Positions 1-64,000 of a DNA stretch of 64,000 nucleotides are shown here, in pieces. Under the pieces are notes generated by a model that worked only from the letters and a program-made list of their open reading frames with translations, was not told the origin of the DNA and did no database searches. Positions within the stretch are counted from its first letter, which is position 1; each line of letters begins with the position of its first letter. Position numbers and translations under genes: made by a program. The DNA is from Oscillospiraceae bacterium. Its GTDB lineage: Bacteria; Bacillota; Clostridia; Oscillospirales; CAG-272. The stretch covers positions 55,516-119,515 of the forward strand of contig SVQK01000097.1 of assembly GCA_015065385.1 (NCBI GenBank). The letters run 5' to 3'.

Positions 1-270
1 TTTTCCCTTGGCGCAGGGGACCGGGGGACGTTCCGCCGCCTTCTCCTCCGCCTGATCGGGGGGAAGAACGCGCCTCACTCCCGCGTGGATGGGCCCCTCC
101 GCCGGTTCGCCCGACGCCGCCTCGGACTGCACTACGCCGTCCAGCCGTACCTTCAGCGCTTCAAAATCCCGGGCGAGCTCTTTCTCCGCCTCGGGAGAGA
201 GGGCCAGCATCGCGGACGCGGTCAGTTTTTTCAGATCCGGTTCGGGGACCGGCTTATTCGTTTCGTTCAT
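1..270 (-). CDS. gatC: Asp/Glu-tRNA amidotransferase subunit C (GatC), partial, runs off left edge
   Basis: Minus-strand reading from ATG at 270: MNETNKPVPEPDLKKLTASAMLALSPEAEKELARDFEALKVRLDGVV..., GatC-like helical N-terminus. Confidence 0.6.
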   Translation of the reverse strand, partial: MNETNKPVPEPDLKKLTASAMLALSPEAEKELARDFEALKVRLDGVVQSEAASGEPAEGPIHAGVRRVLPPDQAEEKAAERPPVPCAKGK

Positions 271-1117
271 AGGGATCGTTCTCCTTCAGAATGCGGATTT
301 CCCGCGCGTAGCCCGCCTCGTCGTTCGGCGTCTCAAGGATCTTCGGAATGCCTTTGAGCAGGGGATGGCGGGCGATCCGGACAAGGGCCTTTTCTCCGAT
401 AAAGCCTTCCCCGAGCTTTGCGTGCCGGTCCTTCCGGGATCCTCCCGGATTGGCCGAATCGTTCAGGTGCACCGCCCGGAGCCGGTCCAGCCCGAGGACG
501 GAATCGAACTCTCGCAGAACCCCGTCGAAGCTGTCCCGGACATCGTATCCCGCGTCGCTGACATGGCAGGTGTCGAGCGTCACGCCGAGAGAGGAACGCA
601 GGGCAGGATCCACCATGGAGAGGATCGACGCAAGCTCCTCGAAGCTGCGCCCGAGCTCCGTCCCCTTCCCCGCCATCGTCTCGAGCAGGACAACGGTCTT
701 CATGCCGGGCCACAGCACCTGCTCCAGCATCGCGGCCACGATCCGGCATCCCTCCTCCGCGCCCTGTCCGACATGGCAGCCGGGGTGGAAGTTGTACAGC
801 ACGCCGGGGAGCTGTTCCAGAAAGGTCAGCTCGGCGCGCATGGAATCCCAGGTGTAGTCCCGCACCTCCGGTTTCAGGGCGCAGGGATTGTATGTATAGG
901 GCGCGTGAGCCACGGGAAGAATCACCTCCCTGCGGCATAACATCCCGGCCAGCCCCTTCACATCCTCTTTGTCCGGCTCCCGGTTCGGCGTCCTGCCCCG
1001 CGGATTTTTTGTAAAAAACTGGAAGGTGTTCCCCCCGAGCCCCAAAATCCGCGCGCCCATCGCGGAATACCCGTCCGACAGGGACAGGTGACAGCCGACG
1101 ATGAAATCCTTGTCCAT
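254..1117 (-). CDS. nfo: Deoxyribonuclease IV / AP endonuclease IV; real start within the longer ORF 254..2116
   Basis: MDKDFIVGCHLSLSDGYSAMGARILGLGGNTFQFFTKNPRG...HLNDSANPGGSRKDRHAKLGEGFIG: AP endonuclease 2 family motifs. Confidence 0.9.
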   Translation of the reverse strand: MDKDFIVGCHLSLSDGYSAMGARILGLGGNTFQFFTKNPRGRTPNREPDKEDVKGLAGMLCRREVILPVAHAPYTYNPCALKPEVRDYTWDSMRAELTFLEQLPGVLYNFHPGCHVGQGAEEGCRIVAAMLEQVLWPGMKTVVLLETMAGKGTELGRSFEELASILSMVDPALRSSLGVTLDTCHVSDAGYDVRDSFDGVLREFDSVLGLDRLRAVHLNDSANPGGSRKDRHAKLGEGFIGEKALVRIARHPLLKGIPKILETPNDEAGYAREIRILKENDPYERNE

Positions 1118-1180
1118 CCGCCCCTCCTTTTCCGCTTTCGCCGGGGACAACCCTCCCCCGCGCTTTTTTTGCATTTTCCG

Positions 1181-1209
1181 TTGATACCGCCGGGAAAACC
1201 GCGTATAAT
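1181..1209 (+). promoter_or_regulatory. Sigma-70 type promoter for the YihY-like gene
   Basis: TTGATA-17 bp-TATAAT. Confidence 0.7.
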
Positions 1210-1240
1210 AAAGCAAAATCGTTTTTCCCGGAGTTCCGCT

Positions 1241-2134
1241 TTGAAATCGAAACTGTTCTCGCTCCACCCGGCTTTGGGCAGGGTCGTCGGACTCATCCGA
1301 TCCGCGTCGGGCCGCTTTGAAGAGGATCTGATCTCCCTCAGCGCGGCGCAGGCGACCTTTTTTCTCGTGACCTCGGCCGTGCCGTTTCTGTCCCTTCTCG
1401 CCGCCCTGACCGGGTTTCTCCTGCCCGAGAATCCCGCCGACCTTCCCCTCCCCGACGCGCTGACGACCGGCAGTTTGGGGACGTTTCTGCGCATGCTGAC
1501 GGAGCAGATCTCGACGCCGCCCGGAGTCCCGCTTCTGTCCGTCAGCGCGGCGACCACGCTCTGGACCGCGTCCCGGGGCATTTCCGCGCTCAGAGAGGGC
1601 GTGGGACGGATCTATAAAACCCGGAGCGAACCGACGCGGGGCGCGCTCCCCGGACGGCTGGCGGCGATTCCGACGACCCTCGCGGTCATGGCGGCGGTCA
1701 CGGGCTCGTCCCTGCTGCTCTTTTTCGGGAACGTCCTGCTGTCCTGCGTCGGCGGGGACACGCTTGCGGGACGGGCGGCGGAAGCTCTGGCAAGATCGCT
1801 CGGACTCCCTCTCCTGTATCTGCTCCTTGCGGCGGTGTTCGCGCTGGTCTACGCGGCGGCGGGAGTGAGAAGTCCCCTCTTTCCGAAGCGGTTCCGCGGG
1901 CATCTTCCCGGGGCGTTCTTCTCCGCGGCGGGATGGATCCTCTTCTCCCTGCTCTATTCCGTCTATATCGACCATTTCCCGCGCGCGTCCGCCGTCTACG
2001 GTACGCTCAGCGCCGTCTGCCTCGTCATGCTCTGGCTTTACGCCTGCACCCTCATTCTTCTGACGGGAGCCGAGATCAACCGCATGCTGGCGGAAAAGCG
2101 CTCCGGATCCGGGCATGCCGAAAAGATGCTGTGA
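1241..2134 (+). CDS. YihY/virulence factor BrkB family membrane protein, probable TTG start
   Basis: ISLSAAQATFFLVTSAVPFLSLLAAL... multiple TM segments, YihY family pattern; start chosen downstream of the promoter. Confidence 0.8.
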   Translation: MKSKLFSLHPALGRVVGLIRSASGRFEEDLISLSAAQATFFLVTSAVPFLSLLAALTGFLLPENPADLPLPDALTTGSLGTFLRMLTEQISTPPGVPLLSVSAATTLWTASRGISALREGVGRIYKTRSEPTRGALPGRLAAIPTTLAVMAAVTGSSLLLFFGNVLLSCVGGDTLAGRAAEALARSLGLPLLYLLLAAVFALVYAAAGVRSPLFPKRFRGHLPGAFFSAAGWILFSLLYSVYIDHFPRASAVYGTLSAVCLVMLWLYACTLILLTGAEINRMLAEKRSGSGHAEKML

Positions 2135-2154
2135 ATCTGCCCGTCTCCCGACAA

Positions 2155-2187
2155 CAACCGCGGAACGGTTTTCTCATTCCGCGGTTG
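2155..2187. terminator. Hairpin between convergent genes
   Basis: CAACCGCGGAA...TTCCGCGGTTG, 11-bp perfect stem, no strong T tract. Confidence 0.5.
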
Positions 2188-2237
2188 CCCGTAATGGATT
2201 TGAAGGAAACGCGCCTGCCCCGGCCTCAGCTTCGGCC

Positions 2238-4067
2238 TTACGGCGTTTCGTCCGCCGGAGCGGTCTGGGGCGCGTCGGGTTCCGCCACATTCAGAACGGA
2301 TTCCGCCTGACGGATCTCCTCGATGCGCTGATCGTGCTCCTCCTTCGTCTCGGAGAAGTAGGTCACGCCGTTTCCGGACACGAAATAGTAGAAATTCGTC
2401 TCCGGCACCATCAGCGCGGCCAGCATGGCGGAGGCGGACGGATTGGCGATCGGTCCCGGGGGAAGCCCGTCGTACAGATAGGTGTTGTACGGCGTGTCGT
2501 AGTGCAGATCCACCGTGCGCTCGCCCGTTTCGTGCTCGATGGCGTAGACCACCGTGGCGTCGCTCTCCATCCGGGGATAGACGTCAGGCATTTTCAGACG
2601 GTTGTGAAAGACCGAGGACACGTTGAAGAACTCGGACGGCGCGGCGGCCTCCTTCTCGATCATGGACGCGAGGGTCACGATCTGATCGACCGTGAAGCCC
2701 AGCTCCGCGCACTGGTTCCGGTATTCGCGCGTGAAGATCTGCGAGAACCGGCGCAGGAGGCGGTTGATGACGGTCTGCTCGCTCGAGTTCAGGTAGAAGT
2801 CGTAGGTGTCCGGGAAGAGATAGCCGTCGAGCCGGTAGATCCGGTTTTTGTCCGCGCCGTTTTCCTCGAGCTCCCGGATGAACCAGTAGTCGAATTCGTA
2901 GTTCTGGATGACGTCCACGAATCCCTCGCGCGTGCCGATGCCGTACCGGTTCACGAACAGGTTGATGATATCGTCCGTGGTGTAGCCTTCGGGGATGGTG
3001 ATGCGCACCGTGCCGGTGATTTCCTTCTCCTTGAATTCCGAGAGGATTCGGGAGTAGTTCATCATCGGGCTTATCGTGTACTCCCCGGCGATATAGTCCA
3101 TGTCGTCGTGCTTGTACAGGGCGTAGAGCTTGAAGATCCGCGGATAGCGAATCACGCCGTCCCCGTAAAGGATCTGCGACAGCTCGTCCAGCGTCGTGTT
3201 CGGCGGGATCGTCACCTGCACGGCTTCCTCGGATTTGACGAAGGCGTACATATCGTTGGCGACGCTGATTCCGAACACGGCCAGCGCGACGGCGGACACG
3301 AGCACGAAGATGATATAGACGATGGCCTTGATGACGCTGATGACGGTGTTGCCGCCCTCGTCGGAAACCTCGTACACGACCGCGGATTCCTGCTTCGGCT
3401 TCTTCTCGGCCCTGTTTACCTCGCCGACCTTGAAGTCGGAGGTGCGGGTCTTCGCCATCTGCCCCTGCTCCGCGGAACGAACGGCGGCGGCTTTCTGCGC
3501 GCTCCGTCTGTCGTGCGAAGGGGATCCCTCGCCACGGGTGGGATGCTCCCTGAGAAACCGGTCCAGCTCGCTCTCCTCTTCCACGTCCTGAGCGGGGATG
3601 GGACGGGCGGCGGGCTTCTGTGCCTGTGGCTGCGCCTGATTCGGTGCGGGAGTCCGGGCCTCTGCGGGAACGGGCTTCGACGCCGCGGTCTCCGCTTCCA
3701 TGGCACGGGCAAGGCTCTCGGACAGGTTTCGGACGGGCTGATCCGCCGCCGGTTCACGATCCGCGCGCGAGCCGGGATTTCCCGCCGGTTCCGAAAGGAA
3801 GGTAAATTCGGGATCGGCTCCGGGATCGGCATAAGGCCGGCGGGAGACCGGATCCGCGGCAGGCGCGTCGGAGACCGGGGAGACTTGTCCGCTCTGTGCC
3901 GAAGCAGTCCTTGTCAGATGGGCGGAACCCTTGGCGCGGAGAGCCAGCTCCTGACTGTTGTCGCGGTTGATCCGCGCTTTCAGGGCATCCGCGGAACGCT
4001 CCGTCACGGCGAAGGTCTTCGTCTCGCCGAGGGCTTCTCTGTTGAACTTGTTGTCCGTAAACGGCAC
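2238..4067 (-). CDS. mltG: Endolytic transglycosylase MltG with long low-complexity cytoplasmic N-terminus
   Basis: YceG/MltG core: TIPEGYTTDDIINLFVNRYG..LDGYLFPDTYDF...LASMIEKEAA...YDTPYNTYLYDGLPPGPIANPS. Confidence 0.9.
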   Translation of the reverse strand: MPFTDNKFNREALGETKTFAVTERSADALKARINRDNSQELALRAKGSAHLTRTASAQSGQVSPVSDAPAADPVSRRPYADPGADPEFTFLSEPAGNPGSRADREPAADQPVRNLSESLARAMEAETAASKPVPAEARTPAPNQAQPQAQKPAARPIPAQDVEEESELDRFLREHPTRGEGSPSHDRRSAQKAAAVRSAEQGQMAKTRTSDFKVGEVNRAEKKPKQESAVVYEVSDEGGNTVISVIKAIVYIIFVLVSAVALAVFGISVANDMYAFVKSEEAVQVTIPPNTTLDELSQILYGDGVIRYPRIFKLYALYKHDDMDYIAGEYTISPMMNYSRILSEFKEKEITGTVRITIPEGYTTDDIINLFVNRYGIGTREGFVDVIQNYEFDYWFIRELEENGADKNRIYRLDGYLFPDTYDFYLNSSEQTVINRLLRRFSQIFTREYRNQCAELGFTVDQIVTLASMIEKEAAAPSEFFNVSSVFHNRLKMPDVYPRMESDATVVYAIEHETGERTVDLHYDTPYNTYLYDGLPPGPIANPSASAMLAALMVPETNFYYFVSGNGVTYFSETKEEHDQRIEEIRQAESVLNVAEPDAPQTAPADETP

Positions 4068-4127
4068 CTCGCTTTCATGGGACGCTGTCCGCGCGGTCCC
4101 TTCGGATCCCGGCTGAGCGGGAACGAT

Positions 4128-5054
4128 TCACCGGCGCGCTACGGCGACGATGATGAAGAGCAGGACCAGCAGCAGAAAGGCCGGGGTGAAATACGCCTCA
4201 GCAACGCGGGCGAACAGGGTCCTCTTGTCCGACTTGGCGTAGTCGGAGGGAACGTTCTCCTCCGCGTATCCCCGGTAAATGCTCTGCGCTTCGAAGCACA
4301 TCAGCATCGCGGAAAGAACCGCAGCGGCGCAGAGCAGGATGACCAGCAGAAGCATGCTTACGTTCTGCTTGTCCACAATGTACAGAATATACTTTTCGCC
4401 GAACAGGATCACGGCGTTGTAGAGCGCGTGCAGAAGCATCGGGGCGATCAGGGACCGCGTCGCGTACAGCACGGACGAGAGCGCCAGCCCCGCCGCGAAA
4501 TACACCGGAAACCGGACCGCGGAAAAATGCACCATGGCGAACGTCGCCGCCGAAGCCGTCACGGCGATCCCGACGCCCAGCGTTTCGTACTCCCCGATCA
4601 CCACGCCGCGGAAGAGAAATTCCTCCGTCACGGCGGGCAGGACGGCAAACGCCACCGCCACATACAGGCCGTCGAAGAATCCGCTCCCCATGGCGAACGA
4701 GGCCGCGGACGACGCCGAAGACGAGGAAAAGGCCTCCGGCGCGATCCGGTACATGAGGACGGAGAGCAGAACGGCCGACGACGTCATGAAGACGAAGGCG
4801 TGCCACAGGTACAGAAGCTGGGACGGGCGGAAGGGCCTGAGCCGGAGCTTCGGAGTGAACTCCCGTCCCCTGAGGCGGCAGTAGAACAGCGCGGGGAGGG
4901 CGAAAATCAAAAGCTGGATCACCACCGCCGCCAGATACGGATTCTCCCGCATGCCGAGGGAATCCGGCGGGATCAGATCGGCGGCCAGCGTGAGTCCGGC
5001 GACCGCGAGGATCAGAATCGGCGCGGCGGAGGCAGGCTTGATGCGCGGACGCAA
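4128..5054 (-). CDS. CPBP family intramembrane metalloprotease
   Basis: PAVTEEFLFRGVV (EExxxR) and LLHALYN (HxxxN) motifs, multi-TM. Confidence 0.85.
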   Translation of the reverse strand: MRPRIKPASAAPILILAVAGLTLAADLIPPDSLGMRENPYLAAVVIQLLIFALPALFYCRLRGREFTPKLRLRPFRPSQLLYLWHAFVFMTSSAVLLSVLMYRIAPEAFSSSSASSAASFAMGSGFFDGLYVAVAFAVLPAVTEEFLFRGVVIGEYETLGVGIAVTASAATFAMVHFSAVRFPVYFAAGLALSSVLYATRSLIAPMLLHALYNAVILFGEKYILYIVDKQNVSMLLLVILLCAAAVLSAMLMCFEAQSIYRGYAEENVPSDYAKSDKRTLFARVAEAYFTPAFLLLVLLFIIVAVARR

Positions 5055-5056
5055 AC

Positions 5057-5665
5057 TCAGCCCTTTCCGGGACGGGATTTGCCCGCGTCCTTGGTGACCT
5101 TGACGCCCTTTTCCGTGAGAAGAATGTCCACGGTCACGTCAAACCGTCCGCGCGGCACCTCGGGCAGGATGTAGTCGGAATAGACCACACCGATGGTGCA
5201 GCCGGAGAAGGCGGAGAGATAGCGGTCGTAGAAGCCCTTGCCGTAGCCCAGACGGTAGCCCGCCCTGTCGTAGACCAGTCCGGGGACGAAGCAGACCGCG
5301 CCGGCCTTCTCGTGCTCCGCGTCGTAGACGGGATTTCCCTCCGGAGGCTCGAGCCCGCCCATGCCGTCGTCTTCGAGCTCGTCGAGGGATTTCACCTCGT
5401 GGTAGGTCATGGTGTGGGATTTCCGGTCGCAGCGGGGGAACAGGACCTTTTTCCCGCGCTCGAACGCCATGGCCGCGATGGCGGAGACGTCGATCTCGTC
5501 CGACGTGGCGGCGTAGAGAAGCACATATTCGGCGTACCGGAAGGACACGAGCCCCGCGGCCGCCTTGCAGATCGCTTCGTCCCGGCGGAATTTCTCCTCC
5601 TCGGGCATGAGCCGCCTGCGTTCCTTGTACTCCTCGCGGATATCATCTTTCTGTTTCTTGATCAT
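5057..5665 (-). CDS. 5-formyltetrahydrofolate cyclo-ligase
   Basis: MIKKQKDDIREEYKERRRLMPEEE...FVPGLVYDRAGYRLGYGKGFYDRYL signature. Confidence 0.9.
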   Translation of the reverse strand: MIKKQKDDIREEYKERRRLMPEEEKFRRDEAICKAAAGLVSFRYAEYVLLYAATSDEIDVSAIAAMAFERGKKVLFPRCDRKSHTMTYHEVKSLDELEDDGMGGLEPPEGNPVYDAEHEKAGAVCFVPGLVYDRAGYRLGYGKGFYDRYLSAFSGCTIGVVYSDYILPEVPRGRFDVTVDILLTEKGVKVTKDAGKSRPGKG

Positions 5666-6240
5666 TTCGCAAGCACCGCGGTCCGGAGTCCTTCCGCCGC
5701 GTCTTCTCCTTTCAGTATTTTTACGAGGGCGAAGGCAAATTCCGTCGCCGCTCCCATTCCGCACGCCGTCACAAACCGTCCGTCCGTGACCGCGCGTCCT
5801 TCCGGCGTATCGGCCCGGAGCACCGCCGCGCCCTTGAGTTCCCCTTCGAATCCGGGGAAACAGGTGGCGCGGATCCCGTCGAGCAGTCCGCGGCGGCCCA
5901 AAACCATCGGAGCCGCGCAGATCGCCGCGATCACGCAGTCCGGGTCGGCGGCGGCTTTCGCAAGGATCGCGTCCACCGTGCCGTCCGCGTCGAGATTCTT
6001 CGCCCCCGGCATGCCGCCAGGAAGGATCACGGCCTCGAGCGGGGAGGATCCGTCCAAAAACTCTTCCGCCAGCGCGTCCGCCGTCACGGGGATCCCGTGG
6101 GAACCCGAGACCGTGCGGCAGCCGTCCGGGGCGTGGCCGACCGCCGCGGTCCTGACGTCAAGCCCTGCCCGGCGAAGAAGATCCACGGGGGTCAGCGCTT
6201 CGATTTCCTCAAATCCTTCGGCCAAAAACACGAGAACCAT
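5662..6240 (-). CDS. DJ-1/PfpI (ThiJ) family protein
   Basis: MVLVFLAEGFEEIEALTPVDLLRRAG...AAICAAPMVL; 4-nt overlap with downstream gene. Confidence 0.88.
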   Translation of the reverse strand: MVLVFLAEGFEEIEALTPVDLLRRAGLDVRTAAVGHAPDGCRTVSGSHGIPVTADALAEEFLDGSSPLEAVILPGGMPGAKNLDADGTVDAILAKAAADPDCVIAAICAAPMVLGRRGLLDGIRATCFPGFEGELKGAAVLRADTPEGRAVTDGRFVTACGMGAATEFAFALVKILKGEDAAEGLRTAVLAK

Positions 6241-6300
6241 CTTTCATACCCGCGGACCGTCGGATCCGCTCTCCTTATCATTCTATGGTTATTCTTTGAT

Positions 6301-6306
6301 ATTATA
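6301..6306 (-). promoter_or_regulatory. Extended -10 promoter upstream of the DJ-1/PfpI gene
   Basis: Minus strand TGGTATAAT (TGnTATAAT). Confidence 0.45.
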
Positions 6307-6405
6307 CCATAATTGTCCGGGATAAGCGATTAACAAATCATAAACAATGTTGCGGATTTTTCCCGACTTTTATGAATTTCGTCGGAAAAACGCGGTTCCA
6401 GGGGG

Positions 6406-7077
6406 TCAGAGGACCGCCCGGGCCGCCCGGTACACCCGCTCCGCGATGATCTCTTTGGGATCGGGTTCCTCCGCGTTTTCCCCGGCGCAGGGGATCACGA
6501 CCCATCCGCAGGACCGCGCGGCGTAGAAGGCGGCCTCCCGGCTCCGGCGCAGATAGGCCCCGTCCCGCTCGTGGATGTCCGTCGCCCGGCCCGTCTCCGC
6601 CGACCGTTTTCGGACGAGGGCGGAGGACAGGCGCTCCGGCATGTCGAGCAGCATCACAAGATCCGGCTTCGGCAGGCCCAGCTTCACGAATTCAAAATCC
6701 CAGAGCCAGTCGAGAAAGGGATCCCACGCCTCCCGCGGCAGCTTCGAGAGCTGATGGTAGGCGTTCGCGGTGGTATAGCGGTTGGCCAAGATCACGGCGT
6801 CCGGATCGGCGGCGTCCTTCTTCCAGTCGGAGGCGTAGGAGGCGTACCGGTCCGCGGCGAAAAACATGGAGGCGGCGTAGGGGCCGGTATCCGCGGGATT
6901 CTCCCCGAACGCGCCGGAGAGATACATCCGCACGAGCATCGAGCCGTCGGACTTATAGTCGGGGAACTCCAGCGTCCGGACGCGCTTCCCCTCTCCTCTG
7001 AGCCGGTCGGCGAGCAGGGCGGTCTGAGTCCCCTTCCCGGCCCCGTCCAGACCTTCCAGAACGATCAGTTTTGACAT
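6406..7077 (-). CDS. tmk: Thymidylate kinase
   Basis: MSKLIVLEGLDGAGKGTQTALLADRL P-loop plus TMK pattern. Confidence 0.85.
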   Translation of the reverse strand: MSKLIVLEGLDGAGKGTQTALLADRLRGEGKRVRTLEFPDYKSDGSMLVRMYLSGAFGENPADTGPYAASMFFAADRYASYASDWKKDAADPDAVILANRYTTANAYHQLSKLPREAWDPFLDWLWDFEFVKLGLPKPDLVMLLDMPERLSSALVRKRSAETGRATDIHERDGAYLRRSREAAFYAARSCGWVVIPCAGENAEEPDPKEIIAERVYRAARAVL

Positions 7078-7119
7078 GGATTCGATCTCCGAAATCAGGT
7101 TTCATTCTTCCGCCCGCGC

Positions 7120-10100
7120 TCACAGGTCGAACGGCGGCGGATCGGAATCCCGCATGTTCAGCTCCTGCCACTGGGAGCGGGTCAGAAGCACCTCGCGGGG
7201 ATGAGGGCCGTTGGGAGCGGACACATAGCCGAGCTGCTCCATCCGGTCGATCAGCTTTGCGGCGCGTCCGTAGCCCAGCTTCAGGCGCCGCTGGATCAGG
7301 GAGGTGGAGATCTTTCCCGCGTCGAGCGCGACCTCGATGGCCGGCTTCAGCATGGGATCCTCGTCTCCTCCGTCCTCGTCGGGAATGTCGTCCGCGGACT
7401 GCGAGCCCTTCTTGCCCGCGCCGCATCTCTGGGCCTCGCGCTCGATCTGGTTCACGATCTCGTCGTTATAGCCCTCGGCGACGTTGTTCATATTGCGGAT
7501 GTAACTGACGACCTTCATCACGTCGTCCTCGGACACGAATGCGCCCTGCACGCGGTTCGGCTTCATGGCGCCCACCGGAGCGAAGAGCATGTCGCCCATG
7601 CCGATGAGGTTCGCCGCGGACCCTATGTCGATGATGGTCCGGCTGTCCACCTGATTGGACGTCCGGAACGCGATACGGGAGGGGATGTTCGCCTTGATGA
7701 GGCCGGTGATGACGTCCACGGAGGGCCGCTGCGTACCCACGATCAGGTACATGCCCGCGGCTCTGGCCTTCTGCGCGATCCGGCAGATCGAATCCTCCAC
7801 GTCGTCCGGAGCGGTCATCATGAGGTCGGCCAGCTCGTCGATGATGATGACGATGGAGGGCAGGTGCTCGTATTCGGGATTGGCGTCGGCCAGCTTGTTG
7901 TACTCGCCGATGTTCCGCTTGCCCGCGTCCTCGATCAGCCCGTAGCGGCGTTCCATCTCGCTGACCGCCCACGACAGGGAGCCCGCCGCCTTCTTCGGCT
8001 CGGACACGACCGGAACGAGCAGATGGGGAATGCCGTTGTAAATGTTCAGCTCCACCTTCTTCGGGTCGATGAGGATCATCTTCACGTCGTCCGGAGAAGC
8101 CTTGTAGAGCAGGCTCATGATGATGGTGTTGATGCAGACGGATTTACCGGAGCCCGTGGTGCCCGCGATCAGAAGATGGGGCATCTTCCCGGCGTCGAAG
8201 TACACGGCGTCTCCGGCCACGTCCTCGCCGAGCGCGACGGTCAGACAGCTCTTCGCCGTCCGGAAGGCCTCGGTCTCAAGCAGCGTGCGCAGATGGACGG
8301 TGGTCCGCTTCTTGTTCGGCACCTCGATGCCCACCGCCGACTTCCCGGGGATCGGCGCTTCGATCCGGACGCCGGTGGTGGCGAGGTTCAGGGCGATATC
8401 GTCCACCAGATTGGTGATGGAGCGGACCTTGGTCCCCGGCTCGGGCACAAGCTCGTACCGGGTGATGGTGGGCCCGCGGGAGATGTTCTCGATCTTGGTG
8501 TTGACCTTGAAGGATTTCAGGGTGTCCACCAGCTTGACGGCGTTTTCCTGCAGCTCGTCCTTGATGTCTTCGTTTCCGCCGCCCGGATCCTCCGTAAGAA
8601 GCTCGGTGGGCGGGAAGCAGTAGGCGGGCGCGGTCTCGCGCTCCTCCTCCGGCTCGGGGGCGGACAGGGTCTCGCGCTTCACCTCGAGCGGATTGCGGTA
8701 CTGTTCGGACAGGCGGTCGAGCAGCTCCGCGTCCTCCGGATTGAGGAAGAGATCGGAAATGTCGTCGTTCTCGGCGACCTCGGAGACAAGGGAAGCCGTA
8801 TCGGTCGCGTTAGGTTCCGCGCGCTTCGGTTTCCGTACCTCGCCGGATCTCGCCGCGCTTCTGTCCGACGGTCCGGTGATTTTCAGGGGAGCGGAGAATT
8901 TCTGCTTTTCCGCCTGCGCTCTGGCTGCCGCCGCCTTTGCCGCCGCGTTGACAGCCTCGTCGATCCCGGCGTCGAATTCCGGTTCGGAACCGTCGGGGGA
9001 GGCGGGATCGTCCGTCAGCGTCAGCGGCCCGTCGGGCAGATCGTCCGTGAGATACCGGTCCGCGTCAAAGGCGTCGCCGGCGAATGCGGAGAGATCATCG
9101 GGCAGGGACGGTTTCTCCGCGGCAGACGTGACGGAAGCATGATCGTCCGGAATCGGCTCGCCGCCGCTGACCACGGTCTGAACCTTCGCGCGGGGGCCGG
9201 AGAGCGGGGCGTTTTCTTCCTTCGCCATATTCTTCCCGATCCGTTCGCGGGTCCGGCGCATGACCTCGTCGAAGATCTTTTCGTCCACCGCCGAGCTGTC
9301 CGCGTCGGAGGAGGCGAGCTCTGCCTGCACGGGATCTGTCAGATCCTCGGGAGCCCGGAACGCGTCTGCGGCCCATCCCGTATCGGGATCTTTCTCCACC
9401 GGCTCTTCCCTGAGGGCGGTCTTCGGGCGTCCCCGATCCTTTCCGCGTCCCTTCCCCTTCGCGGGAGATTCCTCGGCGGCGGGGGTGAGTTCGGATCCGA
9501 ACGGCTCCGGTTTTGCCGCCGAGACGGAATCCGAAGGGCCGGACACCGGGATGTCCAGCTCGGTCAGACGGCGTTTCTTCACATGGAACACCTCGCCCTG
9601 TTTTGCCGCGGCCGGGATCGCCATGGGGATCTGCGCGGAGGGAGCGGGGGCTTTGCTTCTCCGGGAGCTGTCCGCGGCCTGCGTCTGAGTCTGCGCCTGC
9701 GCCAGTTCCGCCCGTTTCCGCTCCCGCTTTTCTCTCAGATAGCGGAGGTATTCCTCTTCCTTCACCTGATTCCGGGTGGGACCTCCCGTCCGGCGGAGTT
9801 CGGCCTCGGCTTCCCGCTTTTCCTTCATCCGCTCGATCAGCCGGTCCGCGTGGTAGGCGACGGCGGCCCATACGCCCCGGGGAGAGATCCCCGCGATGTA
9901 GAGGCAGAGGAACAGGAGCACGGCGAACAGCACGATGATGCTGAACACCCGTCCGAATCCGTTCAGAAGGAGCTGCCCGAGGACGCCTCCCACCGCGCCG
10001 CCTCCCGTCAGGGTCTGACCGGCCTCGTAATGCACGCCCGCGTCCGTTGTGGCGGGGCCTTTCCCGAGCACATGGAGCGCCATCGCAAGGATCACCAGCG

Positions 10101-10455
10101 CGGCGGCGGCGGAAACGGAACGCGCGATGCTCCGCCCTTCCTCCCGGTCGCGGCCCAGAAACAGCGCGCGCACGAGGAGCAGGACGGGGAGCGCATAAGC
10201 CGCGCCTCCGAACAGCCCCGTGATGACGCCGCGGATCCCGTGCCCGATCACGCCCTGATCCACCGCCACGCAGACGGCGATCAGCACCGCGCACGCCGCG
10301 AGGATCAGCGGGGCGATCTGCGGGAAAAAGGCGTTCTCCCGGGACTGCGGCGCGGATCTCGACGCCGGATTTTTCCCGGAGGATTTCGCGCCGGTTTTTC
10401 CCTTCTTCGCGGAGGCTCCGGTCTTTTTTGCTTGTTTTTTCTTAGTTTCTGGCAT
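7120..10455 (-). CDS. DNA translocase FtsK/SpoIIIE
   Basis: N-terminal TM helices, long disordered linker, HLLIAGTTGSGKSVCINTIIMSLL Walker A, C-terminal gamma winged helix. Confidence 0.95.
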   Translation of the reverse strand: MPETKKKQAKKTGASAKKGKTGAKSSGKNPASRSAPQSRENAFFPQIAPLILAACAVLIAVCVAVDQGVIGHGIRGVITGLFGGAAYALPVLLLVRALFLGRDREEGRSIARSVSAAAALVILAMALHVLGKGPATTDAGVHYEAGQTLTGGGAVGGVLGQLLLNGFGRVFSIIVLFAVLLFLCLYIAGISPRGVWAAVAYHADRLIERMKEKREAEAELRRTGGPTRNQVKEEEYLRYLREKRERKRAELAQAQTQTQAADSSRRSKAPAPSAQIPMAIPAAAKQGEVFHVKKRRLTELDIPVSGPSDSVSAAKPEPFGSELTPAAEESPAKGKGRGKDRGRPKTALREEPVEKDPDTGWAADAFRAPEDLTDPVQAELASSDADSSAVDEKIFDEVMRRTRERIGKNMAKEENAPLSGPRAKVQTVVSGGEPIPDDHASVTSAAEKPSLPDDLSAFAGDAFDADRYLTDDLPDGPLTLTDDPASPDGSEPEFDAGIDEAVNAAAKAAAARAQAEKQKFSAPLKITGPSDRSAARSGEVRKPKRAEPNATDTASLVSEVAENDDISDLFLNPEDAELLDRLSEQYRNPLEVKRETLSAPEPEEERETAPAYCFPPTELLTEDPGGGNEDIKDELQENAVKLVDTLKSFKVNTKIENISRGPTITRYELVPEPGTKVRSITNLVDDIALNLATTGVRIEAPIPGKSAVGIEVPNKKRTTVHLRTLLETEAFRTAKSCLTVALGEDVAGDAVYFDAGKMPHLLIAGTTGSGKSVCINTIIMSLLYKASPDDVKMILIDPKKVELNIYNGIPHLLVPVVSEPKKAAGSLSWAVSEMERRYGLIEDAGKRNIGEYNKLADANPEYEHLPSIVIIIDELADLMMTAPDDVEDSICRIAQKARAAGMYLIVGTQRPSVDVITGLIKANIPSRIAFRTSNQVDSRTIIDIGSAANLIGMGDMLFAPVGAMKPNRVQGAFVSEDDVMKVVSYIRNMNNVAEGYNDEIVNQIEREAQRCGAGKKGSQSADDIPDEDGGDEDPMLKPAIEVALDAGKISTSLIQRRLKLGYGRAAKLIDRMEQLGYVSAPNGPHPREVLLTRSQWQELNMRDSDPPPFDL

Positions 10456-10563
10456 GTTCTGTCCTTCGAATCGATTGTATGTCCGTCAAATCTATCTTCA
10501 CCCCTCCCTGCCGCGGGACGGCGGGATCCGCTCCCGGGCGGTGGGGATACAAAGCCAATATAT

Positions 10564-10592
10564 AGTATATCATAATACGGAAAGAATCACAA
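10564..10592 (-). promoter_or_regulatory. Promoter for ftsK/spoIIIE
   Basis: Minus strand TTGTGA-17 bp-TATACT. Confidence 0.5.
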
Positions 10593-10602
10593 GCATAAAC
10601 GC

Positions 10603-10636
10603 AAAAAAACCGCCGTGAAAAATTCAGCGGTTTTTC
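10603..10636 (-). terminator. Rho-independent terminator of clpC operon
   Basis: AAAAAACCGC...GCGGTTTTT hairpin just downstream of clpC stop. Confidence 0.65.
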
Positions 10637-10655
10637 GTTTGGCCTGCCGGAGCGC

Positions 10656-13136
<2,481 letters not shown>

Positions 13137-13325
13137 GGGTGTCCCCCCTTTTCTATGCTTCTGCAACGAACAAAACGCAGGAAAGGAAACCTCGTCGAAG
13201 GGGTTCCTTCCCCGCGCGTCCGCCTGATTTCGCGGAGCGGCTCTTTTATCCGGATCCTTCAATCATATTATAAACCGTCGTCCGCCGTTCCGTTCCAAAG
13301 GTGTCTTCCGTTCAGTTTTATGCGT

Positions 13326-14342
13326 TTATCTGCTCCCGCGCAGTCCCGCCGCTCCGAGGATATCCCGGATCCTCGCCGCTCTCTCCGCCGTCAGTCCGGC
13401 TCCCGCGTCCTTGCCTTCCACCGCCGCGAGCGTATGGGGCAGGCAGGCGAAGAGCGCTTCGTCCACAAGCGGAACCGGGATGTCCGCGAGATTCATCGCC
13501 GCCGCCATTCTCATGCGGGAGTACATGGAGCAGAACTCCCCGGCTCCCAGACGTCCGGCGTACATGAGGATCCCGTATGCCCGGCAGACTTCCTCGGCGA
13601 CGTCCGCGCGCCCTTCTTCTGACAGGTTCTGTCTGTAGTCGCGCTCCCGGGCGGTCAGGCGTTCCGCGGCCTCCGTCACGGTCTTGGCCAGCTCTTCCTC
13701 GCTCATTCCCATGGTCTCGCGGTTGGCGATCGTATAGAGACCGGTGTCCGCTCCGCCCCAGTCCATCGAGCGGATGGAGATCCCGTCCTTGTTCAGACGG
13801 AACGCCGCGCGGGACAGCCATCCGGATTTCTCGAGCAGGGGCAGATGCAGGGTCACGCTCGCCCGCATGCCAGTTCCGAGAAGCTCCGGATTGCGCGTCA
13901 CATACCCGAACTGCTCGGCGTAGGCAATGTCGAACGCGTCGTCCAGAAGCTGTTCCGCCTCGAACGCCTTTTCCAGCGCGGCGGGAAGATCGCTCCCCGG
14001 AACCGCGGCTTCGATCCGCACATGATCCGCTCCGCCCACCGTCACGGACACGGAAAAGTCCTCGTTCTGGAACACGGCGGCGGGACGCTTCGAGGCGGCG
14101 GTCTCGCGGGTGATGATCCGCTGTTCGGCCAGCGCCTTTTTCTGCTCTTCCCCGGCTTCGGAGAGGTCCGTGACGCTCCAGCCGTTTTCGGCACGGTAAA
14201 CGCCCTTCGTCTTCTCCACAAGATCCCGGGCCTGCTCCTCGCTCATTTTATCGGTAAAGGGATATCCCTCAAGGTTTCTCGACAGGGCGACGCGCGCGTT
14301 CAGAACAACGTCTCCGTCCCGTCCTTCGGTCTTATACCACAT
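13326..14342 (-). CDS. mcsB: Protein arginine kinase McsB
   Basis: MWYKTEGRDGDVVLNARVALSRNLEGYPF...; ATP:guanido phosphotransferase pattern; adjacent to mcsA/ctsR/clpC. Confidence 0.92.
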   Translation of the reverse strand: MWYKTEGRDGDVVLNARVALSRNLEGYPFTDKMSEEQARDLVEKTKGVYRAENGWSVTDLSEAGEEQKKALAEQRIITRETAASKRPAAVFQNEDFSVSVTVGGADHVRIEAAVPGSDLPAALEKAFEAEQLLDDAFDIAYAEQFGYVTRNPELLGTGMRASVTLHLPLLEKSGWLSRAAFRLNKDGISIRSMDWGGADTGLYTIANRETMGMSEEELAKTVTEAAERLTARERDYRQNLSEEGRADVAEEVCRAYGILMYAGRLGAGEFCSMYSRMRMAAAMNLADIPVPLVDEALFACLPHTLAAVEGKDAGAGLTAERAARIRDILGAAGLRGSR

Positions 14343-14377
14343 AGTCTGCTCCTTTCGCTTCTCCGCCGATCCGTCCG

Positions 14378-15058
14378 TCACTGATGATCCCCGGAGTTTT
14401 CGGCCTGATTTTCAGCCGGGGCCTCCGCTGTCTCCGCGCTGTCCGCCGCTGCCGCTGTCGTTGCTGCCTGACGTTCCGCTTCTTCCTCGGCCCGGAGCTT
14501 TTTCAGCTCGTCCCGGATGGAGGCGGCCCGCTCGAAGTCCTCGTTCCGCACGGCCTCGCGCTGTTCCTCCGTCAGAGCCTCGATGCGGCGCTTCCGCTCG
14601 ATCCGGCTGCGGTACCGGCTGGGAACCCGTCCGGCGTGCGCGCCTTTCCCGTGGACTCTCGTGACCGTGGGAGCCAGCTCCTCGGCGAAGGTCTCAAAAC
14701 ATTTCGGACAGCCCGCGCCCTTCGTTGCGAAATCCCTCAGGGTCGATCCGCATACGGGGCAGGTCTTCTCTTCCTTTTTGTCCTTCTGAGTCCCGGAGCC
14801 GAGCGCCCGGTCGCCGCCGAAGAAGCCCTGAAGGAGTCCGTTCAGCGTCTTCATGGGGCTCTGCAGAAACGGCTCGTCGAAGAAGGGATCGAATTCGTCG
14901 AAGAAGCGGTCCGCGTCGAACTTCGGCAGCTCGTCCGCCTCCTCCATCTCCTTCGCGCAGTTTCCGCACAGCCGCAGGGTCTTCGTCACCCCGTTCACGT
15001 TTTCGTGATAGTAATAAGTGGCTTCGTTCTTTCCGCATTTTTCACAGAGCATGTCCAA
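14378..15058 (-). CDS. mcsA: McsA, zinc-finger/UVR-motif protein
   Basis: MLCEKCGKNEATYYYHENVNGVTKTLRLCGNCA...CPVCGSTLRDFATKGAGCPKCFETF; UVR motif. Confidence 0.9.
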   Translation of the reverse strand: MDMLCEKCGKNEATYYYHENVNGVTKTLRLCGNCAKEMEEADELPKFDADRFFDEFDPFFDEPFLQSPMKTLNGLLQGFFGGDRALGSGTQKDKKEEKTCPVCGSTLRDFATKGAGCPKCFETFAEELAPTVTRVHGKGAHAGRVPSRYRSRIERKRRIEALTEEQREAVRNEDFERAASIRDELKKLRAEEEAERQAATTAAAADSAETAEAPAENQAENSGDHQ

Positions 15059-15125
15059 ACCCTCCGCTTTCGTCTATGGTTTTCTTTATTGTACAGTATA
15101 GTCCGTCCGGCGCTCGTTTATGCCG

Positions 15126-15578
15126 TCACATCATATAGATCAGAAGCATCCGCCGGAAGATTTCCGCCCGGAGCGCGTCCCGCTTTTCCGCCGGACAGCT
15201 CTCGAGGGCCGATTCCGTCATGGCCTGCGCCGCGAGCTTGCTTTCCCGCTCGGTCATGATCCCGTGATCCGTCAGGTTTTTGAGATACGCCGCCGCGTCC
15301 GCCTCGCCGAGGGACGAACCGACCGCCTGAAAGAAGTGCATCAGGTATTCGCTCCGGCTCATCTGGACCCGCACGATCCGGATGTATCCTCCGCCGCCCC
15401 GCCGGGAGTCGGTGACATAGCCGCGCTCGGGCGTGAAACGGGAGGTGATGACGTAGCTGATCTGCGAGGGAACGCATCCCAGTTTCTGCGCGAGGTCGTT
15501 TCTCCGGACCTCCGCGCGTCCTCCGCCTTCCTCCAGCATTTTTTCGATCATGGCGGCGATGTGATCCGAAAGAATCAT
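15126..15578 (-). CDS. ctsR: Transcriptional repressor CtsR
   Basis: ILSDHIAAMIEKML...RRNDLAQKLGCVPSQISYVITSRFTPERGYVTDSRRGGGGYIRIVRV. Confidence 0.92.
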   Translation of the reverse strand: MILSDHIAAMIEKMLEEGGGRAEVRRNDLAQKLGCVPSQISYVITSRFTPERGYVTDSRRGGGGYIRIVRVQMSRSEYLMHFFQAVGSSLGEADAAAYLKNLTDHGIMTERESKLAAQAMTESALESCPAEKRDALRAEIFRRMLLIYMM

Positions 15579-15608
15579 AGCGGCCTCCTTCCCGAAGGGC
15601 GTCTCAGC

Positions 15609-15692
15609 TTTTGACTTTGACTTTCTTTGTCCTTCGTTGTGCCCCTATTATAGTCCGAAAGTCAGGAAAAGTCAAAGTCAAAGAAAGTCAAA
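15609..15692 (-). promoter_or_regulatory. ctsR operon promoter with two opposed CtsR operators
   Basis: AGTCAAA-GAA-AGTCAAA (15676-15692, + strand) matches the RGTCAAANANRGTCAAA heptad repeat; opposed copy GGACAAA-GAA-AGTCAAA (15616-15632, read on minus). Minus strand -35 TTGACT (15670-15675), 17 bp, -10 TATAAT (15647-15652). Confidence 0.85.
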
Positions 15693-15802
15693 AATTCGCT
15701 CTGAATCCGATCCAGAGCGATTTAGTTATGGATTATCTCCCGTTTTCTCACGAAATCTCGGTATTTCGCGGTTTTTGATCTTTCCGGAAGGTCAAAGATC
15801 GT

Positions 15803-16300
15803 TCAGCCCATCCCGTTGTACGCCTCGGCGAGAGCAAGCCATGTCGGGCGGTCCGCGCGGCCGGTTTCGGGAAGTCCGGCGATCCGCTGAAAGCACCGCA
15901 CCGCCGCCTCGGTCTCCGCGCCGTACCGTCCGTCTGCGGGAACGCTGCCGAAGGGACAGTCCGCCTCGAGCCCGCGCAGGATCAGCTGGAGCCACAGCAC
16001 GGCGTCCCCTTCGTCCCCCGGCCCCGCCTCCGTCTCCCGGATCCGGACAAAGACCGGCGCGCGCCTCTCCTCCTCTTCGGAACAGCAGGCGACCACGCTG
16101 TCCCATGTCTCCCGTCCGCAGAGCCCGGTGACGGGGAGACAGCGCATCTCCTGGAACGCCCGGACCGCCCGCTCCGTCGCCTCGTTCCACACGCCGCACA
16201 CCGGGACCGTCAGGCAGCCCTCCCCCCACGCCGCGCCGAGCATGCACAGCATCCGCTGGAGCGTTTCGATCCGCTCCCGTTCGTTTGAAAGATTCGGCAT
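15803..16300 (-). CDS. Peptidoglycan-binding (PG_binding_1-like) domain protein
   Basis: Two repeats: ..VCGVWNEATERAVRAFQEMRCLPVTGLCGRETWDSV.. and ..ADGRYGAETEAAVRCFQRIAGLPETGRADRPTWLAL. Confidence 0.75.
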   Translation of the reverse strand: MPNLSNERERIETLQRMLCMLGAAWGEGCLTVPVCGVWNEATERAVRAFQEMRCLPVTGLCGRETWDSVVACCSEEEERRAPVFVRIRETEAGPGDEGDAVLWLQLILRGLEADCPFGSVPADGRYGAETEAAVRCFQRIAGLPETGRADRPTWLALAEAYNGMG

Positions 16301-16353
16301 CTAAATCCCCTCCTCCTTTCGCAAAGCGAAAATCCCGCGTCAGCCCGCCGGAC

Positions 16354-17778
16354 TCACGCGCCGCCGTCAAGCCCCTGCCCAAGTCCGAGCACTCCGGCAA
16401 ACTGGGTCTCGGCCCCGTATTCGCCCTCCTCCAGCGCGCGGTAGGCGTTCGAGAGGGATTCCCATGTGAAGGACGCGACGGCTCCGGTGGGATCGAGCCC
16501 CGCGATCCGCTGCCAGATACGCACCGCTTCTTCCGTCTTCGCGCCGAAAATCCCGTCCTCGGTCAGCGGCGGGATCCGGCCCCCAACCTGCCCGATCCGG
16601 TTCAGCCAGCTCTGCACGAGGCGCACGTCCTCTCCCCGGCTCCCGCGCCTCAGCACCGTACCGGGATAGGGCGGCGTATAGACCGGGAAATAGTCCGGCG
16701 GAAGGGAGTCCCGGTAGATCATGTACCGCCGGTAGAGCAGCTCCCACGTCGCCCGGTCCACCACGCCCGTCACGGCAAGGCCCGCGTCCCGCTGAAAGTC
16801 CTCCACCGCGCCCCTTGTGACCGGCCCGAAAATGCCGTCCGTCTCCACGGGCCGCACCGTCTCGTCAAACCGGGAGACAAAGGCGAGGAAGTATTGAAGC
16901 TCCCGCACCTCGTTCCCCCGAAGCCCTTCGTACAGCCGGTCGCCGAACAGCACGGTCACGTCCTCCGGCGGAACGCCCTCCGCGTTGAGATCGGACAGCC
17001 GCTTCACCGCCGCGTAGATCCTTGCGATGGCGTACCACGTCCCCCGCCCCACGATCCCGTCCGCCTCGAGGCCGAACTGCCGCTGGAACGCCTCCACCGC
17101 GTCCACGGTTTCCGCATTGTACACCCCGTCGAGCCGGGAGATCTTCGGAATGCCGGGGTAGTTTTTCGAAATCCGGTTCAGACGCGCCTGAATGAGATAC
17201 ACGTCGTCCCCGAAGCTCTCGGCCCCGAGCGGCTCCCCGGGATAGCTCTCCCGCACGCCCTCCACCGGCACGTCGGACACGATCTCCACGTCCTCGCCGT
17301 AATAGTACCGTAAAATCTCGATCGGCGAGAACCCCGCTCTGGCCAGCTCCACGGATCCCCACTGGGACAGCCCGCCGCACTGAACCTCGATCCCGTCGCA
17401 GTAGAGGGCGAAGAGGGGCTGGATCTCCCCGCGCCGCCGGACGTAGGAGTTGAACACCCCGTCCACGAGCCGCGAGACGTTCTCGAAGATATCCCGCCCG
17501 TAGACGAACGACTGGTCGATCGAGGTGGAATTGGTCAGATCGAAGTCGTACCCGCGGCTCGGATAGTACTCCGTGTAGATCCGGTTCAGCGCGAAGCTGA
17601 TCTGTGCGTAAATGTTGGCAAGGAGCGCGTTTTCGGGCCATGTCGGATAGATCTCGCTCGACGCCACGTTTTTGATGTAATCCGCGAAGGACACCGTCAC
17701 GTTGCGCGCCTCCGCCTCGGGCCGTCCCAGATGGACCGTCACCGTCTCCGGAATCACCGGAATCCTCGCCCCGTTCAC
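16354..17778 (-). CDS. SpoIID-like domain plus four peptidoglycan-binding repeats
   Basis: YIKNVASSEIYPTWPENALLANIYAQISFALNRIYTEYYPSRGYDFDLTNSTSIDQSF..GLSQWGSVELARAGFSPIEILRYYYG then four FQR..GL..TG..D..TW repeats. Confidence 0.7.
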   Translation of the reverse strand: MNGARIPVIPETVTVHLGRPEAEARNVTVSFADYIKNVASSEIYPTWPENALLANIYAQISFALNRIYTEYYPSRGYDFDLTNSTSIDQSFVYGRDIFENVSRLVDGVFNSYVRRRGEIQPLFALYCDGIEVQCGGLSQWGSVELARAGFSPIEILRYYYGEDVEIVSDVPVEGVRESYPGEPLGAESFGDDVYLIQARLNRISKNYPGIPKISRLDGVYNAETVDAVEAFQRQFGLEADGIVGRGTWYAIARIYAAVKRLSDLNAEGVPPEDVTVLFGDRLYEGLRGNEVRELQYFLAFVSRFDETVRPVETDGIFGPVTRGAVEDFQRDAGLAVTGVVDRATWELLYRRYMIYRDSLPPDYFPVYTPPYPGTVLRRGSRGEDVRLVQSWLNRIGQVGGRIPPLTEDGIFGAKTEEAVRIWQRIAGLDPTGAVASFTWESLSNAYRALEEGEYGAETQFAGVLGLGQGLDGGA

Positions 17779-18287
17779 AGGCTCCCTCCTTCCCCGTCTG
17801 CGGAAGAAACGGATCCGCGGACTCCTCCCGACACGATCCCGTTCCGGCCGCCGATATCCTCCCGCCGCAGTCCGCCCGGCTCGAGCGATTCCGACCCCGG
17901 CGTCTCGTACAGCACCACCTGACCGGGCGCGAACTCCCCGACCGACGCGCCTATGGGCTGCAGATCCACGCTCTGCCTGGACACGACGCCGGAAAACACT
18001 GGAACCCCGACCGCTTCCACCGTATAATACCCCGCCGCCCGGACCGTCACGTTGTACAGCGCTCCCGCTCCCCCTTCACCGGGTTCCGTCGAATCGGCGG
18101 CGGGCGGCGCGGGAAGTCCGACAGCCCCGGTCAGACCGTCCTCCCCCGTCCGCAAAATCCGGATCACGTCGCCCTCCGTCCCCGGCTCGTATTCCGAAAC
18201 CGTCACAAACGCCCCCTCGACGGGCAGCGTTCCGTTGGCTTCGGTCACGAACACCAGAAGAAAACCCGTTTCACCCATGCGCAACAC
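17775..18287 (-). CDS. Small protein with prealbumin/carboxypeptidase-regulatory-like fold
   Basis: GFLLVFVTEANGTLPVEGAFVTVSE...GLTGAVGLPAP...YNVTVRAAGYYTVEAVGVPVFSGVVSRQSVDLQP; overlaps next gene by 4 nt. Confidence 0.5.
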   Translation of the reverse strand: MLRMGETGFLLVFVTEANGTLPVEGAFVTVSEYEPGTEGDVIRILRTGEDGLTGAVGLPAPPAADSTEPGEGGAGALYNVTVRAAGYYTVEAVGVPVFSGVVSRQSVDLQPIGASVGEFAPGQVVLYETPGSESLEPGGLRREDIGGRNGIVSGGVRGSVSSADGEGGSL

Positions 18288-18408
18288 CTCCTGAATCTGC
18301 TTTCTCCCTCAGTGTATGCGCATTCCGGAAAACCGTCCCTTTTGGCGGGAATATTCATTCGTATTCACTGTTATGCACAAATTCAAGTATATATTGATTT
18401 TCGAATTT

Positions 18409-18478
18409 TGCCATTTGTTGGCGGTTTTCATGCCATAAATTGGCATTTTTCGACCGATCGTTTTGCCATTCGGCGGCA
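18409..18478. promoter_or_regulatory. Three TGCCA-N5-TGGCA palindromes (putative operators)
   Basis: TGCCATTTGTTGGCG 18409-18423, TGCCATAAATTGGCA 18431-18445, TGCCATTCGGCGGCA 18464-18478; centre spacings 22 and 33 bp. Confidence 0.6.
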
Positions 18479-18565
18479 ATGTTCACAGATTTTCGGCAGT
18501 TTCACGCAAATTTCGGCAAGCTGTGCTTGAATTTTGAATTTTCCGTAAATTCAAGAACGGCTTTA

Positions 18566-18594
18566 TTGCAATCGGGCCGGGTTTGTGCTATCGT
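18566..18594 (+). promoter_or_regulatory. Promoter for HTH/beta-solenoid gene
   Basis: TTGCAA-17 bp-TATCGT. Confidence 0.5.
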
Positions 18595-18664
18595 GGAGAT
18601 GCGGATCCGAACACGACAAACGCACGAACAATATACATCGATATGCAGAAAAGGAGAGACGAAC

Positions 18665-20905
18665 ATGACGGACAGAACGATCATCGGCCAGCGCATCGCG
18701 GAATTGAGAAAACAGAAAGGACTGACGCAGGCGGAGCTGGCGGACATGCTCGGCGTCACCCATCAGGCGGTGTCCCAATGGGAGAGAAGCGAGACCCTGC
18801 CGGACATTCTGACCCTGCCCCGGATCGCCCAGATCTTCGGAGAAAACATCAACGCCATCCTCGGACTGGAGGAGACAAAGGGAGAGTCCGCGGAACAGGC
18901 GGAAATCACGGAGAAGGAAAATGAACCGGCGGACGAGGCTCAGCCGGTCATGAAAGAAGAAGCGGAGCCCGCGGAGGCCGCCTTTCCCTCCGGAGAAGCG
19001 GAAGCCGAAGAGCCGGAGGCAGAGACGGAGAACGAAGACGGAGCGGATCACGGTGACGTTGTGCGTATCGATATCCCGCCGATCCGGATCCCCGGAATGC
19101 CGGAAATCACCGTCCCGCCCGTCACGATCCCGAAAATCGGCACGGCGGCGGACATTCTGAATTCCGACGAGCTGAAAAAGCAGATCGAAGAAGCGGCGGA
19201 GAACGCGCGGAATCAGCAGAAGGACATGGAAAAGATCATGTTGGAAAAAGCGGAGGAAGCCCGCCGGAAGAGCGAACGCATACGCAGTCAGGCAGCCGAA
19301 GCCGCGGAGAAGGTACGCGCGGAAGCTGAGAAGATGCGCGGGGAAGCGATGGAAAAAGCGCGCGCGGAAGCCAAAAAAACACGGGAAGCCGTAAGAGCCG
19401 AAGCGGAAAAAGTCCGGGAAGCAGCAAGAAACGAAGCCATGAGAAAGGCGGAAGCAAGCCGCGCCGTTCCTCCCGTGCCGCCGATCCCGCCTGTTCCGCC
19501 GATCCCTCCGGTACCCGGCAAGACGACAGAGGCTTTTATGAAGGAAACGGAATCCGATCTTGAAACCCGCTCCATGACCGCGCAGGAGGGGGACAGCGGC
19601 GAACACATCCATGTGAACCCGGAGGGCTGGTCTCTGCCCGCCTCGGAGGAGACCGTGGACTTCGGGGGCGAAGAGGGAGAATACGAGATCTGCGTCGTGA
19701 AGGACGGAAAGGTCGTCGTCTCGTTCAACGGCAACCCCGCAAGGTTCCTCCACATCCATGTGCACGGCGTCGGCGGATCGCTCCGGTCCGAGCTGTCCGT
19801 AACGGTGGAGGGCGACGTGAACGGCCGGGCGGACAGCGGTCTTGACATGCTGGTGCGGGGGAATGTGAACGGTCCCGCGAACGCCGGTCTGAATCTCACC
19901 TGCGGCGACGTGGCCGGGAACGCGAACGCCGGACTGGAACTGAAATGCGGCGCGGTCTCGGGCAAAAAATCCGCGGGAATGGGAGTCCGTGAAGAAGGCG
20001 CGAAGGAAGCGGAGGACGGCTCTTCCTTCACGGCGGACGGCAAAAACGTCACGATCAACGGCCCCTATGCCGGGGATCTCTCGACGGCGGCGGCGGTCAC
20101 AGTGAACGGTCCCGTGGGGGGCAGCGTGGTCTCGACCGCGTCCGTTCAGGTCAACGGGGACGTGGAAGGCGACGTGACGGCTCAGGGCGACGCCACCGTG
20201 ACCGGCGATATCAACGGAGAAGTGAGCGTGGGCGGCAAGTTGTCCGTGTACGGCGACATAGACGGAGACGCTTCCGCCGGGGGCGATATCGTCGTCGAGG
20301 GCGATGTGGACGGGGACGCCTCGTCCGGGGGCAGCATGACCGTATTGGGCGATATCGAAGGCGACGTGACCGGCGTGGGCGGGGATCTCTCCGTGGAAGG
20401 CAGCGTCTCGGGCGACTTCGGCGGTCTGGCATCGGCGGACGGAAAGACCGTCACCATTTCGGGCGACTACGACGGGGATCTCTCGGGAGCCGCCAGCGTC
20501 ACGGTCAACGGCGACGTCAACGGCGATATCAGCGACGCGAAGGACGTGAAGGTCGAGGGCAGCGTGTCGGGGGATCTGAACGACTGCGGCGCGGTGACGG
20601 TCGGCGGAGAGGTCAACGGAGACGTGGATGCGGGAGCTGTCGCGGTGTCCGGAGACGTGAACGGGGATCTTTCCTCCTCGAAGGACGCGGAGGTCGGCGG
20701 AAGCGTGTCCGGAGATTTGGACGCGGGCGGCAGCGTGTCGGTCGGAGGCGGCGTCGGAGGAGACGTGAGCACGGGCGGCAAGGTCTCGGTCGGCGGGGAC
20801 GTCAACGGGAACATCGACGCGGGCGCGGGCGTGACCGTGGAAGGCGACGTGGCGGGCGATATCGACGCCGCGAAGGTCATTGTCAACGGGAAACGGGTGG
20901 AATAA
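18665..20905 (+). CDS. XRE-family HTH protein fused to Ala/Glu coiled coil, Pro-rich hinge and bactofilin-like 16-residue beta-solenoid repeats
   Basis: MTDRTIIGQRIAELRKQKGLTQAELADMLGVTHQAVSQWERSETLPDI (HTH_3); VPPVPPIPPVPPIPPVPG; many V.V.GDV.GD.....-type rungs. Confidence 0.85.
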   Translation: MTDRTIIGQRIAELRKQKGLTQAELADMLGVTHQAVSQWERSETLPDILTLPRIAQIFGENINAILGLEETKGESAEQAEITEKENEPADEAQPVMKEEAEPAEAAFPSGEAEAEEPEAETENEDGADHGDVVRIDIPPIRIPGMPEITVPPVTIPKIGTAADILNSDELKKQIEEAAENARNQQKDMEKIMLEKAEEARRKSERIRSQAAEAAEKVRAEAEKMRGEAMEKARAEAKKTREAVRAEAEKVREAARNEAMRKAEASRAVPPVPPIPPVPPIPPVPGKTTEAFMKETESDLETRSMTAQEGDSGEHIHVNPEGWSLPASEETVDFGGEEGEYEICVVKDGKVVVSFNGNPARFLHIHVHGVGGSLRSELSVTVEGDVNGRADSGLDMLVRGNVNGPANAGLNLTCGDVAGNANAGLELKCGAVSGKKSAGMGVREEGAKEAEDGSSFTADGKNVTINGPYAGDLSTAAAVTVNGPVGGSVVSTASVQVNGDVEGDVTAQGDATVTGDINGEVSVGGKLSVYGDIDGDASAGGDIVVEGDVDGDASSGGSMTVLGDIEGDVTGVGGDLSVEGSVSGDFGGLASADGKTVTISGDYDGDLSGAASVTVNGDVNGDISDAKDVKVEGSVSGDLNDCGAVTVGGEVNGDVDAGAVAVSGDVNGDLSSSKDAEVGGSVSGDLDAGGSVSVGGGVGGDVSTGGKVSVGGDVNGNIDAGAGVTVEGDVAGDIDAAKVIVNGKRVE

Positions 20906-20983
20906 ACCGCCGCCCGATCCAAGAGAATCCGGGCGGGTCTCTCACAGGGAGGGGCTCCCCGGGTTCTTTTCTTTGCAAATCCC

Positions 20984-21012
20984 TTGCAATTCCACGGCGG
21001 ATCCTGTATAAT
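20984..21012 (+). promoter_or_regulatory. Promoter for C26 hydrolase
   Basis: TTGCAA-17 bp-TATAAT. Confidence 0.7.
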
Positions 21013-21044
21013 GAAGGTTGAAATTCTTCATCCCCGAGGCGACT

Positions 21045-21743
21045 ATGAAAACCATTGCGCTGACCGCGTCCACCATCGAAAAAGGATTCAAGCTCTATGA
21101 GCGATATACGGAGTACGTCCTGCTCGGAGGGCGGGAGATCGGGGAGGTCGTCTGCCCGGTGATCCTGCCCTTTACCGAAGATCCCGCCGTCATCCGCGCC
21201 TATGCCGGGGCGTTCGACGGCTATCTCTGCACCGGCGGCGACGACGTGGATCCCATGTATTACGGAGAGGAACGCCATCCGGCCTGCGGGGAAGGCGAAC
21301 CCGCGAGAGACCGCTTCGAGCTGGCCCTGCTCCGGGAGCTGATCGCGCTCGACCGCCCTGTCTTCGGCATCTGCCGCGGGATTCAGGTCATGAACGTCGC
21401 GCTCGGTGGGACGCTCTGGCAGGATATCTACGCGCAAGCATTGGGAACGGCTCGCCCGCATTTTGAGGATCTGCCCGAGGGAAGACGGCACACGGTCTAC
21501 GCCTCCGGCTCCCTCGCGCGGCTGACCGGATCGTCCCGCCTCCGCACCAACTCCTTCCACCATCAGGCGGTGAAGGATCCGGGAGCAGGGCTGGAGGTCA
21601 GAGCGAGGTCCCACGACGGGCTGATCGAGGCGGTGGAGTCCTCCGCGCTCACCTACTACAAGGCCGTCCAGTGGCATCCCGAAATCTCCCCCGACGATAT
21701 CTCCCGCGCCCTCATCCGCGATTTTCTCACGCACTGCGGCTGA
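21045..21743 (+). CDS. Gamma-glutamyl-gamma-aminobutyrate hydrolase family (peptidase C26)
   Basis: YLCTGGDDVDPMYYGEE...PVFGICRGIQVMNVALGGTLWQDI...NSFHHQAVK...VQWHPE. Confidence 0.92.
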   Translation: MKTIALTASTIEKGFKLYERYTEYVLLGGREIGEVVCPVILPFTEDPAVIRAYAGAFDGYLCTGGDDVDPMYYGEERHPACGEGEPARDRFELALLRELIALDRPVFGICRGIQVMNVALGGTLWQDIYAQALGTARPHFEDLPEGRRHTVYASGSLARLTGSSRLRTNSFHHQAVKDPGAGLEVRARSHDGLIEAVESSALTYYKAVQWHPEISPDDISRALIRDFLTHCG

Positions 21744-21753
21744 GCCGAAAGCT

Positions 21754-22160
21754 ATAGTGTGTTCACACTATTAAAGAAGGAAACCCTTCGGGTTTCCGGA
21801 TTAATTGCCCTGCTCAGGGCGGGAGGCACGGGGGGACACCAGCTCTGGCCGCAGGTTTCCCCCCGTGCGGGGGTTTCCTTGGCCATATGGCATAACAGGA
21901 CAGCTCGCCATTGCATCCAGATTTGACTGTTCATCCCACTGTCCTCGCGCGGACTATATGTGTGAAGCCGAAACATGCGATGAATTCCGTCTTCGCCGAA
22001 ATTCATCGGTTTGCTCTGCCCAAAGGGGCGACGCAAACAGCGATCGAAACGCGCATGAAAAGAATGGGCTGAGAACGGTAGATATCATTCCCCTTTGCGC
22101 CGCAACAGACCGGTTCAGCACTTGTCTCACATGTGTTTTGGCCGGTTGTGTGAACACATC
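21754..22160 (+). repeat. Dispersed structured repeat, copy A
   Basis: Core TTGGCCATATGGCATAA at 21879-21895; stems GGAAACCC/GGGTTTCC and GCACGGGGGGA/TCCCCCCGTGC; 11-bp inverted repeat at ends. Confidence 0.75.
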
Positions 22161-22189
22161 CCAAATCACATTGAACCGAGGAGGCCGCC

Positions 22190-24178
22190 ATGAATCAAGC
22201 GCTCTACGACACGATCGTCTCCCACCGCCAGCGGGAACTGCGTACCGTCACCCTCCCCGACCGCGCATCGGAATACGCCGCCGCCGGACTCTCCCCCCGC
22301 GCGCGCATGTCCGACCGTTTTGTCCGGCTGATGGACGCGGAGACGCCTCATATCCTGCCGGGGCAGAAGATCGTCTTCCTGCGCACCGTGAACCGGCCTT
22401 ATGACTGCTTCACCGAGGCGGAATGGGAGGAAATCCGGTCCGAGCACTTCATCCACGAGCTCGGCTACATCTCGAACATCTGCCCGGATCACAGCTTTCT
22501 ATTGAAAACAGGACTGCTCGCGGCAAGGGACTTTGCGGACGAATACGGGCGGGCCGACATCGACGCGCTGCTTCGCCTGACAGAGCGATACCGCGAAAAG
22601 GCCCTCGAGGAAGGACAGACCGACGTGGCCGAGGTGCTCGCCAAAGTCCCCGCCGCCCCCGCCGAAACCTTCCGGGAAGCGCTCCAGTTCTTCCGGATCG
22701 TCCACTACGCGCTCTGGGCCGAGGGGAATTACCACAACACTGTAGGCCGTTTCGACAAATGGATGTACCCGTGGCTGAAACACGATCTCGACGCGGGGAT
22801 CCTCACCGAAGACGAAGCGTACGAGCTGCTCCTCGACTTCTTCCTCTCCTTCAACATCGACTCCGATCTCTACAACGGCATCCAGCAGGGCGACAACGGC
22901 CAGTCCATGATGCTCGGCGGGGACGACGGGGCGGGCGGCGAGATCCGGAACGAGCTCACGGAAATGTGCCTCCGGGCGTCCGGGGAGCTGAAGCTGATCG
23001 ACCCGAAAATCAATCTGCGCGTATCGGAAAAGACGCCCCTCTCCGTCTACGAGGCGGGCACGGAGCTGACGAAGGTCGGCCTCGGTTTCCCGCAGTACTC
23101 GAACGACGACACGGTGATCCCGGCGCTCGTCTCCCTCGGCTACGATCCGAAGGACGCGGCGGACTACACGGTGGCGGCCTGCTGGGAATTCATCATCCCG
23201 GGTCTCGGCATGGAGATCGCCAATATCGGCGCGATATCCTATCCCCTCGCCGTGGACCGGGCGTTTCACCGGGATCTTGCGCATGCCGAAACCTTCGACG
23301 ACTTTACCGCCGCCGTGGAGCGGGAGATCCGCGCCCAGACGGAAGAGATCATGGCAAAGGTAAAAGACGTCTGGTTCGTCCCCTCCCCCTTCCTCGATCT
23401 GCTCTACGGCGGGCGGGATATTTCGAGAGGGAACAAATACAACAACTTCGGCATCCACGGGACGGGGATTTCCTGCGCCGCAGACTCCCTTGCGGCCGTC
23501 AAGACGCTCGTGTTCGACGAGAAATCCGTGACCGCGGAGGACTATATCAAAGCGGTGGACGCCGATTTCGACGGGTACGACGAGCTGCTCCACCGGCTCC
23601 GGAACGAGCTTCCGAAAACCGGATCGGCGGATCCCCGGGCCGATCGCTGGCTCGTGTGGCTGACCGAGGCCTTCCACCGTTCCGTGGACGGGCGGACGAA
23701 CGAGCGGGGCGGGATCTGGCGCGCGGGAACCGGCTCGGCCATGTTCTACCTGTGGCACGCGGCGGAAATCGGAGCGTCCCCGGACGGACGGAGGAAGAAC
23801 GAGCCCTTCGCCGCAAACTACTCCCCCTCCCTCTTCGCCAAGATCGGCAATCCGGTGGATATCGTGAAGAGCTACACCGCGCCGGATCTCAAAAAAGTCT
23901 GCAACGGCGGGCCGCTGACGCTGGAATTCGACGCCGCCGTCTTCGCGGAGCCGGAGAACTGCCGAAAGGTCGCCTCCCTCGTGCGGACCTTCATCCTGCG
24001 GGGCGGCCATCAGCTCCAGCTCAACGCCGTGAGCCGCGACGCCCTTCTCGACGCGCAGGCACACCCGGAAAACCATGCCGGCCTGATCGTGCGGATCTGG
24101 GGCTGGAGCGCGTACTTCGTGGAGCTGGACAGAGGCTTTCAGGATCATGTGATCCGGAGACACGAATATTCAGTTTAA
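22190..24178 (+). CDS. Glycyl radical enzyme (pyruvate formate-lyase family), atypical
   Basis: AACWEFIIPG (Cys-x-Glu active-site region) and C-terminal RIWGWSAYFVELDRGFQDHVIRRHEY glycyl-radical loop. Confidence 0.85.
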   Translation: MNQALYDTIVSHRQRELRTVTLPDRASEYAAAGLSPRARMSDRFVRLMDAETPHILPGQKIVFLRTVNRPYDCFTEAEWEEIRSEHFIHELGYISNICPDHSFLLKTGLLAARDFADEYGRADIDALLRLTERYREKALEEGQTDVAEVLAKVPAAPAETFREALQFFRIVHYALWAEGNYHNTVGRFDKWMYPWLKHDLDAGILTEDEAYELLLDFFLSFNIDSDLYNGIQQGDNGQSMMLGGDDGAGGEIRNELTEMCLRASGELKLIDPKINLRVSEKTPLSVYEAGTELTKVGLGFPQYSNDDTVIPALVSLGYDPKDAADYTVAACWEFIIPGLGMEIANIGAISYPLAVDRAFHRDLAHAETFDDFTAAVEREIRAQTEEIMAKVKDVWFVPSPFLDLLYGGRDISRGNKYNNFGIHGTGISCAADSLAAVKTLVFDEKSVTAEDYIKAVDADFDGYDELLHRLRNELPKTGSADPRADRWLVWLTEAFHRSVDGRTNERGGIWRAGTGSAMFYLWHAAEIGASPDGRRKNEPFAANYSPSLFAKIGNPVDIVKSYTAPDLKKVCNGGPLTLEFDAAVFAEPENCRKVASLVRTFILRGGHQLQLNAVSRDALLDAQAHPENHAGLIVRIWGWSAYFVELDRGFQDHVIRRHEYSV

Positions 24179-24191
24179 GGAAAAACAACGT

Positions 24192-25385
24192 ATGGAACAT
24201 ATCAAGGAAATCATCCTCTGCAAATACGGAGAGGTCATTCTGAAAGGGGCGAACCGCTCGACCTTCGAAGCGCAGCTGCTCCGCGACGTGAAGCGCAGGG
24301 CCGCGCTCTTCGGACACTACGACATCCGCGCGCGTCAGTCCACGGTCTATGTGGAGCCGCTGGACACGGATGCGGAAGACGCCATCGATGGGGTCTTTGC
24401 CCAGCTGAAAAAGGTCTTCGGATTCGTCGCCCTCTGCAAGGCCGCGGTCTGCGAGAAGGACATGGACGCGATTCTGGCGGCGGCGAAGGCCTATCTGCCC
24501 GAGAAGCTCGCAAACGTCTCCACCTTCAAGTGCGAATCCCGCCGGAGCGACAAGCGATTTCCTCTCTCCTCCCCGGAGATCTCGGGCGAGGTGGGCGGCG
24601 CGGTCCTCGAAGCCTGTCCGCATCTGACGGTGGACGTGCAGAACCCGGACGTGGTGGTGAAGACGGAGATCCGGGAGGAATACGCCTACATCCACGCCGG
24701 TCAGGACAAAGGCGCGGGCGGCATGCCCCTCGGATCGGCGGGCAAGGGGATGCTCCTGCTCTCCGGCGGCATCGACTCTCCCGTCGCCGGATACCGGATG
24801 ATGAAGCGCGGCATGACGGTGGAGTGCGTACACTTCGAGTCCTTCCCCTATACGAGCGAGGCGGCGCGGGAAAAGGTCTTCGAGCTGGCCAGAGAGCTCG
24901 CGGAATTCTGCGGGACGGTCAAGGTGCACGTCATCTCCCTGACCCATATTCAGGAGGCGATCCGCGATCACTGTGAGGAGGACTATTTCACTCTTCTCTT
25001 GAGACGCTTCATGATGCGGCTGGCTTCCCGTTCGGCGGAGGAGAATTCCTGCCCCGTTCTCGTCACGGGAGAATCCCTCGGTCAGGTGGCCTCCCAGACG
25101 CTCAAAGCCATGGTCTGCACCGAGGACGCCGCGGACCGCCCCGTCTTCCGGCCTCTGGTGGGCATGGACAAGGAGGAGATCATCGAAATCGCCCGCGAGA
25201 TCGGGACCTTCGACACCTCCACCCTTCCCTACGACGACTGCTGCACGGTCTTCACGCCGCGCCATCCGAAGACCCAGCCGGAGTTATACAAAGTGGTAAA
25301 CGAGGAAAACCGCATCGACGCCGCCGCGCTGACCGACGAGGCATGGGAAACCCGGCACTGCGTCGTTCTGCGTCAGGGCGAATAA
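24192..25385 (+). CDS. thiI: tRNA 4-thiouridine synthase ThiI
   Basis: EIILCKYGEVILKGANRSTFE, THUMP domain, LLLSGGIDSPVAGYRMMKRG PP-loop. Confidence 0.93.
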   Translation: MEHIKEIILCKYGEVILKGANRSTFEAQLLRDVKRRAALFGHYDIRARQSTVYVEPLDTDAEDAIDGVFAQLKKVFGFVALCKAAVCEKDMDAILAAAKAYLPEKLANVSTFKCESRRSDKRFPLSSPEISGEVGGAVLEACPHLTVDVQNPDVVVKTEIREEYAYIHAGQDKGAGGMPLGSAGKGMLLLSGGIDSPVAGYRMMKRGMTVECVHFESFPYTSEAAREKVFELARELAEFCGTVKVHVISLTHIQEAIRDHCEEDYFTLLLRRFMMRLASRSAEENSCPVLVTGESLGQVASQTLKAMVCTEDAADRPVFRPLVGMDKEEIIEIAREIGTFDTSTLPYDDCCTVFTPRHPKTQPELYKVVNEENRIDAAALTDEAWETRHCVVLRQGE

Positions 25386-25422
25386 ACCGCCCCTCGACAG
25401 ACCCTCTCAAAGGAGCAGCATC

Positions 25423-26889
25423 ATGAAACTGAACGATTACAATCTCTCTCTTCTCTGCGATTTCTACGAGCTCACCATGAGCCGCGGCTATTTCAACACC
25501 CCGCTCAGGGACAGGATCGCCTATTTCGACGTCTTCTACCGCCGGGTTCCGGACGGAGGAGGATACGCCATCGCCGCCGGACTCGAGCAGATCGTCCATT
25601 ATATTGAAGATCTCCATTTCGGCGAGGACGATATCGAATTCCTCCGCGCAAAGGGCATCTTCGACGAGGCGTTTCTCGGCTATCTGCGTTCGTTCCGCTT
25701 CACCGGGGATATCTGGGCGGTTCCCGAGGGCTCCGTGATCTTCCCCTACGAGCCGATCTTCACGGTCCGCGCCCCGATCATCGAAGCGCAGCTGATCGAG
25801 ACCTACGTCCTTCTCGCCCTGAATCACCAGTCCCTGATCGCCACGAAGGCCTCCCGCATGGTCCGCGCCGCCGAAGGCCGTCCGATCTCCGAATTCGGAT
25901 CCCGCCGCGCGCACGGGGAGGACGCCGCCGTCTCCGGAGCGAGAGCCGCGTACATCGGGGGCTGCGCCTCCACGGCCTGCACGCTCTCCGACCGGCTTTA
26001 CGGCGTCCCGGCGTCCGGTACCATGGCCCATTCGTGGGTGCAGATGTTCGACAACGAATACGAGGCCTTCACCGCCTACGCGAAGCTCTATCCGAACAAC
26101 CCCTGCTTCTTGGTGGACACCTATTCCGTGTTCGGCTCCGGACTTCCGAACGCCATCCGCGCGGTCAAGGACGTCCTTTGGCCGATGGGGCTGAAAAAAT
26201 GCGCGATCCGCATCGACTCCGGAGACTTGGCGTACATCACGAAGAAGGCGCGGAAGATCCTCGACGAAGAGGGACTCACCGACTGCCGGATCGTGGTGTC
26301 CAACTCCATCGACGAATACCTGATCCGGGATCTGTTGAATCAGGAGGCGAAGATCGACGCCTTCGGGATCGGCGAGCGGCTCATCACGGCGAAATCCGAC
26401 TCGGTCTTCGGCTGCGTCTACAAGCTGGCGGCGGTAGAGAACGGGGACGGCGTCGTGATCCCGAAGATCAAGGTCTCCGAGAACGCCGCGAAGATCACCA
26501 ATCCGGGCTTCAAGAGAGTCTGGCGGTTCTACGCCAACGACACGGGCAAGGCCGAAGCGGACCTCATCACCATGCGCGACGAGCCGGACATCGATCAGGA
26601 CGCGCCCTGCGAGATCTTCGATCCGGAATTCACATGGAAGAGAAAGGTCCTCACCGACTTCACGGCCCGTGAGCTTCTGGTTCCCGTCTTCGAAGGCGGC
26701 AGGCTGGTCTACTCCCTCCCCCCGCTCGACGAGATCCGGGATCACTGCGCGCGCGAGCTGAACACCATGTGGAAGGAAGTTCTGCGCTTCGAGAATCCGC
26801 ACGACTACTATGTGGACCTCTCCGAAAAGCTCTGGACCGTCAAGAACGCCATGATCTCCCGCTACATCAAGGGCAACCATGACGAATAA
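25423..26889 (+). CDS. pncB: Nicotinate phosphoribosyltransferase
   Basis: LLCDFYELTMSRGYF...EFGSRRAHGEDAAVSGARAAYIGGCASTACTLSDRLYGVPASGTMAHSWVQMF. Confidence 0.95.
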   Translation: MKLNDYNLSLLCDFYELTMSRGYFNTPLRDRIAYFDVFYRRVPDGGGYAIAAGLEQIVHYIEDLHFGEDDIEFLRAKGIFDEAFLGYLRSFRFTGDIWAVPEGSVIFPYEPIFTVRAPIIEAQLIETYVLLALNHQSLIATKASRMVRAAEGRPISEFGSRRAHGEDAAVSGARAAYIGGCASTACTLSDRLYGVPASGTMAHSWVQMFDNEYEAFTAYAKLYPNNPCFLVDTYSVFGSGLPNAIRAVKDVLWPMGLKKCAIRIDSGDLAYITKKARKILDEEGLTDCRIVVSNSIDEYLIRDLLNQEAKIDAFGIGERLITAKSDSVFGCVYKLAAVENGDGVVIPKIKVSENAAKITNPGFKRVWRFYANDTGKAEADLITMRDEPDIDQDAPCEIFDPEFTWKRKVLTDFTARELLVPVFEGGRLVYSLPPLDEIRDHCARELNTMWKEVLRFENPHDYYVDLSEKLWTVKNAMISRYIKGNHDE

Positions 26890-27841
26890 AGCATTCTCCG
26901 TCCCGGGGTGCGCCTCGGGGCGGTGCCGTCTCTGCCCCCGGATGTGCGCAGCTGACCGGGGAAGCCGGAGCGGATTCTGCGGAGCGGGCGAAGAAATCGA
27001 GGTTTCGAAGATCATGCTCCACCACTGGGAGGAACCGCCGGTCTCCGGTCCCGATCCGACGGACGAGGGCCACGGCTCCGGCGCGGTCTTTTTCGCCCAC
27101 TGCTCCCTAGGCTGCGTCTATTGTCAGAACGGGAAGATCAGCCGCCCCGCCTCCCTTGGGATCCCGTATTCTCCGGACGCGCTGGCGGACGAGTTTCTCG
27201 CGCTCCAGTCCCGCGGCGCGTACAACGTCAATCTGGTGAGCCCGACCCACTACGCGGACCGGCTGGCGGAGGCGGTGGATCTGGCAAGAGAGCGCGGGTT
27301 GACGGTCCCGGTGGTTTGGAATACGGGCGGATACGAGCGGCCCGAAACGATAGACGCCCTTGCGGAGCGGGGAACCGCGGACGTCTGGCTCACCGATTTC
27401 AAATACGCCTCGCCCGAATCCGCCGAACGCTGGTCCCGCGCCCGGGACTATCCGGAAACCGCCGCCGCCTCCCTCGTGCGGATGATCAGAGCCGCGGGCC
27501 CGTGCGTCTTCTCCCCGGACGGGATGATGAAGCGGGGCGTGATCGTGCGCCATCTGGTACTGCCGGGACGAAGGGAGGAGTCTATAGCCGTTCTCAGAAC
27601 CGTGGCGTCTCTTGCGGACGTGAAGTCGATCCGCCTCTCCCTCATGGCGCAGTACACTCCGGATTTTCTCCCCGCCCCGCCCGATCCCGGGAACGGTCAG
27701 CCGGATCCGTACAAGTCCATCCGCCGGAAGGTAACGACCTACGAATACGAAAAGGTCGTCGAGGAGGCCGCCCGCCTCGGATTCGAAGGCTGGACGCAGG
27801 AACGCTCCTCGGCGACAAAACGGTTCACGCCGGATTTTTAG
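26879..27841 (+). CDS. PflX-like (COG1313-type) radical SAM protein
   Basis: CRLCPRMCAADR...GFCGAG...GSGAVFFAHCSLGCVYCQNGKIS: CxxxCxxC cluster motif and extra N-terminal cysteines. Confidence 0.85.
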   Translation: MTNKAFSVPGCASGRCRLCPRMCAADRGSRSGFCGAGEEIEVSKIMLHHWEEPPVSGPDPTDEGHGSGAVFFAHCSLGCVYCQNGKISRPASLGIPYSPDALADEFLALQSRGAYNVNLVSPTHYADRLAEAVDLARERGLTVPVVWNTGGYERPETIDALAERGTADVWLTDFKYASPESAERWSRARDYPETAAASLVRMIRAAGPCVFSPDGMMKRGVIVRHLVLPGRREESIAVLRTVASLADVKSIRLSLMAQYTPDFLPAPPDPGNGQPDPYKSIRRKVTTYEYEKVVEEAARLGFEGWTQERSSATKRFTPDF

Positions 27842-27864
27842 GAGAACATATTTTCCGGTTTCCC

Positions 27865-27920
27865 TTGACAGAAAAGAACTCCCGTGATATACTATATTCT
27901 GAAATCGTATATCACAGGAG
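27865..27920 (+). promoter_or_regulatory. Promoter overlapped by a 14-bp-arm inverted repeat
   Basis: TTGACA-17 bp-TATACT; CTCCCGTGATATAC / GTATATCACAGGAG (13/14 complementary) spans -10 to Shine-Dalgarno. Confidence 0.75.
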
Positions 27921-27928
27921 TTTTTGTC

Positions 27929-28219
27929 ATGGAAGCGATCAATTTTGAGCGGGTCACAGCCTGCGGGGAATGCTGCGACGGGTGCGCGAAATTCAAGGAA
28001 GGAAAGTGTCCCGGCTGCATCGAATCCGACGGGGACGTCCCGGAATGGAAGGAATCGGGCGGCTGTCCCATCCACAAATGCGCAAGGCGGCACGGCGTTC
28101 AGTTCTGCGGCCTCTGCGCGGAATTCCCCTGCGCGTGGCTGAAGGAGAAGATCGTGTGGAATCCTCACGCGATCGAGCATCTTGCTGAATTGGCGGAAGC
28201 GCGGAAAAAACAAGGATAA
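27929..28219 (+). CDS. DUF3795-like cysteine-rich protein
   Basis: TACGECCDGCAKFKEGKCPGCIESDGDVPEWKESGGCPIHKCARRHGVQFCGLCAEFPC. Confidence 0.65.
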   Translation: MEAINFERVTACGECCDGCAKFKEGKCPGCIESDGDVPEWKESGGCPIHKCARRHGVQFCGLCAEFPCAWLKEKIVWNPHAIEHLAELAEARKKQG

Positions 28220-28246
28220 CGCACGGTCCCGTCTGCCGCGCTCATT

Positions 28247-28897
28247 TTATTGCTTTTCGAAGATCGAGACATATTCCGGCGGTATCGTGAAGCAGGGGAT
28301 CTGTTTTTTCCCGTCCGCCTCCGGCCATTCGGCGGGGATCCCCAGCGTCAGCCGCCACACGCCGTCGATCTGCCCGAGCCAGCCTGCATAGACGGTCGGA
28401 ACGGGGCAGTCCCCGTATGCGGCGTAAACCTCCGCCATCTTCTGGCGCTCGTTCACAGCAAAAATCTCGTCGGTCTCCCATATGAAATCCTGCTCTGCCA
28501 GTGAGAGAACCGCGCCGACTGCCCGGCAGAATTCCGCGTCCCGGCGGATTTCCTCCTTCCACCACACAAGGCCGATCTCCCCGGACTGCGGGATTTCATA
28601 ATCCTCCCGGACAAGCAGGGTCCGGTCGAGAAAATCCCTCAGCACGACGAAGGTATGGGACGGATCTTCTTGAACCTCGTCGATTTCCCAGCCGTCCTTT
28701 GTCCGCGCGACCGTTCTTCCCTCGTGACAGCGGCCCGTGACAGCGATATAGTCCACGCCGCGCCAGAGGATCCCGACGCCGGTCCGTTCCGCACTCCGAT
28801 CCGAAACGAACGCCCCGCCGCGGATCAGGCGGAACAGCGGAAAACCGACGAGAAGAAGCGCGATGACCGCAGCCCGGACGACGGTGGTTTTTTTCAC
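28247..28897 (-). CDS. Hypothetical membrane-anchored protein, probable GTG start
   Basis: VKKTTVVRAAVIALLLVGFPLFRLIRGG signal/TM then soluble domain; 4-nt overlap with cinA. Confidence 0.6.
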   Translation of the reverse strand: MKKTTVVRAAVIALLLVGFPLFRLIRGGAFVSDRSAERTGVGILWRGVDYIAVTGRCHEGRTVARTKDGWEIDEVQEDPSHTFVVLRDFLDRTLLVREDYEIPQSGEIGLVWWKEEIRRDAEFCRAVGAVLSLAEQDFIWETDEIFAVNERQKMAEVYAAYGDCPVPTVYAGWLGQIDGVWRLTLGIPAEWPEADGKKQIPCFTIPPEYVSIFEKQ

Positions 28898-30174
28898 CCG
28901 ATTTCCCCTCTCATCGTCCGGATCGCCAGCATCATGGCGTGGGCTGCGGTGAGGCGGCGGATCTTCGCGCGGTCGTTCTTGCCGTTGAAGTGCCGCGTTT
29001 CCGTATAGATCTCCTTTTCCGTCGAGACGCCGAAGCACACCGTTCCGACCGGCTTTTCGGGCGTTCCCCCTCCGGGACCGGCGATCCCCGTCACGGACAC
29101 GGCGATATCCGCCCCGCACACCCGTCTCGCTCCCTCCGCCATGGCCGCCGCGCATTCCTCGCTCACCGCGCCGACCGACGCGAGGATCTCATGCGGAACG
29201 CCGAGGACGTTTTCCTTGACCTCGTTCGCGTAGGAGATGATCCCGCCGACGAACACGTCCGACGCGCCGGGAATGTCCCCGACGGTCGATCCGATCATGC
29301 CCGCGGTGCAGCTTTCCGCCGTTGCGAAGGTCATGCCCCGTTTCCGCAATTCTCCTATGAGGGTGGTCACCACGGAGTTTTTCGCGTCGAACGGGTTGTC
29401 CGTTTCGGCGTAAATGGTCGGGGCGACCTCGGTCCGCCGGATCTCTTCGATCTTCTCCCGGCACATCGCCTCGGCTTCCTCAAGCGATTTTGCCCTTGCC
29501 GTCACCCGGATCCGCACCTCGTGCTCGCAGGCATACGGCGCGACCGTCGGATTCTCGGACGCCTCCATCATGGGTCTTAGGATCTGTTCCGCCGCCGATT
29601 CGCCGATCCCGTACAGATGGAGGTTCCGGCTGTAGATCACGTCACCGGACAGGCGGGCCAGCCACGGCTTCGCGCATTCCTCGAACATGGGCTCGCACTC
29701 CGCCGGAGGTCCCGGAAGAAGGACGGCATACTTCGTCTTCCCGCCGATCTCCCCTTCGATCCCGAGCCCCGGAGCGGTTCCCCATTTGTTGTAGAACACC
29801 GCAGCGCCTTCGGGAACCAAGCACTGGGAGAGGTTGTTCTCGGTCATGGGACGTCCGATCCGCCGGAAGAACGCCTCGATATCCGCCCGCGTCGCCTCGT
29901 CGAAATACAGCTTTTTCCCAAAGGCTTCGGCGGCGGCGTTTTTCGTGATGTCGTCGCAGGTGGGGCCGAGTCCGCCCGTCAGGATCACGACGTCCGAACG
30001 GGAGAGCGCGAGATTCACCGCCTCCCTGAGCCGCTCCGGATTGTCCCCGACCGTGGTCTGGTGATAGGAGGAAAAGCCCATCGCGGCCATTTCCCGGGCG
30101 ATGAACGCGCCGTCCGTATTGACGATATCGCCGAGCAGCAGTTCCGTCCCGACGCAGAGGATTTCACAGATCAT
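28894..30174 (-). CDS. cinA: CinA family nicotinamide-nucleotide amidohydrolase
   Basis: MICEILCVGTELLLGDIVNTDGAFIAREMAAMGF...ILTGGLGPTCDD...ATAESCTAGMIGSTVGDIPGAS. Confidence 0.93.
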   Translation of the reverse strand: MICEILCVGTELLLGDIVNTDGAFIAREMAAMGFSSYHQTTVGDNPERLREAVNLALSRSDVVILTGGLGPTCDDITKNAAAEAFGKKLYFDEATRADIEAFFRRIGRPMTENNLSQCLVPEGAAVFYNKWGTAPGLGIEGEIGGKTKYAVLLPGPPAECEPMFEECAKPWLARLSGDVIYSRNLHLYGIGESAAEQILRPMMEASENPTVAPYACEHEVRIRVTARAKSLEEAEAMCREKIEEIRRTEVAPTIYAETDNPFDAKNSVVTTLIGELRKRGMTFATAESCTAGMIGSTVGDIPGASDVFVGGIISYANEVKENVLGVPHEILASVGAVSEECAAAMAEGARRVCGADIAVSVTGIAGPGGGTPEKPVGTVCFGVSTEKEIYTETRHFNGKNDRAKIRRLTAAHAMMLAIRTMRGEIG

Positions 30175-30296
30175 GAATCGATTCCTTTCGTTATAACGGG
30201 GGAGGGCTTTCCGAAGAAAGATTCCTCCCCCTGCCCCCCTCTTCAAAGACTCTCACAGGGGGGATATTTCCGCTATGCTGTTTTTGGTTTGCCGCT

Positions 30297-31343
30297 TTAC
30301 CATTCGACGATGTTTCCGCCGTTGTCCACGGACTCGAACGCCTTCATGATGATCCGGAGCACGGTGCGCATCTGGTCGTGGGTGACCATCTGCTCTTCCT
30401 TCCCGTCGATGGCGCGGACGAAATTCCGGTAGTAGTCGTGAACGTCGGACGCCGGGCGCGGAACATCGTATTCGTCGGTGGTGATGGAGTCGCGCGGCGC
30501 CATGGTCTTCGTCAGGCCGGAGCCGTTGACCACCGGGATCACGTCGCTCTCGTGCCATGCCTTGCACTTCACGACATGGGCCGGGACGCGCCAGTCGGTG
30601 ATGACGGCGGAGCCCTTCTTCGCTCTCATATAGAACCGAGGCATGGCGATGAAGTTGTAGGTGCCGACCTCGATGTACGCGCGCTGGCCGGACGCAAACT
30701 CCAGATTGAGCTGGAACCCGTCGTCCACCTCGTCGTTGGTGATGTGGTCGAACCGGCACTGGACGGACTTGATGTCATAGCCGAGGATCATGCAAGCCTG
30801 GTCGATGAGGTGGATGCCCCAGTCGTACAGCATGCCGCCGCCGTATTTCTTGATGCCTCTCCAGTCGGAGGGGATCCCGCGGCTGCCGTGGATGCGGCTC
30901 TCGATGTTGATGACTTCGCCGATCTCGCCGGAATCGTGGATCTGCTTCATAGCGAGGGCGTCCACGTCAAAGCGGCGGTTCTGGTGAACGGAGAAGATCT
31001 TCCCGGCCTTGTTCGCGGCGGCGATCATGCGCTCGAGCGACTCCATGGAAAGGGTGACCGGCTTCTCGGAAATGACGTTCTTCCCGGCTTCGAGGGCGGC
31101 GATGGCGATTTCCTCGTGGACGTCGTTCGGCGTGGCGACGGTGACCAGCTCGATGGCGGGATCGGCGAGAAGCGCTTCTCTCGACTCGTAAACCTTCACT
31201 CCGTCCGCGGCGGCCTTCGCCTGCTTCGCGGGATCGATGTCGTAAATGCCCGCCAGACTCACCACGTCGCTTGCAAGAATGTTTTTAACATGGAACCCGG
31301 CGCCCATTCCGCCGTATCCGATCACTGCTGCCTGTTTCTTCAT
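30297..31343 (-). CDS. Gfo/Idh/MocA family oxidoreductase
   Basis: AVIGYGGMGAGFHVKNIL...VTVATPNDVHEEIAIAALEAGKNVISEKPVTLS. Confidence 0.9.
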   Translation of the reverse strand: MKKQAAVIGYGGMGAGFHVKNILASDVVSLAGIYDIDPAKQAKAAADGVKVYESREALLADPAIELVTVATPNDVHEEIAIAALEAGKNVISEKPVTLSMESLERMIAAANKAGKIFSVHQNRRFDVDALAMKQIHDSGEIGEVINIESRIHGSRGIPSDWRGIKKYGGGMLYDWGIHLIDQACMILGYDIKSVQCRFDHITNDEVDDGFQLNLEFASGQRAYIEVGTYNFIAMPRFYMRAKKGSAVITDWRVPAHVVKCKAWHESDVIPVVNGSGLTKTMAPRDSITTDEYDVPRPASDVHDYYRNFVRAIDGKEEQMVTHDQMRTVLRIIMKAFESVDNGGNIVEW

Positions 31344-31639
31344 ACGTTGACACTCCATTTCCCCGCCAGCATCGGCTGCGGTATGACAAATCCCCGGCGT
31401 CCGGCATGGGCTCGCGGCCTCGGAAAAGCGCCGGGCGCGTCGGATTGCTGATCCGATTCGGGACGGGACACGGACTGCGAACGTCCATTCCCCGTCAATT
31501 CTATTATATATAAAATCCGCATCCTGTCAAGGGATTTCTGGTGATTTTCTTCAAAGAATGAATCCGCTTCCAAAAACCGCCTCGGACATGGCCCGCCTCC
31601 CTCCGGAAAAGCCTGCGCGCCGCATTTGCGTCCGCTCTC

Positions 31640-31668
31640 TTGACAAGGCCCATGAAATTGCGTATAAT
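31640..31668 (+). promoter_or_regulatory. Promoter for EP-rich lipoprotein
   Basis: TTGACA-17 bp-TATAAT. Confidence 0.8.
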
Positions 31669-31699
31669 GGAGTCAGTCAACCGGAAGGAGGTTGTGAAA

Positions 31700-32449
31700 A
31701 TGTTCAGAAAAATCCTGATTGCCTGTCTGGCGGGGATCTGCGTCCTGACCTCCGCCGTCTCCTGCGCGAAGGACGAGTGGAAACAGGTCGACGGAGCGCC
31801 CGCAGAGCCTGCGGACAACGCCGCCGATGAGAACGCCGGCGCGGAACAGGCACAAGCCGCCGACGCCGGAGATGCCGCGGAAGCCGAACCGGAAGCCGCG
31901 CCCGAACCGGAACCCGAACCCGCGCCGGAGCCGGAGCCTGAGCCCGAGCCGGAACCCGTCCCCGAAATCGAATACGAGTACGAAACCGTGTTCGAGCTGG
32001 ACTTCTCCACGATGGAAGACACGAACAAGCCTCCGTTCACCAACAACCAGGTCTCCGGCCTGCGGATCGAGGACGGGGTGCTCAAGGGCACGTCCACCGG
32101 CGGCGACCCGTTCATCACCTTCCAGCAGAAGCAGTTCCCCGCGTTTGATTTCAGCGAGGTGCAGCAGATCCAGCTGAAGCTGATGAATTACGGCGACGGG
32201 TATGACGGACAGCTCTTCTTCACCACCGACAGCGTGAGCTGGTCCGAACCCGCCTCCTACCGCTTCTCCATGTATTACAACGGGGACGACGGGGACGACA
32301 ACGACTGGAACGAAATCGATCTCTTCACCGACGAGAGCGCGGACTGGAACGGCACGATCACCAATTTCCGCCTCGACCCGATGGTCACGACGGGCGACTT
32401 CGAGGTGGCCTACATCCGCTTCCTCAAGGTCACCGAAAAGCAGGGCTGA
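31700..32449 (+). CDS. Lipoprotein with (EP)n linker and beta-rich C-terminal domain
   Basis: MFRKILIACLAGICVLTSAVSCAKDE signal peptide with a C-terminal Cys; EPEPEPAPEPEPEPEPEPVPE. Confidence 0.7.
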   Translation: MFRKILIACLAGICVLTSAVSCAKDEWKQVDGAPAEPADNAADENAGAEQAQAADAGDAAEAEPEAAPEPEPEPAPEPEPEPEPEPVPEIEYEYETVFELDFSTMEDTNKPPFTNNQVSGLRIEDGVLKGTSTGGDPFITFQQKQFPAFDFSEVQQIQLKLMNYGDGYDGQLFFTTDSVSWSEPASYRFSMYYNGDDGDDNDWNEIDLFTDESADWNGTITNFRLDPMVTTGDFEVAYIRFLKVTEKQG

Positions 32450-32466
32450 TTCTCCCGTAAACAACA

Positions 32467-32507
32467 CCCGCGGAACGCTTCCTTCCGGAACGCTCCGCGG
32501 GATTTTT
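32467..32507 (+). terminator. Rho-independent terminator
   Basis: CCCGCGGA...TCCGCGGG followed by ATTTTT. Confidence 0.7.
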
Positions 32508-32563
32508 ATGCTGAGACAGCAAATTCCGACAACATTTTGTTTGTTGGCAGAGCAATAATCCGG

Positions 32564-34204
32564 TTACGCCATGTTCCCCTCGCTGTCGGACTCAGCCGAT
32601 TCGCCGGATTCGGGCTGCTGTTCACGGTTCGCACCGGCTGAGGCCGACCGGACGGAGACTGTGGGCGTGAAGGTCACGTTCCCCGCCGCGTCCCGCACCC
32701 GGCAGCAAAGATACTGGACGGCGTACCGGGGATCGGGTCTGGCGGTGAGGGTCGGTTTGTCGTACCCCGCGGCCCATCCGGACATATCCTCCACTCGGTC
32801 CGCCGCCACGCCCCAGTACCATTGGTAGGAATACGGGGCCACACCGCCCGAGACCGCGGTGGTAAGGGTAAAGGATTCGGACGGATCCGCAAGAATCACG
32901 TCAACCGGATCGACCGACGCCCGGAGAAAATCCTTTTTCAGCTTTACCCGGTCCGTAACGCTCTTCGTTCCCGCGCTGTCGGTGACGATACAGTACACCG
33001 TGACCTCCTCGCTCTGGGAAAGCAGCTGCTCGGCGTCGTTCACATTCAGCGTGTTCGTCGTCTCGGAGGAAATCTGCTGGATGCTGACGGTCCGGGAGGA
33101 AAGCTCCTCGCGCCAGTCGTAGACGTAGGGAGGCCGGCCGCCGATGATCTCCGCGGAGAACGAAACGGCGGTATCCCCCGGCATCCGCAGTGCCCGGTCT
33201 TCCGGCTGTTTCAGCACCCGGAGCGCGTCAGAATAGGGCGTCACCCCGGCCTTTTCGGAGCGGGTCGAGCGTCCCTCGCTGTCCGTGACCACGCAGTAGA
33301 CAAACACCGTCTTCGACACGGCGAAGGTGTCCTCCGGGAACGAGACGCTGTAGGTGCTGATCCGCTGTCCGGAGGTCTGGCTGACACTGGTCGGCGGGGA
33401 GTCCGTCTCCTTTTCGGTCACCCACCTGTAGATGTAGGGCGCGCGGCCTCCCGCGATCTCCACGGTAAAGGACGCGGTCTCGTCCTCCGTCATCAGGGCG
33501 ACGGACACCGGATTTTTGACGATCCGGAGCGCGGTGTCCTCCGGGGTTTCTTCCGGGCCGAGGCTCAGGCTCTTCCGCTCGGATTCGAACATCATCCGGG
33601 TGAGGATCGCCGCGACCTCGCTCCGCCTGATGGGATCGGCCGGGTGGCAGAAATGCTCCTCGTCGCCCTGCACCACTCCGGCGCGGTAGAGCTTGTAGAT
33701 CTGCGCCGCCTGCGGGTAGGTCATGGGCACGTCGGGGATCGATCCGTCCGTGACCCTGTTTTTGGCGGAGAGCGCCGAATCGGGTAGGGCGCGGGCGAAA
33801 ATCCCCATGTATCCGGCCCGGTTAATTGACGCGTCCCAGTCGTACTCGCCGGAGATGATGCCCTTCATTCTGGCGTAATCCGCGTAGTTCTTGTACCACG
33901 GATCGCCGTTTGTCAGGTACACATCGCCCGTGAGGTATATCTGATTCATGCAGGCCGCCAGCTTCACGGCCTCCGCCCACGTCAGATATTCGTCCGGACA
34001 GAAGGTCGTTTCGGTCTTGCCGTTGACCAGTCCGCTGTCCGCCGCGATTTTGACGTCGCTGTAATACCACGCCTCGGGGGAGACGTCCGTAAAGCAGAGC
34101 GCTTCCTCCTCCCACGCCGCATCCTCCGCCGCAAAGGACGCGCAGGGAACAAGCCCCGCACAGAACAGGATTGCCAGAGCCAGCGTCACGAAGCGCTTTC
34201 TCAT
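32564..34204 (-). CDS. S-layer homology (SLH) domain protein with Ig-like repeats
   Basis: CFTDVSPEAWYYSDVKIAADSGLVNGKTETTFCPDEYLTWAEAVKL (SLH); three repeats of the GG.APY.Y.W type. Confidence 0.8.
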   Translation of the reverse strand: MRKRFVTLALAILFCAGLVPCASFAAEDAAWEEEALCFTDVSPEAWYYSDVKIAADSGLVNGKTETTFCPDEYLTWAEAVKLAACMNQIYLTGDVYLTNGDPWYKNYADYARMKGIISGEYDWDASINRAGYMGIFARALPDSALSAKNRVTDGSIPDVPMTYPQAAQIYKLYRAGVVQGDEEHFCHPADPIRRSEVAAILTRMMFESERKSLSLGPEETPEDTALRIVKNPVSVALMTEDETASFTVEIAGGRAPYIYRWVTEKETDSPPTSVSQTSGQRISTYSVSFPEDTFAVSKTVFVYCVVTDSEGRSTRSEKAGVTPYSDALRVLKQPEDRALRMPGDTAVSFSAEIIGGRPPYVYDWREELSSRTVSIQQISSETTNTLNVNDAEQLLSQSEEVTVYCIVTDSAGTKSVTDRVKLKKDFLRASVDPVDVILADPSESFTLTTAVSGGVAPYSYQWYWGVAADRVEDMSGWAAGYDKPTLTARPDPRYAVQYLCCRVRDAAGNVTFTPTVSVRSASAGANREQQPESGESAESDSEGNMA

Positions 34205-34390
34205 CTCGTTTCTCCTTTCGGTCCGCATCGATCACACCGTCGAACCGGCGGCGCGGGCGTTTCGCCTCTTTCCGATCCGCGCCGCGGCCGCCGACCGGTT
34301 TCATTCTGTATTATAGCACATCTTTCGGGGAAAGTCACCCGTCTTTTTCTTTTTTCGTTCTGCAAACCCACGGGACCGGCGGCATCCGAA

Positions 34391-34446
34391 GACGCGTCCG
34401 GATGGAAAACCGTGTATTCCCGGCGTAACGGACGCGTGCTTTTTTT
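34391..34446 (+). terminator. Terminator-like hairpin in a divergent intergenic region
   Basis: ACGCGTCCG (34392-34400) / CGGACGCGT (34429-34437) followed by GCTTTTTTT. Confidence 0.5.
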
Positions 34447-34653
34447 CCTCGCCCCTTTACTTTCCCGGAAGAGTATGCTATAATAGTATAATATAGGGTA
34501 ATTGTGGAGCGTATCGGCTGATTGTTCATATATTTTTTACAATTTGCTCTTCGCGCCGCCCGCAACATCCGTGTTCCCCCATGTGTTTACAGGACGAAAC
34601 GCCAAAACAGATCGCGGCTGGGGAACGCGGAACTGATGCTGAGGAGATCCGCC

Positions 34654-35325
34654 ATGGAGAATGTTCGCTTTGTTCCCACTCTGCCGTTCCGGTTCTCGGA
34701 TCGGTTCAGGGCTTTTCTGACCGCGCTCATTTCCATGTCCCGCCGGGTTGAACCGCGCCGCTCCGTGACCAAGCCGATCCCTCCCGCCGCGCCCGAGAAC
34801 GGAGTTCTCCGTGACGCCGCAGAGGACGGGGACCGCGAGGAGATCAACGCGCGCGCGGAGGCCATCCTGACACGGTACGGAAACAGCATCCTGCGCCTCG
34901 CCTACTCCTATCTTCACAATATGGCGGACGCGGAGGAAGTGGTGCAGGACACCCTCGTCCAGTTTTTGAAGACGGCGCCGACCTTCTCGGGCAAGACCCA
35001 TGAGGAGGCGTGGCTCATGCGGGTAGCGGGCAATCTGAGCAAGAACCGGATCCGGTACAACCGCGTGCGATCGACGGACGAGCTGAACGACGAGCTGGTC
35101 GCGGAGGAGCGGGAGGACCTCTCCTTCGTATGGGAGGCGGTGAAATCCCTGCCGGTGAAGTACAGGGAAGTGATCCACCTCTTCTACCACGAGGGCTACA
35201 GCACCGCGGAAATCGCCGGGATCCTCCAGCGCAACGAATCCACGGTCCGCTCTTGCCTGTCGAGGGGACGAGCGCTGCTCAAGGAAATTCTGAAGGAGGC
35301 GTATGACTTTGAAGGGACGATATGA
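34654..35325 (+). CDS. ECF-type sigma-70 family RNA polymerase sigma factor
   Basis: ILRLAYSYLHNMADAEEVVQDTLVQFLK (region 2); LPVKYREVIHLFYHEGYSTAEIAGILQRNESTVRSCLSRGRALLK (region 4). Confidence 0.88.
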   Translation: MENVRFVPTLPFRFSDRFRAFLTALISMSRRVEPRRSVTKPIPPAAPENGVLRDAAEDGDREEINARAEAILTRYGNSILRLAYSYLHNMADAEEVVQDTLVQFLKTAPTFSGKTHEEAWLMRVAGNLSKNRIRYNRVRSTDELNDELVAEEREDLSFVWEAVKSLPVKYREVIHLFYHEGYSTAEIAGILQRNESTVRSCLSRGRALLKEILKEAYDFEGTI

Positions 35326-36001
35326 CGAAATCATGGAAAAAATAACCCTGACGCCGGAGTCCCGCGCGCGCATCCTCGAGAATATCCGCGGCATGGATCT
35401 TTCGTCCTCCGGAGGAAAGAGCGGCACGCCGTACTGGAAACGCATGATGCCCGTCGCGGCGATGGCGGCCCTGGTTCTGACCGGCGTGATCGCTTGGCAG
35501 TGGTGGTCGAAGCCCGTGGTGATCCCCGATTCCGGCGACCCGACCTCTCAGGTCCCGCTGTCCCCGGGCGACGAGGATCCCGGGAACGCCCAGACGGTGG
35601 TCCGGGAGGCACAGAGCGCGGCCGAGCTGGAAACGCTCATGGGATTCCCGGTGGACGAGCCCTCGGGCCTGCCCTTTGCGGTCGAACGCACGGTATATAA
35701 AGCGTACTGGTACGGAATGGCGGAAGTGACTGCTTCGGGCGGCGGCCACAGCGCAAAGCTCCGCAAGCAGCCGGGGGAAGCCGACGTATCCGGAACAGCC
35801 GGAGCGGAATACCCCGCCATGACGGAGATCGAGCTCGGCGGCGCGGCGGTTTCGCTCAAGGGCATTCAAGCCGGGGAGCAGTACAACCTCGCCGTGTGGC
35901 AGTTCAGCGGGTATTCCTACTCCCTCGAGCTTTCGGGCGGCGCGGACGCGGACACCTTCGCCTCCGTGATCCGGGCGACGGTCCCGGGAATGGACAACTG
36001 A
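35303..36001 (+). CDS. Membrane protein, putative anti-sigma factor (DUF4367-like)
   Basis: Overlaps sigma gene; single TM (MMPVAAMAALVLTGVIAWQWW); C-terminal AELETLMGFPVDEPSGLPFAVERTVYKAYWYGMAEV. Confidence 0.6.
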   Translation: MTLKGRYDEIMEKITLTPESRARILENIRGMDLSSSGGKSGTPYWKRMMPVAAMAALVLTGVIAWQWWSKPVVIPDSGDPTSQVPLSPGDEDPGNAQTVVREAQSAAELETLMGFPVDEPSGLPFAVERTVYKAYWYGMAEVTASGGGHSAKLRKQPGEADVSGTAGAEYPAMTEIELGGAAVSLKGIQAGEQYNLAVWQFSGYSYSLELSGGADADTFASVIRATVPGMDN

Positions 36002-36010
36002 ACATCGGGC

Positions 36011-36040
36011 GGCGGATTCTTCGGAGTCCGCCTTTTTTTG
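36011..36040 (+). terminator. Rho-independent terminator
   Basis: GGCGGATTCTTCGGAGTCCGCC followed by TTTTTTT. Confidence 0.7.
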
Positions 36041-36175
36041 CGCTTCGAACACGCTTTTTTCTCCGGTTCAACCGCCGGTTGTTTTTCATCCTCCCCCTTC
36101 TCCCGAACGTCGCTTGCGGACAGGGACGGGGGGTGGTATAATCAAGGGGAAATCCATCGTCACAGGAGGCGCGGT

Positions 36176-37150
36176 ATGATCGACAAGATCCATTTCGGAA
36201 AGCGGGCGGGAAGCCTGCGCAGAAAGCTCGGGATCACGCAGACGGAGCTGGCGGAGAGGCTCGGTGTGACGCCTCAGGCGGTGAGCAAATGGGAGGTGGG
36301 TTCCGCCCTTCCCGACATCGAATCCCTCCTTGCCCTCTCCCATCTCTTCGGACGCTCCGTGAACACCCTGCTCGAGGACGAAGATCCGATGGCAAAGATG
36401 AACGCCGGCGGGGAGATGCGGGATGGCGTGCGGATCTTCACGGGGGAGCGGGATCTCTCCGGATTCGACTCCTTTGTCCGCCATATCGTTCGCAATCAGA
36501 TCATCCCCGAAAGCTGGGAAAGAGCAAATCAACCCGGCCGTCCCTTCGTCTCCGTCGGAAGGCGGATCGCGGAGCGCGGCGGAATGATTCTCGAAATCGG
36601 AGCGGGTCCGGGAGGAGGGTTCATGCCCTATGTCCTGCGGGCCGATCCGGAAGCGTCGGTCATCGTCTCCGATCTTCTGCCCGGAATCGCGGCGGAATGG
36701 AAACGGTTCCTCGACCGCGCGCTCGGATCGCCGAATCTCTGGTACGCCGCCTGCGACTTCACCGCGCTCCCCTTCCCGGACGACAGCTTCGACACCGTCT
36801 CGGACTGCGGCGGGATCGTCAACACGATCGGAGGGGAAAGAAAGGACGCGCTCCGGGAAGCGTACCGGGTCCTGAAACCAGGCGGAGCGCTCGAATCCTT
36901 CGGTGTGTTCGTTCCCCGCGAGGATCTCGCCGCCCTTCCGGATGAGATCCGGTCCGCCCTCGCCGCGCAGTATCCGGACGCCGCGGGAGACCTCTATGCG
37001 GAAACGCTCCTCGCCGGTTTTCGCAGGATCGACAGCGAGGTCGTCGGCGAAACCTGCACGGACAAGGACGACAGCGGATTCGCCGAAGGATGCCGTGCCC
37101 TCGGCGTGAATCTGCGCCGGATCGCCTGCGTCCGCACCTGCGTGAAGTGA
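36176..37150 (+). CDS. XRE HTH fused to SAM-dependent methyltransferase
   Basis: MIDKIHFGKRAGSLRRKLGITQTELAERLGVTPQAVSKWEVG; ILEIGAGPGGGF...LPFPDDSFDTV...AYRVLKPGGALESFGVF. Confidence 0.85.
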   Translation: MIDKIHFGKRAGSLRRKLGITQTELAERLGVTPQAVSKWEVGSALPDIESLLALSHLFGRSVNTLLEDEDPMAKMNAGGEMRDGVRIFTGERDLSGFDSFVRHIVRNQIIPESWERANQPGRPFVSVGRRIAERGGMILEIGAGPGGGFMPYVLRADPEASVIVSDLLPGIAAEWKRFLDRALGSPNLWYAACDFTALPFPDDSFDTVSDCGGIVNTIGGERKDALREAYRVLKPGGALESFGVFVPREDLAALPDEIRSALAAQYPDAAGDLYAETLLAGFRRIDSEVVGETCTDKDDSGFAEGCRALGVNLRRIACVRTCVK

Positions 37151-37210
37151 GTTCCCGCGCAAGTCCGGCTCCATTCGAAAAAACTTTTCAAGTTTTTCGG
37201 TCCCAATTGG

Positions 37211-37239
37211 TTGACAGCTGTTAATTGTACTGATATAAT
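37211..37239 (+). promoter_or_regulatory. Promoter for acyl-CoA ligase
   Basis: TTGACA-17 bp-TATAAT. Confidence 0.8.
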
Positions 37240-37273
37240 TACCGTGTACAACAACAGACTGGAGGCCGCATTC

Positions 37274-39025
37274 ATGAAGGAACTGAAAAACTATCCCCTT
37301 TACGAAGTCACCCCCGTCCACTCCGTGCGGGAGCTTCTGACCATGGCGGAGGAGGAGGCCGGAGATAAGATCGCGTTCCGGTTCCGCGCAGACGAGGAGA
37401 CCATCCGCGACGTCACCTACCGGGAATTCGTCCGGGACGTGAACGCGCTCGGATCCGCCCTCACCGAAAAGGGGCTCGTCGGCGACCACATCGCGCAGAT
37501 CGGCGAGAACAGCTACCGCTGGATCACCGTCTACCTGACCGTTCTGCAGGGGGACGGCGTGTATGTCCCCGTGGACAAGGATCTGCCCGAATCCGATATC
37601 ATCAACATTCTCTGTCACAGCGATTCCACGGTCCTCTTCTTCACCCCGAAATACGACGACCTGATCCGTCAGAACGCGGACGGCGCGCTGTCAAGGATCA
37701 AGCTCTTCGTCCGGGTGGTGAATGACGAACACGCGTCGGCCGAGGAGTGCCGCGCGCCGTGGTTCGGGAACAGCCCGCGCTTTACTTCCTATCAGGAGCT
37801 TCTCGCCCGCGGCCATGAGCTGCTGGATCAGGGCTACGCCTACTACGCCGGGCATCAGAGCGGGGAATACGATCTGAAAATGATCGTCTACACCTCCGGC
37901 ACTACCGGAATGGCGAAGGGCGTCATGCTCTCCGAACACAACCTCGTCTCCATCGTCTACTACGGGCTGCAGGTCTCGACGGTCTACGATACCTGCCTCT
38001 CCGTCCTGCCCTATCACCACACCTACGAGGCCGTGGCGGGGATCCTCGTCTCGCTCCATCACCACTCCACCATCTGCATCAACGACAGCCTCAGCAACGT
38101 TCTGAAAAACCTCAATCTCTACAAGCCGGATTATATCTATCTCGTGCCCGCCTTCGCCGAGGTCTTCTACCGGAAGATCTGGTCCACCGCGGCGAAAACC
38201 GGAAAGGAAGCCGGTCTGAAAGCGCTCATCAAGACCTCGAACGGCATGCGGAAGATGGGCGTCGATTTGCGGAAGAAATTCTTCAAGACGATCCACGAGT
38301 CCTTCGGCGGGAATCTGCGCAAGATCGTCTGCGGCGGCGCGCCCATCCGTCCCGAGGTCGGCGAGTTCTTCGACTCCATCGGGATCGATTTGATCAACGG
38401 CTACGGCATCACCGAATGTTCTCCCCTCGTGGCGGCGAACCGGGACTATTTCAACGACTGGAACACCGTCGGCTCTCCCCTTCCCTGCATCGAACTGAAA
38501 TTCGACGACGTGACGCCCGAGGGCATCGGCGAGATCTGCGTCAAGGGCGACATCGTCATGCTCGGGTACTACAAGCAGCCCGAGGCGACGAAGGACGTTC
38601 TGACCGAGGACGGCTGGTTCTCGACCGGCGACTACGGCATGATGAACGAGCGCGGCCAGCTGATCATCACAGGCCGGAAGAAGAACATCATCGTGCTCGC
38701 CAACGGCAAGAACATCTACCCCGAGGAGATCGAGAACTACATCCAGAACATCCCCTATGTCAAGGAAGTGGTGGTCTACTCCCTCCGGAACGAGCACGGG
38801 GAGGAGACGAAGCTCTGCGCCGAGATCTTCCTGAACGAAGAAAAAGTTCAGGAAATGGGCATCACCGATCCCGCGGCCTCCCTGAAAAAGGACGTCGCGC
38901 AGGCCACCTCGACCCTCCCGTCGTACAAGGCGATCTCCAAGATCGTCATCCGGCAGAAGGAATTCGAGAAGACCACGACGAACAAGATCAAGCGGCAGAG
39001 CATTTCGGGATCGACTGTCGGATAA
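37274..39025 (+). CDS. AMP-dependent (long-chain fatty acid) acyl-CoA ligase
   Basis: MIVYTSGTTGMAKGVMLSEHN, NGYGITECSPLVAANR, ITGRKKNIIVLANGKNIYPEEIE. Confidence 0.93.
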   Translation: MKELKNYPLYEVTPVHSVRELLTMAEEEAGDKIAFRFRADEETIRDVTYREFVRDVNALGSALTEKGLVGDHIAQIGENSYRWITVYLTVLQGDGVYVPVDKDLPESDIINILCHSDSTVLFFTPKYDDLIRQNADGALSRIKLFVRVVNDEHASAEECRAPWFGNSPRFTSYQELLARGHELLDQGYAYYAGHQSGEYDLKMIVYTSGTTGMAKGVMLSEHNLVSIVYYGLQVSTVYDTCLSVLPYHHTYEAVAGILVSLHHHSTICINDSLSNVLKNLNLYKPDYIYLVPAFAEVFYRKIWSTAAKTGKEAGLKALIKTSNGMRKMGVDLRKKFFKTIHESFGGNLRKIVCGGAPIRPEVGEFFDSIGIDLINGYGITECSPLVAANRDYFNDWNTVGSPLPCIELKFDDVTPEGIGEICVKGDIVMLGYYKQPEATKDVLTEDGWFSTGDYGMMNERGQLIITGRKKNIIVLANGKNIYPEEIENYIQNIPYVKEVVVYSLRNEHGEETKLCAEIFLNEEKVQEMGITDPAASLKKDVAQATSTLPSYKAISKIVIRQKEFEKTTTNKIKRQSISGSTVG

Positions 39026-39066
39026 CGGTCTTTCCCCATAAAAAATCATCGCTCGGCAAAAAATAT

Positions 39067-39099
39067 CGCCCGGCAGTCATCCCCTGACATGCCGGGCGT
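39067..39099. terminator. Hairpin between convergent genes
   Basis: CGCCCGGCA...TGCCGGGCG. Confidence 0.55.
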
Positions 39100-39105
39100 A
39101 TCTCT

Positions 39106-40497
39106 TTATAACAGTTCCCTGAATCTTCGTATCCGTGTGAACACGCTGTAATTTGCGTCGTGGAAGTTGGCGGCGCGGTTGAAGGCTGTGCGGCAGAGGA
39201 AGAGGATGTCCTCCCCTTCGATGAAGAAATCCACATACTGGAATCCGACCTCCGCGGGGGAAAGATCCCGGTAATCGAAGAGATCCTTCACCTTCGTCCA
39301 CCGTTCCCCGTCCTCCGAGGCGATCAGGGAGAGCAGGTTCCTCCCGGACGGGTGGTTTTCGTCGAGATAACAGACGATGGAGAGATACCGGCGGCTCACC
39401 GGGTCATAGCGGATTTCAAACTTCGCGTGATTGCCCGGGAAGCGGATCATTTTGTGAAACGCAAGAGGCCGCTCCGGCTCGTCCGGGAAGACCTTCATCA
39501 CGCAGGCCAGCCCGAAGGGAGGATCGCACCCTTCGATCTCATAGCGCATAACGTCGTACAGCCCTCCGTCCGGGAATACCGTGAGGCATCCCTCGATGCA
39601 GCCGGGACTGTTCCCCTTCGCCGCGCCCTCCCATGCGGGATCATAGGGTACGGGCGGCGCGAAGCTCCAGTTTCCCGCGTCGAGCAGATCGGCGTTTTCA
39701 TCGACGGACGCGCACATCGCCGCGTGAGTGCCGGACGCCCACGATCCCCATTCGAGCGTCGCCCAGAGCCGTCCCCCGTACCGCACGACCGGCTGGGGAT
39801 TCTTGTGGACGCCCTTCTGACGGAATCCGCTCGATCCCCGGAGCAGCACTGTCGGCATCCCGAATGTCGCTCCCCCGTCGTCGGACCGGCCGATCAGAAG
39901 ATCCCCGTATTCGGTCGAGCAGGACAGCATATAGAGCGCGCCCCGGTGTACAAACAGCTTGCCCCAGAAGCAGGGGAAGAGCTCCGACACATACCGCCAG
40001 CTCCTCCCGTCGTCGTCCGAGCGGAAAATCAAGGTCAGATCCTGCGGCGCGCCTCCCTGAAACACGTCCATCGAGGCGAGCAGGAACCCGTCCGGATGGC
40101 GCGCGAGGGACGGCGAGCAGAGGCAGTGTCCCGAAAAGGAGTACGCCCCATCCTCGGGATGGAGGTAGTTGACCACGGAATCCCCGGGGACAAATCCGGG
40201 ACGCGCCAGCCGGATGCGGCTGTGAAGATCTCCGGAGGACACCCGGAGCTCATAGTCCGCCCCGTCCTCGAGCCCCGTCAGCTCCGCGCCCGTCCGGTCC
40301 GTTTCCATCGACGCAAAGGGAGAATCCGAGCCCCGCTTTCTCCACTGAACCGCGTACCGCCGGTTTTCTCCCTCAAGCGGCAGCCAGTCCAGTGCGATCC
40401 GGCCCGGACCCGGACAGATCCGGCAGATATAGATTTCCCCCGTGTCAAACAAAAGGGGCTTGTACGGCCTGAAACTCCACTGTGTAACGCCTTTCAT
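39106..40497 (-). CDS. Sialidase/BNR-repeat-like exo-glycosidase family protein
   Basis: FRSDDDGRSWRYVSEL, GRSDDGGATFG, SEDGERWTKV Asp-box repeats; start moved to ATG at 40497. Confidence 0.65.
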   Translation of the reverse strand: MKGVTQWSFRPYKPLLFDTGEIYICRICPGPGRIALDWLPLEGENRRYAVQWRKRGSDSPFASMETDRTGAELTGLEDGADYELRVSSGDLHSRIRLARPGFVPGDSVVNYLHPEDGAYSFSGHCLCSPSLARHPDGFLLASMDVFQGGAPQDLTLIFRSDDDGRSWRYVSELFPCFWGKLFVHRGALYMLSCSTEYGDLLIGRSDDGGATFGMPTVLLRGSSGFRQKGVHKNPQPVVRYGGRLWATLEWGSWASGTHAAMCASVDENADLLDAGNWSFAPPVPYDPAWEGAAKGNSPGCIEGCLTVFPDGGLYDVMRYEIEGCDPPFGLACVMKVFPDEPERPLAFHKMIRFPGNHAKFEIRYDPVSRRYLSIVCYLDENHPSGRNLLSLIASEDGERWTKVKDLFDYRDLSPAEVGFQYVDFFIEGEDILFLCRTAFNRAANFHDANYSVFTRIRRFRELL

Positions 40498-40517
40498 CCG
40501 AAACCCTCCCGATGTTG

Positions 40518-40543
40518 AAAAAGGACCTCGGAGGCCCTTTTTT
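40518..40543 (-). terminator. Terminator of ATP synthase operon
   Basis: AAAAAGGACCTCGGAGGCCCTTTTTT downstream of atpC stop. Confidence 0.55.
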
Positions 40544-40553
40544 GTTTGACCCG

Positions 40554-40877
40554 TCATCCTTTTCCGTCCGGCACATCCGCGCGGTCGGTGAGGATCGTTA
40601 CGCCGTCCCCCGTGATCACGGCAAGCCCTTCTCCGACGGAGCAGGAAAAGATTGTCTTCCCGCCCGAGAGCGCTGTAACCTTTCCCGGCGCAACCGCCAT
40701 CAAAGCGTCCGCATGGCCCCGCCGGATCCCGTAAAGTCCGCCGCTCTTTTTGCCGTCCGCTCCGTCCGGGATGGAAAACCGCACGGATTCGCATTCGATC
40801 CGGAGTTCGTCCCGGTTCGCGGAACAGACGCGCAGGACGACGGCTCCTCCCTTTTCCTTCCGATCGTTCTCCGCCAT
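40554..40877 (-). CDS. atpC: F1Fo ATP synthase epsilon subunit, short (beta-sandwich only)
   Basis: Position after atpD; LRIECESVRFSIPDGADGKKSGGLYGIRRGHADALMAVAPGKV...FSCSVGEGLAVITGDGVTILTD. Confidence 0.7.
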   Translation of the reverse strand: MAENDRKEKGGAVVLRVCSANRDELRIECESVRFSIPDGADGKKSGGLYGIRRGHADALMAVAPGKVTALSGGKTIFSCSVGEGLAVITGDGVTILTDRADVPDGKG

Positions 40878-40880
40878 GGG

Positions 40881-42317
<1,437 letters not shown>

Positions 42318-43169
42318 CTATCTTCCGGCGTTTCCTCCGGCGGTCTCGATGACGCTGGACGTCACCTCGCTCTGGCGTCTGTGGCTGATCTCCGCCGTCA
42401 GGGCGGCCGCGGTCTCCTCTGCGTTGTCGTACGCGGACCGCATGGTGGCAAGGGTAGCAGCCTGATGCCCCGCGCCCGCTTCGAAGATCCGGGAGAGAAA
42501 ATCCGCGCGGACGCAGGCGTCGGCGGCAGCCCGGAGAACCGTCTCCCGGTCCGGCAGAAAGAGCGGCTCGATCCGGTCCCCCGCGCTCTCCCGGTCCCCC
42601 GATCCCGCGCCGCTCTTCAGGGGAAGGAGGACAAAGGAGTCGGGAACCTGCGTCAGGGTGTTGACAAACCGCTGCCAAACGAGAACGACCGAGGACGCCC
42701 GCCCCTCCTGCCAGAAGGACAGCGCGGCTTCGAGAACCGGTCCCGCTTCCGCGGCGTCCGGAGCGTCGGAGAGGACGAACGCGGCGTCCGGCTCGATCCC
42801 GCGGTCCCGGAAATGGGCTTCGGCGTGCCGCCCCGCCGTGATGAGCAGGGGCCGCCGGGGACTTTGGCCGATCAGACGGTCCGCGTACTCGTACAGCGCG
42901 ATATTGTACCCGCCGCACAGCCCGCGGTTCGCTCCGAGGATCACATAACAGGGCGGCGCGTCCGGATTTCCCGCGGGATACGCCTCCGCGAGCGCGCTCC
43001 CGAACCGCTCTCTCAGCGCGGAGCATGCCCCGGCGTATCCGGAAAACCGTTCGAGGGCGGCGGAAATCTTCGAGAACTTCACGGCGGACGCGGTCTTCAT
43101 CGCCCCCGCCATCTGCCCGGTCATTTCGACGCTGGCAAGATGCTTTTTCAGCTCGCGCAGATTCGACAT
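42318..43169 (-). CDS. atpG: ATP synthase gamma subunit
   Basis: GANRGLCGGYN...; C-terminal MRSAYDNAEETAAALTAEISHRRQSEVTSSVIETAGG. Confidence 0.9.
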   Translation of the reverse strand: MSNLRELKKHLASVEMTGQMAGAMKTASAVKFSKISAALERFSGYAGACSALRERFGSALAEAYPAGNPDAPPCYVILGANRGLCGGYNIALYEYADRLIGQSPRRPLLITAGRHAEAHFRDRGIEPDAAFVLSDAPDAAEAGPVLEAALSFWQEGRASSVVLVWQRFVNTLTQVPDSFVLLPLKSGAGSGDRESAGDRIEPLFLPDRETVLRAAADACVRADFLSRIFEAGAGHQAATLATMRSAYDNAEETAAALTAEISHRRQSEVTSSVIETAGGNAGR

Positions 43170-43170
43170 A

Positions 43171-45411
<2,241 letters not shown>

Positions 45412-45412
45412 G

Positions 45413-45832
45413 TCAACCGCCCATCAGCGCGGAGAGGTAAGCCTTGGCCAGCTCCTCCGCTTTTTCGTTTGCGGCCGATCCGATTTCCTCCGCCTCGCGG
45501 GTCAGCGCTTCCCGGCAGGATTCGATCTGCCGTTTCTGTTCCGCGACGGCGTCGGAAAGCAGCGCGGAGGCGTCGGATTCCGCCTGCGCGACGGACTCTG
45601 CCGAAAGCCGCTTTATCCGCTCTGCCTCTTCTTCCCGGAACCGGGCCAGCTGTTCCTCGGCGTCCCGGCGCGCCTCCTCCCTTTTCCGGAGGGTCTCCGC
45701 CGCGGACCGGATCCGCTCTTCCCTTCGGTCCATGAAGGCGAGCAGGGGGCGGAACAGGAGCCGGTTCAGGATGACCATGAGCAGAACGAAACAGATCACA
45801 GTCCAGAGAAGGACCGGCAGCTGAATCGTCAT
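45413..45832 (-). CDS. atpF: ATP synthase b subunit
   Basis: LLWTVICFVLLMVILNRLLFRPLLAFMDRREERI... TM plus coiled coil. Confidence 0.88.
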   Translation of the reverse strand: MTIQLPVLLWTVICFVLLMVILNRLLFRPLLAFMDRREERIRSAAETLRKREEARRDAEEQLARFREEEAERIKRLSAESVAQAESDASALLSDAVAEQKRQIESCREALTREAEEIGSAANEKAEELAKAYLSALMGG

Positions 45833-45843
45833 GCCGCGCCTCC

Positions 45844-46074
45844 TCAGACCTTAGCCGCCAGAATGAACCCGATGAGCAGGCCGTAGATGGTCAGAGCCTC
45901 CATCAGGGACAGGGCGATGATCAGGGTGGAACGGATGTCCTTCGCGGCGTCGGGCTGACGGGCGATGCTCTCCATGGCGGCCTTGGCGGCGAGTCCCTGA
46001 CCGAGGGCCGGGAAAATGGTGCTCACCGCGATGGCGATGGCGGCGGAGAGAGCGATGATTGCGGAACTGTCCAT
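45844..46074 (-). CDS. atpE: ATP synthase c subunit
   Basis: ALGQGLAAKAAMESIARQPDAAKDIRSTLIIALSLMEALTIYGLLIGFILAAKV. Confidence 0.95.
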   Translation of the reverse strand: MDSSAIIALSAAIAIAVSTIFPALGQGLAAKAAMESIARQPDAAKDIRSTLIIALSLMEALTIYGLLIGFILAAKV

Positions 46075-46122
46075 ATGAGTGTCTCCTTTTCCTTAACTGG
46101 ATTGCCGGAAACTGGATCCGGC

Positions 46123-46797
46123 TTAGTCGGTTTCGACGGCCTCCTCGAGGTAGATGGAGGTGAGCATGGTGAAGACCACGGCCTGAATGGCGCAGAACAG
46201 AAGGGAGAGAACCATCATAATGACGGGGACGCCGATCGGCAGAAGGTCGTACAGATTGTGGGTGACGGTCTCCTCGCCGAAAACGTTTCCGAAAAGCCGC
46301 AGGGCGAGGGACGCGGGCTTGATGAACTCGTCCAGCACCATCAAAGGAAGCATGAACGCGATGGGGCTGATGAACCGCTTGAAATAGTGCTTCACCCCGG
46401 CGCGCAGTCCGGCGATCTGGAGGAAGACGAAGGTGGACACGCCCAGCCCCAGCGTCACGGACAGGGAGGAGGTGGGCGCCTTGAAGTATTTCGTCAGTCC
46501 GACGCCCGGGATCAGGCCGGAATAGTTGGCGCAGATGATAAAGATAAAGAGGGAGCCGAGAAAAAAGAAATACTTCCGCGCGAGATGCTTTCCGATGATC
46601 CCGGTGAAAAAGCCGTCCAGCGTTTCGACGCCGGTCTCGATCATGTTCTGGAGCCGCCCCGGCCTTTCTTTCAGGTTTCGCGTCACGAGGACGGACAGAA
46701 CGGCGGCGACGGCGAGAATGATCCACATGACGATCACTTCCCCGGTCACGTCGAGGATCCCCCCGACGGGAATGACGACTTCCGATGCTTCACCCAT
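46123..46797 (-). CDS. atpB: ATP synthase a subunit
   Basis: Multi-TM; PLMVLDEFIKPASLALRLFGNVFGEETV signature. Confidence 0.93.
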   Translation of the reverse strand: MGEASEVVIPVGGILDVTGEVIVMWIILAVAAVLSVLVTRNLKERPGRLQNMIETGVETLDGFFTGIIGKHLARKYFFFLGSLFIFIICANYSGLIPGVGLTKYFKAPTSSLSVTLGLGVSTFVFLQIAGLRAGVKHYFKRFISPIAFMLPLMVLDEFIKPASLALRLFGNVFGEETVTHNLYDLLPIGVPVIMMVLSLLFCAIQAVVFTMLTSIYLEEAVETD

Positions 46798-47134
46798 TGC
46801 GATCCCTTCCTTTCGTCTCCGTTTGATCCGCTCCCCCGCCGTTCACCTGCTTCACAAGGAGGAAGGTGAAGATGAACAGGGGTACGGTCAGCCCGACCAC
46901 CGCTCCCGCAAGGATCCAGACCCTGTCCCACGGGGTGAGAGGCCCGAGAAAATACGCCGCGGCCAGAAGCCCGACGCTGAGAACCATCCGGATCACGGGA
47001 ACCAGTCCGAAGAGTCCGGAGGCTCCCGCAGCGGATCCCGCGGACGAGGCCGCTTTTTTCGTCAGCCGGTAGTTGACAAACGCGATCCCGGCTCCGAGCA
47101 GAGCGGCGATGACCGCTCCCGGCAGAGAATTCAT
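46790..47134 (-). CDS. ATP synthase subunit I-like membrane protein
   Basis: Four predicted TM segments; overlaps atpB start by 8 nt. Confidence 0.55.
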   Translation of the reverse strand: MNSLPGAVIAALLGAGIAFVNYRLTKKAASSAGSAAGASGLFGLVPVIRMVLSVGLLAAAYFLGPLTPWDRVWILAGAVVGLTVPLFIFTFLLVKQVNGGGADQTETKGRDRNG

Positions 47135-47179
47135 CCGGCGTTCCTCCTTTTCTTCCTCGCATGCAGCGGGCGGATTTTA

Positions 47180-47610
47180 TACTAAATCCCTTCTAAAGGG
47201 ATTATAAGGAATGAAACGCTACGCGTTTCGGATCTAATCCCGCTACGCACAGGAGGCGTCGGGAGGGACACCATCTCATGGCCGATCAAGATTCGCTCCG
47301 CGAACTTGGGTACCCCTCCCGAGGGTCCTGAGTTGCTTGCAACTCGGTTGGCCATATGGCATAAACAGACAGCTCATCCCTGTAGCCGGATTCGACTGTT
47401 CAACCCACTGTCCCCGCGCGAAGTTTCGCCTTTGGCGAACTTCAGAAATTCGCCTTTGGCGAACTTTCAGCGGTCTCTGTTTATGCAGCCAGAGGTCGAA
47501 GAGCTTCAGTCGCGCATTGGGCAAGGGGGCCATCAAGGGGTTGTGCAGGCAAAACTTGTCAGAACTGTTATCTGCACGATCAAACCGTTTAGAAGCGAAA
47601 CAGTTTTATT
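47180..47610 (+). repeat. Dispersed structured repeat, copy B
   Basis: Core TTGGCCATATGGCATAA 47348-47364; stems GAAACGC/GCGTTTC and TCGGGAGGG/CCCTCCCGA; extensive similarity to copy C. Confidence 0.8.
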
Positions 47611-47741
47611 TTACAATATTACCACATTATCGTGGAAAAATCAAGGATCCCTCGTGCATTTCACATAAAATTAACATGTACGAGGGAGAAAAAACACGCG
47701 ATCCCCGGGATGCGGAGACCGCGCGAAATACCGTGTTGACT

Positions 47742-48803
47742 TCACAGCGCGAGACGCTTCTGCATGTTCTCGTAGTACACGCAGTATGTCAGGGCCGTGT
47801 CCTTCGTGATGACGCCGGAGCGGAAGAGCTTCAGCAGATAGCCGTCCATCGTGCACATCCCCTCGGCCGCTCCGCTCTGCATGGCGGAATCCAGCTGGTG
47901 GAGCTTGTCCTCGCGGATCATGTTCTGGATGGCGTTGTTGGTCTTCATGATCTCAAACGCCGCGGTCTGACCGCCGTCCTTGGTCGGAACGAGCTGCTGG
48001 CAGACGACGCCCTTCAGGATCTGGGAGAGCTGGATCTTCACCTGCTGCTGCTGATTGCTCGGATACACGTCGAGGATGCGGTTGATGGTGTTGGACACGC
48101 TGGACGTGTGCAGGGTCGAGAACAGGAGCACGCCCGTCTCAGCCGCCGTGATGGCCGCGGAAATGGTGTCGTAGTCGCGCATCTCGCCGAGCAGGATCAC
48201 GTCCGGAGACTCGCGCAGGGCGGACCGGAGGGAATCGAGATACGACGGTGTGTCGATGGAGATCTCCCTCTGGCTGACGATGCAGCGGTTGTGCCGGTGG
48301 ATGTATTCGATGGGGTCCTCCATGGTGATGATGTGTCCGTCCCGGCTCCGGTTGATCCTGTCGAGGATGCAGGCGAGGGTGGTGGATTTCCCGGTACCCG
48401 CCGCGCCCGTGATGAGGACCAGACCCTTTTTCACGTCCGCGAGGGAGAGAACGCTCTCCGGGATCCCGAGCTTTTCCGGATCCGGAAGGCCGAACCTGAT
48501 CACCCGGATCACCGCGGCGACGGATCCTCTCTGCCGGAACACATTGACGCGGAACCGGCCCAGCTTCGACAGGGAGAAGGAGAAGTCGTCGTCCACCTCG
48601 TTGTTGTAGTTCTTCGGATCCCGGCGGCTGACGGCGTAGATTTCCCGGATCAGCGTATCGAGGTTGTCGGGCATGAGCCGCTCCTCGCCGTCCCGGATCT
48701 GCTTTCCGCTGCACTTATAGGTGACCGGGATCCCGGCGACCAGAAAGATATCGGCTGCTTCGTAACCGAGAGCTTTTTCCAGAATCTGTTCGATGTTCAT
48801 CAT
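47742..48803 (-). CDS. PilT-like type II/IV secretion ATPase
   Basis: GLVLITGAAGTGKSTTLACILDRIN Walker A; ITMEDPIEYIHRH; ALRESPDVILLGEMRDYDTISAAITAAETG. Confidence 0.9.
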   Translation of the reverse strand: MMNIEQILEKALGYEAADIFLVAGIPVTYKCSGKQIRDGEERLMPDNLDTLIREIYAVSRRDPKNYNNEVDDDFSFSLSKLGRFRVNVFRQRGSVAAVIRVIRFGLPDPEKLGIPESVLSLADVKKGLVLITGAAGTGKSTTLACILDRINRSRDGHIITMEDPIEYIHRHNRCIVSQREISIDTPSYLDSLRSALRESPDVILLGEMRDYDTISAAITAAETGVLLFSTLHTSSVSNTINRILDVYPSNQQQQVKIQLSQILKGVVCQQLVPTKDGGQTAAFEIMKTNNAIQNMIREDKLHQLDSAMQSGAAEGMCTMDGYLLKLFRSGVITKDTALTYCVYYENMQKRLAL

Positions 48804-48818
48804 AAGGTCAATCCTCGT

Positions 48819-49214
48819 TCAGCCCGGGAACGTGCCGTCCCAGACCGTGATGGAGGTATCTTCCTCCCATTCGTGCTCAAACCGCCACTCGACGATCCGG
48901 GGCCTTTCGTCTTCGATCACCACGCCCGCGCGCAGGATGAGCCCATCGTCCCCCCGGAATTCCTCCCGGACCACGCCGTCTTCGTCGGGAATGAGGCTGT
49001 ACAGCGTTTCCACGTCAACGATCATATCCCCGATCCATCCCTGCCCCACAGTTTCGAGCCAGTACCGCGTCCGGACGGTTTCCGCATAGGTCTTTGCCAG
49101 ATTCATGTCCGCGCGCGCCGTCGTATAGGTGAGGATGCCGAGCACGGTCATGCAGATGGAGATCACGGTCAAAAGGAGCGCCAGCGGAGTCAGTCTGATC
49201 GGTAATTCCTTCAT
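48819..49214 (-). CDS. Small membrane-anchored protein, putative pseudopilin-like component
   Basis: N-terminal TM plus small soluble domain; operon position. Confidence 0.45.
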   Translation of the reverse strand: MKELPIRLTPLALLLTVISICMTVLGILTYTTARADMNLAKTYAETVRTRYWLETVGQGWIGDMIVDVETLYSLIPDEDGVVREEFRGDDGLILRAGVVIEDERPRIVEWRFEHEWEEDTSITVWDGTFPG

Positions 49215-49642
49215 TTTCCAAAGTCCTCCAAAAAATGCGCAGTCATTTTAAGCGAATAGATCTCGTCTCCGCTGTCCGTCCGGAGCACGCGGATATAACC
49301 AATCGCCAACCACCGGGAGTCGGAAACCCGTTTGATTTCGACCCGGAGCACACCGTTCGGATCGGGCTTTCCGTCTGCGCCGTAGGCGGCCGTCACAATC
49401 TCGCCCTCAAGAGCCGCGTTCCCGCCCTCGTCGAGCAGCGTGAAGAGCGACTCCGCGCTGTCCGCCGCCGAAAAAGCCTCCGCCGCGTTCTGGGCCAGCG
49501 TGACCGCGCTCGTGAGCAGCTTCGCCTCTTCGCTCTGCTTTTTCGCCATGCCGAAGACCTGCGTCAGAGTCAGGATCACGGCGACGAACACGAGGATGAG
49601 GATCAGCGTTTCGACATAGAACGACGTAATGTGTTTTTTCAT
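49211..49642 (-). CDS. Putative pseudopilin-like protein
   Basis: MKKHITSFYVETLILILVFVAVILTLTQVF: hydrophobic N-terminal helix with early Glu; 4-nt overlaps on both sides. Confidence 0.5.
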   Translation of the reverse strand: MKKHITSFYVETLILILVFVAVILTLTQVFGMAKKQSEEAKLLTSAVTLAQNAAEAFSAADSAESLFTLLDEGGNAALEGEIVTAAYGADGKPDPNGVLRVEIKRVSDSRWLAIGYIRVLRTDSGDEIYSLKMTAHFLEDFGK

Positions 49643-50115
49643 TGCGCGTCACCTCCCGCGATGCCCGAGCGCAAGCCGATGAGGGAGCGTCCGGCGTCGG
49701 TTTCCACGGAGCAAAGGTTGTCCGTCAGGATCCGCACCGAGAAGACCTCCGTCTCACCGATGGTCTGCGCGGCGTCGGGATTTAAGGGAGCTCCGGTTTC
49801 CGCGTAGTCCTCCACCAGCTTTCCGTCGCAGCGGTAGATCCGGAAGGCGAATCCGGAGTTCCCATCGTCGGCGGAAATCACCTGTCCGTAGGTCCCGTCG
49901 TCATACACGAGGAAGGATCCCTCGGAGTCGTTGGCACGGATCGCGGTGGTGAGATAAGCGCTCAGACTGCGCGCGTCGTAGTTTGCCCGCTGGCTCCGGA
50001 CCGTATTCCGGTAGGTCAGCGCGCCGAACAGCACGAGAAGGAAGAACCCCGCCAAAAACAGCGCGGCAATTCCGATGGTGTACCAGCCAAGAGGCGACCG
50101 TTCCTTTTCTTTCAA
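49639..50115 (-). CDS. DUF4860-like membrane protein
   Basis: Single N-terminal TM, beta-rich soluble domain, operon context. Confidence 0.5.
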   Translation of the reverse strand: MKEKERSPLGWYTIGIAALFLAGFFLLVLFGALTYRNTVRSQRANYDARSLSAYLTTAIRANDSEGSFLVYDDGTYGQVISADDGNSGFAFRIYRCDGKLVEDYAETGAPLNPDAAQTIGETEVFSVRILTDNLCSVETDAGRSLIGLRSGIAGGDAQ

Positions 50116-50167
50116 TGGAACACCCTCCCTGTTTTGATTTTGGTGGGCAAAGCCGGATAAAGGATCC

Positions 50168-50512
50168 TTACGGCAGCTCTTCCGAGGCGGCGGTCGATCC
50201 CTCCGGCGTCACGACAACGCTCGGGGGCACGTTCGACGCGAAGGCCTCGTAGGTGACGTAAAAGTCCCTGTGGTTGATCTCGATGCCGTAGTGATCTTCC
50301 AGATACGCGAGGTTCGGAGGGTACACCCCCTCCACCGCGTAGCACTGACGGGCCGTCCGCTCGATCAGATCGCGGATCGCCACGGCGCCTTCCTCCCGCT
50401 TTTCCTCGCGCCTCGGTCCGGAAAACACAACGAGGGCGGCGACGATCAGAATCACGACAAGGACAGCGGGGATCACCCAGAGCCAGTTCCTTTTTTTACG
50501 GTCCGAATACAT
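50168..50512 (-). CDS. Small membrane-anchored hypothetical protein of the pilus-like cluster
   Basis: MYSDRKKRNWLWVIPAVLVVILIVAALVVFSG...YAVEGVYPPNLAYLEDHYGI (pseudopilin-like soluble segment). Confidence 0.5.
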   Translation of the reverse strand: MYSDRKKRNWLWVIPAVLVVILIVAALVVFSGPRREEKREEGAVAIRDLIERTARQCYAVEGVYPPNLAYLEDHYGIEINHRDFYVTYEAFASNVPPSVVVTPEGSTAASEELP

Positions 50513-50529
50513 GGGACACCTCCGTCACG

Positions 50530-51576
50530 TCAGCCCACGGAGCTCATCATGCCGATCAGAGGCAGCATGACGCTGAGCAGGGACAGGCCCACGGTGACCA
50601 TCAGCACGCCGGAGAGAAGCGGATCCACCACGCTCACGAGGCGGTCCACCAGATCCTTGCAGTTTTCCTCGAGGTGCTCCGTCAGCTTGCCGAGGACGCC
50701 CTCCAGATTGCCGCTCCGCTCGCCTGCCAGAAGCATTCTGCCGTACAGGGGCTCGAACAGCTCTTCGTCGAACGCCGCCTGAGAAATGCTGTGGCCTTCC
50801 TCCATGGAGCGCGCGACCTTTTTCAGCTTTTCCTCGACGGGCGCGCAGTCGGTCATGGGGATGGAGTCAAGCACGGCCTCGTCCTGCATCCGCCCGCTTG
50901 CGAGGAAGGTTGCGAGGGCGCCGGTGAAGCGGAACATGCCCATGGATTCGAGGATCTTCGCGGTGATCGGGATCTTCCAGAGGATCTTCTCGACCGGGCC
51001 GCGCTTTCCCTTCTTCCAGAGCAGGAGGCCGACGAACAGCGCGACGGCAAGGATCACCATCACGCCGAGCGCGATCCAGCAGAAGACGTACGCCCAGCGG
51101 ATGTAGCGGTAAGACGACGCGGCAAGGCTCCCGCTCATGGCGTCGTAGACCTCCGTGAAGGAAGGCAGGACCATGGTGAGCATGACGGCGAGCACCACGA
51201 TGATGAGGACCAGCATCGCGGCGGGATAAGTCACGGCGTTGCGCAGCTTGTCCGAAATGGTCTTCTGATCCGCGTAATAGCGGGACAGACGGAAGAGGAT
51301 GTTTTCGAGGTGTCCGGACGTCTCGCCCGCCTTGATCATCCGCACGGCGTAGTCCGGGAAGATCCCGCTCTTCTCCATGGCGGCGGAGAGAGGCTCGCCG
51401 CTGTCCACGGATTCCTTCATGCCGTGGAGCGCGTTTTCCAGGGGGCCTGACGCAGATCCGTGGCTGCTCTGGAGCAGGGAGATGGCCTCGTCGGTCTGAA
51501 TGCCGGACTGCGCCATCATGGCCATGCTCTCGCAGAACGCGCTGACGCCGAGATTGTCGAGTTTCTTTTGACTCAT
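50530..51576 (-). CDS. Type II secretion system F family protein (PilC/GspF-like)
   Basis: Two T2SSF repeats: AFCESMAMMAQSGIQTDEAISLL.. and ATFLASGRMQDEAVLDSI..; three TM regions. Confidence 0.9.
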   Translation of the reverse strand: MSQKKLDNLGVSAFCESMAMMAQSGIQTDEAISLLQSSHGSASGPLENALHGMKESVDSGEPLSAAMEKSGIFPDYAVRMIKAGETSGHLENILFRLSRYYADQKTISDKLRNAVTYPAAMLVLIIVVLAVMLTMVLPSFTEVYDAMSGSLAASSYRYIRWAYVFCWIALGVMVILAVALFVGLLLWKKGKRGPVEKILWKIPITAKILESMGMFRFTGALATFLASGRMQDEAVLDSIPMTDCAPVEEKLKKVARSMEEGHSISQAAFDEELFEPLYGRMLLAGERSGNLEGVLGKLTEHLEENCKDLVDRLVSVVDPLLSGVLMVTVGLSLLSVMLPLIGMMSSVG

Positions 51577-51606
51577 GTCAGTTTCCTGCCCTTCTCAGAT
51601 TTCTCT

Positions 51607-51980
51607 TACTAAATCCCTTCTAAAAGGGATTTAAGGAATGAAACCCTACGGGTTTCTGATTTTATGGCCTTGCGCAGGCCGGGCGCCGGGAGGGACACCA
51701 TCTCAGGCCGAAGGTGCCCCTCCCGGAGGTCCCCCTTGGCCATATGGCATAAACTAACAGCTCGCCTCGGAAACTAAGTCTGATTGTCCAACCTACTGTC
51801 CTCGCGCGAAGTTTCGCCTTTGGCGAACTTTCAGCGGTCTGTGTTCGTGCAGTTTGTGCCATGCACGGAGCAAGCTCCTCGGCCTCCGGCGGTGTTTCAG
51901 GCGCGCATTGGGCAATAGGGCCATAGTGGTTTTGTGCGGATAAAACATGTATGAGCTGTACTATGAAGCGAAACGGTATC
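51607..51980 (+). repeat. Dispersed structured repeat, copy C
   Basis: Core 51736-51752; stems AAATCCCTT/AAGGGATTT, GAAACCC/GGGTTTC, CCGGGAGGG/CCCTCCCGG. Confidence 0.8.
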
Positions 51981-52989
51981 AGTAATAATATACGTCGGAG
52001 TAGTTTGTGCCGTTGCCGATATAGGAGGGGTCGATGCCTCCGGCGCAGAACGTCAGATCCAGCCGGTTCCACGCGTCCTTCGGCACCTGGAAGGTAACGG
52101 TGACCCATCCGGTCTCCGCGGTGTAGAACATGTTCCACGCATGGTACGCGCCGCTCGGGCCGACGTAGCCGAACACCATCTTCGTGGGGATCCCCTGCGA
52201 CCGGAGCATGGCGGCGGCGAGCGCTGCGTAATCGAAGCAGATCCCGTTTCCGGTGCTCATGGTGGAGTCGGGATTCGACATGTAGCCGCTCTGCACCGTG
52301 TTGGCCTTGTTGTAGTCGTAGGTGATGGAGGAGGTCACATATTCGTAGACCTTCGACACCACTCCGACGGCGTCCGCGGCTCCCTGCGCCAGTTCGGCGG
52401 CCTTCTTCACGCAGTTGGAGGAGGAGCTGTAGGGGACATAGTCGCTGTTGCGCGTGTACGGCACAAACTGATTGTCGAGCTGAACCCATGTGGAATTGGA
52501 GTAGAGCTCGCGGTACTTGCTTCCCGTCGTGTTCTCCATGATCCGGAACTTATAGGTCGCGCTTCCGAAGGTCAGGGGGAATATGGAAGGCGTGCCGTTG
52601 TTGGCCATGTTGTAGTAATAGTTGTTCCCGTTTACGACTATGATGAATTTCAGCCGGTTCGCGGACGTTCCCTTCGCCGCCACAACGCCAAGATTCACCA
52701 TGGAGAGGTCGAGGTAGGCGTTGTTCTTCCCGTTGGCCTTGTCCGCGTGGAACTCCGCGTAGTTCATGGCCGGGGCCTGATACGCCGCCGGCTGCTCCGC
52801 CCGATCCGTGTACTGCGAGAAGAACGCCTCCATGGAGAGCTCTTCGTTCGCCGTCTGCGTCAGGGGCAGCGGCGGGTCTTCGGGCAGCTCCTCGGTCCGC
52901 TCAACGGCAAGCGGCTCGGCGCATCCCGCAAGGAACAGCAGGGCAAGCGCAATCATGCAGAGTCGGTTGATCGTTCTGAGTTTCGTCAT
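51979..52989 (-). CDS. Transglutaminase-like domain lipoprotein
   Basis: LALLFLAGCAEP lipobox; NGICFDYAALAAAMLRSQGIPTKMVFGYVG..YHAWNMFY (Cys-His-Asp core). Confidence 0.88.
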   Translation of the reverse strand: MTKLRTINRLCMIALALLFLAGCAEPLAVERTEELPEDPPLPLTQTANEELSMEAFFSQYTDRAEQPAAYQAPAMNYAEFHADKANGKNNAYLDLSMVNLGVVAAKGTSANRLKFIIVVNGNNYYYNMANNGTPSIFPLTFGSATYKFRIMENTTGSKYRELYSNSTWVQLDNQFVPYTRNSDYVPYSSSSNCVKKAAELAQGAADAVGVVSKVYEYVTSSITYDYNKANTVQSGYMSNPDSTMSTGNGICFDYAALAAAMLRSQGIPTKMVFGYVGPSGAYHAWNMFYTAETGWVTVTFQVPKDAWNRLDLTFCAGGIDPSYIGNGTNYSDVYYY

Positions 52990-53275
52990 CCGTCGGTATC
53001 CTTTCCCCGCCCGCGGATCCGGCAATCCTCATCAGGCCGTCCGCTTAGGCGGAAACCGCGCGGGAGATCCGTCCTCCCACCGGCTTCAATGGAGTCATTA
53101 TACCATATATACACTTTTAATGCAAGAAAAGTTGCGCCAAAACCAAAAAATCTACAAACCGGACCGAATTTGACGGGCTTAGTTGTGCAAATTGAAAAAC
53201 AGCCGGGATCTCGACTGTTCTTCGGGGAAATTCGGATATGGTCCTCCGCCCGCGGCCTCGTCAGAAATCCCGCGG

Positions 53276-53620
53276 TTATCCGGCGGCGAGCGCGTCCAGC
53301 TTTTTCTTCTGCGCGACGATCTCCTCCACGAGGGGGGCGTAATCGGTCTGGGAGCGGGCGCGGAGCAATTCCGTGATCTGGGACAGGGGAGCGGACAGGG
53401 GCGTCAGGGCGAGGTTGGCGTACATCCCCTTGAGAGCGTGGGCCAGCTCGAAGCCCTGTTCGAAATCGCCCTTTCCCACGGCGTCGGCCAGAGCGGCGAT
53501 CTTTTCGTCCTTCACCGCCATCCCGACCATTCTGAGATAGAAAGCTTCATTATTCAGGCAGCGGCCCATTCCTTCCTTCACGTCCGCGCCGTATTCCCGG
53601 AGGGCGTCCAGTGTCAGCAT
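53276..53620 (-). CDS. Orphan histidine phosphotransfer (Hpt) domain protein
   Basis: FELAHALKGMYANLAL Hpt phosphoacceptor motif. Confidence 0.75.
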   Translation of the reverse strand: MLTLDALREYGADVKEGMGRCLNNEAFYLRMVGMAVKDEKIAALADAVGKGDFEQGFELAHALKGMYANLALTPLSAPLSQITELLRARSQTDYAPLVEEIVAQKKKLDALAAG

Positions 53621-53700
53621 TGCGAATCCTCCTTCTGGTTGATCTTCGTTATATCATCCCCATTATACAGGACGGGGACGGAATTGTCAAGGGCTCGCGC

Positions 53701-54687
53701 TCAGAGCGTTATTCTCCCCTGCTCGTACATCGTGAGCATGAGATCCGCGGTGGCCTTGACGGAATCGAGGTTGTTGCGGAACGGACGTCCTTCGGCGAGG
53801 CAGCCGTAGAAATCCGAAATACAGGCGGTGTGCCCGGTGCCCCAGTATTTCTTGCCGAGGGTTTCGGGGACCTCGAAAGTCCTGTGCTCCACGGTATTCC
53901 CGGACCGGATCTCCATAGCGTCGGATTCCAGCCGTACCGTCGACCGCTCGAAGTGGAGCTCGATCAGCACGGGCGCGTCCTGCGTGTAGGCCGTAGTCGC
54001 GTAGAACAGCACCGGACGTCCGCCGAGCTTCAGATACGCCTCCACGGTGTCCTCCACCTCGATGGCATCCCGCAGATGATGGTTCGCCATGTGCGTTTCG
54101 ACCGCGTCCGCAGGGCCGAAAAGCTGTACCAGCAGATCGAGCGTGTGAACGGACTGATTGATGAGAACGCCTCCGCCCTCGGTCGCCCACGTTCCGCGCC
54201 ATCCGCTGTCCCGGTAATAGGGAGCCTCGCGCTTCCATGTGACGAACGCCCGCCCGCCGAGCAGGTCTCCGTACGTCCCCTCCGCGATCAACAGCTTTGC
54301 CGCTTCCACGTTGGGATTGTAGCGGTTCTGGAAGCAGATCCCGAGGGGAACCTTCGCCGCGGCCTCCTCGAGCAGTTCCCACTGATCCCGGCTGATGACC
54401 GGCGGCTTTTCGGAGAATACGGCAAGCCCGTGCTCGGCCGCTTTCTTCGCCATGGGCGCGTGGAGGTAGTGCGGCGTACACAGATGGACGGAATCCAGCT
54501 CGTTTTCCGCGTCAAGAAGCGCGTCCATGGAGGGATACGCCCGGCATCCGTACTTGGCTGCCATAGCTTGGGCGCGTTCCGGACGGATATCGGCGCACGC
54601 GGTCAGGATCGTATCCGGCAGGGCTGAAAGAACGGAGGCGTGAACCTGCGCGATGCCCCCGCATCCGATGATTGCAACTCGAAACAT
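53701..54687 (-). CDS. Gfo/Idh/MocA family oxidoreductase
   Basis: FRVAIIGCGGIAQVHASVL...VHLCTPHYLHAPMAKKAAEHGLAVFSEKPP. Confidence 0.9.
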   Translation of the reverse strand: MFRVAIIGCGGIAQVHASVLSALPDTILTACADIRPERAQAMAAKYGCRAYPSMDALLDAENELDSVHLCTPHYLHAPMAKKAAEHGLAVFSEKPPVISRDQWELLEEAAAKVPLGICFQNRYNPNVEAAKLLIAEGTYGDLLGGRAFVTWKREAPYYRDSGWRGTWATEGGGVLINQSVHTLDLLVQLFGPADAVETHMANHHLRDAIEVEDTVEAYLKLGGRPVLFYATTAYTQDAPVLIELHFERSTVRLESDAMEIRSGNTVEHRTFEVPETLGKKYWGTGHTACISDFYGCLAEGRPFRNNLDSVKATADLMLTMYEQGRITL

Positions 54688-54944
54688 AGTCTGACTTCAC
54701 CTTTCGGAACATGAAGGAGTACATGAAAAGAACGGCGTACGGCGCGCCGGCGTTCAAGAGATCCCATACAGATCGGGAGCCTGTATCAGTATAGCAGATT
54801 CCCCCGGAAAAGGCAAGAGCGGGACGAAAAAAAGCGCGTTCTTCTCCCCCAAATCCGTGCAAAAACCCCGGACGCTCTTGAAAGCAGTCCGGGGCATGCG
54901 ATCGATATGGAGTTCAAGGCTCTCAGATTTTCGGGGTTGCGGAT

Positions 54945-55619
54945 TTACGGGGTATCGTCTTCGGGTTCCGCCCTCAGGCAGCGAACCGTGAGTCTCTGCG
55001 ACCCGCTGAACGTGCAGGTGAACAGGGAGAGATCCCACTCGTCGCTGATCAGGTCGCGCCCGGCGTTCGCGTTGATCACTTCGCTTCCCACCACTTTATA
55101 GAGGTAGGACTGACCTTCCACGTCGGTGAACAGCACCTCGTCCCCTTCTCTCAGCCAGTCGATCCGGCCGAGGTGGGAGATGTAGTTGTGTCCGCCGATG
55201 ACGAACCCACCGCTTGTCGGGGTCCCGTGATACCGCCCGGGAGAGATATTGATGGTCCGGTCGGTGCAGGTGGCCATGACGGGCAGTTCGCTCCCGGTCC
55301 GCGGGATCGTGAGAACGCCGATGTATTCTCGTCCGTCCACCAGAACCGTCTTCATTTCCGGCTCGGGAACCAGATTCCGCAGTCTGCGCTGTCCGGGCAG
55401 GGGATACTGGGATACGGGCGCTTCGGTTTCGGCTGGATCCTCTTCCGTTCCGGTTCCGGTCTGCTCAACTTCTTCCGCGCGTACTCTGGCCAGAAGGTCG
55501 GAGGTTGCCGCGGCGGCTTTGTTGTCCGTCCGGATATTTCTGAGGGTCAGCCCGGCCGCGCCGAGGATCAGGATCAGCCCGATCACCGCGACGACGGTCC
55601 CGAGTCTGCGCTTAACCAT
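54945..55619 (-). CDS. Sortase
   Basis: IGVLTIPRTGSELPVM...GGFVIGGHNYISHLGRIDWLREGDEVLF...LFTCTFSGSQRLTVRC (TLxTC-like Cys, Arg). Confidence 0.87.
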   Translation of the reverse strand: MVKRRLGTVVAVIGLILILGAAGLTLRNIRTDNKAAAATSDLLARVRAEEVEQTGTGTEEDPAETEAPVSQYPLPGQRRLRNLVPEPEMKTVLVDGREYIGVLTIPRTGSELPVMATCTDRTINISPGRYHGTPTSGGFVIGGHNYISHLGRIDWLREGDEVLFTDVEGQSYLYKVVGSEVINANAGRDLISDEWDLSLFTCTFSGSQRLTVRCLRAEPEDDTP

Positions 55620-56634
55620 TGCGTTCTCCGCTCTTCCGAAGCGCGAGGCCCACGACCACCAAAATCAGGCCGCCGATTCCGAGGATCGGCACGGGCCACC
55701 ACAGAAAACCGGTCTTCGGGATCGGCTCCTCGGGGATCTCCTCGTCCGGAGGGGCAAGGGGAGTGGGCTCTTCGGGAATGTCCTCTTCCGGAGGGAAATC
55801 CGGAGGCGTGAGCGGCGGGGGCTCATCCGGAGGAATCTCTTCATCCGGCGGAGGTTCATCCGGGGGCGGCTCGTCCGGCGGAGGCTCGTTCGGGACATGT
55901 CTGGTTTCGGGCTCCGTCTCCGGCTCGGTTTCGGGTTCCGTCTCCGGCTCGGTTTCGGGTTCCGTCTCCGGTTCCGTTTCGGGCTCGGTTTCAGGTTCCG
56001 TCTCCGTCTCCGTGTCCGTTTCGGTCTCCTCGGGTTCCTCTTCTCTCGTGTACTTCGGATAGACCGTCACATCGTAGTCCCATTCCCATTCGCCGGTTTC
56101 AGCGTCAGCTTCTCCCGCTCCGGGAACAAGCACGAGCGCGTAGGGCTGGAAATCATAGGTGACGTTGTCGTCATCGTTCCAGTCGTAGAAACGGAGCAGG
56201 TACAGGCCGGTCGGAACTTCTCCGAACGAAACGGTCCCGTTCGTCACATAGGAAGACAGGGCGGAGGTCAGAAGCGCGTTGTCCTGCCGCAGGACCTGCC
56301 ATGCCTCTCTGGCAATCGTGTCCCACGCGCGGGCGATATCGGCCTCGGTCCAGCCTTCTTGGGCGACCACTTCGAACTTGATGTCCGCAAGGGCGTCGAT
56401 GGGTTTATAGTTCACATGCTCCGCGTAGCCGGACACATCCGCGATCTTCCACGCGTATGCGGCTACCCCGTCTTCGTTCCTCACCGCTCCGGAAGGATCT
56501 CCGGCGCGGAACACCACGGTAAGCGTTCCCGTCTGTGGGCCTTCCTCCAGCCGTCCTTCGCCGAACACGGGAACGACGGTCAGACAGAGGATGAGCACGA
56601 AGATCAACGGAAGAAATCTCTTCTTGTTCATCAA
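55612..56634 (-). CDS. Sortase-anchored surface protein with IPKTG signal and ET/EP-rich stalk
   Basis: C-terminal EEPIPKTGFLWWPVPILGIGGLILVVVGLALRKSGERNG; (TEPE)n and (DEPPP)n repeats; overlaps sortase start by 8 nt. Confidence 0.85.
   Translation of the reverse strand: MMNKKRFLPLIFVLILCLTVVPVFGEGRLEEGPQTGTLTVVFRAGDPSGAVRNEDGVAAYAWKIADVSGYAEHVNYKPIDALADIKFEVVAQEGWTEADIARAWDTIAREAWQVLRQDNALLTSALSSYVTNGTVSFGEVPTGLYLLRFYDWNDDDNVTYDFQPYALVLVPGAGEADAETGEWEWDYDVTVYPKYTREEEPEETETDTETETEPETEPETEPETEPETEPETEPETEPETEPETRHVPNEPPPDEPPPDEPPPDEEIPPDEPPPLTPPDFPPEEDIPEEPTPLAPPDEEIPEEPIPKTGFLWWPVPILGIGGLILVVVGLALRKSGERNG
55905..56035 (-). repeat. Short tandem repeat encoding (ETEP)n stalk
   Basis: Repeated GGTTCCGTCTCCGGCTCGGTTTCG-type units. 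Confidence 0.7.
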
Positions 56635-56792
56635 TCAACCACTCTTTTCAATCGCAAAAATAACAACAGGGATACAGGGACACGGTAATGATACCACATT
56701 CGGCGCCCGTTGTCAACCCATTTTTCCGAACTTCGCGGAACCGTTGACGCAGATTTGCGGCCTTTCGTGCGTCTTTTTCCCGGATTTTCCGG

Positions 56793-57428
56793 TCAGATCT
56801 CGGTGTACCCGGCGGTCGTGATGAATCCGTCGAGCTTGCGTCCGCTCTTGCAGAAGGGGCATTCGTCGCTCCGGTAGCTGTTGTAGGCCGAAAGGTCCGC
56901 GCTTGTGAAAATGCTGTGGACGGGGACGCCTCCGCTCTCGCCGACAGCCGAGAAGATCGCGCCGATCCCCGTGAGCGTTCCCCCGTAGTAGCGGATGCAC
57001 TCCGCGGCGCGGGCGAGGCTCCGTCCGGTGGAGACGGTGGAGAGGAGGAGCAGGACGTTCTTCCCCGTCACATAGGGCTGCATGTCGCTGGAAAAGGTCA
57101 GCTGGTTGTTGGAGTTGACCTGAGGCGTGACCACATGGATATCCGCTCCGCTGTTCAGGTTCCGCCCGGGAGAGGACAGGGTCCTCGCCACGAACGCGCC
57201 GATGATCTGGGTGTATTCAAGGCTGATGACGGTATCCACGGGCGTGTAGCGGAAATGGCCCGCCAGCTCGTCCGCGGCCTCCGACGCCATGGCGCAGTCC
57301 GTCCGCACCTCGGTCATGCTGAAATAGTTGTCCACATGGGCGTGGCTGGTGGCGTAGTGGCCGGGATAGATGGCCAGACGGATCTTTCGGTTCCCCTTCG
57401 CCGCAACCGTTACGCAGTTCATCAACAT
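56793..57428 (-). CDS. Phosphoribosyltransferase-like (orotate PRTase-related) protein
   Basis: [28 protein letters not shown] resembles the PRPP loop; C-terminal [13 protein letters not shown]. Confidence 0.6.
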
Positions 57429-57562
57429 GGATGTTTCCTCCCTTGGCAGTCCGTTTTGTCCGGGTATTCCGGCATGTATCTGAATTATTATACCACAGAT
57501 CCTTCCCGAGTACAAGCACTGGAGCGGGATTTTCCCGATCTTTTTCACTTCCGGGTTCCTTC

Positions 57563-57591
57563 TTGACAAAGCCCGCGGAATCGGGTATAAT
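57563..57591 (+). promoter_or_regulatory. Promoter for rubrerythrin
   Basis: TTGACA-17 bp-TATAAT. Confidence 0.8.
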
Positions 57592-57625
57592 GAGAACATC
57601 CAATTTCTGTACAAAGGAGTCAGTT

Positions 57626-58288
57626 ATGAAGAAATTCAAATGCATCCTCTGCGGCGAGATCTTTGAGGCGGAGTCCCTCGAGGACGCGGTATGTCCCCTC
57701 TGCGGCGCGACCGGAGACGACCTCGAAGAGATCGTTGAGGCCGAAAAGCCGTCCAACCCCTATGCCGGGACCCGGACGGAAAAGAACCTCGAGGCCGCGT
57801 TCGCCGGCGAATCCCAGGCGCGGAACAAGTACACCTATTTCGCGTCCCAGGCGAAGAAGGAAGGGTTCGAGCAGATCTCCGCGCTGTTTCTCAAGACGGC
57901 GGACAACGAGAAGGAGCACGCCAAGCTGTGGTTCAAGGAACTGAACGGCATCGGCTCGACGGCGGAAAACCTCGCGGCCGCCGCGGACGGCGAAAACTAC
58001 GAGTGGACCGACATGTACGAGGAATTCGCCAAGGTCGCCGAGGAAGAGGGATTCCCGGAACTGGCGGCGAAATTCCGCGGCGTCGCGGCCATCGAAAAGC
58101 ACCACGAGGAACGCTACCGCGCCCTGCTCAGGAACGTCGAGGCGCAGGCAGTCTTCGAGAAGAGCTCCGTCAAGGTTTGGGAATGCCGGAACTGCGGCCA
58201 CATCGTCGTCGGCACGAAGGCCCCCGAGGTCTGCCCGGTCTGCGCCCATCCCCAGAGCTATTTCGAAATCAACGCGGAAAACTATTGA
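57626..58288 (+). CDS. Rubrerythrin with rubredoxin-like domains at both ends
   Basis: [23 protein letters not shown]; ferritin-like [14 protein letters not shown]...[29 protein letters not shown]. Confidence 0.92.
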
Positions 58289-58311
58289 TCCGCGCGGCAA
58301 AGGAAAAAACG

Positions 58312-58356
58312 CTCCGCGTCTTCTCTCTTCACCGGAGGGAGGACGCGGAGTTCTTT
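58312..58356. terminator. Bidirectional terminator
   Basis: CTCCGCGTC...GACGCGGAG between convergent genes. Confidence 0.6.
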
Positions 58357-58359
58357 GCT

Positions 58360-59664
58360 TCACGCGCCGATGATCCGCAGATTCTCATCGATCACGACCT
58401 GATCCGCGCGGTTGACCAGCGGATGCGCGCCGTTGTAGAGGAAGCAGCCGACTTCGTACCCGCCGCGCACGATCTGATCCTCCGTCGGAAGATACGCCTC
58501 GTAGCCGTTCGTGTTCGAAAGGCAGAGGACATAGCGGAACGGCGCGTAGGCGCGCAGGCGGAGGGAGGTCTCGGCGAAGATCTCGAACGGGAACGGCACA
58601 AAGAGCACGTCCCCGAGCGAAACCGCCGTCTGGGGGTAGGAAAAGTCGCTCCACGCCGGGCATCCCGCCTCGTATTCGTCCATCACCGCCCGGTAGTGGG
58701 CGTATTCGAGCCGCTGAATGTTGATGAGGGCGCCGGGATCGGCATAGGACGCGAGTTTGGCTTCCGCCTCTTCCCGGGGCGGCAGGGGCTTCCGCGGGAT
58801 CCGGACTTCCCCTTCATACACGGTCAGGTTTCCCGGAACAAACGGGCCGACCGCGCGGTACGCCCGGAGCGCATCGGACGCCGCGACTCCCCCGAGCTCC
58901 TCCACATGGCGGATATCCCCGACCGTCCGGCCGTTGGTCAGCCGCGGGCCCACGTCTCCCTGCGCGCCGTTCCAATACGCGGTCAGAACGCCGGTCTCCG
59001 CTTCGAGCCGGTCGGTCATGATCCCGGACCAGTCCCGGGTGATCTCGTGATTCCGGCCCGCCGCGGTTCCATGACAGCCGTAGTGGATCAGGTTGAGGAT
59101 CCCCCGCTTCGTCTGCGCGTTCCGGATCGAGACACAGGTCATCGTCGGATCATAGCAGCCCCACGGGTTCTGGCCGAGATCCACGGAGCCGTCCCGGTTC
59201 TGCTGGCGGCGGTTGATCCCGACCTGCGACGCGGCGCATCCGACCCCGATCTCAGCGGGCGCGAGTCCTTCGACGGCGCGTCGGGAGGCCCTCTCCATCG
59301 CGGGGAACAGGATCCCTTCGGCGTAGGGACGGTCCACATCCCCCCATCCCTCCATGCCGGACACGTTCGGAGCGGAATGGGTGTGGGTGGCTGAGACGAT
59401 CACCCGTCCGACGGGCAGGTCCATAGCCCGCGCGATCCTCTCCCGGATCTCCGTGCAGAGCGCGGTCCCGAAATCCCCCAGCGTCACGGTCAGAAGAACA
59501 GCGGTTTCCCCGCCCTGCCGGAACGCCGCCGCCGTCGCAGACAGAGGATCGTGGACGGATTCGCTCACTGTGTCGGGGGTGTAGCCGTAGAGCAGCGTTC
59601 CGACCTCCGGCGTGATGTCCTCCCGCGCCGCGCCCGCCTCAAACACAAACTCGTTCTTTTCCAT
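58360..59664 (-). CDS. Neutral/alkaline ceramidase N-terminal-like protein
   Basis: AGAAREDITPEVGTLLYGY...VIVSATHTHSAPN...NLIHYGCHGTAAGRNHEITRDWSG...AYWNGAQGDVGP. Confidence 0.75.
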   Translation of the reverse strand: MEKNEFVFEAGAAREDITPEVGTLLYGYTPDTVSESVHDPLSATAAAFRQGGETAVLLTVTLGDFGTALCTEIRERIARAMDLPVGRVIVSATHTHSAPNVSGMEGWGDVDRPYAEGILFPAMERASRRAVEGLAPAEIGVGCAASQVGINRRQQNRDGSVDLGQNPWGCYDPTMTCVSIRNAQTKRGILNLIHYGCHGTAAGRNHEITRDWSGIMTDRLEAETGVLTAYWNGAQGDVGPRLTNGRTVGDIRHVEELGGVAASDALRAYRAVGPFVPGNLTVYEGEVRIPRKPLPPREEAEAKLASYADPGALINIQRLEYAHYRAVMDEYEAGCPAWSDFSYPQTAVSLGDVLFVPFPFEIFAETSLRLRAYAPFRYVLCLSNTNGYEAYLPTEDQIVRGGYEVGCFLYNGAHPLVNRADQVVIDENLRIIGA

Positions 59665-59888
59665 GGTGAAGCCTCCGTATCGATAAGAGAGATTGCATCC
59701 TGTATTATAGCAGAAAAAACCGGTTTTGTAAACCGGTCGGAAAATCGCGTCTTTCCCGATTGACAGAGAGCGGCGGATTTGATATAATGTTCAAGAGAAA
59801 ACGGACCGGGCGGGTGTTTTTTGGGCAATCCGCCGTTTCCGGTCCGCCCCGCGCTCAGCACGGGAAGACATACGGAGGAGAACAAAAC

Positions 59889-61037
59889 ATGAAAAAGAAG
59901 CTGCTTTACGGACAGGTCGGCGGTTCCCTCGGCGCGTTCATCGGAGGCGTTCACCGGGTCGGGGCCTCGTTCGACGGCTATGCCCGCCTCGCCGCCGGCT
60001 GTTTCAGCCGCGATCCGGAGGCAAACCGGGAGACCGGGGAATTCTACGAGCTCGCTCCCGACCGGATCTATCCGGATTTCCGGACGATGGCCGAGGCGGA
60101 GGGCAGGCGGGAGGACGGGATCGACTTCGCCGTCATCACCACGCCGAACAACGCCCACTACGAGGCTGCCCGCGCGTTCCTCGAGAACGGGATCCATGTG
60201 CTCTGCGAAAAACCGCTCTGCTTCGAAGTGAAGGAGGCGGAGGAGCTGAAACGGATCGCCTGTGAAAAGGGCCTGCTCTTCTGCGTCAACTACTCCTATT
60301 CCGGAAACGTCCTTGCGAAGGAAGCCCGGTCCCTGATCCGCTCCGGCGTCATCGGGGAGATCATCAACGTCAACGCCGAATACCTTCAGGAATATCTGGT
60401 GGACGACGTCGGCGCGGGGGACGAAGCCATGGTGAAGCTCTCCTCATGGCGCAAGGATCCCGCCGTGGCCGGCATCTCGAACTGCGTGGGCGACATCGGC
60501 TCCCACATCGAGCACACCGTCGCCTACATGACCGGGCTGAAACTGAAGCGGGTCGCGGCGCTGACGGACACCTTCGGACAGCCGCTCGATCTGAACGCGA
60601 ACATCCTCGTGGAGTTCGAAAACGGAGCCCACGGGGTCTACAGCTGCTCGCAGGTCTGCGTCGGCCACATGAACGGGCTGACCGTCCGGATCTTCGGAAC
60701 GCTCGGCGCGATCGAGTGGGTGCAGGAGAATCCCAATGTGCTCTACGTCACCCTGAAAGGACAGCCCACGCAGATCTACAACCGCGGCATGGGATACATC
60801 AGCCCGGAGGCCGCCGCGTTCAGCAGACTCCCCTCCGGCCATCCGGAAGGCCTGTTCGTCGCGTTTGCCAACATCTATAAAGCCTTCGTCTCCGCCGTCC
60901 TGAAAACGGAGAACGGAGAGCCGCTCGGCCCCGAAGATCTGGACTTCCCGGATCTTGACGCGGGGATCGCCGGCGTCCGCTTCATCCACGCCTGCGTCGA
61001 GAGCGGAAAGAACGACGCGAAATGGGTGAACGTATAA
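59889..61037 (+). CDS. Gfo/Idh/MocA family oxidoreductase
   Basis: DFAVITTPNNAHYEAARAFLENGIHVLCEKPLCFEV. Confidence 0.9.
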   Translation: MKKKLLYGQVGGSLGAFIGGVHRVGASFDGYARLAAGCFSRDPEANRETGEFYELAPDRIYPDFRTMAEAEGRREDGIDFAVITTPNNAHYEAARAFLENGIHVLCEKPLCFEVKEAEELKRIACEKGLLFCVNYSYSGNVLAKEARSLIRSGVIGEIINVNAEYLQEYLVDDVGAGDEAMVKLSSWRKDPAVAGISNCVGDIGSHIEHTVAYMTGLKLKRVAALTDTFGQPLDLNANILVEFENGAHGVYSCSQVCVGHMNGLTVRIFGTLGAIEWVQENPNVLYVTLKGQPTQIYNRGMGYISPEAAAFSRLPSGHPEGLFVAFANIYKAFVSAVLKTENGEPLGPEDLDFPDLDAGIAGVRFIHACVESGKNDAKWVNV

Positions 61038-61044
61038 GCGCATA

Positions 61045-61106
61045 AAAACGCCCCGGCATGGAACGCGCATAAACAGGCCGTACCGTACCGGGGTGCGTTT
61101 CGTTTT
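61045..61106. terminator. Hairpin between convergent genes
   Basis: AAACGCCCCGG...CCGGGGTGCGTTT. Confidence 0.5.
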
Positions 61107-61136
61107 ATGACTTATGACAATGCGCCGGGGACAGGC

Positions 61137-61988
61137 TTACCGTCCGAGTCTTCCGGCCAGCTCCCGGACATAGGAGGCGTCCGCGCCGCAGCAGCCGCCG
61201 ACATAGTCCACAAAGTCGAGGGCGGGCATGACGTCGTCGGCGAAGACCTTCGCGCTGTAGGCCGTGGCCGTGCTGCCGTCGGGAGCGAGGATCGGCTTTC
61301 CGGCGTTCGGCTTGAAGATCAGCGGCAGACTCGTCTTCCCGACAAATTCCCGGATCACCGGAACGGCGAGATCCGGGCCGAGAGAGCAGTTCATCCCGAT
61401 GGCGTCGATCCCGACGGGCTCCAGCTCTTCGATCATGTCCTCCACGGAGTTGCCCATCATGGTCTTGCCGCGCTTCTCGAAGGTGAGGCAGCAGAACACC
61501 GGCACGCCGAATTTCTTCGCTTCGACCGCGGCGACCCGGAGCATGGTCAGATCCATGAAGGTCTGGAGCAGGATCAGATCCGGCCCTTCCTTCATCCCGG
61601 CCTCGAGCATTTCATAGTAGATCTCCCCCGCCTCTTCCTCGGTCATGTCGCCGTAAGGCTCGAGCATGGCGGTCAGAGGGCCGGCCGACAGCGCGATCCT
61701 TCTGCCGCTGCCCCTCAGCGTCTTTTTGGCGATGCGCACTCCCGCCGAAACCACCTCGGGAGCGGTGTAGGGGGAGGAGCGTTTGACTGCGGGTCCGTTC
61801 GCGCCGAAGGTGTTCGCAAGGATGATCTCCGCGCCCGCGTCCGCATAATCCGCCGTCAGTTCCGCGACAAGCTCCGGATGTTCGAGGTTGTAGCGCCATA
61901 CGGGATCCTTTTTCACCCCGTTCGCCTCCGCCTTGGCCCAGAGTGAGGTGCCGACCGCGCCGTCCATCAGAGTGATGCCTTGTTTCAT
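61137..61988 (-). CDS. Homocysteine S-methyltransferase family protein
   Basis: LMDGAVGTSLWAK...ILANTFGAN...GMNCSLGP...YVGGCCGADASYVREL (Cys zinc ligands). Confidence 0.9.
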   Translation of the reverse strand: MKQGITLMDGAVGTSLWAKAEANGVKKDPVWRYNLEHPELVAELTADYADAGAEIILANTFGANGPAVKRSSPYTAPEVVSAGVRIAKKTLRGSGRRIALSAGPLTAMLEPYGDMTEEEAGEIYYEMLEAGMKEGPDLILLQTFMDLTMLRVAAVEAKKFGVPVFCCLTFEKRGKTMMGNSVEDMIEELEPVGIDAIGMNCSLGPDLAVPVIREFVGKTSLPLIFKPNAGKPILAPDGSTATAYSAKVFADDVMPALDFVDYVGGCCGADASYVRELAGRLGR

Positions 61989-62168
61989 GGGAGTACCTCC
62001 GTGTTTTCGAGTTTTCCGGCCTCATTGTAGCATATTTTCCCCAGGATTACAAGGGCATCTTTACGAAAAGGAATGATGTGATTTAACGCATCGCGGGATA
62101 AAAGATCACATCCCTTTCACAATTTGGGCGTATGATGAAGCCATGCGCAAATCATGGAGGTACGATAA

Positions 62169-63671
62169 ATGAAGCAAAAACAATGGGCCGCCCTGTTCTG
62201 CGCCGCGGTTCTCGGGGGATTCCTCGCCGTTTCCGCGTCAGCGGGCGATCTGTTCCTCTCGGAGGTGACGGCGGACCGGGCCGAGAAGACGCCCGCGATC
62301 GACGGCGTGTTCGATCCGGAGGAGGGCTGGGGCGATCCCGTCGTCCGCCTCGATTCCGCGAACATGAAGGACTTCGCCGAGACAGATCCCGGTTTCGAGG
62401 CCCTTCTGGACGACCCGGCGATGATGATCACCGCGCTCGACGTCTATATGAAGTGGGACGACGCGTGCTTCTACTACTGCGCCAACGTGACGGACCCGGA
62501 GCACTTCAATCCCGAAACGGACGCGGCGATCTGGCGGGGCGACTCCCTGATCTTCCATGTAGTGTCCCATCCGAACGACGACAGCCGCGCGCGCATCCTC
62601 TTCGGTCTGAACAACAGCGGGGAGACATGGGTCTTTCAGGAGACCGCGGAGGACGGAACGCTCGATGTCTCCACCGTGAACGACTGGAAAATCACCCGGG
62701 ACGAGGAGACGAAGATCACCACCTGCGAGGCCGTCTTCAAATGGGAGGACATCATCCCCTCCGAAAGGCTCCGCACGGGCGAGTCCTTCTATCTGCGCGA
62801 TCTCTTCCTTCTGGCAAACGCGGCGCACCCGGAACCCGCTGCCGCCGTCGTTCCCGCGGGATACACGGACGGGACCCGGAACTACTATAAAATCACGCTG
62901 ACGGGGGGCGAGCCGTTCGTCAACTGGACGTCCTCCGAGACCGCGTCTTCCTTCGACGAACCCGTATGGCTCGACGCCGCCGAGGCCGTGGAATTCGAGG
63001 ACAGCTACACGGCGGACGAGACCAACTGCCTCATGAACGACGGTTCCTACTATGTGTTCCTCAAAAACCTCGGCAAGGGGGACTACTCCGTACCGTTCGA
63101 GGTCAAAGAGGACGGAACCTACGACATCGGAATCCGTCTGATGGCGTGGCAGAAATCCATCCCGCGGGCGACCAACGTCAAAGTGGACGACGCCGACTGG
63201 ATCCGCCTCGAATACGACTACGAAGACGGGGACAAGGAGCGCGCGCAGTTCGTCACCGGCCTCCGAATCGATCTGACCGCGGGGACGCACACGCTGACGC
63301 TCGGACTGCCGAAAGGCCACGACGACACGACGCTGAAAACGCTGTACTTCGACTCCTTCTTCTATCTGCTCTCGGACAGGGCGGCGGAAATCGAAGCGAA
63401 TCCCCCCGCCCCGGAACCGGAGCCCGCGCCCGAGCCGGAACCGGATCCTGAACCCGAACCGGAACCGATCCCCGAGCCCGAGCCCGAAACTGAACCGGAA
63501 ACGGAGCCCGCCCCCGCGGCACAGGAGCCCAAACCGCTGGCGGCTCCCGCGCAGTACGAAGAAGAGCCGGAGAGGCAGTTCGGTCTTTCCGGATGCGGAT
63601 CCTTCCTCGGCGGAGGATGCGTCGTCCTGCTCTCCGTCCTCGGCTGTGCGTGGATCGCAAAGAGAAAGTAA
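62169..63671 (+). CDS. Secreted surface protein with CBM9-like domain, EP-rich linker and Cys-containing C-terminal TM anchor
   Basis: Signal peptide; TPAIDGVFDPEEGWGDPVVRL; (EP)n; C-terminal GLSGCGSFLGGGCVVLLSVLGCAWIAKRK. Confidence 0.65.
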   Translation: MKQKQWAALFCAAVLGGFLAVSASAGDLFLSEVTADRAEKTPAIDGVFDPEEGWGDPVVRLDSANMKDFAETDPGFEALLDDPAMMITALDVYMKWDDACFYYCANVTDPEHFNPETDAAIWRGDSLIFHVVSHPNDDSRARILFGLNNSGETWVFQETAEDGTLDVSTVNDWKITRDEETKITTCEAVFKWEDIIPSERLRTGESFYLRDLFLLANAAHPEPAAAVVPAGYTDGTRNYYKITLTGGEPFVNWTSSETASSFDEPVWLDAAEAVEFEDSYTADETNCLMNDGSYYVFLKNLGKGDYSVPFEVKEDGTYDIGIRLMAWQKSIPRATNVKVDDADWIRLEYDYEDGDKERAQFVTGLRIDLTAGTHTLTLGLPKGHDDTTLKTLYFDSFFYLLSDRAAEIEANPPAPEPEPAPEPEPDPEPEPEPIPEPEPETEPETEPAPAAQEPKPLAAPAQYEEEPERQFGLSGCGSFLGGGCVVLLSVLGCAWIAKRK

Positions 63672-63731
63672 AATCAAATCATCCCTCTCCGGGATAAAAA
63701 CCGGGGAGGGAATTTCGTATGAACGGGACTT

Positions 63732-64000
63732 ATACTAATCTCAAGCTAAAAGGGAAACGCGGCTTTCTTTCGGATGAAAGCTCGCTCAACAAGTTGAGCC
63801 GGCAAAGAACTTCATGGGGAGGACGTAAGGGGAAAGCTATACCAATCAAGTGAAGCTGAGGCTTCGGCACACCAACGAAGTTTCGCGCAAAGCGCGAACT
63901 TCTGAAGCCATCCAACCTTATCAGAGTTATCGCACGCGATGCTCACCCGCTCAACAAGTTGAGCAAGGAGGCCGTTCGCCTTCTACATGGAGCGATCAAA
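63732..64000. repeat. Hairpin-rich intergenic element, truncated by the right edge
   Basis: GCTCAACAAGTTGAGC at 63784-63799 and 63949-63964; GAAGCTGAGGCTTC; GAAGTTTCGCGCAAAGCGCGAACTTC. Confidence 0.5.

Follow-up and report, generated by a model that had tools for sequence, protein, structure and literature searches.

The pneumococcal repeats BOX, RUP and SPRITE are dispersed, intergenic and MITE-like; they form predicted stem-loops, BOX is modular, terminal repeats and target duplications occur in BOX and RUP, and some copies supply the stop codon of a gene (PMC3049150). REPIN/RAYT systems provide a second parallel, with short intergenic hairpin repeats that occur in a paired inverted arrangement (PMC3116915). 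These features recur in a short, non-coding element of many copies, three of which (A, B and C, ~370–430 bp) lie in the window, i.e. the whole 64,000-nucleotide stretch of DNA analysed here. The host is an uncultured rumen bacterium, in which the copies are dispersed and gene-free. Taken jointly, the evidence favours a transposable element of the MITE-like, non-autonomous kind, present in many copies that include A, B and C and composed of modular, near-perfect hairpins, and we consider this reading likely.

All motifs and stems that an earlier note on this DNA had quoted for the three copies were found at their positions and in the order described, and the stem arms change on both sides, in agreement with the covariation it reported. 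With limits refined, copy A spans 21754–22159, copy B 47180–47605 and copy C 51607–51978, all on the plus strand. From 5′ to 3′, a full copy comprises a left-end palindrome, the hairpins P1, P2 and P3, the motif TTGGCCATATGGCATAA, a partly variable stretch, CTCGCGCG and a 3′ module. P1 has the consensus GAAACSC-TNC-GSGTTTC, while P3 is the long stem, closed by the loop ACACCAKCTC..GGCCGMAGGT. The 3′ module exists in at least two kinds, types I and II, with a third kind in other species. Copy A has a type II module and ends in the palindrome ATAGTGTGTTCACACTAT (21754–21771), common to many type II copies, and at the 3′ side in GTTGTGTGAACACAT. Its P1 (GAAACCC/GGGTTTC, 3-nt loop) lies at 21780–21796, P2 (GCCCT/AGGGC) at 21807–21820, and P3 (GCACGGGGGGA/TCCCCCCGTGC, loop CCAGCTCTGGCCGCAGG), the core conserved across genera, at 21826–21868. 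There follow TTGGCCATATGGCATAA (21879–21895), a small hairpin that may also form a pseudoknot with the P3 loop, and the type II hairpin CGATGAATT...AATTCATCG (21978–22008), for which 22 distinct arm pairs occur among 63 copies. Copies B and C are type I. Copy B carries inserted peripheral hairpins, has the ends TACTAAATCCCTTCTAAA and AGAAGCGAAACAGTT, and is flanked on both sides by the target duplication TTA (47177–47179 and 47606–47608). Copy C begins with TACTAAATCCCTTCTAAA and ends with TGAAGCGAAACGGTA, exactly at the stop codon of a minus-strand gene (51979–53025) that encodes a transglutaminase-like protein (Transglut_core match), where TCA at 51979–51981 reads as TGA on the minus strand.

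Extra hairpins are accommodated at fixed sites, namely the P3 apex, the 5′ side of P3, the position before TTGGCC and that after CTCGCGCG. Modules come in several versions each and recombine freely among copies, giving the family a mosaic character, and some copies form inverted 3′-to-3′ pairs with ~380 bp between them. A guide-like role for the variable region after TTGGCC was rejected, as this region is partly conserved and its variants are common to several copies, and integron attC sites were set aside because their recombination motifs, judged by eye, are lacking. Upstream of P1, many copies are preceded by chains of triloop hairpins (CAAATGCTCCGCATTTG, CCCGACTTCGTCGGG and CCCTCTTCGAGGG) that resemble another modular repeat. 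The window's genome also holds a second small repeat family (L181, 2088–2397). Its ends, TACTAAGTTCATTCTAAA..TTTAGAATCAAAATAGTA, are related and it lacks a P3 core; at two loci it apparently sits inside type I right ends.

The motif TTGGCCATATGGCATAA occurs three times in the window at ≤3 mismatches (0.03 by chance) and has 99 matches at ≤2 mismatches in the 4.3 Mb genome, 46 forward and 53 reverse, while the reversed motif has none under the same threshold. Additional copies lack the exact motif and carry a changed form such as TTGGCCGGAGAGCATAA, which brings the family to at least 110 (110 distinct copies counted), of which A, B and C are three. Many copies sit at contig ends, where the assembly broke. 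A pattern search with the motif recovered the element from just 4 of the 25 genomes of the genus, and 73 other genomes gave no match. The covariance-model search that had been proposed as a check was run on the genus and on other genera with a model built from 14 copies, and it revealed diverged relatives in other species of the genus and hints of others beyond it. Among the public matches listed, the named ones are MAGs filed under uncultured Ruminococcus sp., and the RUG assemblies with matches presumably come from the rumen. A 29-nt pattern of the element had no match in viral contigs, nothing similar to copy A was found in plasmids and phages, and none of the papers searched contains these sequences or describes such repeats in these organisms.

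Type I copies are bounded by terminal inverted repeats, TACTAAATCCCTTCTAAA on the left and TTTAGAAGCGAAACAGTA on the right (reverse complement TACTGTTTCGCTTCTAAA), and the three bases outside these ends are mostly TNA. The flanking triplets are identical in 10 of 26 type I copies, compared with 3.3 ± 1.5 after shuffling of the ends and never more than nine in any shuffle; a recount gave 10 of 30, so that the duplication is exact in only about one-third of copies. About a dozen copies, on the evidence of long open frames, have as their TNA the stop codon of a neighbouring gene. Copy A, flanked by a GATase gene and a PFL-like gene, demonstrates insertion polymorphism: in four relatives the orthologous gene pair lacks the element and is separated by 26–40 bp, and these empty sites identify copy A as an insertion. 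At its type II ends (ATAGTGTGTTCACACTAT and GTTGTGTGAACACAT), which are only partly defined for this type, no clear target duplication was seen. Elsewhere in the window (18440–20905), a predicted protein combines an N-terminal HTH with C-terminal bactofilin-like repeats, and in three other genomes the PFL-like gene has similar GDV-rich repeats upstream. The features by which MITEs are recognised are present here, namely terminal inverted repeats and a target duplication in type I copies and a short non-coding sequence in many copies. The inverted-repeat ends, the TNA duplications and the empty sites for copy A therefore point to a non-autonomous MITE-like transposon. The earlier note had left a choice between an independent ncRNA and a non-autonomous mobile element; its mobile half is upheld by the at least 110 copies, the terminal repeats, the 3-bp duplications and the empty sites for copy A. 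A candidate DDE-type transposase would move type I copies via their terminal repeats, and insertions at stop codons would persist because a TNA duplication can restore the stop.

The core hairpin extends beyond the genus. The P3 loop pattern CCATCTCAN{0,4}GCCGAAG matched 49 of the 397 genomes searched, representing 22 of 71 genera with chance matches still included. Copies reach 61 in a single genome, the two orientations are balanced, and the reversed control gave a handful of single matches. Several single matches of the pattern (four loci) are due to chance, being inside genes or in unrelated contexts, so that the safe estimate is an extent of well over a dozen of the family's genera. The core comprises a hairpin loop, CCATCTCA..GCCGAAG, followed by CCTTGGC, and the form shared across these genera is CCAKCTC..GCCGMAG with TTGGC downstream. 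In other genera it is a hairpin whose 5′ arm is rich in purines and whose 3′ arm is rich in pyrimidines; the loop reads CCATCTCARRCGCCGAAG, and TCCTTGGCT follows some 20–40 nt further on. The genome G198 carries the core inside ~200-bp elements with the ends TGTCGAAAAAGT. In 9 of its 22 copies the two flanks share a direct duplication no shorter than 13 bp and exact over as much as 26 bp, against none with shuffled flanks. Allowing one mismatch, these duplications measure 24–28 bp and comprise the target's whole terminator hairpin (L217 and L288–L316). Elsewhere, TGTCGAAAAAGT ends enclose other repeat cargo. At four loci of another genome (G317), for instance, they surround a GGGAGAGGTGGC..GACGGAGAGGG-like repeat, which in the home genus comes after type II elements as well. 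Ends and duplications thus vary by genus (TACT and TNA in the home genus, TGTCGAAAAAGT and 24–28 bp in G198), and the occurrence of the same core with differing ends indicates that it is not tied to one type of transposon end. A more speculative reading, less probable than not, is that the portable core, with its purine/pyrimidine stem, invariant loop and pseudoknot tail, may be a functional nucleic-acid module of unrelated miniature transposons across the family, one that would let undescribed machinery mobilise or tolerate them, some of them copying the target's whole terminator. On the main reading, too, the invariant loop and tail would be recognised, most likely by the mobilising machinery or by a host factor.

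In a set of 14 diverse copies, both partners have changed in 11 of the 30 pairs (45 cells), whereas controls with slid partners gave at most one pair and five cells. P3 was aligned within a uniform stem class, since MAFFT misaligns it when stem classes are mixed. An RNA-selected helix would be expected to accept G-U on one strand, and among 420 pair cells there is no pair with a one-sided G-U change. Distinct stems contain 36 G·T against 45 A·C mismatches when summed, a total that includes the conserved C·A of the type II hairpin, and a second count gave 11 against 14. The balance is similar in other genera, with 13 G·T against 11 A·C, 646 of 675 pairs Watson–Crick and 47 distinct stems in 49 copies. 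Since G·T is no commoner than A·C, pairing appears to be without strand preference. Stems are ~99% perfect in copies that are about 20% diverged elsewhere: in 46 type I copies the tail shows 20% per-site divergence from the consensus, a value inflated by alignment error, and 3 of 322 P1 pairs are broken compared with ~35% expected on the presumption of independent decay. The equal rarity of G·T and A·C, together with the near-intact P1 pairs, indicates that the stems are kept or made complementary in a strand-neutral manner. The covariation, though genuine, does not resemble ordinary selection on RNA and is best accounted for by a cause at the DNA level, be it a selected DNA hairpin, gene conversion by blocks or homogenisation of the arms. 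The earlier note had read the compensatory changes as a sign of selection on RNA or single-stranded DNA; the RNA part of that reading is not supported in the form given, as one-sided G-U changes are absent and G·T does not exceed A·C, and the single-stranded DNA part may hold. At the DNA level, complementarity may be maintained by selection on a hairpin or cruciform, by block-wise gene conversion or by replication-coupled homogenisation of the arms, and such upkeep would be preferred over ordinary selection on an RNA helix.

Two further accounts of the stems need to be weighed against this reading. According to one, the repeats are multiplied genes of a functional ncRNA family, transcribed and acting in trans through the core hairpin and a loop–tail pseudoknot. 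Loop and tail are indeed conserved across genera, and GCC(G)AAG of the loop can pair with CTTGGC over 6 bp in the wide family (~9% by chance) and over 8 bp in the home genus (~0.1% by chance). The bases that would extend this pairing in the home genus, X before GCC and Y after TTGGC, occur as G-C in 183 cases, A-T in 16 and G·T in ~5, with no A·C. These states hint at a strand-specific loop–tail pseudoknot, and hence at a possible RNA role, but they are suggestive only, because one or two linked haplotypes could account for the covariation. Copy A also folds better than its shuffles as RNA (z = −4.4), but its fold as DNA is nearly equal (z = −3.9) and the reverse strand is equally stable. Together with the varying orientation and gene context of the copies and stems that show neither a G-U excess over A-C nor one-sided G-U changes, this leaves an ncRNA family unlikely in our judgement. 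Rfam 15 contains no relevant match at either gathering or permissive thresholds, so that the remark that the element belongs to no known RNA class is true against that database. The second account, in which the covariation is purely mutational and arises from template switching or gene conversion of hairpin blocks with no structural selection, takes one of the DNA-level causes alone. Template switching that homogenises the arms of quasi-palindromes is documented (PMC8604942; in E. coli, PMC7202029). Near-perfect stems in otherwise diverged copies and the block-wise mosaicism agree with such a process. Spacer inversion is a known product of template switching, yet no inverted P1 loop was seen (the order T-N-C occurs in at least 145 of 187), which argues against its frequent occurrence. 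In addition, the purine-rich 5′ arms of stems in other genera (89%) need a further constraint and the invariant loop requires selection. We consequently regard a purely mutational origin as a serious possibility but not the probable one.

With regard to the mover of this MITE-like element, an IS630-type gene adjoins one of its right ends, which could suggest that the element is an IS630-family MITE and that a DDE_3 transposase of the same genome mobilises it. However, the local IS630-type transposase (DDE_3) has ends of its own, TAGCAATCCAC..GTGGATTGCTA, with a TA duplication, which marks it as an insertion within a type I copy; this nested IS630 with TAGCAATCCAC ends is found in the right end of a type I copy at L178 1–543 and L193/L057 (contigs C106 and C122). 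Its TAGCAATCCAC ends are also unlike the TACT..AGTA of the element, for which an IS630 mover would need TACTAAATCCC, and we regard this origin as very improbable. An IS630-derived MITE such as RUP was rejected on the same grounds, as the element neither shares its ends with the IS630 nor has a TA duplication. Hairpins, intergenic siting, convergent pairs and a structured non-coding core might equally recall REP/REPIN-like palindromes moved by RAYT (Y1), or an IS605/TnpB element with its guide RNA. Both are, if anything, still harder to credit, since Y1 transposase was not found in most copy-rich genomes (eight, including G198) and TnpB is nearly absent in a search with its C-terminal zinc-finger domain only. 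No transposase element with TACT..AGTA ends was present among the end-pattern matches inspected, in an assembly that breaks at many copies.

With the MITE-like element, the repeats of uncultured gut and rumen bacteria gain a large superfamily that is apparently undescribed. It also shows that strong stem covariation is possible in repeats without a sign of tolerance at RNA level, which calls for caution in covariation-based RNA discovery, and it offers a natural system in which to study how inverted repeats stay perfect. Insertion at stop codons together with the copying of entire terminators would account for a genome's ability to hold more than 100 copies with little harm.

No known repeat, transposon or RNA family among those tested accounts for the element. 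IS630-family MITEs are similarly small and non-autonomous with terminal repeats, but their duplication is TA rather than TNA and their ends do not match. The 3-bp TNA duplication resembles that of the IS1031 group of the IS5 family, and the 24–28 bp duplications of G198 resemble the 24–29 bp of IS1202-type elements, in each case in duplication length only. A conserved fold and covarying stems are shared with the structured RNAs of Rfam 15, whereas the element matches no family and shows no G-U excess. Compared with REPINs it is longer and has type I copies with TNA duplications, and Y1 transposase is missing from most of the copy-rich genomes. Compared with BOX, RUP and SPRITE it differs in sequence and host, and it has one core in many genera, differing ends and stems that are hypervariable yet near-perfect. 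BOX, RUP and SPRITE, together with REPINs, are its nearest described analogues, and by the features tested it stands apart from both groups.
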